Below are positions 1 to 64,000 of a stretch of 64,000 nucleotides of DNA, in pieces. The notes under the pieces were generated by a model that was not told the DNA's origin, did no database searches, and saw only the letters and a program-made list of their open reading frames with translations. The DNA lies in NCBI RefSeq assembly GCF_003574135.1, contig NZ_AP018341.1, positions 2,765,740 through 2,829,739 on the forward strand, given 5' to 3'. Both the position numbers and the translations under genes were made by a program. This DNA comes from a cyanobacterium endosymbiont of Rhopalodia gibberula. Its GTDB lineage: Bacteria > Cyanobacteriota > Cyanobacteriia > Cyanobacteriales > Microcystaceae. The number at the start of each line of letters is the position of its first letter. The first letter of the stretch is position 1.

Positions 1-386
1 ACACTTTATGTTTTTTTGGAAAAACCCTAGGGTTCGGTTAAACCTCCTACTAAAAAAACATGAAAGAAAGGGATGCTACAGTTTCTAATTTAATTAGGCA
101 AAAATCTAGTGTTATTAAGCCTAAATATCGGTAATATTATTTATTTTGGACAAATACGAGTCTTAAACCTGCAATGCAGCCAGTGGTATTTTTTGTGATG
201 TTGTTATTTATTTAGATATACGATAATGGGTATTTTACCATCCGTTTAAGAAGCTTTCATATCTTAAAATCAGCTTATAAAACAGAATTTGATAGAGTAA
301 TTCCAAAATTCTGAGGGTGCAAACAGGTTGAGCATTAATGTCAAACTGATAAACTAATTTTAAGTTCATGATGGGGTAAGATTAAG
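1..386. other. AT-rich spacer, no gene seen
   Basis: No reading frame of useful length and no RNA gene or clear hairpin was recognised in this stretch. It ends immediately before a small conserved-looking gene on the plus strand. Confidence 0.5.
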
Positions 387-671
387 ATGAAAGACATAAA
401 ACAAACAATAGTTAAACAACAACAAGAGCAAATTACCTATCCTAATTTACCTCTAGCAGTGTATCGAGAATTAGCGGCTCATTTACAACAAGTCAAAGGA
501 GTGACCACTAAGTTAATTCCTCAACAGTCAGAAAGATTTGATTATGCTAAAAGTCAAGTGGAAACCTTACTAATTCAGTATCCAAGTTCCCTTGATATCC
601 TAGAAAAATACCAGATCAAAAGAATTTTAGACTATTATGCTAAAGTTCATGGAGCCTATGAGCGGAAGTAG
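387..671 (+). CDS. small conserved protein of unknown function
   Basis: This 94-residue protein is mostly helical and charged, with no signal peptide, membrane segment or metal motif visible. The composition (balanced K/E/Q, few rare residues) and an ATG start behind a purine-rich stretch look like a genuine gene rather than chance. I do not recognise a characterised family; it resembles the short cytoplasmic hypothetical proteins common in cyanobacteria. It stands alone, convergent with rodA, and the roughly 150-bp spacer between them shows no obvious terminator. No function is assigned. Confidence 0.6.
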   Translation: MKDIKQTIVKQQQEQITYPNLPLAVYRELAAHLQQVKGVTTKLIPQQSERFDYAKSQVETLLIQYPSSLDILEKYQIKRILDYYAKVHGAYERK

Positions 672-827
672 TTAAATAGCTACTTTAAAAAGTTTTTTAC
701 CCTTTACTTCTTTTCTTCGAGCGAAAAAATATTAGGTAAGTTTATTGTAAAAATTTATTTTTTTTCGTTGAATAAAAGACATTAAACTAAATTAATCAAA
801 TATCAACTAAGAGCTGTTAGTTGATAA

Positions 828-2081
828 CTAGAGTCTTTTCTGGGTACGATAATTAGCGACAGATTCCACCAAACCTAGAGCAATAAAATTAGTTAGTAAG
901 GCTGATCTACCATAACTTAACCAGGGCAAAGGAATTCCCGTAATAGGAGCTAAGCCCACTGTCATGCATATATTAACAACAACCTGAAATGCGATCATTG
1001 ATAACATTCCAACAGCTAATAAAGACCCGAAGTTTTCTTTAGCCTGGCAGGCAATGATTACTAAGCGAAAACAAATTAGCCAAAAGGCAAATAAAACACA
1101 AATACTGCCGATAAAACCGAACTCTTCTCCGACTGCTGCAAAAATAAAGTCCGTATGTTGTTCAGGAATAAAATTTAGTTGAGTTTGAGTTCCTTGGTGC
1201 AGTCCCCGTCCCCATAATTCTCCCGAACCAATAGCAATGCGGGACTGAATTAACTGATAACCTCCCCCGAGGGGGTTTTTTTCTGGCTCCAAGAAAAGAG
1301 TTAGACGGTCCTTTTGGTAGTCTTGGAGTAATCTCCATAACACACCACTTAATTGTCCTGCTACTATATTAACAGCGACCGCCCCCATGGCAAAAACAAA
1401 ACGCAAGGGTAAAGTAAACCAAGCAATTGACCCCATGATCGCTGTCCAAATAATCCAACCCAGGGGCAAGACATTGACTAACATCGCAGAAACCAGAGGA
1501 GATAGAATTAGAATGAGCCATCCTGGGTGCATGTTTGCCCAATACAGCATGCCCAAAGTAATTGCTGTAAAAACTAACCCTGTCCCTAAATCTGGTTGTA
1601 ACATGATCAGCACCCAAGGAACTGCCGTTACCGCAAAAATTCTTAAGACAGCTGGGATTGTTGTGGCTTGTCTTTCATGTAACAGAGCTCCTAAAGTAAT
1701 AATTAGACCGACTTTAGCAAATTCTGAAGGTTGAATATTAAAGCTACCAATACTAATCCAACTTTGCGCTCCATTAGCAGCTACTCCAATGATAATCACC
1801 GCAATGAGAGAAATATTGGTGATAGCATAGGTTACCCAATGCAACTGTATAAGAGGTTCATATCTCCAGCGAGCTAACGTCAAAGTGATTACTAACCCTA
1901 TTATTCCAAAAACCCAATGTTGCCACCAATCTACCGAGCCTTCTAGAAGTTCGGTACTGCGGATCATCAACCCCCCTAAACTGGTTAAACCGACAATTAA
2001 AAACATTAATAGCCAATCAACTTGGGCTAGGTTATATAACCACAAAGGTAAACGTCGTCTTTTAGAAAGTCTAGGTATCAT
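828..2081 (-). CDS. rodA: rod-shape determining SEDS glycosyltransferase RodA
   Basis: Integral membrane SEDS-family peptidoglycan polymerase that works with a class B PBP in cell elongation. The 417-residue protein has about ten hydrophobic segments. It carries the family features: the W-x-x-I-G...QPSEF-K block (about residue 107 onward), the D-R-L-T-L-F-L motif followed by the GGYQ-x-x-QS stretch, and the loop with H-TDFIFA-x-x-GEE-G. Length is normal for RodA/FtsW. RodA is preferred over FtsW from overall similarity and the lack of neighbouring division genes. The start follows a GGAG-like sequence (AGGAG read on the minus strand). It is just downstream of mrp in the same direction (41 bp), so the two may be co-transcribed. 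Retention implies the cell still builds a wall. Confidence 0.9.
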   Translation of the reverse strand: MIPRLSKRRRLPLWLYNLAQVDWLLMFLIVGLTSLGGLMIRSTELLEGSVDWWQHWVFGIIGLVITLTLARWRYEPLIQLHWVTYAITNISLIAVIIIGVAANGAQSWISIGSFNIQPSEFAKVGLIITLGALLHERQATTIPAVLRIFAVTAVPWVLIMLQPDLGTGLVFTAITLGMLYWANMHPGWLILILSPLVSAMLVNVLPLGWIIWTAIMGSIAWFTLPLRFVFAMGAVAVNIVAGQLSGVLWRLLQDYQKDRLTLFLEPEKNPLGGGYQLIQSRIAIGSGELWGRGLHQGTQTQLNFIPEQHTDFIFAAVGEEFGFIGSICVLFAFWLICFRLVIIACQAKENFGSLLAVGMLSMIAFQVVVNICMTVGLAPITGIPLPWLSYGRSALLTNFIALGLVESVANYRTQKRL

Positions 2082-2121
2082 TTAGGACAACTCCTCTCAT
2101 CATTTAAAATAGTTTATTAAT

Positions 2122-3183
2122 TTAGGTTAAAGCAGCTACCGATACCTTAGCAGCAATTTGTTGAGCGATTGAGGTTAATGCTTTAGCAGAGCCTGATTCA
2201 GGGGCAGCTATGACAATCGGAATTCCTTGATCTCCTCCTTCACGTAAGGCGATTTCGAGGGGAATACAACCTAGTAAGGGAACATTTAATTCTATAGAAG
2301 CCTTTTCACCCCCACCCGAACCAAAGAGATCGTAAATGCGATCAGGTAAGTCAGGGGGGATAAAATAGCTCATGTTTTCCACCAGTCCCAACACATTAAC
2401 CCCTAATTGTTGAAACATTTTTAGCCCACGACGAGCATCTAACAGGGATACGGTTTGAGGAGTGGTAACAATGACAACACCTGCCATAGGAACTGCTTGA
2501 GCGAGAGTTAATTGAGCGTCTCCAGTTCCTGGGGGCATATCTACCACTAAATAGTCTAAAGTTCCCCAATCAAATTGATAAAGAAATTGACGAATAATGC
2601 CATTTAGCATTGGACCACGCCAGATAACGGGTTGATCAGGGTCAATTAAAAAGCCCATGGACACTGTTTTTACCCCATAATTAAAGGCAGGCTCTAGGAC
2701 TTCTCCGTGATCCCCCTGTTTTACCTTAAATCCAGCGTTGGCTAATCCTAACATAATCGGAGCATTGGGACCGTAAATGTCAGCATCGAGTAAACCGACT
2801 TTGGCTCCCGTTTGGGCTAAAGCAACAGCTATATTTACCGCAACGGTGCTTTTCCCCACACCTCCTTTACCACTCGAAATAGCGATAATATTTTTGGTTC
2901 CAGCGACAGATTGTTGATTTGGTAACACTTTTTGTTGAGGGATTTCGGCGGTTACTTCTACCTCAACGGTTTTTACCCCCGGTAATTGTTTAACAGCTTT
3001 TTGACAATCTTCAACGATCAATTCTCTTAAAGGACAAGCAGGAGTAGTCAAGACTAGGGTAAAATTAACTTTGGAGCCATCAATGACTACATCGCGAATC
3101 ATGTTCAAGTCTACTAAGCTCTTTTGGAGTTCAGGGTCCTGAACTGAACGTAAGACTTCTAAAATTGATTTGGTATCGAACAT
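2122..3183 (-). CDS. mrp: Mrp/ApbC-family P-loop ATPase (Fe-S cluster carrier)
   Basis: Cytoplasmic ATPase of the Mrp/NBP35 family, proposed to carry or insert iron-sulfur clusters. Residues 1-80 form the MIP18/DUF59 domain with the PAC-P-L motif near residue 48. The deviant Walker A motif SGKGGVGKST is at 104-113, followed by the DADIYGPN and DMPPGTGD blocks typical of the family. The C-terminal CxxC found in many bacterial ApbC proteins is replaced by a Pro-Pro-Asp-rich stretch after NMSYF, which I believe is common in cyanobacterial members. Length (353) is normal. An Fe-S carrier would suit a cell with a heavy Fe-S demand, though nothing here links it specifically to nitrogenase. Confidence 0.92.
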   Translation of the reverse strand: MFDTKSILEVLRSVQDPELQKSLVDLNMIRDVVIDGSKVNFTLVLTTPACPLRELIVEDCQKAVKQLPGVKTVEVEVTAEIPQQKVLPNQQSVAGTKNIIAISSGKGGVGKSTVAVNIAVALAQTGAKVGLLDADIYGPNAPIMLGLANAGFKVKQGDHGEVLEPAFNYGVKTVSMGFLIDPDQPVIWRGPMLNGIIRQFLYQFDWGTLDYLVVDMPPGTGDAQLTLAQAVPMAGVVIVTTPQTVSLLDARRGLKMFQQLGVNVLGLVENMSYFIPPDLPDRIYDLFGSGGGEKASIELNVPLLGCIPLEIALREGGDQGIPIVIAAPESGSAKALTSIAQQIAAKVSVAALT

Positions 3184-3308
3184 TATAATTTTAAGTTCTC
3201 CTTGTAAGGCAATGTTAAGGATTTTTTATACTGCACTTAGGAAGATGTTAACGGTTTTAGGGACACAGATGTTTGATAGTAAGTAGGTGGGACTAGGATA
3301 AATAGGAC

Positions 3309-3690
3309 TTGAAAGCACTAGTCAAAAAGAAAAAATCTTATCAGGGTAAAGTAAGAGCAAATATGTTTTGCCTGAAAATAGGGTGTGTGAAATTTTACCA
3401 ATCCTCTCAAAAAACGTACCAATCAAATAAAAGGGTAATTTATAACGATTTTTTTAAACCCTCATGGAGTATCAAAACTATTAAAATGAGTTACTTTATG
3501 CAAAAAAGTTGTGGAACACCTAGGCTGGATGTTAAATTGGAAGAAATTATTACCTATTTTGATTAAGTAACAGTAGAAGGTATCAATAATAAATTGAAGT
3601 TGATTGAAACGAGAGCTTATAGATTCATAAATTTTGTTGATTTTTAACTTCGAAGTTTTCTGACCTAACTTACTAGTCAATTCTATGTCA
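3309..3690 (+). mobile_element. decayed ISL3-family transposase, 3' fragment (copy A)
   Basis: Translation on the plus strand ends in the ISL3-transposase C-terminal signature: an EEIITYFD stretch, an in-frame TAA, then TVEGINNKLKLIETRAY and R-F-I-N-F, with a second stop close behind. This is the expected VEGINNKLKLIKRR-Y-F-R-N-F region of the family. Only the last third of the transposase is present, and it is interrupted by stops. The same region recurs in worse condition near 32.9 kb and 55.3 kb. The short plus-strand frames after it (to about 3915) show nothing recognisable. Confidence 0.75.
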
Positions 3691-4032
3691 TCAGTTAGGT
3701 ATAGTTCAGATTATATAATGTTATCTCTTCGTTTAATGGTCTTCCTAATAATCGGACTAGAAAAAAAATTTAGGTTAAGTAAAGCTCAAAAAGTTTCTCA
3801 AAGAACACGAGATAAAGCTAGTGTAATACATAAAGAAGATGTATATAAATTTGCGATAGCAGTTATAGGAGTCATCAAATTACGTTCAGGACAAAAGAGT
3901 TTTAGAAGTTATTAACCAGTAATTTACTCTACTAGAATTATGAAGAACCTGTATTTCTTACGTAATAAGTTTCAAATTATCAATAATCAATGAAAAAAGA
4001 CATAACATTGGTTCAATACTTCTTAAAATCAG
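3691..4032. other. spacer with no recognisable gene
   Basis: A 76-codon frame (3685-3915) exists here but its translation resembles no family, and the base composition matches the surrounding decayed DNA. It may be flanking sequence of the ISL3 remnant or an unrelated gene relic. Confidence 0.4.
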
Positions 4033-4632
4033 TTAAATATTTTTTTCTTTAGATAAAACAAATACATTACCTTCATTCCCTCTTCCTACTCGAAGATCCT
4101 CATCTAAATAAGTAATTTCTAACCATCCCTGTTGTTCTTGACTTTCGATATTGAAATCCAGAGGAAAAAACTTTTTTCCTACTTCAATATCTTCAATTAA
4201 TTGGTTAGGTGATCGATATCCTAATAACCTTTGGGAACCAATAATATAACGTTCAAACTTAACATTAACTCGCCTGTCAGAGACGACTTCAAATCTAGCT
4301 ATAACACTCACTAATCCTTCTAAAAAAGGTACTCCAATAATTTCAGCAATATTGTAAAGTTTCCCGTCAGCCATGCGAAGACATTGATAAATTTGTCCTA
4401 ATTGCAATACGGGAAGGCGATCAAGTCCTAAAATTCCTTTACTCGTTGTATAGAGTAACCGCCAATTTCCATCGAGTAATTCTTTTGCTTCTAGAGTTTG
4501 AGGGGTGGGGTTATGATCTTCAAGTTGTTCTAAGTCCGAGAGAATTCTTACCCGATCCATTTCCGTTGCTAATAACCCTCGATTTTTGCCGGCGATCGCT
4601 TCTAACAGTCTTGCTTTCTCATTCATTCTCAA
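4033..4632 (-). CDS. PAP/fibrillin (plastid lipid-associated) family protein
   Basis: A 199-residue protein of the PAP/fibrillin family, lipocalin-like proteins of cyanobacteria and plastids thought to bind lipophilic molecules at thylakoid membranes or plastoglobules. Family features seen are the N-terminal helix (K-A-R-L-L-E-A-I), the W-R-L-L-Y-T-T-S block near residue 57, and the C-terminal W-L-E-I-T-Y-L-D-E-D-L-R-V-GRG-NEG-VFVL stretch with the conserved Asp-Arg-Gly. No signal peptide is seen. Length is normal. It lies about 90 bp downstream of pcyA on the same strand and may share a transcript. Retention of this photosynthesis-associated family in a reducing genome is notable. Confidence 0.85.
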   Translation of the reverse strand: MRMNEKARLLEAIAGKNRGLLATEMDRVRILSDLEQLEDHNPTPQTLEAKELLDGNWRLLYTTSKGILGLDRLPVLQLGQIYQCLRMADGKLYNIAEIIGVPFLEGLVSVIARFEVVSDRRVNVKFERYIIGSQRLLGYRSPNQLIEDIEVGKKFFPLDFNIESQEQQGWLEITYLDEDLRVGRGNEGNVFVLSKEKNI

Positions 4633-4722
4633 ATATTTCCTCTAATTAATTCTTGGTAGGAAGTTATATATTTTTAACTAAAAACTTCTTTCGCTATCTT
4701 TTTAGAGTTACTTTTTAAGAGT

Positions 4723-5469
4723 TTATTTATCTTTGGTAGGTAGGTCAAACAACACTTGGGTCATATATTTATTAGCCCATTTTTTACCAAAAGCTTTTTC
4801 TAGAACCCGACGGGTTTTACCATTTTGTTGTTGTTTTGTACAATAGTAATGCTGTCCAGCTAAGTTAGACATTTGCTGTTTACTAGAAACAGTCTGAGAA
4901 TCCACCGCAGTTTGACAGTGAATCTTCAAAAATTCAACCACACGGGACAAGAATTGAGTTTCTTCTTCTGGGTCAGTTGGACGAATAAATAAACAATAGT
5001 CAGAGAAAATATCGCCCCATGCGGGTAGTCCATGGGATTCAGAAAACTCTAAAACTGGTGATTGGGATAGGGCTTGATGGTATTCTGAAGAAAGAGTAAG
5101 TTCTCGGTTAGCGGGAGATAAATCCACGATCGCCACACTTACTTTTCTAGGACCCGCTACTATATCACAACCGAACATAGGTAGAGAATAACTCGGATGA
5201 GGAAACATCACACAATGAAGAATATCCAATTCCTGTCCTACTTTTGCGAATTCCAAATGGAGTTTACGGAACTGAGGAGTTTTATAGCATTTATTTTCAA
5301 TCACCACCTTTTTCCTTCCGAGTTTTCCTTCCACATGTCCTAACCCGTCGGGTAATTCATAGGAAATTAGGGGAAAATACTGTTCCCAATGACATTCGAT
5401 GATATCAGCGAGTAGTCTTATCAAGGGGTTGAGTTGGGAGAGAACAGAAACGGGCGAAGTGTCTAACAT
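4723..5469 (-). CDS. pcyA: phycocyanobilin:ferredoxin oxidoreductase
   Basis: PcyA reduces biliverdin IXalpha to phycocyanobilin in two two-electron steps using ferredoxin; the product is the chromophore of phycobiliproteins and cyanobacterial phytochromes. The 248-residue protein has normal length. The catalytic pair is intact: a His at residue 85 in the LHCVMFPHP segment and an Asp at 102 in PMFGCDIVAG, with the 17-residue spacing of His88/Asp105 in the studied Synechocystis enzyme. A GLPAWGDIFSDYC segment and the Y-Y-C-T-K-Q-Q-Q-N-x-K-T-RR C-terminal helix also fit. The gene looks fully functional, so a bilin is probably still made. No haem oxygenase or phycobiliprotein gene is in the window. 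Confidence 0.93.
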   Translation of the reverse strand: MLDTSPVSVLSQLNPLIRLLADIIECHWEQYFPLISYELPDGLGHVEGKLGRKKVVIENKCYKTPQFRKLHLEFAKVGQELDILHCVMFPHPSYSLPMFGCDIVAGPRKVSVAIVDLSPANRELTLSSEYHQALSQSPVLEFSESHGLPAWGDIFSDYCLFIRPTDPEEETQFLSRVVEFLKIHCQTAVDSQTVSSKQQMSNLAGQHYYCTKQQQNGKTRRVLEKAFGKKWANKYMTQVLFDLPTKDK

Positions 5470-5705
5470 ACCGCTTACTAGCTACGATTTTCGAATAATT
5501 GGCGATGAGTGCTACACAAGGCAAGATTTATCCAAACAATCCTCCATTAGCATCAAACTCAATTGTTGCAGCCTTGGCTATTCTAGCATTATGTTAAGAC
5601 ATTAATTCAGTGTTGTCCCTTAAACTTCGGTGTTTTTCTAGCATAAAATATTACTAGTAGTTTATTGATTAAACTGAATTAATCGTTATAGTATCTGGAG
5701 TTAAT

Positions 5706-5873
5706 ATGTTTGGATTAGGATCGACGGAAATAGTAGTTATTATCAGTGTTGCTTTATTGATTTTTGGTCCTAAAAAAATCCCTAAAATTGGATCTACTTT
5801 GGGAAAAACTTGGCGAAAATTTAAAGATGAAGTTAATCCTTCCGAGGATGATTATTTTGATGACAAAAATTGA
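5706..5873 (+). CDS. tatA: twin-arginine translocase subunit TatA/E
   Basis: This 55-codon gene lies in a short frame. It encodes MFGLGSTEIVVIISVALL, one membrane helix, then the FGPKKIPKIG hinge and an amphipathic helix (G-K-T-W-R-K-F-K-D-E), ending in an acidic tail with several Asp. That is the complete layout of a small TatA. A CTGGAG ribosome-binding site sits 5-6 bases before the ATG. TatA forms the pore for export of folded proteins with TatC. It is divergent from pcyA. Rieske proteins are typical Tat substrates, consistent with retained respiration. Confidence 0.88.
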   Translation: MFGLGSTEIVVIISVALLIFGPKKIPKIGSTLGKTWRKFKDEVNPSEDDYFDDKN

Positions 5874-8047
<2,174 letters not shown>

Positions 8048-8084
8048 AGACTTAAATTACTTAGGCTTTGATTGATTTATTTTG

Positions 8085-8114
8085 CCCACCTCGAAAGGTG
8101 GGTTTGTTCTTTTT
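8085..8114 (+). terminator. Rho-independent terminator of eno
   Basis: A 7-bp perfect stem (CCCACCT / AGGTGGG) with a CGAA tetraloop is followed by a T-rich run (TTTGTTCTTTTT). It lies 38 bp after the eno stop codon and is one of the few classical GC-stem terminators in this AT-rich window. Confidence 0.85.
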
Positions 8115-8164
8115 ATAAATTTTTATACTTAAAAGGCATACACGAAAAATACATCCAACGTAGA

Positions 8165-8265
8165 ACCCCAAACTCATAAAATTGTAGGGTGTATTGACAT
8201 AACGCAATATACTAAAAAACTATTTAGGTGCATTACGGCATAAAGAAAGGAGAGAAACTCTCCAA
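8165..8265. repeat. degenerate cyanobacterial interspersed palindromic repeat (possible)
   Basis: The segment containing TAGGGTGTATTGACATAACG and, slightly later, TAGGTGCATTACGGCATAA resembles the dispersed repeats with a GGTGCGTTACG-type core found between genes in many cyanobacteria. Here two half-matching cores point the same way with several substitutions, as expected for a decayed copy. It lies between eno and the convergent PBP gene. Confidence 0.35.
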
Positions 8266-8340
8266 AAAATTGGATTTTGCTTAACGTTCCTTACTTAATG
8301 TTTTGCCTAGGTCAGGTATCCTGATTCCTCACTTAGGTAT

Positions 8341-10761
8341 TCAATCAGCTTTACGTGATGCAGGAGGAGCTGGAGGTGCAAATTCAGCCTTAGGAGTAGG
8401 ACTGGGCTTTATAGTACCACTAGGGGCACCAAGAGGATTAGAAACAAGGGGTTGAGTTTTGGACGTAACTGTTGTTTGTGGGGGAGGACTCGATGGAGTA
8501 ACTGACTGTTGTCTTGTCTGAGTTGGATCTGCTTGTTGAAAACGATTGTAGACGCGCTGACGGCGAATTACGGTTTGTTTTCTGCGACGGTTACTGAGCA
8601 TAGACCTTGAACGCGACGATCCAGATCGTGTAGCCACTGTATATGATTTCTCTTTCGGGCTGATGGGTTCGGACTTGATGATTGGTTTACGTCCTTTGAT
8701 ATCGGGAACAAGCGGAAAAGACTCAATGGGGGTACCCTTAACGGCTTCCTTCATAAATTCTTTCCAAATAGCTGCAGCTGTGGTACTTGATCCCCTCGTG
8801 GGACGGTTATTGTCGTTCCCTAACCACACACCCGCTGTTAACTGGGGAATATAGCCAATAAACCATAAATCCCTGGCTTTATCAGAGGTTCCCGTTTTTC
8901 CTGCTACCGGTCGCTTTCCTAATTGAGCAGAGGTTCCGGTTCCTCCAGTAACTACCCCCTGTAGCATAGAAGTCATAACGGCAGTGGTATCGGAGTCGAT
9001 CACTTCTTTAGGAGGAAATTTAGCTTGATATATAATCTGCCCGTGACGATCAAGAACGCGATTAATACCGTGAGCGCGTTGATGAATACCGAAGTTGGCT
9101 AAAGTTCCATAAGCACTGGTTAATTCGAGTAAATTAACTTCCCAGGCTCCCAATGCTAAGGAATAGGTCGGTTTTAACTCCGATTCAATACCCATCTTTT
9201 TTGCAATTTCAATGATGGGGTTCCATCCCACTTTTACCAATGTTTGAACGGCTACCACATTTAATGAAGAGGCGAGGGCCTTACGGATGGAAACAGGAAC
9301 GCCGCTATAGCGATCACCATAATTTTCTGGTCGATAACCATCAACTATGTAGGGAGAGTTTTGGAAGGTTTGGTCAGGTGAAAGTCCGGCAGCGATCGCG
9401 GTAGCATAAACAAAAGTTTTAAAGGTAGACCCTGGTTGACGTTGAGCTTGAGTCACCCGATTATATTGATGATTTTTGTAGTCTTTTCCCCCAACCATTA
9501 CTTTAATTTGTCCGTTACGAGGATCAACCGCCGTTAATGCTGCTTGTTTAAATCCTTGCCATCGACCATATTCTGTCACGGCTTTTTCAATAGCGGCTTC
9601 GGCGGCTTCTTGCCATTGATTATTGAGGGTGGTTTCTACCACAATCCCTCCCTGTTGCAACACCTCTTTAGAGAGATATTTCGGCAATTGAAGTTGAATA
9701 TAATCGGTAAAATAGGGAGCTTTTCGTTTTAGCCGTTTGGGTTTACTGGGTTTTAGGACAATGGGGTCAGCAATTGCTTCTTTTACTTGGGAAGCACTAA
9801 TAAAGCCCTTAATTTCCATTCTTTGTAGTACGAGGTTTCGGCGTTCGATAGTGGCTGCCTTGTTCTGGATAGGAGAATAAACACTGGGAGCAGGTACAAT
9901 TCCTGCTAGGGTCGCCGCTTCAGCTATAGTTAGTTGCTCGATAGGTTTACTAAAATAGACCCAAGCTGCATCAGCAACCCCATAGGCTCCAGAGCCTAGA
10001 TAAACCAAATTGAGATAATGTTCTAAGATTTGGTCTTTAGTCAATTTTCTTTCTATTTTCTGAGCCAAGCGCATTTCCTTGATTTTTCTGACTACGTTGA
10101 TTTCCTGGTTCAAGAAAACAATGCGTGCTAGTTGTTGGGTGATCGTGCTTCCTCCTTCCACTACTTCTCCCGCCAGTAAGTTAGAAAAAGCTGCACGAAT
10201 AACTCCATGGATATCAACCCCTCGATGATTCTTAAAGCGATGATCTTCACTGGCAATAAATGCTTGAATAACTAGGTCAGGAATCTGCCAAATTTTTAGT
10301 TTTTCATGAGTAACTGGACCTACTTCTTTAAGAATAATCCCATCAGATGATTTAATGATTAAGGTTTTAGGAGGAGAATAGGTAAGGACTTCTTCAACTG
10401 GTTCTGTGATACTACTTTCAAGTAGATATATGCCATATCCTAGGGCAATCACACCACTACTGGCTCCTAATCCTATTCCAAACAACAGACAAAATTTTGG
10501 ATCATAGCTTATAGAGACAATTCGTTTGACAGAATAATTAATAAAGGTTTGGGACATCTCTTGACATAAGCTAACCAATTGAGGCAAAGTCTTAAAGATT
10601 TTTACTGAGAAACTGATTTCAGGTTGGCTTTTATCTTGGCAAGACTCACTTTCATCAGAGTCACTACCTAGACATTGATTTGTCTCTTCAAGGTTGTTTG
10701 ATTTTAAGTGCAGAATTTGATCTATTTTCTCCCTAAACTTTGACCCTAATTGATTAAACAC
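8341..10761 (-). CDS. class A penicillin-binding protein (PBP1A/1B type)
   Basis: Bifunctional peptidoglycan synthase, 806 residues. A cytoplasmic N-terminal region of about 90 residues precedes one membrane anchor (about 90-114). The GT51 glycosyltransferase domain follows, with catalytic Glu172 in SEDHRFKNH and the GGSTITQQLAR motif near 203-213. The transpeptidase domain has Ser445 in STFK, the SLN triad at 499-501 and KTG at 622-624. The C-terminal tail is rich in Ser, Pro, Thr and Arg and probably disordered in the periplasm. All catalytic residues are intact. With RodA this argues that the cell keeps an active peptidoglycan layer. The gene is convergent with eno. Confidence 0.93.
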   Translation of the reverse strand: MFNQLGSKFREKIDQILHLKSNNLEETNQCLGSDSDESESCQDKSQPEISFSVKIFKTLPQLVSLCQEMSQTFINYSVKRIVSISYDPKFCLLFGIGLGASSGVIALGYGIYLLESSITEPVEEVLTYSPPKTLIIKSSDGIILKEVGPVTHEKLKIWQIPDLVIQAFIASEDHRFKNHRGVDIHGVIRAAFSNLLAGEVVEGGSTITQQLARIVFLNQEINVVRKIKEMRLAQKIERKLTKDQILEHYLNLVYLGSGAYGVADAAWVYFSKPIEQLTIAEAATLAGIVPAPSVYSPIQNKAATIERRNLVLQRMEIKGFISASQVKEAIADPIVLKPSKPKRLKRKAPYFTDYIQLQLPKYLSKEVLQQGGIVVETTLNNQWQEAAEAAIEKAVTEYGRWQGFKQAALTAVDPRNGQIKVMVGGKDYKNHQYNRVTQAQRQPGSTFKTFVYATAIAAGLSPDQTFQNSPYIVDGYRPENYGDRYSGVPVSIRKALASSLNVVAVQTLVKVGWNPIIEIAKKMGIESELKPTYSLALGAWEVNLLELTSAYGTLANFGIHQRAHGINRVLDRHGQIIYQAKFPPKEVIDSDTTAVMTSMLQGVVTGGTGTSAQLGKRPVAGKTGTSDKARDLWFIGYIPQLTAGVWLGNDNNRPTRGSSTTAAAIWKEFMKEAVKGTPIESFPLVPDIKGRKPIIKSEPISPKEKSYTVATRSGSSRSRSMLSNRRRKQTVIRRQRVYNRFQQADPTQTRQQSVTPSSPPPQTTVTSKTQPLVSNPLGAPSGTIKPSPTPKAEFAPPAPPASRKAD

Positions 10762-11235
10762 GCCTACTCCTCACCAAATCTTAATAACGGGTGTGATCTA
10801 TCTAGATAATACATAATTTTTTGCTTAATGGATAAGTTATTGCCATTCATTTTAATCTATCGAGTTTAATTATAATTTTATTTCCCACCTATTAAATTAG
10901 ATTAATCTAATTTATAGATAATTGTTTCAGCTCTTCTATACTTGCTGTCAAAACAATCATAGTAAACACAAGCTCAAAATCTTGTCTTCTAAAGTTTTTA
11001 ATAAGACAATACTTATTTTTATAAACATCGAGTTTTTAGTATTGTAGAATACGGTTACAATAAAAGTGTTGAAAATTATTAGCCACTAATTTATAAAAAC
11101 TAATCTAGGAGGTCCATTATTTTTGTCTCTATATCAGAATAAATATTATTGGCAAAAAAAATAAAATTATTTTCTTTTAAAAAAAATTTATTCAGATTTA
11201 CATGTTTATTTTATCGTTATTTTTACAATACAAAT
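10762..11235. other. AT-rich spacer
   Basis: Only short runs without coding character are seen. The left part presumably contains the PBP promoter (minus strand); the right part adjoins the decayed 3' end of the fcl pseudogene. Confidence 0.45.
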
Positions 11236-12145
11236 TTATAGTGTTTTTAACCCTTGTTTAAATTTAATCTGTGCTTTAAATTCTAATTTTTTTGCGCACA
11301 ATTACTATCTAAAAAACAACTACGAAGCTGACCATTTTGTTTATCTATTCTCTAAATAATGTCTTTTTAAGATCCTATTAATTTATAGATTAATTTCACT
11401 ATATTACAAATAAAAACTTTATAATTTCTTCTTAAGTTAATAAGGTCTTGATTACTATATAATTGAGTTCCCACCACAATTCCTCTAGCCACATCCGTTG
11501 AATATAAAAATTCTCTTGTAGGAGAACCATCACCCCAAACAGGAAGGGTTTTATCTCCTCGTCGTTGAGCTTCATATACCTTACGGATCAAAGTAGGAAT
11601 AACATGGGAACTATGAGGCTTAAAATTATCTTCGTGTTCATACAAATTAACTAGAAGCAGATAACGTCAAATGCACATTTAAAGCGATAGAATTGAAGTT
11701 GAACTAATAAGGCTTTTTTAGCAAAAGCATAGGGAACGTTAGTTTCTTTAGGGTAGCCATTCCAAAGATTATCTTCGTTGAAAGGAACAGGTGTGAACTT
11801 CGGGTAATAACAAATTATTCCAACACAGATAAACTTTTCTATTTCTGCTTCATAAGCAGCGTGAATTAATTGAGTTCCCATTATCAAATAATCGTAATAT
11901 AATTCGGCGGGTTTTTCTCTATTTGAGCCAATCCCTCCCACATGGGCAGCTAAATGAAGAATAATATCGTGTTGATTAGCTACACGTTGACAATTTTTTA
12001 AAACCAGTAAGTCACAGTCTTGATAACGGAGAATAGTAATTTTTTCCGTATTGGCTACTGCTTGGACTAATTGATTGACAATTTGTTTGCCCAAAAATCC
12101 AGCACTGCCTGTCACTAAGATTTGCTTATTTATTAAATCTAGTAT
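11236..12145 (-). pseudogene. fcl: GDP-L-fucose synthase pseudogene
   Basis: Minus-strand translation gives almost the whole SDR epimerase/reductase that makes GDP-L-fucose from GDP-4-keto-6-deoxymannose. It is broken in several places. The expected start (before L-D-L-I-N-K-Q-I-L-V-T-G) reads ATA at about 12145. A frameshift near 11650 separates the part ending FKCAFDV from LVNLYEHEDNF-K-P-H-SSHVIP. A stop follows KLIYKLIGS at 11367, after which the tail (IDKQNGQLRSCFLDS, then KAQIKFKQGL) is still readable down to about 11240 with further stops. The Rossmann motif TGSAGFLG and active-site Y-A-F-A-K-K survive. It was probably in an operon with the gmd relic upstream. Confidence 0.88.
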
Positions 12146-12441
12146 GGGTCAATTCTACTTAGAATTTTACTTCTTCAATTATTAACAATTTGAGGGCTAG
12201 GGTTGAGGGTAGGGAAATATTGGTTGTTATCTAAAAATAGGGATTATATATAAATAGCATAGCCAACATTTTATTTTTTTATTCAGGGTTAATAATGAAG
12301 GCTCAAGACTTATCATAAAAGCTCTAAAAGGTTTACTATGAGTAGCAGTACAAAGCGTAGATTATGATGTTACTGTGAAATGAATAGTGCATGAGCATAC
12401 AAAATTTAGTAATTCTATCAATACCCTTATAGATATCATCG
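12146..12441. other. spacer between the two GDP-fucose pseudogenes
   Basis: About 300 bp of AT-rich DNA between the gmd and fcl relics. No gene, hairpin or repeat was recognised. In an intact operon this spacing would be unusually long. Confidence 0.4.
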
Positions 12442-13532
12442 TTAGTTCACGGTTAAGCCTGTGGATCGACGAATATAAACATTATCTTTAACTAGTAGTG
12501 TTCGGTTTTCTACGTTTCCATTGGGGCGACGAATTCCCAAGACTGCTAAGTCTGCTTCTACTACCATCAAATGGACTAATTTTTCGGAGGTGACATAAAG
12601 CTTCCACTCCAGTTTTATTTTAGCTTTAGTTGGATCGCCTAGTAGTATATCGATTTCAGTCGGGCGAAGATAGTGTTTGTCGAAAGCAACGTAATCTTCC
12701 CAGTTAAGGTGAACGTAACTAAAGGAAAAATTTAGTAATTCTCGGATAGGATGAGTTTTTCCTGTAGCCATGACATAATCACCTGGTTGTTCTTGTTGGA
12801 GCATTAACCATATGGCTTTGACATAATCTTTGGCGTGTCCCCAATCCCGCCTAGAGTAGAGATTTCCCAAAAAGAGTTCTTTCTGAGTTCCGGCGATAAT
12901 ACGGGCAATTGTTCTGGTAATCTTTCTGGTAAAGAAGGTTTCTCCGCGACGGGGGGATTCATGGTTGAATACAATCCCATTACAGGCAAATAGATATAAG
13001 ATTCTCGATAATTTACCGTTTGCCAATGAGCGTAAACTTTGGCACATGCGTAGGAACTACAAGGATAAAATGGGGTAGTTGATTTTTGAGGAATCTCTTG
13101 AACCTTCCCAAACTTTTCTTATGATCTTACTTGGTAAAAACGTACTTCAATTCCTGTACGGTGTTGGTAGTCTCGAATAGCTTCCAGAAGTTGCAAAGTC
13201 CCAATTTCCACTGAGTCTACAGTATATTCTGGAAAATCAAAACTGACCCGAACGTGAGATTGTGCTCCTAAATTATAGATACCAATAGGTTTGACTTCTT
13301 CTAAAATTCGACGCAGGATGGTACCATCAGTTAAATCTCCATAATAAAGGAATAATCTCACCCGAGAATTATGAAGATCAATGTACATATGATCTATGTG
13401 ATTAGTATTAAAAGTTAAAGTTCGTCGAATAATCCCGTGAACTTCGTATCCCTGTTCTAATAAAAACTCACTTAGATAAGAACCATCTTGGCCAGTAATG
13501 CCTGTAATTAAGGCACGTTTAGGTTGATTCGT
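12442..13532 (-). pseudogene. gmd: GDP-mannose 4,6-dehydratase pseudogene
   Basis: The full SDR dehydratase can be followed on the minus strand. It begins at [19 protein letters not shown], where the start appears to have become ACG (13530-13532), and continues through YGDLTDG and YNLGAQSHV. An in-frame TAA (about 13119) follows the Q-V-R-S segment. The frame then carries on through [17 protein letters not shown] (the Tyr-x3-Lys active site), and a frameshift near 13000 shifts to [19 protein letters not shown]. The rest runs to a normal-looking C-terminus (IRRSTGLTVN), with one extra Val in the HLMVVEADL helix. At least a lost start, one nonsense and one frameshift make the gene non-functional. 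Confidence 0.9.
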
Positions 13533-13921
13533 AGATGGATAGTTGTATACTTTTTAAGTTAAAAGTATTCAAGATCTAAGTCACTGTCAGTTATACGCAT
13601 CGCTTTAATTTTTGTCTTTTTTATTTTAAAGTTGTTTGGCATAATAAAAAATTACAAACCATAGACTCCTTAGCTTTTTAAGCTCTAAAGTTATTATGAA
13701 ATAAAAGCTAGTAAATCTTCTCAAAAAGAGACTAAAATATACCTACTTGCTTTGACTCATAAATAGTCTTCAATTTTGTAGTTTTTAAATAAAAAATTAG
13801 ATTAAGTAAATTTTTTCAAAAAGTCCATTACAAGGAATTAGTTTGGATTTTACAACAATAAGTACGGGAAATTCTAGAGTATAATACAATCTATAGTCAT
13901 AGTACCTTATAAAGAGATTGC
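13533..13921. other. intergenic region with probable fumC promoter
   Basis: Divergent spacer between the gmd relic and fumC. A perfect TATAAT lies at 13880-13885, 36 bp before the fumC start, without a convincing -35 box. Such hexamers are common by chance in this AT-rich DNA, so the promoter call is tentative. Confidence 0.35.
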
Positions 13922-15316
13922 ATGCGAACTGAAACCGACAGTCTAGGAGCTATTGATGTCCCAGATGATTGTTACTGGGGAGCGCAAACTCAGCGCTCAC
14001 TCCATTATTTTGCTATTGGAAATGATATCATGCCTCCAGAAATGATTAGGGCTTTTGGTATTTTGAAAAAGGCGGCAGCTAAAGTTAATTGTGATTTAGG
14101 AAAATTGCCCTCTGATAAAGTTGTATTAATTACACAAGCTGCAGATGAAGTCATTGCGGGAGACCTTTATTCTCACTTTCCTTTGAGTATTTGGCAAACA
14201 GGGAGTGGCACCCAAACCAACATGAATGCAAATGAAGTTATCGCAAACCGAGGTATTGAATTAGCGGGAGGTATTTTAGGGAGTAAAGACCCTATTCATC
14301 CCAATGATCATGTTAATATGTCTCAGTCTTCTAATGATACTTTTCCTACAGCGATGCACATTGCTACGGTGGAGAAAATCAAGTACAATCTGTTACCAAT
14401 GGTGGTTAAATTGCGAGATGCTTTAGCAACAAAAAAAAATGAGTTTGACGACATTATAAAAATTGGTAGAACTCATCTTATGGATGCGGTTCCTTTAAGT
14501 TTGGGACAGGAATTTTCAGGCTATATTTCCCAACTTGATAAAAATATTGATCGAGTTCAACGAATTTTACCTGACCTCTATGAATTAGCCATCGGGGGAA
14601 CGGCAGTTGGTACTGGGTTAAATACTCACCCAGATTTTGCCCAACGGGTTGCGGATGAAATCGCTCAATTAACCAATTTACCTTTTGTTTCTTCTCCCAA
14701 TAAATTTGCCGCTTTAGCAGCCCATGATGCTATTGTGATGACCAGTGGAACCATTAAAACCTTAGCAGGTTCTTTAATGAAAATTGCCAATGATATTCGC
14801 TGGTTAGCATCGGGTCCTCGTTGTGGTTTAGGAGAATTAATATTACCGGCGAATGAACCGGGGTCTTCAATTATGCCAGGGAAAGTTAACCCCACGCAAT
14901 GTGAAGCAATGACCATGGTTTGTGTACAAGTAATAGGTAATGATTCAGCTATAGGCATAGCAGGGAGTCAGGGAAATTTTGAACTCAATGTTTTTAAACC
15001 TATATTAATTTTTAATCTTCTAAATTCTATTCGATTATTAGCTGATGTTTGCTCTTCTTTTACAGACCATTTAGTTTTGGGTATTGAACCTAACAGGGAG
15101 CAAATTGAGGATTATTTAAACAATTCTCTAATGTTAGTAACTTCGCTAAATCCTCATATTGGCTATGATAATGCAGCAAAAGTCGCAAAGAAAGCTTATG
15201 TTGAACAGATGACTTTAAAGGAAGCCTGTGTTAGTTTAGGGTTTCTGTCTGCTGAAGAATTTGATCTTTTAGTTAGTCCTGAAGACATGGCTTATCCTTT
15301 ACAGGATAAACCATAA
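13922..15316 (+). CDS. fumC: class II fumarate hydratase
   Basis: Iron-independent fumarase of the TCA pathway: fumarate to malate. The 464-residue protein has normal length. Family blocks present are [32 protein letters not shown], the [11 protein letters not shown] segment with the catalytic His, and the signature [15 protein letters not shown]. An ATG start follows an AAAGAGA sequence. The gene is monocistronic in a gene-poor area. Keeping fumarase implies at least a partial TCA route feeding biosynthesis or respiration. Confidence 0.95.
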
Positions 15317-16194
15317 ACTATTATGTTCATGTCTAAATCTAAAAGTTTCAATAAAGTCCAAAAAATGATTGCTAATACCTGCAAAAAAATTGTAAAATCA
15401 GGTAAAAATTATTACTTGTTTTAAACAAATTAAATCAAACTAATCTCTATACTAAGTAATGGTATTTTTTAAAAAATTAATATAGGGGTTCAATAAAACT
15501 TATTTAAATTAAGCTATGTAAGCTGCAACAAAGTAGTAGGACATAGAACCGTTTCTTCTATATTAAGACCTATTAGGCAATTAGGTGGACTGTCAACTCG
15601 TACTAATAGAACTGGAGAATTTCCTAGTATCAAAATCTCAAACCAAGCTTAAAATTAATATCTTTATTGATTGGCGTAAATTTGACATTAATTTTAAACT
15701 GTTGAATAGGGTTTAGACTATGGTTTTTCGAGTCCAATTTATATTCATTTTCAAACACTCTCCCAGCTCATTTATTCTATTTTATTTATTGCCATTTGTT
15801 TGTTTTTAAAAGTCTTTAATACTAGTCCATATAAAAACACTTTTCTTATTTAGAAGAAGTAATGTGTATTTCACCTTTACTTTTTTTTGTCGGTATGTTC
15901 AATTTTTCTTGCTCCTTTTTTGAATCAAGTAGATAATAAATTACAGGAGATTAAAGTTTGATTTATTTAAATAATTTAAACATATTTTTCTCAAAGTTTT
16001 GCAGAGTTTTCCATAATTCCATTAATCCAAGTTTATTTGATCGCTCAGATGTTGTACAAACTGTCAGAAATCTATTTTAAATAAATGGCAATTTTTTCTA
16101 TACTTTTAACCCCATTAATGATAGCATAATCGCACTAAGAAAGTGACTCTAAATAAACGTAAAAGATAAATTTTCTGTGCTCTACATCTATTTG
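15317..16194. other. gene-free AT-rich spacer
   Basis: Nothing recognisable: short frames in all six readings are broken by frequent stops and no hairpin of note was found. It is the first part of a 2.2-kb stretch without an intact gene. Confidence 0.45.
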
Positions 16195-16860
16195 ATTAGA
16201 GTTAATTTTATATTCCTTTAGTTTATCTATATCAGAAATAACTATTTGTAATAAATACTTTGTTTAATTACTTAATTAAAATTATTTTTATCTTTAAATA
16301 TATTTCTAGCAATTTTATAAAATTTTATTTCATGTAATTTCTCTTTTGTTATATTTAGCTATGTACTATACATTAGCATAAACAATATATACAATATTTT
16401 TTTATTAAAATTTAGATAATTATTTGTTAAAATAAGCAGTTTTGTACTTTTGTTGGATCTCTTTCTGAAAAACTTCGTATCTTCTTGTTTCTAAGTTCTT
16501 TGTTTTCCACTTATCATAATTTCTTAAAATTATTTTCTTCCTAGACTGATTCATCCAGAAATTGTACTTTTTAATAATTAAACTTAGCCTGCAATTTTTT
16601 CAACTTGCAATCCTCTTAGCTTTAAACATAATATTTCTGCCATTGTTCTTATTTTTAAGATAATTTTCGGATTGCAAGTCAACTTTAATATTTTTTATTC
16701 TTCTGATTCTATTAGCTAAATCTTTAGGCAGGCTGAGATCTAGTAATCGTTTTTTAAAATTACTTTTTCATTTTAGGATTTATTTAAGTTCACCTATTTT
16801 ACTCAAATAAAATTTTCTCCTACCCCGACTTTAAATACATCAGTTCATCATATACGATAT
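16195..16860 (-). mobile_element. decayed IS630-like element (copy 1)
   Basis: This block is similar at the DNA level to blocks near 21.0-21.4 kb and 47.0-47.1 kb, in the same orientation. Minus-strand translation keeps pieces such as SLPKDLANRIRR, LKLTCNPKII and VEKIA in alternating frames, resembling the N-terminal helix-turn-helix of IS630-type transposases. The block at 62.8-63.4 kb carries the same KIAD helix followed by a PTYSPELN motif, which is what suggests the family. Stops and shifts are everywhere, so no transposase can be made. Confidence 0.5.
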
Positions 16861-16906
16861 TGTTCTTGGAAAAATTAAATTAATTCAAGAGAAAAAACCC
16901 CTTATT

Positions 16907-17128
16907 ATGTCTATGGAAAATTTGGCTATATTGGTGGAATATTAAATTGTTAAGGGAAGATGACATATTTTCACCCAAGCTAATATTTCAATTCAATCTA
17001 TTGAAGTATTTTTAATTTCATTTAAAATTCAAGAGTTGACTAATAATAACGATCTTATTTAGAAGACGGTTAAAACTGCACAGTTTGCTGCTTCAGAAAA
17101 AGCAACTCATCCAAAAACTAAGAAGTAA
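16907..17128 (+). pseudogene. small gene relic with three in-frame stops
   Basis: A single 74-codon frame starts at ATG 16907 and ends at TAA 17126-17128. It is interrupted only by in-frame TAA (codon 13), TGA (codon 19) and TAG (codon 52); no frameshift is needed. The remaining translation is well-composed protein (for example QANISIQSIEVFLISFKIQE and TAQFAASEKATHPKT). I do not recognise the family. It ends one base before the relic on the opposite strand. Confidence 0.5.
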
Positions 17129-17385
17129 TCAGAAATTTGTAGGCAATTTGTCAAGTAAGTTTATAATTTCCTCTCGGAAGAGTCGTGGGACGGGCTGATC
17201 TAAGAGTAAGGTAAGACTGTTAACTCACGTAAATCCCAACAAAAGAGACTCAAAAGTCTTACTATTGAATAGTGCCTCGGATGGTAGTTCGATTAAATCA
17301 GTAACTTTCCCTTATTTCTTGACGGCAGAATTAGTAAGACTTTAATTGATGTCTAGCCATTCTCAGTAACATTAATAATTTCACA
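17129..17385 (-). pseudogene. decayed gene of unknown function
   Basis: On the minus strand, ending at TGA 17129-17131, one frame reads KVTDLIELPSEALF, NSKTFESLLLGF, an in-frame TGA, then SLTLLLDQPVPRLFREEI and NLLDKLPTNF. A further in-frame TAA lies upstream, and an earlier part (EIINVTENG, TSIKVLLILPSRNKGK) is in another frame. The amino-acid pattern is convincing for a former protein of about 90 or more residues. No family is recognised. Confidence 0.5.
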
Positions 17386-17505
17386 AGTATTTGTCCTTGT
17401 ATTTTCTTTATAATTGGGTATTACGTTGGAAGCAGAAGAGGAGGGTTACAATACATTCTACTTATCCTCTACTATCTATCCCCTTCTTTTCCATCTGCTT
17501 AGAAA

Positions 17506-18648
17506 ATGTATCTCAAAACCCTGCATTTACATAATTTTCGGAATTATTTTGAGCAATCAGTTAAATTTGATCAGCAAAAAACTATTTTGTTAGGAAATAA
17601 TGCCCAAGGAAAGTCTAATATCCTTGAAGCAGTCGAATTATTAGCCACTCTCAAAAGTCATCGAACAAACTGTGATCGCGATTTAATTTTTGAAGGAAAG
17701 AAGATGGGGCAAATTTTGGGAAATGTTGAACGAACCCACGGTAAATCGGACCTTAGTATTATCCTGCGTTCCCCAGGAAGACGAACCTTAACTCTGAACC
17801 AGGAAAATCTACGCCGCCATCTGGAATTTTTGGGAAGTCTTAATGCGGTAGGGTTTTCGTCCTTAGACTTAGACTTAGTTAGGGGTTCACCTGATACTCG
17901 TCGAAGTTGGCTAGACACTCTATTAGTTCAACTAGAACCGGTTTATACCCATATATTACACGAATACTATCAAGTTTTACGTCAACGTAATGCCCTACTA
18001 AAAAAATTACGAAGAACAGTCGCCGAACAGGAAACATCTGCTGATTTAGAGTTCCAGATATCTCAATTGCACCTTTGGGATCGGCAGTTAGTAGAAACTG
18101 GTTCACGCGTAACAAGACGAAGGGCTAGAGTAATAGAAAGATTAACCTCTTTAGCTCAAATCTGGCATAAAAATATCAGTGGAGGACAAGAAATCTTAGA
18201 AATAACCTATCTACCTAATATTTTCTGTGATTCAGATGATCCAACCCAAGTGAAGGAAGCATTTCTTGATAGGCTGGAACAGCGTCGCATTGCAGAACAA
18301 CAATTAGGGACAAGCTTAGTAGGACCTCATCGAGATGATGTCAAATTTACAATTAACCAAACTCCTGCTAAATCTTCTGGTTCCCAAGGACAACAGAGAA
18401 CTCTTGTATTGTCTTTGAAATTGTCCGAGCTTCAATTAATTGAAGAGGTGATAGGAGAACCGCCATTATTATTACTCGATGATGTATTAGCTGAACTTGA
18501 TCCGAATCGACAAAATCAACTATTAGAAGCAATTCAAGGGCGATTTCAAACAGTAATTACGACTACTTATCTACATTCTTTTAATGCTCAGTGGTTACAA
18601 TCTTCCCAAATTCTTAAGGTAAAAGCTGGCAAAATTTATCTTTGTTAA
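17506..18648 (+). CDS. recF: DNA replication and repair protein RecF
   Basis: SMC-like ABC ATPase that loads RecA at gaps with RecO/RecR. The 380-residue protein starts with MYLKTLHLHNFRNY, the classical RecF N-terminus. It has Walker A GNNAQGKS near residue 31, the signature region SSGSQGQQRTLVLSLKLSE near 295, and Walker B LLLLDDVLAELD near 325. Length is normal. The start ATG follows a weak purine stretch. It is upstream of the coiled-coil/BRCT gene in the same direction (about 290 bp). Confidence 0.95.
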   Translation: MYLKTLHLHNFRNYFEQSVKFDQQKTILLGNNAQGKSNILEAVELLATLKSHRTNCDRDLIFEGKKMGQILGNVERTHGKSDLSIILRSPGRRTLTLNQENLRRHLEFLGSLNAVGFSSLDLDLVRGSPDTRRSWLDTLLVQLEPVYTHILHEYYQVLRQRNALLKKLRRTVAEQETSADLEFQISQLHLWDRQLVETGSRVTRRRARVIERLTSLAQIWHKNISGGQEILEITYLPNIFCDSDDPTQVKEAFLDRLEQRRIAEQQLGTSLVGPHRDDVKFTINQTPAKSSGSQGQQRTLVLSLKLSELQLIEEVIGEPPLLLLDDVLAELDPNRQNQLLEAIQGRFQTVITTTYLHSFNAQWLQSSQILKVKAGKIYLC

Positions 18649-18938
18649 AGGCTAATTCAGTAATTCTTTTAAGAAGATTAAATTATTAATAGATGCTCTC
18701 AAATTTATCAAATTATGTTGAAAATAACGCTCTCGCCTATCTTCCAGTTTTCACACTCCCCGACTTCTCTGCCCTCTTCTTCTATTAAGATTTGTAAGAT
18801 TTAATCTGTTTACCCCGTTTCCAGTATGACAGCCTGATATATATAGTAAGGATATAGATAGGTCACATCAGCTTGACTGAAAGAATACGCTCTACATCAA
18901 CGATTAGCCTGCGGCTGCTTTTATTTAGGAGAAGTAAT
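18649..18938. other. recF to BRCT-gene spacer
   Basis: About 290 bp. A leftward extension of the downstream frame (TTG at 18873) exists, but the GGAG-containing sequence TTAGGAGAAGTAAT directly before ATG 18939 marks the more likely start. Nothing else is recognised. Confidence 0.45.
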
Positions 18939-20789
18939 ATGACGAATCAAATAGTTTACGAAATTGCCGCATTGATGCTTGTTTTAGGAGCTTCTTGGGT
19001 TAACTATTGGCAACTTCGTCGTAGTAGCACGAAACGGGAATTAGAACTAGTTGACAAACAAAAACAAATTAACCAAGAGAAGGAAACTCTACATGAGCAG
19101 CTAACTCGTGCTGTTATGTCCAATGAAACGTTAACTCATGATCAAGAGCAAATCCAACATCAACTTGATGAAGTCTCTTGTCAACTTACTCATCTAAGAG
19201 AGACTATCAATCAAATAGAATTTGATAAGAATAATTTAGCTAAAAATTTAGAGAAAAAGCAGCAAGAAGTTACTATTTTAATCAAAAATTTAGATAAAAA
19301 CAAAGAAAAATTTATATCCTTGGAAAAGGAGCTTAAAGAATCAGAAAGATTAAGATATAAATTACAAATTAAGCAACAAGAGGAAGTTTCTTCCCTCCAA
19401 CAGCAACTTGACAGTTTATGTCGAGAAAAGGACTACACAGTCAATACATTACAAAAAAAATTAGAGAAGATTACTACTTTACAACAACAAGTAGATAGTT
19501 TGACTCAAGAAAAGAAAAAACTTGAAGAGATTCTCGATAAAAGAAATCAGCGAATAGTGTCTTTAGAAATGGAACTTCAGGGGTTAGCCGGAGAAAAAGA
19601 AGCTTTAGAAGCTACTCTACAACAAAAAGTAGATAGTTTAACTCAAGAGAAAAAAACTTTTGAAGAAACTATAATTAAAGAACGTGAACAACTAGCTACT
19701 TTGCAAAAGCAAGCTAAAGAAAAAGAAGCTTTAGAAGCTACTCTACAACAAAAAGTAGATAGTTTAACTCAAGAGAAAAAAACTTTTGAAGAAACTATAA
19801 TTAAAGAACGTGAACAACTAGCTACTTTGCAAAAGCAAGCTAAAGAAAAAGAAGCTTTAGAAGCTACTCTACAACAAAAAGTAGATAGTTTAACTCAAGA
19901 AAAAAAAACTTTTGAAGAAACTATAATTAAAGAACGCGAACAACTAGCTACTTTGCAAAAGCAAGCTAAAGAAAAAGAAGCTTTAGAAGCTACTCTACAA
20001 CAAAAAGTAGATAGTTTAACTCAAGAGAAAAAAACTTTTGAAGAAACTATAATTAAAGAACGTGAACAACTAGCTACTTTGCAAAAGCAAGCTAAAGAAA
20101 AAGAAGCTTTAGAAGCTACTCTACAACAAAAAGTAGATAGTTTAACTCAAGAAAAAAAAACTTTTGAAGAAACTATAATTAAAGAACGCGAACAACTAGC
20201 TACTTTGCAAAAGCAAGCTAAAGAAAAAGAAGCTTTAGAAGCTACCCTACAACAAAAAGTAGATAGTTTAACTCAAGAAAAAAAAAATCTTGAAGAAACT
20301 ATAATTAAAGAACGTGAACAGGCGTCGAATTTAGAAGAAAAAATCAAAGGGTTAGAAACGCAACAATCGAATATTAAAGATATAAGTATTGAAGATAGTG
20401 TTGCTAAACCTTATGATATTCTATCTCAATCACAATCGATATTAGAAGAGACTCAAAAAGTTAGGAGAAAATCAACTAGAGGAAATACACGAGAAAACAA
20501 AGAACACAAAGAAAGTTTAAAACAAGAGGGTTTATTTGAGGGTAAAAAAGTAGTTGTATTAGGGAATTTATCCCAAATGAATCGAGATGAAGCTAAGTCG
20601 TATATTCAAAAAGCAGGAGGAACTTTAAGCAGCTCCCCTAGTTTCAAAACTCACTACGTTGTTGTGGGAAAAACTCCTGGTGAGAAACTAAGAAAAGCTC
20701 AAAAGTTTGGTATTTGTCAACTCTCAGAAACTGAATTTATCGAACTACTTGAATCGGCTGGAGTTTATGTTGATGTCAACTCTAAATAG
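18939..20789 (+). CDS. membrane-anchored coiled-coil protein with C-terminal BRCT domain
   Basis: From the ATG behind a strong AGGAG site the protein has 616 residues. A single N-terminal membrane helix (residues about 4-20, IVYEIAALMLVLGASW) is followed by more than 400 residues of heptad-rich coiled coil. This contains about 5.7 tandem copies of a 42-residue unit with core EALEATLQQKVDSLTQEKK. A charged linker leads to a C-terminal BRCT domain (about the last 80 residues: F-E-G-K-K-V-V-V-L-G-N-L near the start, G-G-T-L-S-S-S-P, T-H-Y-V-V-VG, the K-L-R-K-A-Q-K-F-G-I helix and the L-S-E-T-E-F segment). BRCT domains bind DNA ends or phosphopeptides and in bacteria are best known from NAD-dependent ligase. 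The combination with a membrane anchor and coiled coil is unusual; no function is assigned. A role linking DNA to the membrane is speculation. recF is upstream. Confidence 0.85.
   Translation: MTNQIVYEIAALMLVLGASWVNYWQLRRSSTKRELELVDKQKQINQEKETLHEQLTRAVMSNETLTHDQEQIQHQLDEVSCQLTHLRETINQIEFDKNNLAKNLEKKQQEVTILIKNLDKNKEKFISLEKELKESERLRYKLQIKQQEEVSSLQQQLDSLCREKDYTVNTLQKKLEKITTLQQQVDSLTQEKKKLEEILDKRNQRIVSLEMELQGLAGEKEALEATLQQKVDSLTQEKKTFEETIIKEREQLATLQKQAKEKEALEATLQQKVDSLTQEKKTFEETIIKEREQLATLQKQAKEKEALEATLQQKVDSLTQEKKTFEETIIKEREQLATLQKQAKEKEALEATLQQKVDSLTQEKKTFEETIIKEREQLATLQKQAKEKEALEATLQQKVDSLTQEKKTFEETIIKEREQLATLQKQAKEKEALEATLQQKVDSLTQEKKNLEETIIKEREQASNLEEKIKGLETQQSNIKDISIEDSVAKPYDILSQSQSILEETQKVRRKSTRGNTRENKEHKESLKQEGLFEGKKVVVLGNLSQMNRDEAKSYIQKAGGTLSSSPSFKTHYVVVGKTPGEKLRKAQKFGICQLSETEFIELLESAGVYVDVNSK
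19595..20325 (+). repeat. 126-bp in-frame tandem repeat, about 5.7 copies
   Basis: The core AGCTTTAGAAGCTAC recurs at 19601, 19727, 19853, 19979, 20105 and 20231, exactly 126 bp (42 codons) apart. Copies are nearly identical. Copies 1, 2 and 4 share CAAGAGAAAA and AACGTGAAC, while copies 3 and 5 share CAAGAAAAAA and AACGCGAAC, implying duplication of a 252-bp dimer. The last copy carries CTACCC and diverges after about 20285. All changes keep the frame. Confidence 0.95.
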
Positions 20790-20984
20790 TTAAGGTTATC
20801 TAAATGAAGTTATTGTCTATCTTAATTAAATCCCTAGATAAAATGTCCGCATCTCAAGCAGTAATTTTCGCAAGTAGTGCTTTCACGGTGTGATCGCCGA
20901 TGGGTAATTTTTAATGAGAATGACACAACTATTAATGGAAAAAGTAAGCAAATTATCTTGTATCTTTAATATTTAAGCAATTAG

Positions 20985-21425
20985 AGTTAAATTTATATTG
21001 TTTTAATCGACATTTTTTATAGTAACTTCTTTAATAAAGACTTTGTTGAATCGCTTTCTTTCGGCAATCTCATGGGCTTTTATTTAATGCTATCTCCCTT
21101 TTATTATCATTTTTTTAGTTTAATCTTAACTAAACTACTCATATGTAGTAAATAATTCTCAAAAACAATTACCATATCTATTCCCTTATCTTTACAGTAT
21201 ATAATCTAACTTTATCTGCAATTTTTTTAACTTTCTTTACTCTTATAAAGACAAGACTTTTGCTCTCATTCTGGAGATAATTTCTGGGTTACTAGTTAAC
21301 TTTAACGATTTTTCTTTTCTAATTCTACTAGCTAAACTTTTAGTCCAGCTGACATTTAGTTATTGCTATCCTAGACTTTTTTATTTTCACAGTAGAAACA
21401 ACAGCTTAGTTATAAAAAAAGTTGA
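20985..21425 (-). mobile_element. decayed IS630-like element (copy 2)
   Basis: Similar in DNA to the block at 16.2-16.9 kb. The minus strand keeps LASRIRKEKSLKLTSNPEII and the helix K-K-L-Q-I/K-I-A-D-K-V-R in adjacent frames. The segment with AATAAAAGCCCATGAGATTG matches AATAAAAGCTCATGAAATTC in the 63.3-kb copy, which ties the two sets together. Internal deletion is evident since the two ends are only about 120 bp apart. The flanks (20790-20984 and 21426-21595) hold nothing recognisable. Confidence 0.5.
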
Positions 21426-21595
21426 TAACCAAGAAAAAGTAAACTTTTGGAGTTGGATTGATTCCAATCAATTTAACCATTTATATGGTGTTAATTTTAA
21501 TACAAAGTTTGCAAGTAAATCAGTGTTTATAGATTAATAGATGATGTTGTAATTATCGGTATTTAAAATGCTTAACATCCATGGTTAATTTTTAA

Positions 21596-22777
21596 TTAAA
21601 AACCTTTAAGCTGTCGCCTTTTTTCTTCTTTTGTCAGTCCTTTACTTTGTAATAATACTCCAAATCCTCCTAACCCCATAGGATCGATTAATTGGTGAAG
21701 GGTATCCCGACGTTTAATCACCTCAAGAAAACCATACTTGCCTGTAGACAATTCCAACAGGCGACTGCCCAATCCTAATCCCATTAAAAATAATCCTTGT
21801 TGAGTAAATTTTATAGTTTCTAAATTTAATAAATTTCCTTGTTTTTCCAGAGCAGTAAAGTTAACATGAGATGTTATATCCTGCCGCCCAATATTAACAT
21901 AAGGATTATCATGATGACGGTGTTTATAGTAACATTTTAACGTTCCTTTATGACGTTGAGGGTGATAATATTTACTAGCTATATGTCCATAATCTATTGT
22001 TAGTAGATAACCACGTTTTAATTTACTACATATTTTTTTTAACCAATCTAAAGCCTTCAAATTAACTTCTGTTCGATAGTTTTCAGGATATTTATTAGTA
22101 TTTAAATTAATATCAATTAATTTAAAATAATCTATAATTTTTGCAGTTGACAATTCTGAAATAACTTCTTTTATTTTTCCTTCTGACTGCGTTATATATA
22201 TTTCTGTCATTTTTTTATTCTTAATAGTTATCATATGAACTGGGAAAGCATCTATTAATTCATTGCTAAAAATACAACCAATTATAGACAAGTCTTCAAT
22301 TTCATCCCATGATTTCCAAATAACTTTATTCTCCTTACCAGTCATACTAAGAATATTTTCTTGTTTTTCAATTAATCTTTGTGCTTCTTCAACAATAATA
22401 TAGTTGGTTGCTTCATAGAAATCTGGATAATTATTATGTAAATATTTTAAAATATCAGCAGCACACCAACCACTTCCCGCACCTACTTCCACTAAATTAA
22501 AAGCTTTGGGAGAGCCTAATAATTTCCACATTTCTAAAAACTGCTCAGCTAGTAATTCTCCAAAATATGATCCTAAAGAAGAAGCTGTAAAAAAATCTCC
22601 CTGAGTTCCAATTTTTGCTCGTCCGGAAGAATAATATCCTTCTTGGGGGTGATAAAGGACTAGATTCATATAGTCAGCAAAAGTGATTTTTTGCTGTGGG
22701 GATTGTTTAATGGCTTCAATAATAAATTGCATAATCTCCAGAAAAAATATACTAAGATCGTTAGGGGATTTAAGCAT
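21596..22777 (-). CDS. MidA-type class I SAM-dependent methyltransferase (NDUFAF7 family)
   Basis: A 393-residue protein of the DUF185/MidA family. The eukaryotic homologue methylates an arginine of complex I subunit NDUFS2 and is needed for complex I assembly. Features seen are the N-terminal F-A-D-Y-M-N-L-V-L-YHPQEGYYS block, IGTQGDFFTASSLG, the SAM-binding V-E-V-GAGSGWCA-DIL near residue 96, the FSNELIDAFPVH motif near 172, and the LTIDYGH stretch. Upstream in-frame codons (MLKSPNDLSIFFLE) precede a second Met at IMQFIIEAIK, either of which could be the start. The gene stands alone between decayed elements. Confidence 0.85.
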   Translation of the reverse strand: MLKSPNDLSIFFLEIMQFIIEAIKQSPQQKITFADYMNLVLYHPQEGYYSSGRAKIGTQGDFFTASSLGSYFGELLAEQFLEMWKLLGSPKAFNLVEVGAGSGWCAADILKYLHNNYPDFYEATNYIIVEEAQRLIEKQENILSMTGKENKVIWKSWDEIEDLSIIGCIFSNELIDAFPVHMITIKNKKMTEIYITQSEGKIKEVISELSTAKIIDYFKLIDINLNTNKYPENYRTEVNLKALDWLKKICSKLKRGYLLTIDYGHIASKYYHPQRHKGTLKCYYKHRHHDNPYVNIGRQDITSHVNFTALEKQGNLLNLETIKFTQQGLFLMGLGLGSRLLELSTGKYGFLEVIKRRDTLHQLIDPMGLGGFGVLLQSKGLTKEEKRRQLKGF

Positions 22778-23450
22778 ACTAGGCTACTCTAACACGCTTA
22801 AAATACTAACTATTAAATGCCTGTTAAATTCACTTAATACGCTGACGATCAACTCCTAAATAAGTTCTCCTAAACGAGAAGCTAATCGCAGATCAATCAC
22901 TCCTGTAACACCTCTTTAACTTTATTAATAAAAAATTATATACCATCAATAAATCCTATCTAATGATTAGTGAATTAAGCATAGAGATAACTATTAGCTT
23001 CTTTGATAATTTGAGTGCGATATTGATTTTCAATGATCTCGTTAAAAGTAGCGATTGCCCACGATATCCTACACTTACACGTGATGGAATCAATATAATG
23101 TTCGGAGTCAGAACTTTAAGAACTGATACAGTTGGGACTACTTGGATAAGCCGTCAGTCTTTGCTCCCTTGCACCCAAATTCTTAGGTTGTGTTACCTTA
23201 AAATAGTTGCAGTATCAGAGGCAACTACTCAAACAGTGATCCAAACGAACAAGATCCTAACAGAACAACAATCATCAGTAGATCTGGATTTATCCTTCTT
23301 GACAATTTAGCCATTGTAGACATAACCAAATTCTCCCATAAGTTTGTCCTAATTTACTTGGATTAACTTAACATTTAACAAGGGGACAATTAAAGTTAAA
23401 TAGTTTTTCAAAAACCCTAGTTATTAATTTCATCAAACAAAAGGAGATTT
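22778..23450. other. spacer with a doubtful 115-codon frame
   Basis: A plus-strand frame at 22963-23310 is open for 115 codons, but its translation resembles no family, lacks a clear ribosome-binding site, and shows the mixed composition of decayed DNA. It is left as spacer. A minus-strand stretch near 22855-22905 (VIDLRLASRLGEL) looks like a short gene relic. Confidence 0.35.
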
Positions 23451-23663
23451 ATGATGTTTATCGACGAATTAAAGCCTATTTTTCAAGAATTTTTACAACA
23501 TCCATTAGTATTTACTGGGGGTTTTGTATCTGGAAGTCTAAAACTAAAATTATCCGAAGATCCCTTAAAAAATTGGTTAGAAAGACAAGGATTTACCAAT
23601 TTTACCTATACAGATAGCACTTCTAATAACGGAAGTGGTCCTCAATCAATTTCCATCGATTAA
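23451..23663 (+). CDS. small conserved cyanobacterial-type protein
   Basis: A 70-residue protein (69 if the second ATG at 23454 is used, which has better spacing to the AAAGGAGA site). It begins F-I-D-E-L-K-P-I-F-Q-E-F, then L-Q-H-P-L-VFTGGFVSG-L-K-L-L-SEDPLKNWLE, followed by a Ser/Asn/Gly-rich tail. The strong ribosome-binding site, composition and short Gly-containing hydrophobic segment suggest a genuine gene. I believe similar short proteins occur in cyanobacteria but cannot name a function. Confidence 0.65.
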   Translation: MMFIDELKPIFQEFLQHPLVFTGGFVSGSLKLKLSEDPLKNWLERQGFTNFTYTDSTSNNGSGPQSISID

Positions 23664-23761
23664 CTTCTATAGAATCAGCAAGGCTACATTGAGAGACTTG
23701 CTGATACTTTATCTAAAGAAAAAATAGTCAACTTAGACAATTCTGATTATGTTCCTCAGAG

Positions 23762-23799
23762 AATACCAATCAATTAGACTACTCTAATTGATTGGTATT
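23762..23799. terminator. perfect inverted repeat, 17-bp arms, downstream of the small gene
   Basis: Arms AATACCAATCAATTAGA and its exact complement flank a 4-base CTAC loop. It lies about 100 bp after the stop at 23663. There is no strong T-run (GACCCTTATTT follows), so it may be a terminator or RNA-stabilising hairpin. Confidence 0.5.
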
Positions 23800-24594
23800 G
23801 ACCCTTATTTGAATCCGATTAATCAAAGCCAAAAAATATGACGCCGGTGAGGCTTCATGAACTACTATACTAAAATTCGTCAATAGGACTCCACTTCAAT
23901 TAAAAAACCAGTGTTAACCTCTAGGAATTTGTTTGAGACAAAAGAATTTTTGGGGTAATCTTTAGGTCTATCGATTTATTTGTTTCAAGAACTCCTATTT
24001 GTGTAGTCAAGCAATTGCATCCTGCTAGAGACAATTCCACCGTTTTCGAAATAGCTAAGCAATTATTTGAGCGCAAAGCCCAAACATAAAAGCCAAACAT
24101 TAAGTCAAGTGGACGTACATCAACGGACAGATAAACGCAGCTAGTTTTGTACAAAGTTTTATGAAGTAACCCAAAGAACGTCAAAGCATTAAAATCTTGA
24201 CTATGGTTTAGAAACATCAACAGGAATTAACTCCACTAATGAAGAAGCAGAATTGTCTTGTACAGATTTTGGATACGTAGAGCAAATCTCTATGACACTA
24301 GTTTTAGATTTACTAACCTCGCAGAGACTAATGTATGCAGTACCGATCTTACATTTGCTCAAATTACTCAGGCTAGACTCGAAACTACTAAAAACTCACT
24401 GACAAACTGTGATGTCTAATGGTAGACGTGGATTTTAGTAAAGACCAGAGTCTATTATCGTAGAAAACTTCATATTAAACATTTAATAACTACTGTAACT
24501 ACAGTAAGTTAAAGTTATACTCCATTACTTAATTTTTTAAGCATAATATTTTGGTTAAATTGGGAGATATTTAAGAGTAACAAGCTATAATGAG
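23800..24594. other. gene-free spacer with possible relic
   Basis: No intact gene. Plus-strand fragments such as KQLFERKAQT and, after shifts, QARLETTKNSLTNCDV hint at an old coding region around 24000-24420. A 99-codon minus-strand frame over the same DNA looks like a shadow. Family unknown. Confidence 0.3.
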
Positions 24595-24648
24595 ACTCCG
24601 TTTAGGTTCCTGTTTGGGACCACCTCCAAACAGGAACCTAAACGGAGT
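24595..24648. promoter_or_regulatory. 23-bp perfect hairpin just upstream of lysS
   Basis: Left arm 24595-24617 (ACTCCGTTTAGGTTCCTG...) and right arm 24626-24648 pair perfectly around the 8-base loop GACCACCT. TTTTATAC follows. The hairpin ends 27 bp before the lysS ATG. It is far more GC-rich than its surroundings. It could end an upstream transcript, form a leader structure of lysS, or be a small repeat element; the sequence does not decide. Confidence 0.75.
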
Positions 24649-24675
24649 TTTATACTATCTTAATTATCAATTACA

Positions 24676-26259
24676 ATGTCTTCCAATCAGCCACCAAAAG
24701 AATCAAAGTCCGCCTCTCCTTTAGAAGAAATTCGCACAACACGTCTTGAGAAAGTTGAGCAGTTAAAACGATTGAATTTAGTTCCCTACGCTTATAGGTG
24801 GAAATCTACTAATACTGCGGCTGATTTACAGGATAAATATATTGATCTTAAAGATGGGGAAGAAATTGACTTAAAAGTGGCGATCGCGGGGAGGATTATT
24901 GCCCGTCGAGTGTTTGGAAAACTAGCTTTTTTCAACCTGCAAGATGAAACAGGAACCATTCAATTATACTTAGATAAAAAACAGATTCAATCCTCTATGG
25001 AGGATTTTCCTAATGCGTTTGATAATCTCAAAAAATTAACAGATATTGGTGATATTTTAGGGGTAACAGGAAACTTAAAAAGAACTGAAAAGGGAGAACT
25101 ATCTATTAATGTTAATACTTATACTATTTTGACCAAGTCCCTGTTACCTTTACCCGATAAATGGCATGGATTAACAGATACGGAAAAACGCTATCGTCAA
25201 CGCTATGTTGATTTGATTATTAATCCCCAGGTAAGACAGACTTTCCGTCGTCGTGCCCAAATTACCGCTTCAATTCGTCGCTATTTAGATGAACAAGGAT
25301 TTATTGAAATAGAAACTCCTGTGTTACAGGGAGAAGCAGGGGGGGCGGAAGCTCGTCCTTTTGTCACTTATCATAATACTTTGGAGATGGATTTATACCT
25401 GAGAATTGCTACTGAATTACACTTAAAAAGGTTAATTGTAGGAGGGTTTGAAAAGGTTTTTGAATTAGGACGAATTTTCCGTAATGAAGGGGTTTCAACC
25501 AAACATAATCCTGAATTTACTTCCATTGAAGTATATCAAGCTTATGCTGACTACTTCGATATGATGGAATTAACTGTAAATATTATTACAACCGCGGCAA
25601 AAGCTGCTTTAGGAACTTTAAAAATTATCTACCAAGGGGAAGAAATTGACTTATCTACTCCATGGAGAAGAGTAACAATGCATGAAATTGTCAAGGAAAA
25701 AAGCGGTCTAGATTTTAATAAATTTAAAACTTTTGAAGAAGCAAAAAAAGCTGTTAAAAAAGCTGGAATTGAAGTTCCTGATGATTGTCTTTCTCTAGGT
25801 AAATTACTCAATAAAGCCTTTGAGCAAACCGTTGAAGAAACCCTGATTCAACCCACTTTTGTTCTTGATTTTCCAGTAGAAATTTCTCCTTTAGCTAAGC
25901 CTCATCGCTCCCAAAAAGGGTTAGTAGAACGGTTTGAACTATATATTGTGGGACGAGAATTAGCTAATAGTTTTTCTGAACTAACTGATCCCATCGATCA
26001 AAGACAAAGATTAGAAGAACAAGCTGTCCAAAAGAAAAAAGGAGACTTAGAAGCACAAGGAGTTGATGAAGATTTCTTAACCGCCTTGGAATACGGAATG
26101 CCCCCCACAGGTGGATTAGGAATTGGGATAGATCGCTTAGTAATGCTATTAACTGATTCAGTCAGTATTCGGGATGTAATTGCTTTTCCTCTTTTAAAAA
26201 GTCAGAGTGTTGTGGTTAAATCTTGTGAATATAATGCTGAAAAAAAAGTTGATAGTTAA
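24676..26259 (+). CDS. lysS: class II lysyl-tRNA synthetase
   Basis: Charges tRNA-Lys. The 527-residue protein has the N-terminal OB-fold anticodon-binding domain (about 60-170, with [19 protein letters not shown]), motif 1 around [20 protein letters not shown], motif 2 [14 protein letters not shown], and motif 3 [15 protein letters not shown] near the C-terminus. It is slightly longer than the usual ~500 because of a polar N-terminal extension and a Lys-rich C-terminal tail. The start is 27 bp after a strong hairpin. No neighbouring gene is co-oriented closely enough for an operon. Confidence 0.96.
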
Positions 26260-26973
26260 ATTTGCTAATGGAGGTATCTATCAATAGCAATTTGTCCACA
26301 AATCTCTTTACTAAAAATCAGAGAAAACCTTAAGAAGATAATCTTTTGATGATCAAAATCATTGCTCAATTCGGAGCTAATAGAGAGGTCAAAAATTCTA
26401 AGCTCAGATTGGTCTAAGTTGATTATTAGTGGAACTTAAGCATTAATTAAAGAAAAACTGACGATATAGTAGGAGATACTAACATTAATCTGAAGTTTTT
26501 TAACTTTACATTTCATTAGTTAATTCTGTATTCTTAAGTAAGTTTGAGAGAATTAACTTCTCTAGCATAAATCTTTTTAAAGAACTTTTGTTCTATGGTT
26601 TAAGCTCAGACAATCTTATGTGATTATCCATCCATCTTTTTCGAGGAGTGCGATGCAGGTAAAAATGTCAATCATCTTGTACAGACATTTCAAAAAAAGT
26701 TTGTTCCCAAATAAGATTACCTAAATTTCTAAACACCTAGTTTTTAAGTTGCCATATCTTTAAAATTCATTAAATATTCATGCTCGCTTTTACTTGAAAA
26801 ACAACTTTTCGGTTAAATAGCTGTATTAATTTTTACAAAAACATTAAATAACTGTATTTTCTTTTACAAAAAAGTTTATGTTCCTAATCTGTAACATTTC
26901 TCTATCCCCCCACTAGGCTAATCCGATTTGGGGGTTTATTATTAGGATTGAATGTTTACTATTAAGGGTAAAG
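26260..26973. other. gene-free AT-rich spacer
   Basis: No gene, strong hairpin or recognisable repeat. Short protein-like pieces (for example IAQFGANREVKNSK near 26355) may be relics but are too short to assign. Confidence 0.4.
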
Positions 26974-27438
26974 ATGAGACAACCACTCAAGAGTATAACA
27001 GTAACCAAACCACAACTGACAAGAAACTCGGCTAATGTCCATCTATTTTCTAAACAAAAGCCCCCATCAAAATCCATGGAAGACTGGAAACAAGTAGAAT
27101 CACTCTTGGACAAAAGAACTCGCACAGACAACACGTTTATTCGTGATTTTGTGAGTTATCTGAGTTTGTCTACTCTTTTTATCTTACTCGGACTTTTAGT
27201 CGGTATTATTGGTTATCATTGGACTGCCCATTTAAGTTGGATAGATGCTATGGTGGAAGCGTCTATGATTCTCAGTGGAATGGGTCCTGTTAGTCCACTA
27301 TCAACTAATAGTGCCAAGTTTTTTGCCTCACTTTATGCATTGTTTAGCGGATTGATTTTTGTTTTAGCGATGGGGGTTGTTCTCTCTCCTCTTGTGTACA
27401 GTTTACTTAAACAATTGCGTTTAAATAAACCTGATTAG
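26974..27438 (+). CDS. small membrane protein resembling a two-helix ion-channel fold
   Basis: A 154-residue protein: a polar N-terminal part of about 55 residues, then one membrane helix (about 63-83), a short hairpin region containing W-I-D-A-M-V-E-A-S-M-I-L-SGMGPVSPLST, and a second membrane helix (about 119-142). The layout, helix-pore loop-helix with a Lys/Phe-Ala-Ser-L-Y-A-L-F-SG segment, resembles the Ion_trans_2 potassium-channel fold. The selectivity-filter TVGYG is absent and replaced by SGMGPVSP. The start follows AAGGGTAAAG; an internal Met at about residue 35 is an alternative. It overlaps the convergent gene at its stop by 4 bp. Function unknown. Confidence 0.65.
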   Translation: MRQPLKSITVTKPQLTRNSANVHLFSKQKPPSKSMEDWKQVESLLDKRTRTDNTFIRDFVSYLSLSTLFILLGLLVGIIGYHWTAHLSWIDAMVEASMILSGMGPVSPLSTNSAKFFASLYALFSGLIFVLAMGVVLSPLVYSLLKQLRLNKPD

Positions 27439-27776
27439 AGTTTTATTTTTAGTAATTCTTCATATCGTGTTTCTACTTGAGAAATTAATTCGCGTAAACT
27501 GGAGTCATTTTCTAGCCTCTCCCACACTTGTAAGATATAGTTATCGGAAACTTCCTCGAAAAGATAGTCTCTTGGAGGGAGAAGACTTAGGTACTGTCCT
27601 AATAATTGTACAGTTTCTCCTAACCATTTTCCTTGATTTTCTTGTTTTAATTGAGTGTAAACTGTTTTACCTTTCTCTAAAGCTTGTTTAATACGAGTCA
27701 ATTTAGTTTTTTCCTGTTGGAGCATCCATTGCTGCATGTCAGTAGGATATTGATCGAATTTTTCTTTAATGTTCAT
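27435..27776 (-). CDS. conserved helical protein of unknown function
   Basis: A 113-residue soluble protein, rich in Gln, Glu, Lys and Leu, predicted to be all-helical. It starts M-N-I-K-E-K-F-D-Q-Y-P and contains L-L-PPRDYLFEEVSDNY in the middle. No catalytic motif or targeting signal is visible. Its stop codon overlaps that of the convergent membrane-protein gene, so the pair has no intergenic terminator. I believe similar proteins exist in cyanobacteria but cannot assign a role. Confidence 0.6.
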   Translation of the reverse strand: MNIKEKFDQYPTDMQQWMLQQEKTKLTRIKQALEKGKTVYTQLKQENQGKWLGETVQLLGQYLSLLPPRDYLFEEVSDNYILQVWERLENDSSLRELISQVETRYEELLKIKL

Positions 27777-27850
27777 ACAATCAAAAGAGTGTTGCCCACA
27801 TCCCCAAAATACACTGCGCTTTCTTATATCCTTTTGTAGATAACTTCATT

Positions 27851-28198
27851 ATGCAATCACCTAACATTACTAACTCCTTAAATACTAAATGCTTTTCTCC
27901 AAAAATCCAACATTTAAGCATCTCCAGCTTAGAAATTTATCGATAGACATGCGAAGGAAAAGCCTATACCAAAACTGTTTCATTCCCGCCCCCATCCTGC
28001 TACAATTTCGTTGACGCTATCAGCCTTAAAACTAATACATGTAAAGCTATTCAAGAACTTCGATGTATATTATCTCCTATTTCTGAGATTGCTGTCATTG
28101 AAAGTGATCACTTCTGTGATAGAGATGATCCCCAGCACAGTCCGCCAGACTGGCTAATTGGAATTTGCTCTCCTTACCGAAGTACATTAAATGTATAG
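27851..28198 (+). pseudogene. 116-codon gene broken by a single in-frame TAG
   Basis: From ATG 27851 one frame runs 116 codons to TAG 28196-28198, with only one internal stop: TAG at codon 32 after S-L-E-I-Y-R. The remainder reads T-C-E-G-K-A-Y-T, then SFPPPSCYNFVDAISL, ELRCILSPISEIAVIESDHF and DDPQHSPPDWLIGICSP. Cysteines and prolines are frequent. No family is recognised. It is either a young pseudogene, a shorter protein started internally, or (least likely) a readthrough product. Confidence 0.5.
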
Positions 28199-28451
28199 AA
28201 CAAAATTCTAAACTGTTTTAGTAATGGGACTGGGCTTACTTAGTCAATCAGTATTCAGCGACAGCAAATTTAGGTTTGGGAAAATAAAGAATTACTATTG
28301 GTTTCTGCTAAAAACAACATACTTTCTACTCTCGATAGAAATAGGTAGTTATAGAGAAGACAGGGAGAATGAAAAAATGACTATATTTGGCGATCTAACA
28401 ATGCATTTCAATTATGATTAGATTTCAACTAATTAAATTAGTTAAATAAGT

Positions 28452-29615
28452 ATGATTTATAAAATAAAACCTATAGATATTATTTTAGATAAAGCCACAG
28501 AAGGAATTGATTTATTACCAGAAGAAGGGATTGTTTTATTAACTCAAACAGAGAAAGCATCAGTTGATTTTATTAGAAAAACAGCCGATAAACTGCGCTA
28601 TAAACAAGTTGGAAATACTGTTACTTATGTGATCAATTGTAATATTAATTTTACCAATATTTGTGAACAACATTGTAATTTTTGTGCCTTTCGACGGGAT
28701 GCAGAACAAACGGGAGCATTCTGGTTAAGAACAGATCAAATCCTTGAAAAAGCTGCCTATGCTGTCCAAAAACAAGCGACAGAAATTTGTATACAGGGAG
28801 GGTTACATCCCCAAGCTAAGTTAAATAAAACTTCCCTTGATTATTATTTAATTTTAGTAAAAACGTTAAAACGAGAATTCCCCCAACTTCATTTACACGC
28901 TTTTTCCCCCCAAGAAGTCCAATTTATTGCCAGAGAAGATGATATTAGTTACAGTGATGTCATTATCGCCCTGCGGGATGCAGGGTTAGGATCTATGCCA
29001 GGAACTGCAGCCGAAGTCTTGGATGATGACGTTAGGCGTGTTATTTGCCCTGAAAAGATCAATACACAAACTTGGTTAGAAATCGTGAGCACTGCCCATC
29101 GTTTAGGAGTTCCTACTACAAGTACCATGTTATCTGGTCATATTGAAACCCCGCAACAACAAATACGACATTTAATTCATTTAAGAAACCTTCAAAAAAT
29201 AGCTATTGAAAAAAGTTATCCTGCTAGAATTACAGAGTTTGTTTTATTACCATTTGTTGGAAAAGAAGCCCCTCAACCCCTAAGAAAAAGAGTGGGGAGA
29301 GATCAACCAATATTAGAAGATAATTTATTGTTAACAGCAGTGGCAAGAATTATGTTAGGAAACTGGATCTCTAACCATCAACCCAGTTGGGTTAAATTGG
29401 GGCTAAATGGGGCATTAAAAGCTTTGCAATGGGGCTGTAATGACATTGGAGGAACGTTAATGGAAGAAAATATTACTACGATGGCAGGAGCAAAAGGGGG
29501 AACTTGCATGAAAGTAGAAACCTTACAGAAGGCGATCCAATCTATTCACCGTCCTTATCAACAAAGAGATACTATATACTCAGACCCTTTATCAATCCCT
29601 AATAGGAATCAATAG
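28452..29615 (+). CDS. cofH: FO synthase subunit CofH (radical SAM)
   Basis: 5-amino-6-(D-ribitylamino)uracil-L-tyrosine 4-hydroxyphenyl transferase, which with CofG makes 7,8-didemethyl-8-hydroxy-5-deazariboflavin (FO). The radical SAM motif CX3CX2C is intact at Cys71, Cys75 and Cys78 (CEQHCNFC). The 387-residue length and blocks such as [20 protein letters not shown] and [20 protein letters not shown] fit CofH. FO serves as the antenna chromophore of cyanobacterial class I photolyases, and such a photolyase is encoded at 47.3-48.8 kb. CofG is not in this window. A doubtful 65-codon frame just upstream is left out. Confidence 0.92.
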
Positions 29616-29852
29616 TAGTTTAGACTGCGGAGATTCAGAAAACATGTAGTATAGGGGTTTTAAGGTTTAGTTGTGTCTTTTTCCCATTACTGTAGCATAA
29701 GCTTTATAGTGCACACTAGTCGAAACTGCTGAAACTGTCACCGTGCAAGGCGCACCTAGTATTATAGGTAACTAGATAATTCTAAGCCATAACCCATAAG
29801 ACTTTTAGCTAATCTTCTCTTAATCTGTACTTCTATATCTACCCCATAGCAC

Positions 29853-29883
29853 AAAATTGCCACTTTAAAGTTGGAGCAATTTT
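29853..29883 (-). terminator. hairpin at the 3' end of purD
   Basis: AAAATTGC and GCAATTTT form an outer stem overlapping the last bases of purD, with a weaker inner pairing (CCACTTT / AAAGTTGG). Read on the minus strand the T-run is short, so this is a weak terminator call. Confidence 0.4.
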
Positions 29884-31153
29884 AGCCTTTTCTAGATCGT
29901 GCCCGATGTCCAATATCTCGACGATAATATTTTCCTTCAAAATCAATGCAATCAACCCCTTGATAAACTTCAACAATAGCCTCACTAAAATTTTGTCTGA
30001 TCGCTGTTACTCCCAAAACTCTTCCTCCATTTGTGACTAAGCGATCTCCTTTTAATGCCGTTCCTGCTTGAAACACCGTCACTCCCATTGCCTCCGCTTC
30101 TTGAATACCTGTAATTGGTTTCTCTTTCTCATACCTTTCAGGATACCCCGCAGAAGCTGCCACTACACACACCGCCGTTCCTGAGTGCCAACGTAGGGGA
30201 GGGAACTCTCCTAAACGCTGTTGTACACAAGCTAAAATTACTTGATCTAAAGGAGTTTCCAACAAAGGTAGCACCACCTGGGTTTCCGGATCACCAAAGC
30301 GACAATTGTACTCTAATACCTTGAGTTCTCCTTGAAGAGATACCATTAACCCTGCATACAAGACACCTCGATAGTCTATCCCACGGTCGCGTAAGGCGGT
30401 TACAGTGGGTTGCAAAATTTCCTTATCAACCCGTTGTAATAAGTCTGGTGTGGCGATTGGGGCTGGACAATAGGCCCCCATTCCTCCTGTGTTAAGTCCT
30501 GTATCCCCCTCTCCAATGCGCTTGTGATCCTGGGCAGGTAGCAGGGAACGAACTGTTATTCCATCAGTTAGAGCTAATATAGAGACTTCTTCCCCGATTA
30601 AGTATTCCTCTACCACAATCAGGGAAAATCCCGCTTTAAAGAGGTCATCAACTGCAGCATAGGCTTCTGAGACTGTTTGGGCGACGATAACCCCTTTTCC
30701 AGCCGCCAATCCATCAGCTTTAACAACAATGGGGGTTCCTTGTTGAGTGATATAAACTTTAGCCGCAGCTGCATTAGCAAAAGTTTTTCCTTGGGCGATA
30801 GGAACTCCCGCTTCAGCCATCAGAGTTTTTGCCCAGGACTTACTTGACTCAATTTTTGCTCCGAGTCGGGTAGGACCAAAAACAGGGATACCTTTTTCGA
30901 GAAGAAGGTCGCTAATTCCTAACGATAGGGGAACTTCTGGTCCAACTACTACAAGATCAATGTGATTTTGAAGGGCAACTTGGGCAATACCATCGATATC
31001 CTCTACCGCTAAGGGGATATTTTCGCACCTTTTTAATAAGGCAGTTCCTCCATTTCCTGGCACACACCAACATTGTTCAATTCGAGGAGACTGTAACAGT
31101 TTCCATACTAAGGCGTGTTCGCGCCCTCCATCACCAATAACTAAAACTTTCAC
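29882..31153 (-). CDS. purD: phosphoribosylamine-glycine ligase
   Basis: GAR synthetase, second step of de novo purine synthesis. From GTG 31153 the protein is 423 residues and starts MKVLVIGDGGREHALVWKL; an AAGGA sequence sits just upstream, so this is preferred over the TTG at 31168. ATP-grasp features are present: S-K-S-W-A-K-T-L-MAEAGVP, VVKADGLAAGKGV, the loop around HKRIGEGDTGLNTGGMGA, and N-C-R-F-GDPETQ. Length is normal. It lies about 400 bp upstream-to-downstream of a DUF1232 gene in the same direction. Confidence 0.95.
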   Translation of the reverse strand: MKVLVIGDGGREHALVWKLLQSPRIEQCWCVPGNGGTALLKRCENIPLAVEDIDGIAQVALQNHIDLVVVGPEVPLSLGISDLLLEKGIPVFGPTRLGAKIESSKSWAKTLMAEAGVPIAQGKTFANAAAAKVYITQQGTPIVVKADGLAAGKGVIVAQTVSEAYAAVDDLFKAGFSLIVVEEYLIGEEVSILALTDGITVRSLLPAQDHKRIGEGDTGLNTGGMGAYCPAPIATPDLLQRVDKEILQPTVTALRDRGIDYRGVLYAGLMVSLQGELKVLEYNCRFGDPETQVVLPLLETPLDQVILACVQQRLGEFPPLRWHSGTAVCVVAASAGYPERYEKEKPITGIQEAEAMGVTVFQAGTALKGDRLVTNGGRVLGVTAIRQNFSEAIVEVYQGVDCIDFEGKYYRRDIGHRARSRKG

Positions 31154-31266
31154 CTTTTTCCTTATCAAACTACGTTTAAGATACCATCAATAATGGTACA
31201 GAAGGATCAAACTAAGAAGCTAAAAAATTGATGTTGTCTTCTTATTTTTAGAAAAAAGTAGATAAT

Positions 31267-31557
31267 TCACTGAATCACTTCAACATCGATGGTGGTTGCG
31301 TAGGAAGAATTATCATCAACAGTTTGATCATTATGACTTTTTTTACTGTATCCACAAAATAAGCTAGAAAGTTCACTCACTAATAAAAATATTAGTAAGC
31401 TATCGTCAACCCATCCTAGAATAGGGATTAAATCTGGTGAGATGTCAATAGGGCTTAATAGATAAATGAGAGTTCCGAGAATAATAAGCCGGCGATACTG
31501 AGGACGTTTCATGGCATTTCGATACCAATCATAGAAAGCTTGAACTATATAGTTCAT
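31267..31557 (-). CDS. YkvA-type DUF1232 membrane protein
   Basis: A 96-residue protein of the DUF1232 family: N-terminal helix (A-F-Y-D-W-Y-R-N-A), then a hydrophobic stretch with the family core Y-L-L-SPIDISPDLIPILGWVDD followed by a second hydrophobic helix (LLIFLLVSEL). The C-terminal tail is polar. The family is widespread, membrane-associated and of unknown biochemical function. The start ATG is followed by typical coding sequence. It is upstream of purD on the same strand with a 110-bp gap. Confidence 0.85.
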   Translation of the reverse strand: MNYIVQAFYDWYRNAMKRPQYRRLIILGTLIYLLSPIDISPDLIPILGWVDDSLLIFLLVSELSSLFCGYSKKSHNDQTVDDNSSYATTIDVEVIQ

Positions 31558-31704
31558 AGTTGTTGACCTAAAATTTATTTAATCTGATTAACTTAATCAT
31601 AGTTTTACTTAAGTTGGCTAGATTAATCAAGGGAAAGTTTCCGTACCTAATATTAAGGTTGATTATTCAATACTCAATTAACAATTAGGGTTAAAGTCGT
31701 AATT

Positions 31705-33065
31705 AAGAGTTACACATTGACAAATTTAGTCAAAATATATTTGATACGGAACGGATAAAGCGATCACCATAACATTGGATTAACTCGAGATTGTTCAATA
31801 ATAACTAAATTTCTGAGGAGATAAGGGGACTGAATTCTAGTTTAATGCTCTGAAGTAAAATTATGATCAACCTCAAGATATAATCCTCTTTAGATTTGAC
31901 ATTAAACATCATTTTAGTCTTTTGCTATCATTAACTCTGATTTAATAGAAGCTCGTACAGAACTAAAAAAGTAGATCAAGATCGACCCATATTTTCTTAT
32001 TATATATTTGTTTAAATTTACGATAAGTCAGCATTTAAAAAAGTAAAATAATTAAATAGTTTTGCAAAACCTATAATGTAGAAATTAAAGACGTGAATAC
32101 ACAACTTGTTCGTCAGTAGTAAGTTCATAAAAATCTATACTTATTAGACAAACAGTATTCTAGTAGATTTTGTTCTTTAATTAAATTATGCTTCGATCAA
32201 TATTTAACTTTATTTAAATCTAAAATCTCAAATATTAAACTAAGTTTAATATTTGAGATTTTAGATTTAGAAAAATTCATCATTAATCATTATCAGATTT
32301 TATACAAGATAGGAATAGTTTAACTTATAGAAAAAATAGACTTTATAGCAATCTATATTCATTAGAGTTCAACCACCGGAAAACTTCATTAAAATTATGA
32401 GAGATTTGCTTGAGGTAAAGCAATACCTGTATTTCAAGATGTATCGTAGTTAAATGAGATCTAATTAATGTGGAAATATCTTTACAAATAAGGTTTTTAA
32501 ACCTAACTGAAAGATTGAAGATAAAAAATATTAAATAGGTCTTAAATTTTAAGATAAAGGATATGTCTAAAATACATAAATTGAGTGGATAATAAATAGA
32601 AGTAACACTCAAGTATTTAAGTTAAAATTACAGATAAACAATGTAAATTAAAACGACTAATAATTGATAAAACCGATATATCTGAGAGACAGATAAGTTA
32701 TTATCCACTGTTTATCTATTTATACAAATAATGAGTTTAAAAAAATTAACTAGAAGCTAAAGAGTTTTAAAACATCAGTTAAAAAAATATGTCTTGGTTA
32801 AATAAGAGCAAATATGTTTTATATTAAAAAATATTCATGTTAATACCAAAAGTTCAATCAAACTAAGTGAATAAAATCTAATTAGTTTTTTAAATAATTT
32901 GGGGATAAATTATTACCTATTTTTATCAATAAGAAATTTAAGGAATAGTAGAATATTTTAGTAGAAAAACGAAGTTGATTGAAATGAGAACTTGTAGATT
33001 TAGAAATTTCGTTTATTTTACACTCTTAGGTCTCTTGACTTAGCATTTTAATTGTTAATTTAGAA
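31705..33065 (+). mobile_element. nearly full-length decayed ISL3-family element (copy B)
   Basis: About 1.36 kb, a usual ISL3 length. The left end (ACACATTGACAAATT, then GTTCAATAATAACTAAATT about 75 bp later) matches the blocks at 39.9-40.1 kb and 63.9 kb. The right end retains G-I-V-E-Y-F-S-R-K-T-K-L-IE-M-R-T and R-F-RNFV, the degraded VEGINNKLKLIKRR-RNF signature, and is homologous to copies A and C. The coding region is destroyed by stops and shifts throughout. A perfect palindrome lies inside it at 32215. Confidence 0.65.
32215..32269. repeat. perfect palindrome, 27-bp arms, 1-nt centre
   Basis: Left arm 32215-32241 and right arm 32243-32269 are exact complements (inner part CAAATATTAAACT / AGTTTAATATTTG) around a single A. 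It lies inside the ISL3 remnant, far from any gene, in DNA otherwise full of mutations. Confidence 0.9.
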
Positions 33066-33562
33066 TTAACAGTTTGGGATAACAAGAAATAGCCATTTTA
33101 AAGTCACTATGATTATAGTCACCAAAACCTGTAATTTCAAAAGTACCTAAATCAAATGTTTGACACTTATTAAAGTTACCTGTTACTCCTGTAAATATTT
33201 TTACTTAGAGAAAACTCGTTAATAGCAGATAGTTATTTACTACATAAATATATTGTAGTAGAGCAGCTTGTATTTTGAAATGTACTAAGATAGCTAAAAC
33301 AATTAAGGATCTTTTATACTAGCTATTACAAAATAATAACAAATAAAAAATAAAAATCTTACTCCATAAGATTTCTATAACTCTAAAAAACTTCTACGTT
33401 AGTCATATTGTTTATAAACGATTTAGTCCAATGAAAATAATAACAAAGGTTGAAGTTATATTTTCTTTGCTTCTATATATGGGGATTAAAAGAGTATTTA
33501 TCTCCATCCCCACTTTAAAACCTTTTTATGGGTAAAATTGACTTTTAACTTCCGGTTTTCTG
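33066..33562. other. spacer downstream of the GMC oxidoreductase gene
   Basis: No gene recognised. The stretch is AT-rich and lies between the ISL3 remnant and the 3' end of the oxidase operon; no clear T-tailed hairpin was found. Confidence 0.4.
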
Positions 33563-35077
33563 CTAAAACCTCTCTATCAGATAATCGCCCACCCGCAACG
33601 CATTAGCAATAATTGTTAATGCTGGAGGAACCCCTGAACTTGATGGAAAGAAACTACTATCAACAATATAAAGATTTTCAAGATCATGAGTACGACAATT
33701 CAAGTCAAGAACAGAATTAGTTGGATCTTCCCCAAAGCGACAAGTACCACATTGGTTAGCAACCGCCTGTATAGTTACTTCCCCACGAGGGTAAACTGCT
33801 AGCTTCTCAAAAACAGAATTTCCCAGCTTATTTTCTCCCTTTTTTAACACATCTATCCAGCGATAAATGAGGCGATCATGTGCCTCAATATTATTTGGGG
33901 TGTATTCAACATATAGCTTATCCCCACTGACTCTTACACGATTATTCGGATCAGGCAAGGTTTCCGTATACATCCACCAACCGATAGATCGTTTTGCTAA
34001 CTGTTTAAGTCCAAAACCAGGCATACCTTTGGCTAAAACTGACAAAATGGGGGGAGATTCGGCAAAAATAATATCTTGAAGCAGTCCCCCCGTATTCTCA
34101 ATATGACCCATTGGGTAAGGGAAATTTTCGTCACCCCAGTAAAAATCATTGATACTAACTGTTCTGAGAAATTGTCCCGAATTTGACTTGGCACTCAATT
34201 CTACCATTGCGGTTTGATGATGTTTCATGAAATTACGCCCCACCTGATCAGAACTATTCCCCAATCCGTTAGGATGTTTATGATTAGCAGAACGTAACAG
34301 TAAAGCCGATGAATTGATAGCACCGCACGCTAAAACAATTATATCTCCAAAAAATAGGTAAGATTGACCGCAAATTTTTGCTTCTACTGCTCTAACTGCT
34401 TCTCCTGAGGAATTAGTCAGCAAACAAACCACCTTTGCTGAAGTTTTAAGGGTCACATTGGAGTGTTTCAATGCCGGCACAATACCAAAGACTTCCGAGT
34501 CTCCTGTAGGATCATCTTCTGAGCGAGTTAAACTCAGAGGTAATGTCGCGGGACGTAAACCCTGTTGGGTTATCGCATCAACAATCTTTTGAATTTGGGG
34601 CTCGTTCTCTATCGGGGGTAAAGGATAATCCGAACTATGAAAAGGTTCAGTAGGATCATCCCCTGTTCGCCCATGAACCATGTAAAGTTTTTCCGCTTCG
34701 GTATAATAGGGTTCAAAGTCGGTATATTTTAGTCCCCAAGCTGGTGAAATTCCTTCTTGATGTTCCACGTTTTCAAAGTCTTTTTCCCGCATCCTAACTA
34801 ATGCCGCGCCGTAGATTTTTGTATTTCCACCAACAGCATAATTTGTCTGAGGAGAAAACGTTCCTCCATCCTTGTCATACCAGCGTTCTGGCGCACGATA
34901 ACGTTCTTTTCTAAAAACGTCAACGTTGGCTCTATTTTGTTCCTCCAGGGGCATAAAGTCTCCCCTTTCTAGAATTAAAATCCTCTTACCCGTAGGGGCT
35001 AGTTTATTAGCTAGAGTTCCTCCTCCTGCCCCCGTACCAACAATAATCACATCATAATGTTGATCATCAATAATCAT
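33563..35077 (-). CDS. GMC-family FAD-dependent oxidoreductase
   Basis: A 504-residue flavoprotein of the glucose-methanol-choline family. Seen are the N-terminal FAD motif VIIVGTGAGGGTLA (about 10-23), the E-R-G-D block at 37-40, NYAVGGNTKIYGAAL, an internal IIVLACGAINSSALL stretch, and the C-terminal block with Y-I-V-D-SSFFPSSSGVPPALTI-I-A-NALR. The last resembles the GMC_oxred_C region where the catalytic His/Asn would lie; here Ser-rich residues precede it and the His is not evident. Substrate unknown. It is 38 bp downstream of ctaE and last in the oxidase operon, which suggests it may feed electrons to the quinone pool, an inference only. Confidence 0.82.
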   Translation of the reverse strand: MIIDDQHYDVIIVGTGAGGGTLANKLAPTGKRILILERGDFMPLEEQNRANVDVFRKERYRAPERWYDKDGGTFSPQTNYAVGGNTKIYGAALVRMREKDFENVEHQEGISPAWGLKYTDFEPYYTEAEKLYMVHGRTGDDPTEPFHSSDYPLPPIENEPQIQKIVDAITQQGLRPATLPLSLTRSEDDPTGDSEVFGIVPALKHSNVTLKTSAKVVCLLTNSSGEAVRAVEAKICGQSYLFFGDIIVLACGAINSSALLLRSANHKHPNGLGNSSDQVGRNFMKHHQTAMVELSAKSNSGQFLRTVSINDFYWGDENFPYPMGHIENTGGLLQDIIFAESPPILSVLAKGMPGFGLKQLAKRSIGWWMYTETLPDPNNRVRVSGDKLYVEYTPNNIEAHDRLIYRWIDVLKKGENKLGNSVFEKLAVYPRGEVTIQAVANQCGTCRFGEDPTNSVLDLNCRTHDLENLYIVDSSFFPSSSGVPPALTIIANALRVGDYLIERF

Positions 35078-35095
35078 AATTGCCTCTATTCTACT

Positions 35096-35122
35096 TATTA
35101 CCTATTACCTATTACCTATTGC
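35096..35122. repeat. heptanucleotide tandem repeat in the ctaE-GMC spacer
   Basis: The unit CCTATTA (TAGGTAA on the minus strand) is repeated about 3.5 times and includes the ctaE stop codon. Short tandem heptamers of this kind are known from cyanobacterial genomes. Confidence 0.7.
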
Positions 35123-35730
35123 CATAGATAAATTAAGATAAATAAAATAATCCAAATAACATCAACAAAGTGCCAAAATAAAGAGGTTGCCATCACGCCA
35201 AAGTGTCCCCCTTCGTAATTCTTTGGAAAAAAAGAACGACCCAACATCAAAGTTTGTAAAATAACACCTATGAGAACGTGCAACCCATGAAATCCTGTTA
35301 GGAGATAAAACATTCCCCCAAATACGCCAGAGGTGAAGCGGAATTCTAGATTACTCCATTCAAGCATTTGTCCAATCAAAAAGTAGCTTCCCATGGTCAT
35401 AGTCATTAACAGAAAAAACCGAAAAGCCCAAAATCGACTGTTTTCTAAACACTTTTCAGCAATATAGATAACAAAACTACTAGACACTAAAACCGCCGTA
35501 TTAATTGCAGGTTCCTTAATTTCTAATCCTGTAACTCCTGCCGGCAGCCAATCAACTGCAGTAGTTTTGTAGACAAAATATCCGACAAAAAAACTGAGGA
35601 AAATAATACTCTCTGATAGAAGAAACACGACAAAGGCAAAGAGACTATTGCCCTCTGAATCGTGTCCATGTTTTTCTATTGCCCCATGCAATTGTTCTGA
35701 AGAAACCGAACTGTACATCATACTCTCCAA
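35116..35730 (-). CDS. ctaE: haem-copper oxidase subunit III
   Basis: Subunit III of the terminal oxidase, 204 residues with five membrane helices, the short five-helix form. Features are F-A-F-V-V-F-LLSESIIFLSFF near residue 30, the GFHGLHVLIGV block, and the C-terminal A-T-S-L-F-W-H-F-V-D-V-I-W-I-ILF. It lies 65 bp after ctaD and 38 bp before the GMC gene. No frameshift or missing block, so it appears functional. Confidence 0.93.
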   Translation of the reverse strand: MESMMYSSVSSEQLHGAIEKHGHDSEGNSLFAFVVFLLSESIIFLSFFVGYFVYKTTAVDWLPAGVTGLEIKEPAINTAVLVSSSFVIYIAEKCLENSRFWAFRFFLLMTMTMGSYFLIGQMLEWSNLEFRFTSGVFGGMFYLLTGFHGLHVLIGVILQTLMLGRSFFPKNYEGGHFGVMATSLFWHFVDVIWIILFILIYLWQ

Positions 35731-35795
35731 ATTTTCAAGTCAGGGAATAAGAAATTAATAGCAACAATCGAAAACTATTAACTGTTAACTATTTA

Positions 35796-37469
35796 CTACA
35801 TCCTAATCATTGCTTCCTCATTAGCAACTAATGGATCTGATTTACCATAACCATAGGGACCAGAAACAATCACAGGAATATCTTCAAAATTTTCTACACT
35901 AGGAGGAGAGGAAATTATCCACTCTAACCCAATAGCACGCCAAGGGTTATTAGAGGCGATCGGTCCTTGCATCCAAGAACTAACCATATTGACAATAAAA
36001 GGCAATGTAGACATTCCTAGTAAAAATGCCCCCAAACTCGCTACCACGTTCCAAAAAGTATATTCAGGGTCATAAGAAGCTACCCGACGTAACATTCCCT
36101 GTAACCCCAAAGGGTGCATGGGTAAAAAGTTTAAATTCGTACCAATAAAAGCTAACCAGAAGTGTACCTGTCCCCAACTTTCATGATACATTCGCCCTGT
36201 CATTTTAGGAAACCAATGATAAATAGCGGCATACATTCCCATCGTGACTGTTCCATAGAGGACATAATGGAAATGTCCTACAACAAAATAGGTGTTATTC
36301 ACATGAATATCCACGGGGACTGCTGACAACATAATGCCCGTTACCCCAGCAAAAATAAACATAATCAACGCCCCCAAAGCGAATAACATAGGGGTGTTAA
36401 GGCGTAATTTCCCTCCCCAGATAGTAGCTACCCAAGCAAACACTTTAATTCCAGTGGGAACTGACACACACATGGTAGACAACATAAACACCATCCGCAT
36501 CCAACCTGGGGTTTCACTAGCATACATATGGTGTACCCAAACTAAGCCACTAACCCCAGCAATGAGTAATGAAGAAATTGCAACAATTTTATACCCAAAC
36601 AAAGGTTTACGGGAATAAACCGGGAAAATTTCTGAGAAAATACCAAAGATGGGCAGGATAATTACATATACCGCAGGGTGGGAATAAAACCAGAAAAAGT
36701 GTTGAAATAAGACCGGGTTTCCTCCTCGAGAGGGGTCAAAAAAGCTGGTTCCTACAGTGACATCAAATAGTAACATCACTGCCCCTGCGGTGAGGGCTGG
36801 TAAGCCAAATAATTGAATAATTTGCGCGCTAAAAACTGCCCAAACAAAAATTGGCATCCGAAAGAAGGTCATTCCAGGGGCGCGCATTTTTACCACAGTA
36901 GTTACAAAATTGACCGCTCCCATAATCGAGGAGATTCCAGAAATAGCCACTGCTAACAACCAGAGAACCTGTCCTGTGATCAACTGTTCCGTGGGGTTTT
37001 GAATACTAACTGGAGGGTAAGACCACCAACCAGCCTGAGCTGATCCACTGGGAACAAAAAAGCTGGCTAACATTAATATTCCCACCACGGGTATCATCCA
37101 AAAAGCGGCCGCATTAAGACGAGGAAAAGCCATGTCTTTTGCCCCTATCATAATAGGAACCAAATAGTTAGCTAACCCGACTAATGAGGGAAATGTCCAC
37201 AAAAACAGCATGATAGTGCCATGCATGGTGAATATTCCGTTGTACAAAGTTCGATCAACTAAATCTGCTTCCGGGGTAATTAATTCCCCCCTAATGACCA
37301 TGGCGAAGGTTCCACCAATGAGGAAGAAAACAAAAGAAGTAACTAGGTATTGAATCCCAATGACTTTATGATCTGTACTAAAGCTAAAATATCTTCTCCA
37401 ATTTCTGGCAGATAGGTCCGGGGAGCTGTCTGTAACAATGTTTGTGTCTTTTACTTTACGATCTGTCAT
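35796..37469 (-). CDS. ctaD: haem-copper oxidase subunit I, A2-like
   Basis: Catalytic subunit that reduces O2 to water, 557 residues with about 12 membrane helices. Ligands visible: low-spin haem His83 (TMHGTIM), CuB His264 and crosslink Tyr268 in FYSHPAVY, His313-His314 (VHHMYAS), and His399/His401 (VVGHFHYV). The usual HPEVY glutamate is Ala266, while Tyr262-Ser263 precede the His. This YSHP arrangement is typical of A2-type oxidases. With the CuA-less subunit II it matches the cyanobacterial alternative terminal oxidase (ARTO/cox3 type). Retention suggests strong O2 consumption, useful if the cell fixes nitrogen. Confidence 0.95.
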   Translation of the reverse strand: MTDRKVKDTNIVTDSSPDLSARNWRRYFSFSTDHKVIGIQYLVTSFVFFLIGGTFAMVIRGELITPEADLVDRTLYNGIFTMHGTIMLFLWTFPSLVGLANYLVPIMIGAKDMAFPRLNAAAFWMIPVVGILMLASFFVPSGSAQAGWWSYPPVSIQNPTEQLITGQVLWLLAVAISGISSIMGAVNFVTTVVKMRAPGMTFFRMPIFVWAVFSAQIIQLFGLPALTAGAVMLLFDVTVGTSFFDPSRGGNPVLFQHFFWFYSHPAVYVIILPIFGIFSEIFPVYSRKPLFGYKIVAISSLLIAGVSGLVWVHHMYASETPGWMRMVFMLSTMCVSVPTGIKVFAWVATIWGGKLRLNTPMLFALGALIMFIFAGVTGIMLSAVPVDIHVNNTYFVVGHFHYVLYGTVTMGMYAAIYHWFPKMTGRMYHESWGQVHFWLAFIGTNLNFLPMHPLGLQGMLRRVASYDPEYTFWNVVASLGAFLLGMSTLPFIVNMVSSWMQGPIASNNPWRAIGLEWIISSPPSVENFEDIPVIVSGPYGYGKSDPLVANEEAMIRM

Positions 37470-37592
37470 GTATTTCTTCCTGACATAGAATGCGGCTAAT
37501 TATAATCATTTGATGCTGGTTACAAATACTAATGCTCGATAAAAGAAGAAAAAACCGAGGGGATATTTTCAACTGCGAACCACGAACCCAGA

Positions 37593-38480
37593 TTAGGTAG
37601 GATAATTGACTACTGGCGGTTCTGCTGGAACAATTGTCGGCCAGCCAGTTTTAAATGCTTTTTCTGTTTGTTGGAAATATTCTGAAGCTGCAACATTATT
37701 TGCGGGAGACGGTTTGCGTTTTGCTGCTTCAAATAACCACTTTTGATAAGCTTCAGGGGACTCCACTACTACATCTGTTTGCATCGTGGCAAAATAAGTT
37801 CCACTAAATTGAGAATCTCTTAAGCGATATTTCCCTTCCTTAATGGGAGTAAATTCAAAGTCAGTGGTTTTGTTAGGAACGATATCTTGCTTAACTCGAA
37901 AAGCTGGAATGTATAAGCCATGCAGTACATCTTTTGATTTCAATGTCAAACGAACTCTCTGGTTTGCGGGAAGATGCAATTCCGTACTGGTTACATCACT
38001 TTCAGGATAACGAAATACCCAAGACCATTGTTCTGCAACCACTTCAATGGCTTGACTAGGTTCTGGGATAACAGTAGCAGTTTGTCCAGAAACGATTGGT
38101 AAGGGGTTCAGTTCCATTGACCCGCGAATAGCGATTTGATCGTAAACCTGATAGCTATATCCCGCTAACCAAAATACCAAAAGAATGGGTATGGATGTCC
38201 AAACAACTTCTAGGATAACGTTTCCTTCAATATGAGGTCCATCACTATAATCATATTTAGCCGCTCGTTGAAAAATAACAGAGTAGATGATTACTCCAGT
38301 AATTCCTAAAAAAATAAAAGTGCCTAAAGTCACGAGAAAAGCAAACAATTTGTCAATTAATAGAGATTCTGCCGAAGCTTGAGGAGGAAACCAAGAATAA
38401 GAAACTTTTCCCATCCAAAGACTAATCAATGTTAGGGCAATCGCATAAACAATCAAAAATAAGATATTGCGAAGTTTCAT
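37593..38480 (-). CDS. ctaC: haem-copper oxidase subunit II lacking CuA ligands
   Basis: Subunit II, 295 residues: N-terminal signal-like helix (1-22), two membrane helices (about 43-70 and 88-108) and a periplasmic cupredoxin domain with Q-W-S-W-V-F-R-Y-P at 151-159. The CuA motif CxExCx3Hx2M is replaced at matching spacing by Asp222, Gln224, Ser226 and Phe230; only Met233 and His187 of the six ligands remain. This is not random decay, since the fold is intact; loss of CuA is known in the cyanobacterial ARTO and in quinol oxidases. The enzyme therefore probably takes electrons from quinol, not cytochrome c. It is followed by ctaD after 123 bp. Confidence 0.93.
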   Translation of the reverse strand: MKLRNILFLIVYAIALTLISLWMGKVSYSWFPPQASAESLLIDKLFAFLVTLGTFIFLGITGVIIYSVIFQRAAKYDYSDGPHIEGNVILEVVWTSIPILLVFWLAGYSYQVYDQIAIRGSMELNPLPIVSGQTATVIPEPSQAIEVVAEQWSWVFRYPESDVTSTELHLPANQRVRLTLKSKDVLHGLYIPAFRVKQDIVPNKTTDFEFTPIKEGKYRLRDSQFSGTYFATMQTDVVVESPEAYQKWLFEAAKRKPSPANNVAASEYFQQTEKAFKTGWPTIVPAEPPVVNYPT

Positions 38481-38543
38481 AATTAATAAATATCCAGAAC
38501 AATAAAAGTAATCCTTAGTTAATAGAAGTTTTACTCAAAAACG

Positions 38544-39185
38544 TCATGATTTTGATTTATACCCTTCAGGGGAGTTGACTTCTGACATCAATAACTTAGA
38601 CTCTTGTCCTGATTCTAACAATTGGTCAGCTGTATTGTGGACCCCAAATTCTGCAGCAATTTGCGCCCCCAAGGTTCCATGAAGGAACAACAGAAATAGC
38701 ATAAAGATACCCACCCCTAAATAAACCCACTGCACTTGGATGGTTCTTTCTCTACGCCAGAGAAACCGTTGGAATCCTCTCCAGATAGTCATTCCAATCA
38801 TGAAAGCAAGGAGAAATACTCCCCCTACACCATGCCACAACATGGTGTCCATTGCACTAAGTCCCCAAGCACTTTCAACATCAGTGATTGGGTTGGCTAA
38901 CATCATCTCGTAAAATCCGGCTGCTACTGTGAAAACAGTGATAATCGAGGCTGCTAAAAGATTGTACCAACCGACATCAAAAAAATTGCTACGGGTAGCG
39001 GGAATCGCAAAGAATTTAAACACAGGTTTTTGGAACCCAAACATTGCTCCCAGGGTATCAAAAGCAATGGCGACTATAAACAATCCTATAGTCAGATGAA
39101 CTAGATTAGGATGAATAGGGACTGAATAAGGAAGTCCATTTGCGCCCAAATCAGCCGTGAATGTATCAATTACTTCAGGATTCAT
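38544..39185 (-). CDS. DUF2231 membrane protein (oxidase operon, second)
   Basis: A 213-residue protein with about four membrane helices. The DUF2231 pattern is clear: P-I-H-P-N-L-V-H-L-T-I-G-L-F near residue 23, FFDVGWYNLLAAS, and M-D-T-M-L-W-H-GVGG with a conserved His that could bind haem. Its start codon overlaps the stop of the preceding DUF2231 gene by one base (TAATG), implying translational coupling. It is 63 bp before ctaC. The family is common next to oxidase genes; a role as a haem-binding or assembly partner is inferred. Confidence 0.85.
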   Translation of the reverse strand: MNPEVIDTFTADLGANGLPYSVPIHPNLVHLTIGLFIVAIAFDTLGAMFGFQKPVFKFFAIPATRSNFFDVGWYNLLAASIITVFTVAAGFYEMMLANPITDVESAWGLSAMDTMLWHGVGGVFLLAFMIGMTIWRGFQRFLWRRERTIQVQWVYLGVGIFMLFLLFLHGTLGAQIAAEFGVHNTADQLLESGQESKLLMSEVNSPEGYKSKS

Positions 39186-39691
39186 TATTGTAAAACTCCC
39201 TCCTTAATGGCTTCAACAACAGGGACGGTGTGGAGTCCATATACCCACACTAATTCGTCTCCGAGATAGACTTGAATACCAACAATTGTCACTAGAACTA
39301 ATACCAATCCTAGATAAGAAACTGGCAGCTTTTCGGGGGTTTTTGAGCGAATTACATAACGCCACCCCGTGATTCCCGCAATGATTCCTGACAATGACCA
39401 ACCAATCAACGTATGAAGATGTAATACAGGTTGTACTGCTTCATAAGGTTGGGCTAACCCCGCTTCATATTGACCGAAAATAATAGCTATAAAAATAGAA
39501 GCGGTAGCAACCAACATATTCCACCAACTTACCTCATATAAACGAGTGTTGCGAGTGAAGTAACCAATTACATCGCATGAAAAAGCAAACAAAACCATTG
39601 CAATAACGAAATGTACAACGATGGGATGAATGGTATCGGGATAGGGTAAATTATGGTCATTTAAAGGTGGAAGATAATTAAACATAAACAT
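39185..39691 (-). CDS. DUF2231 membrane protein (oxidase operon, first)
   Basis: A 168-residue paralogue of the next gene, with four membrane helices. It has the same His-containing blocks: D-T-IHPIVVHFVIAMVLFAF near 20-37, Y-E-V-S-WWNMLVATAS, and V-L-H-L-H-T-L-I-GWSL. Its Met start (MFMFNYLPP) follows a weak purine stretch; the alternative second Met is two codons in. It heads the oxidase operon, whose promoter must lie in the 39692-39900 region. A TATACT on the minus strand at 39806-39811 is a weak candidate -10 box. Confidence 0.85.
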   Translation of the reverse strand: MFMFNYLPPLNDHNLPYPDTIHPIVVHFVIAMVLFAFSCDVIGYFTRNTRLYEVSWWNMLVATASIFIAIIFGQYEAGLAQPYEAVQPVLHLHTLIGWSLSGIIAGITGWRYVIRSKTPEKLPVSYLGLVLVLVTIVGIQVYLGDELVWVYGLHTVPVVEAIKEGVLQ

Positions 39692-39899
39692 TTTCTTGGC
39701 AGATCTTCACCTGTCAGTACATTTCTTTAGTTGTTCCATAATGAATATATGAGATTTATAAAAAAATATTTGTATCTTTTATGACTTTTTAATTGACAAG
39801 AAAATAGTATAATGCTTGTCTTCTTCTTTAAGATTTGATTAAAATACAGTCAAAATTTTGTATTTTAATTATCTGACGTTTTTCTGTTGCATTAATTTT

Positions 39900-40200
39900 G
39901 TTAATCAGAAATTGTGAATTGACAAATTACATCAGATATGCACTCTTCAAAAAAGATGATGTAATTATTTTGTTATATATTTTTACTAACTTAAAGTTGT
40001 TCAACAATAACTAAATTTTTTAAAAAATAAGGGCACTAAAAGGGCACTAAATTTTAGTTTAAATACTATCAACATAAAGTTACTTTTAAATCAAAAGATA
40101 ATTAGAGTAATTATCTTTTGATTTTCTTTGTTTATTCTAACTTAATAAAGAGTAGCAAACAACTATAAAAATAGATTAGTATCACCTCAATTTATGCTAA
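39900..40200 (+). mobile_element. 5' fragment of a decayed ISL3-family element (copy D)
   Basis: GTGAATTGACAAATTACATC, then GTTGTTCAACAATAACTAAA about 75 bp later, and an AACTATAAAAATAGAT stretch, align in order with the left part of the 31.7-33.1 kb element. No C-terminal transposase signature follows, so only the first few hundred bases remain. The rest of the spacer (40201-40669) shows nothing beyond a palindrome. Confidence 0.5.
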
Positions 40201-40552
40201 AAAAACATGAATTTATAAAAAAAAATCTAAGAAGACTGATAAATTAACTTAGAATTCAACCATATTAGCTTAAATTTTGCTGATGGTTATCACAAATTTG
40301 ATCGATAAGCAATTACCCAAATCTTTCAACTTAACATTATCTAGTTTTTGTTTTAAATATCAATAAATCTTAACATTCTACTGAAGATAAATCAAAATAT
40401 TTGGTAATAAATCAGTCTTCTAATAATTAAATAGTATTAACTTATACTTTAAGTTCTTTTCAAATAAATTAGGCTATTATGTTAGAGTTAAGTACAAACC
40501 TAGCACTAACCAACACTCCAAAGAATCACTTCAATGGAATTTTTAATCTCAA

Positions 40553-40600
40553 ACACATCTTAAATCAAGATTGTTTAAACAATCTTGATTTAAGATGTGT
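40553..40600. repeat. 48-bp perfect loopless palindrome
   Basis: Arms of 24 bp meet without a spacer at GATTGTTTAAACAATC (centre 40576/40577). It is 69 bp upstream of the NDH-2 start. The arms contain no mismatch. Confidence 0.92.
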
Positions 40601-40669
40601 CGGTTTTGTTTGAGTATTCAGTATTTCTAAAATTTTTCCAAACTAACCTAACTCAAGAGACAAGAACTT

Positions 40670-42037
40670 ATGGTTAATCAACAAAAAAATAAAACTGACC
40701 TTCATCATGTTGTGATTATTGGTGGTGGTTTTGGGGGACTTTATGCTGCTCAAAAACTTGCCAAAGCCCCCGTTAAAGTCACCCTGATTGATAAACGTAA
40801 TTTTCACGTTTTTCAACCATTGCTGTATCAAGTAGCTACGGGAGGATTATCCCCGGCTGATATTTCTTCTCCCTTACGGGCTGTGTTGAGTAAGAGTAAA
40901 AATACGGAAGTACTAATGGGAGAAGTATCCACTATTGATCCCGAAAAACAAACGGTGAAACTCCGTTACCGAGAAATTGAATATGATTCTCTGATCGTGG
41001 CGACAGGAGTAACCCATCAATACTTTGGCAATGACTGGGAAGAAAAAGCTCCCGGACTAAAAACTATTGAAGACGCCCTAGAAATTCGTCAGCGGGTATT
41101 TATCGCCTTTGAGTCAGCTGAAAAAGAACCTAACCCTGAAAGAAGAAAAGACTGGTTAACCTTTGTCTTAGTGGGTGGGGGTCCGGCTGGGGTAGAATTA
41201 GCTGGATCCTTAGCTGAACTAGCTCATGGAACCCTAAAAGAGGATTTTCGTAATATTGATACTTCCCAAGCTGAAATCGTACTCTTACAAAGTCCTCAGT
41301 ATATTTTACCCACTTATCCTCCTCATCTCTCCCTTAAAGCTCAGAAATCCTTAGAAAAGTTAGGGGTGACAGTCAAAACTGGCGCAAGAGTTACTGACAT
41401 TAAAGGTCAGCTGGTAACTTACAGTCAGGGCGAAACTATCGATCAAATTCGCACTCGTACAGTTCTTTGGACAGCAGGGATGAAAGCATCTGCTATGGCT
41501 AAGACCTTAGCAGATTGTGCTAAGGCTCAACTAGATAAAGCCGGACGGGTTATGGTTGAACCTAACTTCAGTTTATCCGAGTATCCCAATATCTTTGTTA
41601 TTGGAGATTTAGCCCATTATCCTGACAAAAAGGGTGGTATTTTGCCTGGTATTGCCCCCGTTGCCATGCAAGAGGGGGAATATGTAGCGCGTTTTATCCG
41701 CAATAGTCTCCAAGGCCGTCCTTTATCTCCTTTCAAATATACTGACTGGGGAAACTTAGCGGTGATTGGAAAACACCAAGCTGTTGTTGATATGGGGTGG
41801 TTGAAACTATCTGGTTTTCTCGCTTGGTTTGTCTGGTTGTTTATCCATGTATTCTACCTACTTGAATTTGACAATAAATTAATTGTCATGATTCAGTGGG
41901 CGTGGAGTTATTTCACGGATAGCAAGGGTGCACGTTTAATTACCACACCCGGAAAAAATCCTGAAATCAAGCTTGAGGATGATCATGAAACGATTGTTTG
42001 TAAAACAGGAGCTGCTCACCATGTAGAAGTTAATTAA
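40670..42037 (+). CDS. type II NAD(P)H:quinone oxidoreductase
   Basis: Single-subunit NDH-2, 455 residues: the N-terminal FAD motif VVIIGGGFGGLYAA near 15-28, H-V-F-QPLLYQVATGGLSPADI (typical of NDH-2), the second nucleotide-binding motif VLVGGGPAGVELAG near 165-178, the FVIGDLAHYPD FAD block, and a C-terminal hydrophobic segment (LAWFVWLFIHVFYLLEF) that anchors it to the membrane. It passes electrons from NAD(P)H to quinone. With the probable quinol oxidase nearby this could form a short non-proton-pumping-entry chain. Which of the cyanobacterial NdbA/B/C types it is cannot be decided here. Confidence 0.9.
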   Translation: MVNQQKNKTDLHHVVIIGGGFGGLYAAQKLAKAPVKVTLIDKRNFHVFQPLLYQVATGGLSPADISSPLRAVLSKSKNTEVLMGEVSTIDPEKQTVKLRYREIEYDSLIVATGVTHQYFGNDWEEKAPGLKTIEDALEIRQRVFIAFESAEKEPNPERRKDWLTFVLVGGGPAGVELAGSLAELAHGTLKEDFRNIDTSQAEIVLLQSPQYILPTYPPHLSLKAQKSLEKLGVTVKTGARVTDIKGQLVTYSQGETIDQIRTRTVLWTAGMKASAMAKTLADCAKAQLDKAGRVMVEPNFSLSEYPNIFVIGDLAHYPDKKGGILPGIAPVAMQEGEYVARFIRNSLQGRPLSPFKYTDWGNLAVIGKHQAVVDMGWLKLSGFLAWFVWLFIHVFYLLEFDNKLIVMIQWAWSYFTDSKGARLITTPGKNPEIKLEDDHETIVCKTGAAHHVEVN

Positions 42038-42209
42038 CTTGACTCAAACTCATAGTTAGTAGCAGCCGAGAGAGACCTAACACCTAGTGGATAGGGGGAT
42101 AGTTGATTATGCTCCTATCATAAGTATTATGAGTAAATGGCTGAGTTATCTCTTTTGATAATTATCAAGGGTGGTTAGTGCAGCTTCAACAATTAAAATA
42201 TAGCAAGGT

Positions 42210-42686
42210 CTAATATTTTTTTCGGAAAAGAAACCAAATAGCTCCAACCCCACTAATAATCAAAAGAGATTGCCAAAGATTGAGAGAAAGATAGTGAGTG
42301 TCCTTTTTTTCGGACTGACTAATCTTGTCAGGATCGACTCCTTTTTCGCTGACCGGAACTGTTAAAATATCCCCGTGGCCTTCCTGTTCAAATTCCACTT
42401 CCCAGTTGCCAGGAATCGAATTATCGGGTAGGAAGGAAAAACGACCTTGCTCGTCAGTTTTCCCTTCTATCCAAGGTTTATCGGGATTATTCGGGGCATA
42501 GACTAAAACATTAGCATTTTTAGCGGGTTCTCCATCACTATAAAACGACTGAAATTCTAATTCTTCTAAAAATACATAATTAGTCTGCATTGCATGGGCT
42601 AGAGTTTTTGCTGGTATTCCTAAGATGCTCAAGGACAAAGCAAAGAATAATAATGTTTTCTTCACGGCAGGTTTCTCCTTAGTCAT
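42210..42686 (-). CDS. NikL-like exported protein with C-terminal membrane anchor
   Basis: A 158-residue protein: signal peptide (about 1-30, LLFFALSLSILGIPAKTLA), a mature part beginning H-A-M-Q-T-N-Y, a periplasmic Ig-like domain (FYSDGEPAKNANVLVYAP, then EGKTDEQGRFSFLPD and G-N-W-E-V-E-F-E-Q-EGHGD), and one C-terminal membrane helix (SLLIISGVGAIWFLF) with a Lys-Lys-Tyr end. This layout matches NikL/carboxypeptidase-regulatory-like accessory proteins of nickel ECF transporters. The other transporter genes are not beside it. Nickel use (uptake hydrogenase, urease) would make sense in a diazotroph, but this is inference. Confidence 0.65.
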   Translation of the reverse strand: MTKEKPAVKKTLLFFALSLSILGIPAKTLAHAMQTNYVFLEELEFQSFYSDGEPAKNANVLVYAPNNPDKPWIEGKTDEQGRFSFLPDNSIPGNWEVEFEQEGHGDILTVPVSEKGVDPDKISQSEKKDTHYLSLNLWQSLLIISGVGAIWFLFRKKY

Positions 42687-42739
42687 TTATGCTGTTCAAA
42701 CTATAGCAAACTCCTTATTTGTATGGAAGTTCTAGGTTT

Positions 42740-42945
42740 AGGCATAGTTCACAAAATCAGACTGCAGCCAGATTGTTTAACAATTTTTTACAACTAATGG
42801 ATTGAGACTAAAGTTCGACAACAGCTTACCATATCTATGTTGCCTTTTTAACTAACTAAGGGCAGTCCGTAAATTGTAGAAAGCAGCTCGTATCAGTCCA
42901 AGTTTATAGTAAACTTTTCCCCGATTAAGACTAAGTGTAGGGCAG
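42740..42945 (-). pseudogene. possible tetratricopeptide-repeat gene fragment
   Basis: Minus-strand DNA at 42857-42942 reads PTLSLNRGKVYYKLGLIRAA and F-Y-N-L-R-T-A-L-S before a stop. That is one good TPR-like unit (N-R-G-x-x-Y-Y-x-L-G-x-x-x-A-A...A-L). Neighbouring sequence continues in broken frames. Likely a fragment of a decayed TPR protein. Confidence 0.35.
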
Positions 42946-43638
42946 ACCAGAATTCAAACCAATTATTTCTTACTTACGTGAAATAGTTAATGGTAATTTG
43001 ATAATTCCTATTTTTAGGATAGAGACAGCTACCATTATGACAGCTTATCTCATTAACCTTGTCTGAGGTGATAGACTGAGTTAAATAAGTCGTTATCAAT
43101 ATTATTTAATTTGATGTGAACTAAAACACAATTAAAGTATCCTCTAAATTAGTTACTTAAGTTAAATTATCAGGGACTTGCTGATAATGATAATTGTCTA
43201 CATTTTATATTCTCTGAGCTAATTGTTGGTATAATTTAGATATAGTAGTAGTTTTTCAAACTGTTTTGATCAGTTTTTATATACAGAAAATAAAATGATA
43301 CAAAACGAGAATATCTTCAGTATTTTTTATTCCTTATTATCATTGTTAACCTCTATTTAGATTAACTAATCTTAAACAGGACTTATTTTTTGTTTTCCTT
43401 TTTAAAAAAATCTTATGTAAAGTTATGTTATTATTTAAAATAATTGTAAAAAAAATTAAGTAATAAATTACTAGTAAAAAAATTTATGTTAAATAAAAAA
43501 TTCTCTATTATTATTTTTAATACAAGGGAAAGTTTATGGTTATTGCCCACATGTCCAGATTTTTGACATTGATCAAATTCCGGTTGAATTTTATGATTAA
43601 AATAATCAATAATGTAGATATATTAGTCTAATAAATCT
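42946..43638. other. gene-free AT-rich spacer
   Basis: No gene or strong hairpin recognised. The right end must contain the promoter of the AI-2E family gene. Confidence 0.4.
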
Positions 43639-44676
43639 GTGAAACTTGGTCAATGGCTTGGACTCTCTAGCTTAGTAATTTCCGGTTATATTCTCTGGGA
43701 AATTCGTCAACTTTTATTGTTAGTATTTACAGCAGTTGTATTTGCTACTGCACTTAACCGACTTGTTAAATGGTTAAGACAATTCCAGGTTAAAAGAATG
43801 GTTATCGAACGCAATATGGCTGTTGTGATTATTCTTTTAGTCATTTCTTTATTGACTAGTCTATTTTTCTTATTAATTGTTCCACCTTTTATTGGACAAT
43901 TTTATAAATTTCTAGAATTGAGCCCCATAGTTTGGGAAAAACTTCGAGAAAATTTAATTCTATTAGGACAAAAACAGTTTCGGTCAGATTGGCTTGTTAC
44001 TCCTTCTTCTCTGATAAATTTTATTGAACAATTACAGCCTTTATTCGCCAAAATATTCAGCAATTTTTTTGCTTTTTTTTCTAACTCAGTAGCGGCAATT
44101 TTCCAATTATTTTTTGTATTAGTGTTAACAATTATGATGATAATTAATCCTCAAGAATATCGGGATTTTTTATTAAAAATTTTTCCATCTTTTTATCGTC
44201 GTCGAGTTGATGAAATTCTAAATCTATCAGAGATTGCTCTGGGAAATTGGCTAATGGGCATTACTATTAATTGTCTATTTATTGGCATTCTAAGTGGAGT
44301 TGGTTTATTAGTTTTGCAAGTTAAGTTGGTATTAGTACATGCATTGTTAGCTGGACTACTTAATTTCATCCCCAATATTGGACCGGCTTCTAGCGTTATT
44401 TTCCCTATTATGGTTGCTCTCTTAGATGAGCCTTGGAAAATTTGGGCAATTTTAATCTGGTATTTCATTATTCAAAATATTGAGAGTTATTGGCTAACAC
44501 CAACGATTATGGCTAAACAAGTTTCTCTATTACCTGCTGTTACTTTAATGGCACAGATTTTCTTTGCTCAATCTTTTGGCTTATTAGGGTTGTTATTAGC
44601 TCTCCCTCTAACTGTTGTTGCTAAAACCTGGATTGATGAGGTTTTATTTAAAGATATTTTAGATTCTTGGGTATAA
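43639..44676 (+). CDS. AI-2E family (PerM-type) membrane transporter
   Basis: A 345-residue protein with about seven to eight membrane helices. It starts at GTG with M-K-L-G-Q-W-L-G-L. The N-terminal helix pair (L-L-L-L-V-F-TAVVFATALNRLV), the long amphipathic middle region and the C-terminal N-F-I-PNIGPASSVIFPIMVALL and LPAVTLMAQIFF...GLLGLLLALPL blocks define the AI-2E/PerM family. Substrates vary within the family, so none is assigned. It precedes a solute-binding protein gene by a few bases in the same direction (stop 44676, next ATG 44713). Confidence 0.87.
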   Translation: MKLGQWLGLSSLVISGYILWEIRQLLLLVFTAVVFATALNRLVKWLRQFQVKRMVIERNMAVVIILLVISLLTSLFFLLIVPPFIGQFYKFLELSPIVWEKLRENLILLGQKQFRSDWLVTPSSLINFIEQLQPLFAKIFSNFFAFFSNSVAAIFQLFFVLVLTIMMIINPQEYRDFLLKIFPSFYRRRVDEILNLSEIALGNWLMGITINCLFIGILSGVGLLVLQVKLVLVHALLAGLLNFIPNIGPASSVIFPIMVALLDEPWKIWAILIWYFIIQNIESYWLTPTIMAKQVSLLPAVTLMAQIFFAQSFGLLGLLLALPLTVVAKTWIDEVLFKDILDSWV

Positions 44677-44712
44677 AAAATTTTTTGGTTGTTTCTCTCA
44701 TCTAATAAAAAA

Positions 44713-45573
44713 ATGAATTCAAAAAACCTGCTATTTCTGAGCACTTTAACCTTACTTCTATCTTTTTCCATATCAGTAAAGGCACAATCTAAATCAATTC
44801 TCAACGAAATTGTTCATACAGGGTTACTTAAAATTGGAATAAGGGAAGATGCAGTTCCTTTTGGTTATAGATATTCAAATAATAATCTCGCTGGAGTTTG
44901 TTTGGATTTTATTTATATTTTGAGAGAAAAGTTAAAAGAAAAATTAAATAAAGAAGTTATCCTAGTGAGATTATATAAGTCAACTTTTTTAAATCGATTT
45001 GAACTAGTTAATGATGGCATAATTCATTTAGAGTGTGGACCAAATGTAATTCGTGAAATTTATGGATTAAATGTTATATTTTCTAATTCTTTTCTCTCAA
45101 CAGGTACTCAACTTCTAATCAATAAAAAAAAACATAATAATATTAATTTAAGTGGTAGCTTAGCAGGAGTTAATATTGGAGTTCTTGATAATACAGGTAG
45201 TCAACAGTTAATAGAAACAAAGTATCCAGCAGCTAATATTATAAAATTCCAAGGAATTACAGGAAGATTTCGAGGTATACAAGCTTTGCAAGGAGAAAAA
45301 ATTGATGCTTTTGCTAGTGATAGCATTCTGTTAATTGGTGAAGTCATTTTACAAGAATTAAATCTAGGGAAAGAGTACGTTTTAGTACCAAAAATGCCTT
45401 TTAATTGTAAAAAATATGGACTTATACTGCCAAATGACGACTCTCAGTGGCAAGAATTTGTTAATTCAGTTATTACAGATACTAACTTAAGCAAAATTTT
45501 TAAAAAATGGTTTAATGGGGTTCTTCATGAAATTGAGACGATTAAAAATTTCTGCCACTCCCAGCTCAATTAA
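44713..45573 (+). CDS. family 3 extracellular solute-binding protein
   Basis: From ATG 44713 the protein is 286 residues, with a signal peptide (MNSKNLLFLSTLTLLLSFS...VKA) and a periplasmic amino-acid-binding-like domain. G-L-L-K-I-G-I-REDAVPFGY is the typical first strand region, followed by L-A-G-V-C-LDFIYILRE, LAGVNIGVLDNTGS, and I-Q-A-L-Q-G-E-K-IDAFASDSI. An upstream TTG at 44689 is less likely. Partner permease and ATPase genes are absent, so the ligand and transporter are unknown; such orphan binding proteins can also act as sensors' partners. No sign of decay. Confidence 0.8.
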   Translation: MNSKNLLFLSTLTLLLSFSISVKAQSKSILNEIVHTGLLKIGIREDAVPFGYRYSNNNLAGVCLDFIYILREKLKEKLNKEVILVRLYKSTFLNRFELVNDGIIHLECGPNVIREIYGLNVIFSNSFLSTGTQLLINKKKHNNINLSGSLAGVNIGVLDNTGSQQLIETKYPAANIIKFQGITGRFRGIQALQGEKIDAFASDSILLIGEVILQELNLGKEYVLVPKMPFNCKKYGLILPNDDSQWQEFVNSVITDTNLSKIFKKWFNGVLHEIETIKNFCHSQLN

Positions 45574-45660
45574 AATCACTAGTAAACTAGGACTTTATAA
45601 TCTCTCTATAGTTTGAGCAAATATAAAAGTTGCAATACTATCAAGAAGTTCAGTTGATAA

Positions 45661-46010
45661 TTAATCATTGTGACTAGTTAATAATTCTCGTTGTCTACCT
45701 GGCTTATTGAGTAGGCCTCCTGCATGAATAATTGCATAACCAATACCTGATTTAATCAAATACTTTCCTGCTTTGCGTTTCCAAATTAAGATTTTTTCCT
45801 CGCCAATATTATTAAGATCATAATTAGGATTTGTCCCACTCATTGAACCTACTAAAGTGATCTCTTTAATCTCCACTGCTTTAGCTACATTTCCTTTTGG
45901 CATTCTCCGATTTAAACTCAAATTGAGAACGCTAATCTTCTTTGAGCGGTATTTTTATCGTAGAAACAGCGCCAGTTAAAGTAAGAAGAGAATTACATCC
46001 TTTAATCGCA
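45661..46010 (-). pseudogene. SDR/NmrA-like NAD(P)-binding oxidoreductase fragment
   Basis: An open stretch of 86 codons (45661-45921) encodes E-I-K-E-ITLVGSMSGTNPNYDLN, I-L-I-W-K-R-K-A-G-K-Y-L-I-K-S-G-IGYAIIHAGGLL and P-G-R-Q-R-E-L-L. This is the middle of an atypical SDR (LVGSM-GGTNP and the Y-TIIRAGGL block). Upstream, LTGAVSTIKIPLKED continues in shifted frames to about 46010, but the Rossmann N-terminus and the C-terminal half are missing. Clearly a pseudogene. Confidence 0.7.
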
Positions 46011-46984
46011 GACCTTTACATTAACTAATATAGATAATTTTTAGTAAAAAAATATTCTATCGAGACCAATAATTTTTTAATATTCATTAAATAGCTAGCA
46101 AAATCAACTACTTTAAATTCATCAAGATACTGCCCTATTTGTTTTCCAAAAATGTAACCTTTTCTTTCTATAATTTCTATTACCAAAACTTTTGTAATTG
46201 GTATATTTAACTAATTAATAAGACACCAATTTCATCATAAGCAGGAACCTATTCTCCCGACAACTTGATAATAAGAACAGAGAAACTCAAAATATCTTCT
46301 GCATATTTAGAATATTAATATAATCTCTCTTATTATATCGTTACGAAAAACCTTACATGTTTATATATATGTTAACTAACACGATATATGCAATGATGAT
46401 AAACGTATTTATTGAATTTATTAATATCATTGCTTTAGCTCTTCTTTTAAAGAGAACTCAGAATATAAAGCAGTAGAAAGCAGGCAAAAAATATCAAAAT
46501 AACTTGAATATCTCCAAATCAGAAGTTGAGCTTACTTTGCGTTATGCCTAACCTATTTTCCATCAGTTCCTTATCAATAGTAATATAGGTTAATCGATGT
46601 AGAGTAGTTAGAACAAGTGTTCGATTAGCCAGAAACTGTTTAGAAAAATCGTTTTCATTCGAAGTTTATAGTAAAGGATTGAATTCTATTTATTAGACAC
46701 GCTCCAAAGGAAATTACTGGGTAGAAGTGGAACCAAGAATTTAGAAAAGTGGAATTAAAAATTTAGAAAAATTGAACAACCTTGTTGTAAGTCTTGCTGA
46801 AGATGTTACTCAAGAGGCTACTTTTACCTTTGACAGTGGGTATGATAGTTTATCTACTTTTAAAAAAAATGTTGACAGTGTTACTCTTACTCTATTAAAC
46901 TCTTTCCCAAGAAAATCTTTGAAAGCCAATAATGATATTTTTAAGCCAATAGCTATAAATAAACATTAAAAACATAAATTATTG
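46011..46984. other. gene-free spacer
   Basis: No intact gene. A plus-strand TTG-started frame at 46772-46969 (65 codons) shows no family resemblance and lacks a ribosome-binding site, so it is not called. The region is AT-rich with scattered protein-like fragments. Confidence 0.35.
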
Positions 46985-47135
46985 CTGCCTCTATATTGAA
47001 GTAGTTTAATTTAAATTTATATTGCTTTAATTGATACTTTGTTTAACTGCCTTAGCTAAATTATATTAATTTTCAAATATTTCTCTAGAACCCAGTGGGC
47101 TTTTATTCGATGTAATCCCTTTTCTATTATATAGA
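46985..47135 (-). mobile_element. fragment of decayed IS630-like element (copy 3)
   Basis: DNA similar to the 3' part of the 21.0-kb and 16.2-kb copies: TTAAATTTATATTGCTTTAA and GGGCTTTTATTCGATGTAAT match TTAAATTTATATTGTTTTAA and GGGCTTTTATTTAATGCTAT of copy 2, in the same order. No reading frame survives. Confidence 0.45.
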
Positions 47136-47272
47136 CTTCTAGAATATAAGTCTGTATAAAAAATAAATATAATTATCTTCCTTTTACGTTTACATTCTCA
47201 ATTAGAAATTAAAATTTTCAATGAAATCGATCTAAACACAATTCATCAGCTACTTTCTTCTTTATTGAAGAA

Positions 47273-47325
47273 ATAATTTGTGATACTTATTTAGATAATT
47301 TAGCCAAATAAGTATCACAAATTAT
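47273..47325 (-). terminator. 20-bp perfect hairpin ending the photolyase operon
   Basis: Arms 47273-47292 and 47306-47325 (ATAATTTGTGATACTTATTT and its complement) flank a 13-base loop. The stem includes the last bases of phr and its stop codon. On the minus strand TTATTTCTT follows. Likely an AT-rich terminator. Confidence 0.65.
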
Positions 47326-48752
47326 AAATTTTTAACTTTCTTATATCGTTTTTTAAATTCTCTTTGTTGTTGTTCATGATTCTCAATTGGTTGAGGATAG
47401 CCACAACTATGACAATCCAGGGGAGAAATTTTTCCTGTTACTAAACATTCCGTATCAAGAAAATTTAATTCAGGTAACCATCGACGAATATATTCTCCAT
47501 CAGGATCATATTTCTGTGCTTGACTTGCAGGATTGAAAATTCGCAATGGTTTGGGATCCATTCCTGTCGATGCACTCCATTGCCATCCCCCATTATTAGA
47601 AGCTAAATCACCATCAATTAATTTTTGCATAAAGTATTTTTCTCCCCATTGCCAATTAATAATTAAGTCTTTAGTTAAGAAACTAGCCACAATCATTCTG
47701 CAACGATTGTGCATCCATCCTGTTTCATTTAACTGTCTCATTGCCGCATCTACAATAGGATATCCTGTTTTTCCTTCACACCAAAATTGAAAATTATCTT
47801 CATTATTATCCCAAGGAAATACTTCGAATTCTTTTCGATAAGGTCTTTCTACTAATTCAGGAAAAAAGTATAAACAGTGTTGATAAAATTCTCTCCAAGC
47901 TAACTCTTTTTGCCAAGTTTCAATATTTTCTCTCGTTTCATCACTACGACTATTTTCATAGACACTAACTGTTGCTTGCCAAACAGTTCTAATGCCAATC
48001 GCACCAAACTTTAGGGCAGCACTTAGTTGGGAAGTTCCTTCAATAGCTGGAAAATTTCGGTTTTCTTCATAAGAATTAATTGCGGAATTACAAAAAAATT
48101 CTAATCTTTCTTGAGCTGCTGTTTCTCCTGGTGAGAGTACCAAACGATTACCCCAGTTGAACCCTAGTTCTGTAGCCGATGGTAACTCAATAGTACCAAT
48201 TTTTTTTACTTGTTCTAGTTCTATTTCAGTTAATCCTTCCAGACTATTTAAAGGATTAGGAATAGAAGATTTCTCTTGTTGTGATAAATTTTTCCAAAAA
48301 GGAGTATAAACCTTATAAGGATATCCTGATTGATTCATTATTTCTTCAGGAAAATGTAATAGTTGATCCCAATAACTTTGAGATTTAATCCCTTTTTCTT
48401 CTAGAGCTTCAATAACTTGTTGATCTCTTTTTTTGCTATAGGGTTCAACATCCCGATTCCAGAATACTGATTCAGCTTGAATACTTTCTGCTAAATGGGG
48501 GATCACTTGACTGGGATTTCCTTGAATAAAGAGTAGTTTACTACCTAATTTTCGGTAGTTTTGCTCTAATTCTTTTAGACAACCTATCATATAAGTTATC
48601 CTTACAGGTGCAATATCATCCCGTTCTAAGATATCAGTATCAAAACAAAATACTCCAATAACCCTAGAGCTTTGCTGACGGGCTTTGGATAAGCCAATGT
48701 TGTCAGAGATTCGTAAATCTTTACGGTGCCAAAAAATAATCAAATTAGCCAT
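47322..48752 (-). CDS. phr: class I DNA photolyase (deazaflavin type likely)
   Basis: Light-dependent repair of UV pyrimidine dimers, 476 residues. The N-terminal antenna domain starts with F-W-H-R-K-D-L-R-I-SDN. The FAD domain holds the W-Q-K-ELAWREFYQH region, W-C-E-GKTGYPIVDAAMRQLNETGW-M-H-N-R-CRMI, and W-Q-W-SASTGMDPKPLRIFNP. Cyanobacterial class I enzymes of this type use FO (8-HDF) as antenna, and cofH is present at 28.5 kb. Its start overlaps the nudix gene by 8 bp, so it is translationally coupled in an operon folK-nudix-phr. All key blocks look intact. Confidence 0.93.
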   Translation of the reverse strand: MANLIIFWHRKDLRISDNIGLSKARQQSSRVIGVFCFDTDILERDDIAPVRITYMIGCLKELEQNYRKLGSKLLFIQGNPSQVIPHLAESIQAESVFWNRDVEPYSKKRDQQVIEALEEKGIKSQSYWDQLLHFPEEIMNQSGYPYKVYTPFWKNLSQQEKSSIPNPLNSLEGLTEIELEQVKKIGTIELPSATELGFNWGNRLVLSPGETAAQERLEFFCNSAINSYEENRNFPAIEGTSQLSAALKFGAIGIRTVWQATVSVYENSRSDETRENIETWQKELAWREFYQHCLYFFPELVERPYRKEFEVFPWDNNEDNFQFWCEGKTGYPIVDAAMRQLNETGWMHNRCRMIVASFLTKDLIINWQWGEKYFMQKLIDGDLASNNGGWQWSASTGMDPKPLRIFNPASQAQKYDPDGEYIRRWLPELNFLDTECLVTGKISPLDCHSCGYPQPIENHEQQQREFKKRYKKVKNL

Positions 48753-49305
48753 TGATTTTATCTAGAAATAGTCGGGTCATCAAAAAACTGCTAATGGATT
48801 TAGCATCAATAGGTTCTCCTTTTAAGATAGCTGTTTCAAATTCTGAAAACGTCATTAACACCACTTCAGTATGTTCTTCCTCATCTTGTCCAGGAGGGTG
48901 TTTTAACTTTTCTAAATCCTGTGCTAAAAAAACATAAATATACTCATCAGAATAACCAGGGGCTAAAGAAAATTTACCCAAAGAATGCCAGGTATTAGCA
49001 CGATATCCCGTCTCTTCTTGAATTTCACGCTTAATAGTTTCTAATGCTTCTTCATCTGGTTCTATAATCCCAGCAGGAAATTCTAACAATCGTCCTTCTA
49101 CAGCAAAACGATACTGCTTAACCAAGACCAGTTCACTCTTTGATGTAATAGGAACAGCCAACGCTCCTCCTGGATGACGAATGCATTCCCAGTCTACCTC
49201 AACCCCATTATGTAAACGTAGGGAATGAACGTCAAAATTAAATTTGCGCCCCCTATAAAACAGACGTTGCCGTAGATAGGTAGGAGATTCATTGAAGACA
49301 GACAT
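48745..49305 (-). CDS. NUDIX hydrolase (ADP-ribose pyrophosphatase-like)
   Basis: A 186-residue protein with an intact Nudix box GX5EX7REUXEEXGU: G-I-I-E-P-D-E, then E-A-L-E-T-I-K followed by REIQEETGY. The region before it (LVKQYRFAVEGRLLEFPAG) is typical of ADP-ribose/ADP-sugar pyrophosphatases. It cleaves a nucleoside diphosphate linked to another moiety, recycling or detoxifying nucleotides. It is 16 bp downstream of folK and overlaps phr by 8 bp. Confidence 0.9.
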   Translation of the reverse strand: MSVFNESPTYLRQRLFYRGRKFNFDVHSLRLHNGVEVDWECIRHPGGALAVPITSKSELVLVKQYRFAVEGRLLEFPAGIIEPDEEALETIKREIQEETGYRANTWHSLGKFSLAPGYSDEYIYVFLAQDLEKLKHPPGQDEEEHTEVVLMTFSEFETAILKGEPIDAKSISSFLMTRLFLDKING

Positions 49306-49321
49306 AAATTTGCATATTCAG

Positions 49322-49813
49322 TTAGTTGGGTTGGTAAAGACTGACTCCAGAACAGTTTACCTCGTCAAGGAGCTGGATGATCTCCTTTTTGCTTACAGGA
49401 TGCACCCAATTAGGAGAAATTTCTGCTAAAGGAATTAGTACAAATCCCCGTTGTGTCATACGGGGATGAGGAATTTGGAGCGTATCAGTTTTTAGAATTA
49501 AATCTCCATACAATAGTAAATCTAAATCCAGAGTTCTTGGTCCCCATCTTTCTCGGCGTACTCGTCCCCATTGTTGTTCAATATTGAGTAAGGTTTCTAA
49601 CAATTTATCAGGGACTAAATAGGTTTCTAGGATAGCACAACCATTTAGATAATTTGGTTGAGGAGGTCCGATAGGGATAGTTTTATACCAATGGGAGTGG
49701 GATTTAAGATAGACTTCTGATAATTGGTCGAAAATTTGGATAGTTTTTTCTAAAATCTTGAAAGAATTTCCTAAATTACTCCCTAAAGCAATAGCACATT
49801 GAATCTTTTTCAT
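49322..49813 (-). CDS. folK: 2-amino-4-hydroxy-6-hydroxymethyldihydropteridine pyrophosphokinase
   Basis: HPPK of folate synthesis: transfers pyrophosphate from ATP to 6-hydroxymethyl-dihydropterin. The 163-residue protein has A-L-GSNLGNS, the Y-K-T-x-P-I-G-P-P-QPNYLNG block, and the signature R-R-E-R-W-G-P-R-T-LDLDLLLYG with the catalytic Asp pair, then I-PHPRMTQRGFVLIPL. Length is normal. It is the first gene of the folK-nudix-phr operon. Other folate genes are not nearby. Confidence 0.95.
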   Translation of the reverse strand: MKKIQCAIALGSNLGNSFKILEKTIQIFDQLSEVYLKSHSHWYKTIPIGPPQPNYLNGCAILETYLVPDKLLETLLNIEQQWGRVRRERWGPRTLDLDLLLYGDLILKTDTLQIPHPRMTQRGFVLIPLAEISPNWVHPVSKKEIIQLLDEVNCSGVSLYQPN

Positions 49814-50263
49814 TAATTTTCGATTAAAAAATTGTTAGGCAAACCCCGAACATCGTACACGACAATTTTAAGTCATTTGTGACAGGGAGTTTTACTCACT
49901 TTTTCCGACTAAGTCTAATTATCTAGAATTAATAGGTATATATAAACTACTTGCTTAAAATAAATTTTTGGAAAACTTTTTTTGGGCTAACTCTACATAG
50001 TTACACCTTCCCAGATTTTTTCAAAATTATCCTATAACTGCTGTTGTATTTAGGTAAGTTAAGTGAATTGAGCTAAATAACTCTTCTTATATATCTACTG
50101 TTAAAATGTAAAATTTTACCCTAAATTAAACTGCTATCAATACTCCTTAGTCTCTAAATTTTATCAAAAAAACTATATTATTAACCAATATTAAACTCAG
50201 TTAAGTAGAAAGTCATACAGCTTCTTAGGTTATTGGTGAACAAAGAATCGAGGCGACTCAAAC

Positions 50264-50313
50264 TTTTTTAAATAAAAATTTATATTCTAGAATATAAATT
50301 TTTATTTAAAAAA
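50264..50313. repeat. 50-bp perfect loopless palindrome
   Basis: Two 25-bp arms meet at TATTCTAGAATA (centre 50288/50289); each arm is very AT-rich and there is no mismatch. No gene is within 400 bp. Confidence 0.9.
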
Positions 50314-50451
50314 ATCTCTTATTATGTTTATATTTATATGAATAATCTTTTTTCTTAAAAAACATTGTTCCTACAACTTAAGCTAACTATATTATTAATA
50401 ATACTTTTTATAGCAAACTTTTTATTAGTTTTTATTTTAAATCACTTAAAA

Positions 50452-50497
50452 CAATATTATTGCAGTAATTGACTGTGTAATTACTGCAATAATATTG
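50452..50497. repeat. perfect inverted repeat, 19-bp arms, 8-nt loop
   Basis: CAATATTATTGCAGTAATT pairs with its exact complement around GACTGTGT. It is isolated within the folK-recG spacer and no T-tail follows. Confidence 0.85.
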
Positions 50498-51264
50498 ACC
50501 TAATCTTCGGGACTAACTAAACTCTACATAACGAATATTAGACAGTATTAGTAATAGCTTGATCCACCACTACCACCGTAAAATTTAAAGCAATTTATTA
50601 CAACTAAATACTTAAGTAAATGTCTGAAAAAACAGCCGGTTCTGCTATAATAAAAGTTCGTTTAAAGCGCAGAAAGTTTAACAAAAAAGCAATATTTTGA
50701 TGTAGCTAAAATTATAGAATACTAGTTTCTCCAAATAACCCCAATAAGTTACTCCATAATGAGCTGATTTCAGTTTAGTTAAAAGCGAAGTAAGACAAAA
50801 AATCCTTATTGCCTGACAGACTTATACAAGCAATCCAGACATCAGTTTTCCTTGCTAATTAATAAAATCAATAGTGTTATTATCCACTTGTTCTGTTACT
50901 ATCTAAGTAACTCCTAAAACCATTAAAAAAATACCTAACTAAGCTAAAAAAAGTCATTTTAAAAAAATAAAGGCTAAAATTACGATAAGCAAGAGAGAGA
51001 GTAAAAGTCTCCATTAGTAAAGTTTATTTAGGTCCCAAACATTTTAAAATATTAAAATAAGTACTATCTCCAATGGTAATACCAATAATACTACTTACCC
51101 ATAATAGTCTTGTTATTAACAACCCAATATCAAGCAATAAATTGCTTCCTATAACAATTATTAATAAAAACAAAGCTGCTAATAAGGCTGCACATTATCA
51201 CCGACAGTCTATTAGATTAAAAGACTGTATCATTAAATTCTTAGATATTTTAATACAATAGTAA

Positions 51265-53724
51265 TTATGTTAAAATGTTCACTCCAATTAGTTTTTTATA
51301 ACGTTGTTCTAACTCTTTTTTCAAAAATGGCATTCCTCTTAGATGACTATCAGCCATAATAATCTTTTCCGCAGCAGTTCTGGCTAATACTAAAATTTCT
51401 TGATCTTCAACTAAACTTGCTAAAGCAAAATCAGGTAACCCTGATTGACGGGTTCCCAAAACGCTTCCTGGTCCGCGAAATCTTAAATCCATTTCTGAGA
51501 TAAAAAAACCATCTTGGGACTGTTCCAAGACACTTAACCGTTGCCGTGCATCAGGAGTTTTACTATTACTCATTAACAAACAATAGGATTTATGAGAACC
51601 CCGTCCTACTCTTCCTCTTAATTGATGTAATTGGGACAATCCAAACCGTTCTGCATTTTCAATTAACATTACTGTTGCATTAGGTACATCAACACCTACT
51701 TCAATTACCGTCGTTGAAATAATGATTGGATTTTTATTATCTCGAAAATTATTTAAAACTTCATCTTTTTCTACTGAACTCATACGGCCATGTAATAATC
51801 CAATATTTAACTTAGGAAATACAGTTTCTGATAATTTTTTATGTTCTTCTACTGCGGCACGAATATCTAAATTTTCTGATTCTTCAATCATGGGAAGAAT
51901 AATATAAGCTTGTCTTCCTTGAGCAACTTCTTGCCGAATTAAATTATAAGCTTTGGTGCGTTCTTTGCCAATTAATACTGTGGTTTGGACAGGCTGTCTT
52001 TCTGGAGGTAATTCATCAATTTGGCTAATATCTAAATCTCCATGTAAAGTTAATGATAAGGTTCGAGGAATGGGAGTAGCTGTCATAGTTAAAACATGAG
52101 GAGATTTACCTTTAGCTAATAATTTAGCCCGTTGATGTACCCCAAATCTATGCTGTTCATCAATTACTACTAACCCCAATCTTTGGAAGTTGACTTTATC
52201 CTGAATAAGGGCGTGAGTTCCCACTAACAAAGGTAATTCTCCAGTTCTCAATTGACTATAAATTTCTCTTCTTTTAGCTATTCTTGTTGAGCCAGTTAAT
52301 AACTCAACAGGCAAATATAAGAGATTAAACCAAGATACTAATTTGTGATAATGTTGTTTTGCCAACACTTCTGTCGGAGCCATCAAAGCAGCTTGATAAC
52401 CAGACTGAATAGCTGCCAATATAGAAAATATAGCAATAATTGTTTTTCCTGATCCTACATCTCCTTGTACTAAGCGATTCATTGCAGTTGATGAATTTAG
52501 ATCATCTAAAATTTCATTAATTACTCGTTTTTGTGCACGGGTTAAAGTAAAAGGTAATAATTTATTAAAGTCTTCTATTAATTTCCCTTTTGGAATAAAA
52601 AATACACTGTTTTTTATTTGTTTTTGTTCTTGACGACGTTGTAAAAATTTTACTTGTAAGTAGAAGAATTCATCAAAAACTAACCGTCTTCTGGCATGAG
52701 TCAAAAGATCAGTAGTTTGAGGAAAATGAATATTAGTAATCGCCTCTTTTAATTTAATTAATCCGTATTGATCCCTTAATGCTATGGGAAGGGGATCTCT
52801 AATTTGTTTGGTTGCTCCTAAACAACTCACAATAACTCGTCTAATTAAATCAGTGGAAATACCTTCTTTTAAAGGATAAATTGGCAAAATACGCCCAATA
52901 TTTAGCGATTCTATATTTGCCCCAAACCCATCTAAAACTTCAATTTCTGGGTTGTCTAAAGTAACGTTATATTCATTCTTTTTTACTAATCCTGAAGCAG
53001 CAATGATAGAGCCTAAAGGGTAGAGTCGTTTTTGTTTTTCTTGCCAACTACGATTAGTAAAACGGGTTCCTGCAAAAAAGCGATTTAGTTTAATTGTTCC
53101 GGTATTATCTCGTACAATCAACTCAAAAATACTCAATTTTTTATTCTTAGGACTGGTAAAACAAGTGCATTTTATCACACTTCCTACTATTGTTACCGTT
53201 TCCCCTGGATTGAGATGAGAAATGTTCACTTGACGTGCATAGTTAATATGATCGCGAGGATAATAAAACAGTATATCTTTAACGGTAAACAATCCTAGTC
53301 TTTTTAGTAATTCGCCTTTCTTATAGCCTACTTCCACTAAAGTACTAAGGGATTGCTCTAAAGTAATTTTGCAGGGATAGGCTTGCTTTTGCACCACAGA
53401 AACGGTTCGGGGTAATTTAGAAGAAGGTGGTTCAGAAGCAGTTTCTAACGAAAGTTTAAGTTCATGCAAAAACTGTCGAGTTTTGCTGATTAAACTCTGG
53501 CGTTGAGAGAGAGATAATTGAGAATATTGAGCATATTTAACTGCAAAACTCTGCCAGCGACTACGATCACTAGCAAGAGTTCCTAGAGGAGGAGTTTTAC
53601 CAAAATTAAGGCATAAAAACTCACTAAAGCGATATTTATTTCCCTGAATGTCAGTGTAACCGCTTTTTGCTTCAATTGAGAGAGATTTATCTAAGCGTAT
53701 CCAATCTGATAGTTCCGTAGACAT
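51265..53724 (-). CDS. recG: ATP-dependent DNA helicase RecG
   Basis: Remodels stalled forks and Holliday junctions. The 819-residue protein has a cyanobacterial-type N-terminal extension of about 130 residues, the OB-fold wedge domain (about 140-330, with FYYPRDHINYARQVNI), and SF2 helicase motifs: Walker A GDVGSGKT near residue 420, DEQHRFG, TMTATPIPRTL, then LHGRM, the T-T-V-I-E-V-GVDVPNAT and Q-L-H-Q-LRGRVGRG motifs in the second RecA fold. All motifs are intact. It stands alone between two long spacers. Confidence 0.95.
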   Translation of the reverse strand: MSTELSDWIRLDKSLSIEAKSGYTDIQGNKYRFSEFLCLNFGKTPPLGTLASDRSRWQSFAVKYAQYSQLSLSQRQSLISKTRQFLHELKLSLETASEPPSSKLPRTVSVVQKQAYPCKITLEQSLSTLVEVGYKKGELLKRLGLFTVKDILFYYPRDHINYARQVNISHLNPGETVTIVGSVIKCTCFTSPKNKKLSIFELIVRDNTGTIKLNRFFAGTRFTNRSWQEKQKRLYPLGSIIAASGLVKKNEYNVTLDNPEIEVLDGFGANIESLNIGRILPIYPLKEGISTDLIRRVIVSCLGATKQIRDPLPIALRDQYGLIKLKEAITNIHFPQTTDLLTHARRRLVFDEFFYLQVKFLQRRQEQKQIKNSVFFIPKGKLIEDFNKLLPFTLTRAQKRVINEILDDLNSSTAMNRLVQGDVGSGKTIIAIFSILAAIQSGYQAALMAPTEVLAKQHYHKLVSWFNLLYLPVELLTGSTRIAKRREIYSQLRTGELPLLVGTHALIQDKVNFQRLGLVVIDEQHRFGVHQRAKLLAKGKSPHVLTMTATPIPRTLSLTLHGDLDISQIDELPPERQPVQTTVLIGKERTKAYNLIRQEVAQGRQAYIILPMIEESENLDIRAAVEEHKKLSETVFPKLNIGLLHGRMSSVEKDEVLNNFRDNKNPIIISTTVIEVGVDVPNATVMLIENAERFGLSQLHQLRGRVGRGSHKSYCLLMSNSKTPDARQRLSVLEQSQDGFFISEMDLRFRGPGSVLGTRQSGLPDFALASLVEDQEILVLARTAAEKIIMADSHLRGMPFLKKELEQRYKKLIGVNILT

Positions 53725-54849
53725 TGTTCTCTAAATAGTTTTTTAAAAAATAGTTTTTAAAGAAATCACACGTGATAATTAATTATTATATCTAGAGATA
53801 CTAGACTTAAAATATTAACTTAATTTTAGAAATAAAAATCCCCAGTATTATATTCTTTAAACTTTCTTTATTTATCTTTAAAAAAGACAATTAAACCATA
53901 ACGCAATATTTTTATTTTAAATTCATAAAATGATATATTCATTTATTTTTTATTTAAAGTAAAAATTAATTTTTTTTATAAACTTATAACATTATTTTAA
54001 ATTTAAATAGATTTCCAATTTTTACGATTTCTATCAACTTAATCTAGAGTAGTTAATTTAAATCAATCTCTGAAGGTAAATTGTTATTGTATCATCAACT
54101 GTTTCAGAAACAAGTAGTAAAAACTTTAAATAAATCTAATAATTAGCCATCTAAGCTGAATAAGAAGGAATGGAAATTTAAATTGATTCACTACTGGATT
54201 CCCCTTTGTTTGGATGTGCTTTGATAGCTTGATATTTCTTGTATAAAACAGAAAAAATGGGAAATATTTCCCGTTGAACGGCAACGAAAAATTGTTCAAG
54301 TTTGTTCTGATTTTACAATTGAGTTTTTATTTTTAATAAAAACTCAATTGATATTTAGAAAATATAAATTTATTTTCGTTAAAATAATACTAACGTTTAA
54401 TTTTTATACAAATTTGATAGAGTCTGGACACAATCTTTATTGTCAGAAATTTTTTAAAAATCAGAGATAGTTTAGTAACCATTAAGGAAATCATTTTAAG
54501 TTCTATTTGTTGTTAATTTGCTTAGTTTAACTTTGAGGTTTAGTTGATAAATTTTTAATTTAAACAAAATTAATTTACTAGTTTTATAGTTTATAAAATT
54601 CTATATTTAGAGCTGAGTACTTTTTATAAGAGAAGATTGAAAATAGTACTAACTCATAGTATTGGATTTATTTATTTCTTTTGAATAACAATTATTTCGA
54701 ACCAGTAATTTAAAATTAAAAAGTATAAATACCCAATATTATTACTAATAATTAAGCTTATCAAAAACTATAGTTATATAGCTGGTACCATAGCAGGTTT
54801 TGTGTTTTAATCAAATCAAACTAAACTCGATAACTTTACTTGACTTATA
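53725..54849. other. AT-rich spacer
   Basis: No gene recognised; includes the recG promoter region and a perfect hairpin at 54316. The base composition is among the most AT-rich of the window. Confidence 0.4.
54316..54350. repeat. perfect inverted repeat, 16-bp arms, TTT loop
   Basis: CAATTGAGTTTTTATT pairs exactly with AATAAAAACTCAATTG. It lies in spacer DNA about 600 bp upstream of recG and is followed by ATATTTAG; function unknown. Confidence 0.85.
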
Positions 54850-55395
54850 TCAATAACATTAGATGCTCAACTAAGTTCAATGAATAAGATTTTAAAACCA
54901 AACACCAACTTGTGTTTATTATAATTTAACCATCAGAAAACTTTATGAAGATAATGAATTTAAGTATGAGAGATTCGCCTTAGGCAGAGAAAGTCATTTC
55001 TCTCGAGATTGATATTAGAAATTATAGAAACAAGAAAATTTGGAGGAATAGCAAAATATTCCTAAGCTTAGAAAAAGATATTTTAACTAAGATTTAAAAG
55101 GTTAGTAGAGATTTGAGGAAGCCCTCTCAAAATACACCAATTAAAAAAAAATTTTAGAAAAATTTTTGATAAAAACTTAGACAGGGTATCAGGATTATTA
55201 CAATTAGCTGATTTGGGTTAAAAAAATTTGTCTATTATCCTCAAAAGGCTGTGAAACAATTGGGTGTTGGAGTAGAGAAAGTATTAATAATAAATTGAAG
55301 TTTATTTAAAGGGGAACCTATCGCTCCCAAATCGCACCAACTTTTAACTCTAAAGTGTTTTAACCTTGTATTCCACTAGTTAATTCTACACCATA
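54850..55395 (+). mobile_element. decayed ISL3-family element, 3' part (copy C)
   Basis: The segment with AACCATCAGAAAACTT and TATGAGAGATTC at 54926-54970 matches AACCACCGGAAAACTT and TATGAGAGATTT of copy B. The end matches copy A: CTCTCAAAATACACCAATT near 55124, then a GVGVEKVL...N-K-L-K-F-I-K-R-G-like relic of the C-terminal signature, and TTCCACTAGTTAATTCTACA. Many stops and shifts; no product possible. Confidence 0.6.
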
Positions 55396-55398
55396 AGT

Positions 55399-55764
55399 TC
55401 AAGTAGAACCTGAAAAACGAATAATATCATCGTCTTCCAAATATTCTCCATTTTGTACTTCAATCATTACCAACGGAATCACCCCAGGATTTTCAAGACG
55501 GTGGCGAGTGTTCATGGGAACATAAGTAGATTCTTTTTGTTTGAGAAGTTTTTCTTGACCATTACAAATAACTCTAGCAGTCCCTGAAACGACAATCCAA
55601 TGTTCACTACGATGATAGTGCATTTGAGTGCTGATATGCTCTCCAGGTTGAACTACAATACGATTGATGCAGTAACCATTCCCCTTTTCTAAAACAGTTA
55701 CAGTTCCCCATGGCGGCGTTCTAGTTATCATAGTGGCTGTTCGAGATTCCGATATGTTACTCAT
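55399..55764 (-). CDS. single-domain cupin of the ManC/mannose-6-phosphate isomerase type
   Basis: From the second ATG (55764, with GGAGAG six bases upstream) the protein is 121 residues. It forms one cupin barrel: P-W-G-T-V-T-V-L-E, G-Y-C-INRIVVQPGEHIS, the metal motif H-Y-H-R-S-EHW-IVV-SG-A-R-V, and VPMNTRHRLENPG. This corresponds to the C-terminal domain of bifunctional mannose-1-phosphate guanylyltransferase/mannose-6-phosphate isomerase. Alone it may be a sugar-phosphate isomerase-like protein. Since GDP-mannose use for fucose is broken in this window, its present role is unclear. Confidence 0.8.
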   Translation of the reverse strand: MSNISESRTATMITRTPPWGTVTVLEKGNGYCINRIVVQPGEHISTQMHYHRSEHWIVVSGTARVICNGQEKLLKQKESTYVPMNTRHRLENPGVIPLVMIEVQNGEYLEDDDIIRFSGST

Positions 55765-56502
55765 GATTCTCTCCATAGCTTATTCATTGAATCACTTCCA
55801 CGTTATTTGTAATAGGTTCGCCATAAAACTCAAACTGACTAACCTATTTAAGTATATCCCGTTGCTGCAAAATACTAATCCTCATTGGTTAGCTGTTTCA
55901 ATTTAATCCTAGACAGCAAGTTACAAACCATAGAGTATCTCATCGAATATTTCCCCTAATAAGTTTTATTAAACCCTTTATCTTCTTTTATATTAATGCT
56001 CATTTTAGTGAAAATTTTATTGGTAAACGAGTAAAACTTAAACCATCAGCATTAACCTTTAATTTTTTCTAGTTAAACTAAACACCAATAAAAAATTTTA
56101 TAATCATTTAATGATTGTCAGGTGATCGCCTTAACCTCTATACTTCTTGGGAACAACGGAAAATCTCATTTTGACGTCCTCTATTCCTAACTTAATCAAC
56201 TGGTCAATTGTTAGTTATCTTTAAATGAACCTATGCCACGATCAATTCGTCTACTTCCTAAATCTCGTAATCAAGCAATTGTAAGGGAATTAACCATGAG
56301 AGGCCATTTAAATCCACTTACTTACTAGCTAGTCGCGACTTCAACATTTAAACTTTTTTATCCGTTATGGCTACATGTCAAAGTAGTCGATCACTCCTTT
56401 GTAAAATAAGTTTTACTTACACAATAATAACTTTATTTTTACGACTCACTCTAGGTTTGGCAATCAATAATCATCTGACTTTCTGATTTATTTTTAAATA
56501 AT
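55765..56502. other. spacer without recognised gene
   Basis: A short ATG-started frame (MPRSIRLLPKSRNQ..., about 56234-56329, 31 codons) follows a leucine-rich stretch, but no family is recognised. The rest is AT-rich without strong hairpins. Confidence 0.35.
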
Positions 56503-56644
56503 TGCAGGAGGTTTTAGAGGCAACCAATCAAGATACTGTCTCTTCCTTTCTTAGTAAGAAGATTAAATTAAAGGATCTCGTGTAATCGCTATTATTTCTG
56601 CACTCATTATTATAGTTTTTATAGGTTCCTATGTTGCAGCCTAA
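56503..56644 (+). pseudogene. relic of a small single-helix membrane protein
   Basis: An upstream frame reads T-N-Q-D-T-V-S-S-F-L-S-K-K-I-K-L-K; after a shift at about 56567 another frame reads I-K-G-S-R followed by VIAIISALIIIVFIGSYVAA and a stop (56642-56644). Together they look like one short protein with a C-terminal membrane helix, broken by a one-base shift. I could not match it to a known small photosystem or cytochrome b6f subunit. Confidence 0.35.
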
Positions 56645-57144
56645 TTAATAATAGTAAATAAAACGATAAATACAGTTATTTACTGTATTTAAACAACAAA
56701 AATATTATATAAGCGAAGAATTGGTTAATTATTACTTTTTGAGAAATTTACACTTCAGCCTAGGCAAATTCTCCACAGTCTACCCTGATGATCGATTTCC
56801 TGTTACTGTTAATTCGAAATTAGCTATTTCTTATCTATCTTTGTAGTCATTCCAAACTTGCCAGTAGTTTCTTATTTAAATAAGTTAATCAAAAACTCTA
56901 TGAATTAAAATTAGAGAAGTTAGCTTTATTTTCTCGATTTTTAGATTTTCTTAAGTAGTAGATAAGTAAGAATTATCGAATTTTTAATACGTCACTCACT
57001 TCTAAGTTAAATTCTTAATATCTCAAATGTAGCTTGTAACTTGGCTAAAAGTTGAAGTCTATTTTGTAACTATTCATTAATGGCTCCTCTCGTCTGTGTT
57101 TTTTTTTCTCTAAAAAGAGCAACTGAATTCCCTAATTTTTGAAT
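56645..57144. other. spacer without recognised gene
   Basis: Contains a small hairpin (9-bp AAATACAGT arms, about 56668-56690) just after the membrane-protein relic, otherwise AT-rich DNA without coding character. Confidence 0.4.
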
Positions 57145-57186
57145 ACAATGGCATTTTTAAACCCGCAGGTTTAAAAATGCCATTGT
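57145..57186 (-). terminator. 19-bp perfect hairpin downstream of the YlqF-type gene
   Basis: Arms ACAATGGCATTTTTAAACC and its exact complement with a CGCA loop lie 35 bp after the GTPase stop. The T-run is in the stem rather than after it; still the likeliest transcription end of this gene. Confidence 0.65.
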
Positions 57187-57220
57187 GTTAAGTTTTCTTC
57201 AAAAACGTTAATATCATTAG

Positions 57221-58060
57221 TTACTTCATCGGTGGTAATTCTAAAGGAACACACCCCATAAGTCCTTTTCGGAAATCATTCAATAACTGCCTACTTGCTC
57301 TTTCAACATCCCCCTGATAACGTTTATGACCTAGAGTTTGAATATACTCCTCCCCTGTCACGTCTAGGGGAGCAATATGATAACGTGATCGCAAGATTTC
57401 CTCAAAATTTAATTCAACTAGAAAATCAACCAACACACCCGCTACCTGTTGATTATCGTAAGCTGCCTCCCCAATATCCTCACAAATTGCTAATTTAACA
57501 GCATCTTTTTGGTTTTCTATATTACCAGGGATAATTCCTGGTGCATCTAATAGTTCAATGGTATCAGAAATTCGAACCCAACGCACTTGACGAGTCACCC
57601 CCACACTTCTAGCGCTAGCGACGATTTTACGTCCCAAAAGACGATTAATTAAGGCAGATTTTCCCACATTTGGCAATCCAATGACAACTGCGCGAACTGG
57701 ACGAGGTAGCATTCCGCGGTCGTGTCTTCGTTGGTTTATAGCTACTCCTACAGTCTGAGTAGCTTTATGGAGTGCTTTCACACCTTTTCCTTGTTTTGCA
57801 TTAGTAAAATAGGGCGTTTCCCCATGATTTTCAAACCAAGTTATCCATTGTTGACGGACAAATTCCGGTATCATATCCACGCGATTAAGCACAAGAATTC
57901 GAGGTTTTTCGCCGATCCATTGGGGAACTTGGGGATGGTGAGATGCTAGAGGAATTCGTGCATCAAGAACTTCAAGAACAACATCAACCTTGTTTAATTG
58001 TTCTTTGAGTTGTCTTTCTGCTTTGGAAATATGACCGGGGTACCACTGAATTTTAGACAT
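57221..58060 (-). CDS. circularly permuted GTPase YlqF/RbgA
   Basis: Ribosome large-subunit assembly GTPase, 279 residues. The permuted order of motifs is visible: MSKIQWYPGHISKAERQL at the N-terminus (typical YlqF start), G4 as NRVD at 59-62 (Arg replaces the usual Lys), then G1 GLPNVGKSALIN at 128-139, a VGVTRQ G2-like element and DAPGI G3. The C-terminal helical domain follows. Length and blocks are normal. The gene is monocistronic and followed by a strong hairpin. Confidence 0.93.
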   Translation of the reverse strand: MSKIQWYPGHISKAERQLKEQLNKVDVVLEVLDARIPLASHHPQVPQWIGEKPRILVLNRVDMIPEFVRQQWITWFENHGETPYFTNAKQGKGVKALHKATQTVGVAINQRRHDRGMLPRPVRAVVIGLPNVGKSALINRLLGRKIVASARSVGVTRQVRWVRISDTIELLDAPGIIPGNIENQKDAVKLAICEDIGEAAYDNQQVAGVLVDFLVELNFEEILRSRYHIAPLDVTGEEYIQTLGHKRYQGDVERASRQLLNDFRKGLMGCVPLELPPMK

Positions 58061-60772
58061 AGTTTTTCTAATTTCTAATTAGTAATTGATAATTTGTGGG
58101 AAGTAACCCATATTTGAATATAATTGATTATAATTTTTTTGTATTGATTAAATATCTCTGTTTTCTAGTTTAGTACATAATTATTTATTATACTTATATT
58201 ATGAGAAATAATTTTATATATAAAAATGTGTTTATATTACGACTTTATAGGTTACTTTTTACCTAATCTTAGATAAGAGTAATTTTATGAAACTGATAAA
58301 TTTTGTAAATTAATAGCTATAAAATCTGTTAATCTAGTTTACTTAAGTTTCAAGTTTTTATCTCCAGTAATTCTAATTAAATGCAAACATTCATTTATCG
58401 ATCTATAAAAAAATGTTCATTTTAATATAAATACTAATAATTAAACATTCTTGAATATTTTTAACTTTAAATATTAGTTAATATTTAAAGTTAATATAAA
58501 GTTGATAAATAAACTGATCCAAAAAATTGACATTTTTTTACTACCAAAACCAACGTTTAAATCTATTTAATAGAAAATTAAACTATAAATTACTAGCACT
58601 ACAGCTATTAATAGCATAGAGTTATTTAATAAATCAACATAATAATAGAAGAAATAATGATTAAAATTTATAAATAAAAAGCTAATAATCCGATAGCTAC
58701 ATCAGTTTTTCTTAATAAACTAATTATCCTAATCAAAGGAAGAATAATAATTATAGTGAGAATATTTTAAATTAAAAAGACACTAATAAAAATCAATATA
58801 CAAGTGTAAATAAATATAAAAATAGCTATCAGATTTATGCTTATATAAGGGAATAATTCAACCATTTAACTAGAAAATATTAATAATTAAAATCGATAAA
58901 AGTAACTATTTTTTTGTATATATATTTTTATGTTAACATCATATATATAATAAATAATACAATTATATTATTTATATTTTTTTATCATAAGTTGTCTAAA
59001 TTAGATTAATAATATCTATAAATACTATTTAAAATAAAATTGGATACAGTCCTATTGATTTCATAATAATAACAAGATAGTTACTTTTATTAAATTTTTT
59101 TTCTTAGGTGAGATCTATTAAAAATAGATGATTTATAAGATTGCGACTAACCTAACCTCAACCTCAAAGTTTTTTTCAAAAATTTAAATCGCTATCTCTT
59201 TTTTTAGAAAACTTCCAGATCACAAAAATAAACAAATTAGTTATTAATAACTATTCTAGGTAAGATAGATTAAGATAACAACATACTTTTTTATAGCTAG
59301 CAATCATATTTTATAAGGTGATCTCAAGATTGTTAAAATCTTATGAGATATATCAAATATGATTTAAGCTAATATCGAAATTATATTCAATTTTTGATAT
59401 TATCTAGGATAATAATTAATTCTTTTTACGTATTTACAAAGGAAGTAAAATTTAATGAGTATAAAAACGTAAAGTAATCGCTAAGAATAAAGGTTAGAAA
59501 ACTGATTGATCAAATGAAGGAAGTTATCAAAATAGAAAATATTATCGGAAATCTTACAGAAAAATCTACAGCTAAGTATTATTTATACTTCATATACTTG
59601 ATATCTGATCGCTGAATCAAAATATTCAAGCTTTGGTTGTTTATCTGAGATGTTTAAAGATTTATCTCATGAAGATGTAAACTGTTTCTAGTTAGGGAAA
59701 GTTGTAAACCTGTTGGTTTATAGAATGAAGTTAAATGAGATGTCTAATTTTGAGATAAATTTGTATTTAGTGATTGCTCTTTTTGAACTACTCCTCCATT
59801 GCATACTTCTTTAGGCTTACCCACTTAATTGTCTAATGTGGAGAAGAATTACAAATAATAATTTAGTAAAAAAGTACTTTTTTTTAAAAAAATTACTTGT
59901 GGTAATATGCTATCATAATTAGCTAAAATCAAGACTTTCTTTGCAAATACTTTTAATTATCAAGCTATGCTAAACATTTATTTTAGACTAATTATTATAC
60001 TGAATATTTAGTCCAAAATTTATTCGTACTAAATCCGATTAATACACTACCTAAAAAATATAGAAAATTTAAACAATAATAAGTTAACTCTTTAATTTTT
60101 GCTTTTATTTTACCGAGATAATTAAAACTATTTGGTAATAATTTTTGTTCTATTAATTATTTAAAAATACTTATGACATCAAAGCTTATCTCCTAATGTC
60201 TGTATTTTTTTATTCTAATTTTAGAAAAAAATAGCTAATATTCTCCAGTACTTCCTGAATAAATTTTCATCTTTTTACTTTAATTATATTTTATTAATTA
60301 AGTTTTTTTAGTTTATTTTACAAATTGAACCAAATATTTGTCGAATAAGTTTAGCTATTATGTATTCACTATTTAAATTTAATTAAATAATATTTCTTAC
60401 GTTAGTGACTTTACAAAGTTTTATATATAAATAATATATAATTTATATATAAAAATAATTCTCCTTTCTCCAAGGGAACTTAAAACTTTATTGTTAACTT
60501 GAATTTTACTATGATTTTGTTTTAACAAGTAAATATCTATTTTAGATAAAATATATCTTTTTGTTTTTTAGTATTTTTTATTATATTCTTGATTTTACAT
60601 ATTTTTTACTTTTTAAGTTATTATTTTTTAGTTTTCATAGATTTTTTAGAGAGCAAAAAGACTTCATAGAGATCATTTTTATTTAGATTGTTTCTATCCT
60701 AAATAAGTGGGTTCTTACAACCGGATTTAGTATGATAACCTTATAGATTGAGTCTCGTGAGGAAAAAGATAG
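58061..60772. other. 2.7-kb gene-free, extremely AT-rich region
   Basis: The longest stretch without an intact gene. Nearly all of it is A/T with frequent stops on both strands. A 15-bp perfect inverted repeat (58461-58475/58480-58494, TTAACTTTAAATATT arms) is the only strong structure. Around 59500-59780, pieces such as ENIIGNLTEKSTAKYY and LSEMFKDLSHEDVNCF in different frames suggest a former gene of unknown family on the plus strand. Confidence 0.45.
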
Positions 60773-61438
60773 ATGACCAAAGGGAAACAAGGAATAATTT
60801 TAATGATAATTTTAGGCTTAGCGATTACTGGAATTGGGGTAGTTTTAATTTGGAGAATTGACTTTGAAGAATTACAAATTTGGCTCAATAAAATGGGAAT
60901 TTTGGCTCCTATTATCTACATGGTTCTTTACATTTTGGCAACTTTACTAATTTTACCTTCGACTCCCCTCAATTTAAGTGGTGGAGCATTATTTGGAATT
61001 GGGTGGGGAGTCTTTTGGACAACAACTGCAGCTATGTTAGCAGCCATTTTATCTTTCGCCTTCACTCGTACTTTGGGAAGAAAATATGTCACACGAAAAC
61101 TTGCCGGAAAAGGGGAAGCAATAGATGCAGAAATCCGTCAGGGTGGCTTATTTTATCTGTTTGCTATTCGCTTACTGCCGATTATTCCTTATGGAATTGT
61201 TAATTTTACAGCAGGATTAACATCAATTAGATTTCAAGATTATTTGATTGGAACTGCCTTGGGAATTATTCCAGGAATTCTGCCTTTTGTTATGATAGGA
61301 GCTGGTTTTAAGTCTCTCAATCAAGGCAATATTTTGCCTCTACTATGTGGTTTCACGTTAACTGGAATGTTAGTAGGGGTTTCAGCTTGGTATCGTCGTC
61401 GTCGCCAACCTCCAAGTTTAGATAAAGCCAAACGGTAA
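60773..61438 (+). CDS. TVP38/TMEM64 (DedA-like) family membrane protein
   Basis: A 221-residue protein with five to six membrane segments. The SNARE-associated/VTT domain is seen from about residue 40: I-L-A-TLLILPSTPLNLSGGALFG, then A-M-L-AAILSFAFTRTLGRKYV, F-A-I-R-LLPIIPYGIVNFTAGLT and LGIIPGILPFVMIGAG. These match the family's G-[LF]-FG and R-x-x-P-x-x-P-x-x-x-x-N-x-x-A-G motifs. The C-terminus is short and basic. Related proteins are linked to lipid transport or membrane homeostasis. The ATG follows GAGGAAAAAG. Confidence 0.9.
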   Translation: MTKGKQGIILMIILGLAITGIGVVLIWRIDFEELQIWLNKMGILAPIIYMVLYILATLLILPSTPLNLSGGALFGIGWGVFWTTTAAMLAAILSFAFTRTLGRKYVTRKLAGKGEAIDAEIRQGGLFYLFAIRLLPIIPYGIVNFTAGLTSIRFQDYLIGTALGIIPGILPFVMIGAGFKSLNQGNILPLLCGFTLTGMLVGVSAWYRRRRQPPSLDKAKR

Positions 61439-61515
61439 AAGCTAAAATTTTCTTTATAATTATGTTAACTAGATATAAATAATTTTTAGCAATCAAACTC
61501 ATATTATTATGCATA

Positions 61516-61923
61516 ATGCACGTTTTTATTCCTCCAAAATACCTTTTCACCTGTCTAACCTGGACAGACACTCAAGAGATGTTAGATCTAGAAAATATTG
61601 TTATGGTGGAAGCTGCGGGAAAAATTAGACAACATAGCGTCCATTTGCCTACGGTAGATGTAAAAATTAGTATTCTACTTTCTTTATTACAGAACTAAGT
61701 AAAAATAGAGAAAGTAGTTAAAGAATATGCTCAAAGGTTACCTTGAAGTAGTTTACTGACTATGAAAGGGAAACAACTTTTTACTTAGTTGACCAAAAAA
61801 TTGACTCAAAATGGGTTAATGGGTGATGTTAAGGTTGCAACAAAAGAAAAAGATGATCTCTTATTAGCATCTATTTCTGATGCTTAGGGAGAATTAATCA
61901 AAGATATTGACAAATTCCGTTAA
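61516..61923 (+). pseudogene. gene relic with four in-frame stops
   Basis: One frame can be read from 61516 (or the internal ATG 61579, M-L-D-L-E-N-I-V-MVEAAGKI) to TAA at 61921, with internal TAA, TGA, TAG and TAG but no frameshift. The parts read VDVKISILLSLLQN, VEKVVKEYAQRLP-like KIEKVVKEYAQRLP, SSLLTMKGKQLFT, LTKKLTQNGLMGDVKVATKE and LLLASISDA, GELIKDIDKF. Composition is protein-like, family unknown. It sits just before the glutaredoxin gene. Confidence 0.55.
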
Positions 61924-62025
61924 TCACAGCTAAGTTATAATAATATAAATGCGATCATAAGCTAAATTGTTATAGAAAAATACATAATTTTGGCTATAAA
62001 TTATTAACAATGAAGGATTAACCCC

Positions 62026-62337
62026 ATGTTAGACACAATCAACTCTCTTCTTAACCGTCATCCCCAAAAAATTAACGCTAACGTTGAAATTTATACTTGG
62101 CTAATTTGTCCTTTTTGTATTCGTGCAAAATTCCTTTTATGGTGGAAAGGGGTTAACTTTACTGAATATAAAATTGATGGTGACGAAGCAGCTAGAGATA
62201 AGATGTCACAAAGATCTAACGGAAAGCGTAGTGTTCCTCAAATATTTATTAATAATAAACATATTGGAGGTTGTGATGTGCTTTATGCCCTCAACGAGAC
62301 TGATAAATTAGATGCTCTTTTAGCTGTCACCCTTTGA
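62026..62337 (+). CDS. grxC: glutaredoxin 3 type
   Basis: A 103-residue dithiol glutaredoxin that reduces disulfides with glutathione. The active site is C28-P-F-C31 (CPFC instead of the commoner CPYC), in W-L-I-C-P-F-C-I-R-A-K. The cis-Pro block R-S-V-P-Q-I-F-I-N and the G-GCDVLYALN glutathione-binding motif are intact. The N-terminus is about 15 residues longer than minimal glutaredoxins (LLNRHPQKINANVEIY). In related cyanobacteria a glutathione synthetase gene often follows, but here only non-coding DNA does. Confidence 0.92.
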   Translation: MLDTINSLLNRHPQKINANVEIYTWLICPFCIRAKFLLWWKGVNFTEYKIDGDEAARDKMSQRSNGKRSVPQIFINNKHIGGCDVLYALNETDKLDALLAVTL

Positions 62338-62613
62338 GTTCATCCTATTAGGTGAAGCGGCAAGAGAACAAAAGCTGAGATATTGTGAACATGTGGAAGT
62401 AAAAGCCCCCAACTCTAATTATCTCATCACCACGAGAGACAAAAGTAGCGGAAAATAAAAGTGATATGCTCCCTTCATTTGGAGACGAGCGGCTTTGTGT
62501 TCAATTCATGATTTTACCGCTGTTATAGCTGTAATTACGAGGAAGCCTCCTTGTAAATTTAATCCTAAAGTTTTTAGATTTCCTCCCTCCTCGGATGGAA
62601 CCAGTGACCTCAT
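62338..62613. other. spacer, possible decayed gene or RNA
   Basis: This segment is less AT-rich than the other spacers and contains several short GC-containing blocks. I tested it for tmRNA, SRP RNA and riboswitch motifs and saw none; a decayed gene is equally possible. Confidence 0.3.
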
Positions 62614-62650
62614 CCACCCTGTCCTAATCGACAGGGTGGCTTCTTATATT
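62614..62650 (+). terminator. GC-rich terminator hairpin
   Basis: CCACCCTGTC pairs perfectly with GACAGGGTGG around CTAATC, followed by CTTCTTATATT. It is one of the two GC-stem hairpins in the window and lies 277 bp after grxC. It may end the grxC transcript or be the terminal hairpin of a lost element. Confidence 0.6.
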
Positions 62651-62789
62651 GATAATTAAAGAAACAGAAATACAATAGGGATAAGGTGTATTAAAGAGTC
62701 AAACTAGTAATAAGGAAGTAAGATCAAATAAGTCTAAAATAGAAGAGTAGTTCAAGAAAACCACTCACTCGGTGCCGGCTTGCCTATAA

Positions 62790-63375
62790 AATTCAGCTAA
62801 AAAATTGCAGATTTGGTAAAACTATCTGTCATAAGATGCAATTAGAAAAATAATTTCTAGATAGATTATTTTAGAAAGAGAAGGATTGCGATCTTCTCCA
62901 AGAAGTGGAATAAAAAAAATTTAAATAGCCGATAACTATGTAAGATATAAGAAAAACAGGGAGAAGTTAAATAAAGTTTCGAAAGAATCTGTAAGATTCC
63001 AAAAAAAGGGGCTATACATAGAAAATAACAAAAGTGAGGATGAAACTTGATCCATGTATTAAAAAAACAAAAGCCAAAAAAGTAGAATAATTCCAGATAA
63101 ATAAGCAGATAAGCAAAAAAATACCGCAAAGACAAAGGAATAGATACAATAAATTGTTCTTGATAATAACTCGGTGTATATAAGTGGTTTAGTCAACTCC
63201 AAACTGAAACAATAGAAACAAAGAGAATTATATCTACTTTATGTACCAACTTATAGTCCAGAATTAAATATATATAGAGGAGAAATAACATTTAATAAAA
63301 GCTCATGAAATTCCGGAAGGATATTTGAGGATGAATATGATTTAGTCGCTCTTCCTGCTTAACTTATTTTTATTG
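62790..63375 (+). mobile_element. decayed IS630-like transposase (copy 4)
   Basis: Plus-strand translation keeps an N-terminal helix (KIADLVKLSVIRCN near 62801) like that of copies 1 and 2. Further on it has K-W-F-S-Q-L-Q-T-E-T-I-E-T-K, then after a +1 shift L-Y-V-PTYSPELN (about 63240-63275), the DDE-transposase motif of the IS630 group. AATAAAAGCTCATGAAATTC downstream matches copy 2. The middle is unreadable. An 89-codon minus-strand frame over 62866-63135 is a shadow. Confidence 0.5.
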
Positions 63376-63752
63376 TAACTAAACTTGAATTAAATTTTCT
63401 TCTGTTTGTTTTTTGGTCACTAATAACCTATTTTCTAGGACGGTAAGTCGGAAGAGAACCCACGTACTTGAAAGGTACGAACAAATCCTTATAGGGAAAT
63501 TTCGTAGGGAGATAGGGAATGAATTGGAGAACCATCAAAAATTACTTCTCTCTGGTCAAGATAGATAAAGTTAAAAAGTAAGTTAAATAAGATAGTTTGA
63601 CCAGCACCGTTTGGTCCAATCAACCCCGTAATGCTCCCAGTTGGTACTTCAAGATGAGCATCATTAACGGCACACAGATCCCTAAAACTTTTATATAAGT
63701 TATATAAGTAGCTTGCCTTAAGTAAAAGTTGATCAGATTGATGAATAGTCAT
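63370..63752 (-). pseudogene. branched-chain amino acid ABC transporter ATP-binding protein (LivG-like) pseudogene
   Basis: The 87-codon open part (63489-63752) starts M-T-I-H-Q-S-D-Q-L-L-L and contains A-V-N-D-A-H-L-EVPTGSITGLIGPNGAG-Q-T: Walker A with the essential Lys replaced by Gln. F-N-L-L-F-N-F-I and G-S-P-I-H-SLSPYEI follow. After the TAG, the next residues GFVRTFQV-R and, in a shifted frame, L-T-V-L-E-N and TEENLIQV can still be read down to about 63370. The rest (signature motif, Walker B) is gone. Cyanobacterial LivG/NatA-type neutral amino acid transport is the likely former role. Confidence 0.82.
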
Positions 63753-63884
63753 TAGCCTATCTTTGAGTCGCCGAAATTTGAGAGATAGATCTGTTCACTG
63801 CCCGGTAATAACAAAAAAACATATGTATTTTTTTGCTCTCGGTATATTTTATGATAATCATAAAATCTTATATTTTGTAGAGTG

Positions 63885-64000
63885 TTAAGAGTTATGCATT
63901 GATAAATCACATCAAATATGAGTTGTTTGAAATGTATAAAGTTATTCAATAAAAACAATGTTAAAAAAAAAAGAGACTATATTTGAGTTTAAAAAAATCT
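63885..64000 (+). mobile_element. 5' end of a decayed ISL3-family element (copy E), cut by the window end
   Basis: GTTATGCATTGATAAATCACATCAAATATG, here split as GTTATGCATTGATAAATC and ACATCAAATATG, followed by GTTATTCAATAAAAACAATG and AAAAAAGAGACTA, matches the left ends at 31705 and 39900 in the same order and spacing. The element would continue beyond 64000. Confidence 0.5.

Follow-up and report, generated by a model that had tools for sequence, protein, structure and literature searches.

A type-1 ARTO (cox3) operon and its putatively repurposed GMC-fold flavoprotein in a cyanobacterial genome

Six genes on the minus strand of the window, the 64,000-nucleotide stretch of cyanobacterial DNA analysed here, form a type-1 ARTO (cox3) operon, a known kind of cyanobacterial oxidase operon. 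The account that we hold with slightly better than even confidence, built on sequence comparison, is that of the type-1 ARTO of a nitrogen-fixing cyanobacterium in which a GMC-fold flavoprotein would act as a repurposed partner of the oxidase. ARTO has been tied in print to nitrogenase protection and to iron reduction, and in many lineages it is accompanied by a conserved but catalytically eroded flavoprotein, which offers a handle on what ARTO needs.

Table 1. Features of the ARTO operon, in positions of the window
Feature	Position	Strand	Remarks
DUF2231 membrane protein 1	39185..39691	-	168 aa; first gene of the unit; Pfam PF09990, 1.3e-42
DUF2231 membrane protein 2	38544..39185	-	213 aa; Pfam PF09990, 4.3e-37
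ARTO subunit II, COX2 fold, CuA site lost	37593..38480	-	Pfam and alignments
ARTO subunit I, heme-copper oxidase	35796..37469	-	Pfam, 6.1e-160; alignment to E. coli CyoB
ARTO subunit III	35116..35730	-	Pfam PF00510, 2.3e-30
COX3-GMC gap, 38 bp	35078..35115	.	between COX3 and GMC
GMC-fold flavoprotein	33563..35077	-	504 aa; Pfam; PDB sequence and fold matches; family alignment and tree

Open reading frames and Pfam matches give the gene order DUF2231-DUF2231-COX2-COX1-COX3-GMC, with a 1-bp overlap between the two DUF2231 genes, and bear out the six-gene unit of the initial annotation, in which two coupled DUF2231 genes stood upstream and GMC 38 bp downstream. Its identification of the oxidase as ARTO/cox3 also stands, given the Pfam matches, the CuA-less subunit II and the two DUF2231 genes directly upstream. 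A 7-bp tandem repeat (TACCTAT, 4.1 copies) occupies 35092-35120, at the gap between COX3 and GMC; no terminator-like site was found in this gap. The count of terminator-like sites exceeded chance expectation (12 vs 6.0), and the promoter-like count was at chance (26 vs 25.1). Matches to the NtcA-type pattern GTAN8TAC within the window were likewise at chance level (15 found vs 12.75 expected). One such match stands 756 nt before the first gene of the unit. Among the close relatives examined, G001 and G003 have an upstream match elsewhere (at -616 and -101, respectively) and the others have none. With the count at chance and the upstream site not kept across close relatives, no claim is made for NtcA control of the operon.

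Subunit II lacks the CuA set C-x-E-x-C-x3-H of cytochrome c oxidase. At exactly the same spacing, D222, Q224, S226 and F230 stand where subunit II of the Cox1 oxidase of the same genome has C, E, C and H; four of the six CuA ligands are absent, leaving H187 and M233. When the window protein is aligned with 17 relatives, S226 and F230 do not vary and D222 hardly does; the loss of CuA is therefore a feature of the family, not decay. The initial annotation had read the site as conserved in its CuA-less state, and both alignments, with the genome's own Cox1 and with the relatives, agree. Subunit II is 43-93% identical to ARTO relatives vs 36-42% to cox1 relatives and, judged by identity alone, is nearer to the former than to the CuA-containing proteins.

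In subunit I, as aligned to E. coli CyoB, the heme and CuB ligands and the K-channel Lys are intact, and YSHPAVY replaces the glutamate motif GHPEVY, as in the A2 subfamily. The motif had been correctly reported beforehand, but it is no marker of ARTO, since the CuA-type cox1 of the same genome likewise has YSHPAVY. The earlier term "quinol-type" finds no support in the bo3 sense. In place of R71, D75, H98 and Q101 (E. coli numbering), which we take to be quinone-site residues of E. coli bo3, the window subunit I has I, F, L and G (0/4 kept), and none of the four is kept in any of seven other ARTO subunits I examined; to call the enzyme a quinol oxidase by analogy is therefore unwarranted. Both subunits are nearer to the cytochrome c oxidase of their own genome than to bo3: subunit I is 55% identical to its own Cox1 vs 36% to CyoB, and subunit II 36% to its own Cox1 counterpart vs 25% to that of bo3. 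Subunit I scores 667.5 bits with the CtaD model, narrowly missing the cut-off of 670.75, vs 434.2 bits with each of QoxB and CyoB. By sequence, COX1-COX2-COX3 form a heme-copper oxidase that reduces O2, its catalytic centre complete and its CuA lost. As CuA is missing, the usual electron supply from cytochrome c or plastocyanin is probably not open to ARTO. Its electron donor is probably plastoquinol, which would bind at a site unlike that of bo3.

The two DUF2231 proteins, regular companions of ARTO, might carry heme or metal and could in that way aid electron entry or assembly. H22, H27, H93 and H154 of protein 1 are kept in 102, 104, 105 and 105 of 105 homologues, and H25, H30, H118 and H183 of protein 2 in all 106 homologues. 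Helix order hints that these histidines may lie near one membrane face. Protein 1 was modelled as four helices (pLDDT 77.5); none of the 179 Foldseek matches of this model was significant (E <= 0.001), and its VIA-align rows were generic four-helix bundles, with oxidase subunit III chains among them.

The association of GMC with ARTO extends well beyond the window. Among 290 cyanobacterial genomes, GMC was found in 129 and ARTO subunit II in 154, about half (subunit II matches at E <= 1e-62, the CuA-less state being seen in the aligned examples rather than across all 154 genomes). Both occur in 126 genomes, GMC only in 3, ARTO only in 28 and neither in 133 (Fisher p about 1e-49, uncorrected for kinship). 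Of the 126 genomes with both, 112 were scored for linkage; among the matches listed, 98 of these 112 have GMC downstream of ARTO on the same strand, at a distance of 3.2-7.2 kb, and four of the 14 unlinked cases were inspected. The neighbourhood search thus reveals a real and widespread link, and the refuting condition of the initial annotation, that the two are never linked in relatives, fails. Out of at least 571 relatives, the best 80 were taken as named ARTO loci; they were picked by their match to the window, so that the sample leans to close ARTOs, and some reach contig ends. The genes found in these 80 always have the same order and strand, with both DUF2231 genes in 79, COX1 in 76, COX3 in 70 and GMC in 38. 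Within this set, 17 loci were unscorable for GMC (contig end or no COX3); in the remainder GMC stands behind COX3 in 9 of 32 Nostocales loci vs 29 of 31 others. The 23 Nostocales loci without GMC belong to Nostoc, Dolichospermum, Fischerella and others, and GMC follows COX3 in most sampled lineages outside Nostocales. Two scored loci with an interrupted COX1 were excluded from the tree. At L101 and L105 the COX1 match is truncated and no COX3 was seen within about 9 kb, and the frame of L105 stops early.

These distributions bear on the explanation that GMC is a functionally unrelated passenger on a shared promoter, which we regard as unlikely. In its favor, GMC lies away from ARTO in four genomes (G231, G281, G187, G178) and on a different contig in a fifth, the MAG L044/G005. 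At the thresholds used, this GMC was not found in any of the 16 ARTO-bearing genomes of family f25, nor in any of the four genomes of genus g13, in which ARTO subunit II is 45-47% identical; GMC is therefore not needed by ARTO everywhere. Against a passenger stands the presence of ARTO genes in all 129 GMC-bearing genomes of the class sample (126 by subunit II and 3 by COX1-COX3, which directly precede GMC in the three GMC-only genomes). The divergence of GMC also follows that of the ARTO genes: over 36 loci, its distances track theirs with r of 0.65-0.74 vs 0.58-0.82 among the ARTO genes themselves, and a Mantel test gave 0/2000.

The GMC protein keeps the FAD-binding GxGxxG and the C-terminal GMC domain (Pfam, alignment), and its structure model is poor (pLDDT 61.5). 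What we take to be the GMC catalytic residues, the His of HxxGT and the Asn/His of NPxLT, are replaced by N441 and P484, at positions matched to the FDH variants H1147A and N1190A. Across 56 ARTO-type GMC rows, which contain near-identical copies, including two identical pairs, and five members apart from ARTO (L038, L127, L129, L131, L132), the His is kept in 14, the Asn in one and the pair in none. The cysteine loop, scored with a pattern that let F stand at the third Cys (L142), is kept in six rows and gone from 50; the window protein has no Cys at 179-213, where five outside paralogs have the loop. His, Asn and cysteine loop are all present in the four scorable outside paralogs; the catalytic residues of L134_par, which ends at its locus end, were left unscored. 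The alignment and a quick tree, rooted on the paralogs and with a program warning of long branches among them, show at the level of sequence that GMC descends from an ancestor with the catalytic His, Asn and cysteine loop and has since lost the canonical active site. A dN/dS of 0.05-0.10 indicates purifying selection on the gene, and such strong conservation despite the lost residues means that GMC was probably given a different job. With the His still present in 14 of the 56 rows, some members of the ARTO-type GMC family may retain the chemistry.

An alcohol or sugar:quinone dehydrogenase feeding the quinone pool used by ARTO would be a natural role for a GMC protein so tightly linked to an oxidase, the more so as its best sequence and fold matches, which are also its closest relatives of solved structure, come from the FAD fructose and glucose dehydrogenases (PDB 7w2j, 6a2u). 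We nevertheless consider this role quite improbable: the catalytic pair is replaced here and complete in no row, the cysteine loop is absent where those enzymes have their Cys-rich segment, GMC has no signal peptide by eye, and the unit has no cytochrome c subunit. With these features lost, GMC is unlikely to supply the oxidase as a dehydrogenase of the classical kind, and the initial suggestion of GMC as an extra electron donor is disfavored as far as classical GMC chemistry is concerned. Over a classical oxidation of alcohols or sugars we favor a putative repurposing, in which GMC would now serve ARTO as a flavoprotein partner, with a role in assembly or regulation or in an altered flavin reaction. 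A far more speculative extension, to which we give little credence, is that across cyanobacteria a former GMC dehydrogenase became a dedicated flavin subunit or assembly factor of ARTO, supplying or gating electrons by an undescribed route, and was later dispensed with by many heterocyst formers.

In this organism the oxidase would probably lower O2 near nitrogenase and yield ATP, the former role having been proposed in print and suggested in the initial annotation. The window genome contains nifH; no cytochrome bd subunit I was found in it. Alternatively, the main role of ARTO could be to reduce Fe(III) or to act as a valve for electrons, and not to protect nitrogenase. A passage of PMC10119275 refers to an ARTO mutant of Synechocystis in which Fe reduction is impaired, and places ARTO in low-Fe Prochlorococcus, and two loci of small genomes of family f29 (L134, L135), a family that we guess to be picocyanobacterial, have the same six genes. 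That alternative is doubtful, given nifH in the window genome and the account in part of PMC6616624 that the Anabaena ARTO is heterocyst-specific and required for diazotrophic growth.

That the operon is simply decaying, relaxed selection having removed the CuA and GMC sites in a small endosymbiont genome (3.02 Mb; the same genus as one Epithemia/Rhopalodia endosymbiont, with six same-genus relatives of 4.6-5.2 Mb in three cases and 2.5-3.1 Mb in three), is refuted by the 17 aligned relatives that have also lost CuA, many with genomes of 4-8 Mb, by the same or equivalent residues at the two GMC catalytic positions of free-living Crocosphaera watsonii (N, P), Okeania (N, T) and Pseudanabaena (N, S), and by a dN/dS of 0.04-0.19 over the six genes (vs up to four same-genus relatives; COX1 vs two).

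The ARTO of Rhopalodian endosymbionts has been published: a passage of PMC12903740 reports a type-1 ARTO in Epithemia/Rhopalodia endosymbionts (RGRSB-1814 to 1816). By term count, GMC does not appear in the main text of that paper, nor in the main texts of PMC10119275 and PMC11070190. Part of PMC11889915 places a GMC gene of Synechococcus elongatus near glycogen genes, with no ARTO. Within the open-access PMC literature searched, supplements aside, no link of GMC with ARTO was found, which hints, as weak evidence of absence, that the link has not been described there.

FAD glucose and fructose dehydrogenases are respiratory enzymes. The window GMC has the Rossmann/FAD region in common with them; unlike them, it has no catalytic His and Asn, no Cys-rich segment, which in those enzymes presumably holds a 3Fe-4S cluster, and no cytochrome partner gene. 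The E. coli bo3 (CyoABCD) and Bacillus aa3-600 quinol oxidases have a CuA-less subunit II, as does the window ARTO, which has the heme-copper catalytic core in common with both and was compared with aa3-600 by model and sequence score only. The loss of CuA is a feature that the window oxidase shares with cyanobacterial type-1 ARTO. As described in part of PMC6616624, the cox3 operon of Anabaena PCC 7120 (alr2729-alr2730-coxB3-coxA3-coxC3) has two membrane-protein genes followed by subunits II, I and III, as in the window; it has five genes, whereas the window has GMC as a sixth. The ARTO of Rhopalodian endosymbionts is an oxidase of the same kind from the same organism group, for which O2 protection of nitrogenase has been suggested in a passage of PMC12903740.

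Six minus-strand genes stand head to tail in the operon of the alternative respiratory terminal oxidase (ARTO), encoding, according to open reading frames and Pfam, two DUF2231 membrane proteins, then subunits II, I, and III of a heme-copper oxidase, and finally a GMC-fold flavoprotein. The two DUF2231 genes overlap by 1 bp and the GMC start lies 38 bp past the subunit III gene, confirming the gene content, same-strand order, and gap described in the initial annotation. The genome, a single contig of 3.02 Mb from the same genus as the sampled genome G004, contains nifH and two COX1-family genes; a search of it for cytochrome bd subunit I found none. ARTO in Rhopalodian endosymbionts is already known, and passages of PMC12903740 describe it as type 1 and suggest a role in nitrogenase protection. 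The Anabaena operon is given as alr2729-alr2730-coxB3-coxA3-coxC3 in part of PMC6616624, and its promoter is bound by NtcA according to a passage of PMC3898017. Part of PMC10119275 reports ARTO in marine picocyanobacteria and ties it to iron reduction. A passage of PMC11070190 assigns two oxidases to diazoplasts, one labelled cbb3-type; this may be ARTO misnamed, since the two COX1-family genes (PF00115) in each of four sampled genomes (G000, G001, G003, and G004) sit at the cox1 and ARTO places.

Subunit II reads DSQFSGTYF where the other oxidase of the same genome has CAELCGAYH. As had been claimed, CuA is lost: four of the six ligands are replaced with their spacing exactly preserved, H187 and M233 being retained, and in an alignment with 17 relatives that share the loss S226 and F230 are invariant and D222 nearly so. 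The O2 site is intact, subunit I retaining in alignment what we take to be the histidine ligands of heme and CuB, the cross-link tyrosine, and the aspartate and lysine of the D and K channels, respectively. The YSHPAVY motif is present in subunit I as annotated, but it is not an ARTO marker because the CuA-type cox1 of this genome carries it too.

The GMC gene is widely found next to ARTO and inherited with it, a link for which no description was found in the open-access PMC literature searched and which we consider new. Its proposed association with ARTO in relatives is borne out across 290 genomes sampled from the class (GMC E <= 1e-150, ARTO subunit II E <= 1e-62), where GMC occurs in 129, subunit II in 154, and both in 126; in the three GMC-only genomes, ARTO COX1 and COX3 directly precede GMC. 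It lies downstream on the same strand in 98 of 112 genomes with positions listed for both, and apart from ARTO in all four inspected of the remaining 14. At this threshold GMC was not found in any of the 16 ARTO-bearing genomes of one family (f25) or of the four of one genus (g13). Among the best 80 of at least 571 related ARTO loci, 63 are scorable, with GMC past subunit III present in 38 and absent in 25. Outside Nostocales it is present in 29 of 31, the exceptions being a Prochloraceae MAG and a Cyanothece MAG, the latter with GMC on a separate contig. Because 23 of 32 Nostocales loci lack it and nine (in Scytonema, Calothrix, Rivularia, Rhizonema, Iningainema, and Cyanomargarita) keep it, loss among heterocyst formers is common but not general. 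Mapped onto a tree of subunit I with 61 rows, presence and absence require four changes, against a mean of 18.7 after shuffling (0/500 as low), and GMC distances track ARTO-gene distances about as closely as ARTO genes track one another (36 loci). GMC is under strong selection, its dN/dS against four same-genus relatives being 0.05-0.10.

The nearest solved relatives of GMC in structure database matches are the FAD glucose and fructose dehydrogenases. These carry a Cys-rich segment and a catalytic histidine and asparagine, whereas GMC, with its FAD-binding residues retained in alignment, has N441 and P484 in place of the latter two; free-living Crocosphaera watsonii has the same substitutions. 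Of 56 ARTO-type rows, 14 retain the histidine, one the asparagine, and none both; six retain a cysteine loop that corresponds in position to the Cys-rich segment of those dehydrogenases. Outside paralogs have the loop in 5/5 (one with Cys-to-Phe) and both catalytic residues in 4/4 scorable cases. The canonical catalytic residues have thus been lost, which is also a new point. On a quick tree one change suffices for the loop, a branch with SH-aLRT 100 setting apart the 50 rows that lack it, and four are needed for the histidine. As this erosion was stepwise and took place under strong selection, a new role for GMC is likelier than decay. Three relatives have a second GMC beyond the operon.

Coordinates of features in the window and in related ARTO loci
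Feature	Location	Span	Strand	Remarks
ARTO operon	window	33563-39691	-	
GMC gene	window	33563-35077	-	504 aa
NDH-2-like gene	window	40670-42037	+	divergent to operon
Palindrome	window	40554-40599		20-bp arms; between NDH-2-like gene and operon
Tandem repeat	window	19592-20320		126-bp unit, 5.8 copies, 98% matches
Second GMC	L134	12691-13974		cysteine loop; 3-5 kb beyond operon
Second GMC	L135	193-1728		as L134; complete at catalytic sites, canonical residues
Second GMC	L136	13188-14768		as L135
coxA insert	L049, Nostoc calcicola FACHB-3891	11947-13904		~1.9 kb; 467-aa recombinase-like ORF (by eye)
coxA insert	L088, Prochloraceae MAG MO_167.B51	9394-12127		~2.7 kb; 674-aa reverse-transcriptase/HNH-like ORF (by eye)

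ARTO would reduce O2 with electrons from plastoquinol, its likeliest donor, and lower O2 locally for nitrogenase. The DUF2231 proteins may aid electron entry or assembly via conserved histidines, and GMC may serve as an FAD-bearing partner rather than a sugar dehydrogenase. The NDH-2-like enzyme could reduce the quinone pool on which ARTO would draw. Seven loci of close relatives (L043, L044, L045, and L145-L148) have retained its gene next to the operon, with 84-97% identity; L043 and L148 come from one genome, and L145-L148 contain only part of the gene. In L135 a homologue with 42% identity occupies the corresponding divergent position. The arrangement is not general (3/80 named loci).

The ARTO coxA is split in two relatives. 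The L049 insert is a candidate heterocyst interruption element, a class surveyed in PMC4874684, part of which mentions coxA; the L088 insert resembles a group II intron by eye.

Window subunit I is 55% identical to its own Cox1 vs 36% to CyoB, subunit I of the E. coli quinol oxidase bo3, and subunit II is 36% identical to that of its own cytochrome c oxidase vs 25% to bo3. Because these identities favour the cytochrome c oxidase and the bo3 quinone site is absent, ARTO is probably a CuA-less relative of the cytochrome c oxidases, and the annotated label "quinol-type", by analogy with bo3, is not justified. E. coli bo3 has R71, D75, H98, and Q101, which we take to be its quinone-site residues, whereas alignment finds none of the four in the window subunit I or in seven other ARTO subunits I, an absence that is likewise a new point.
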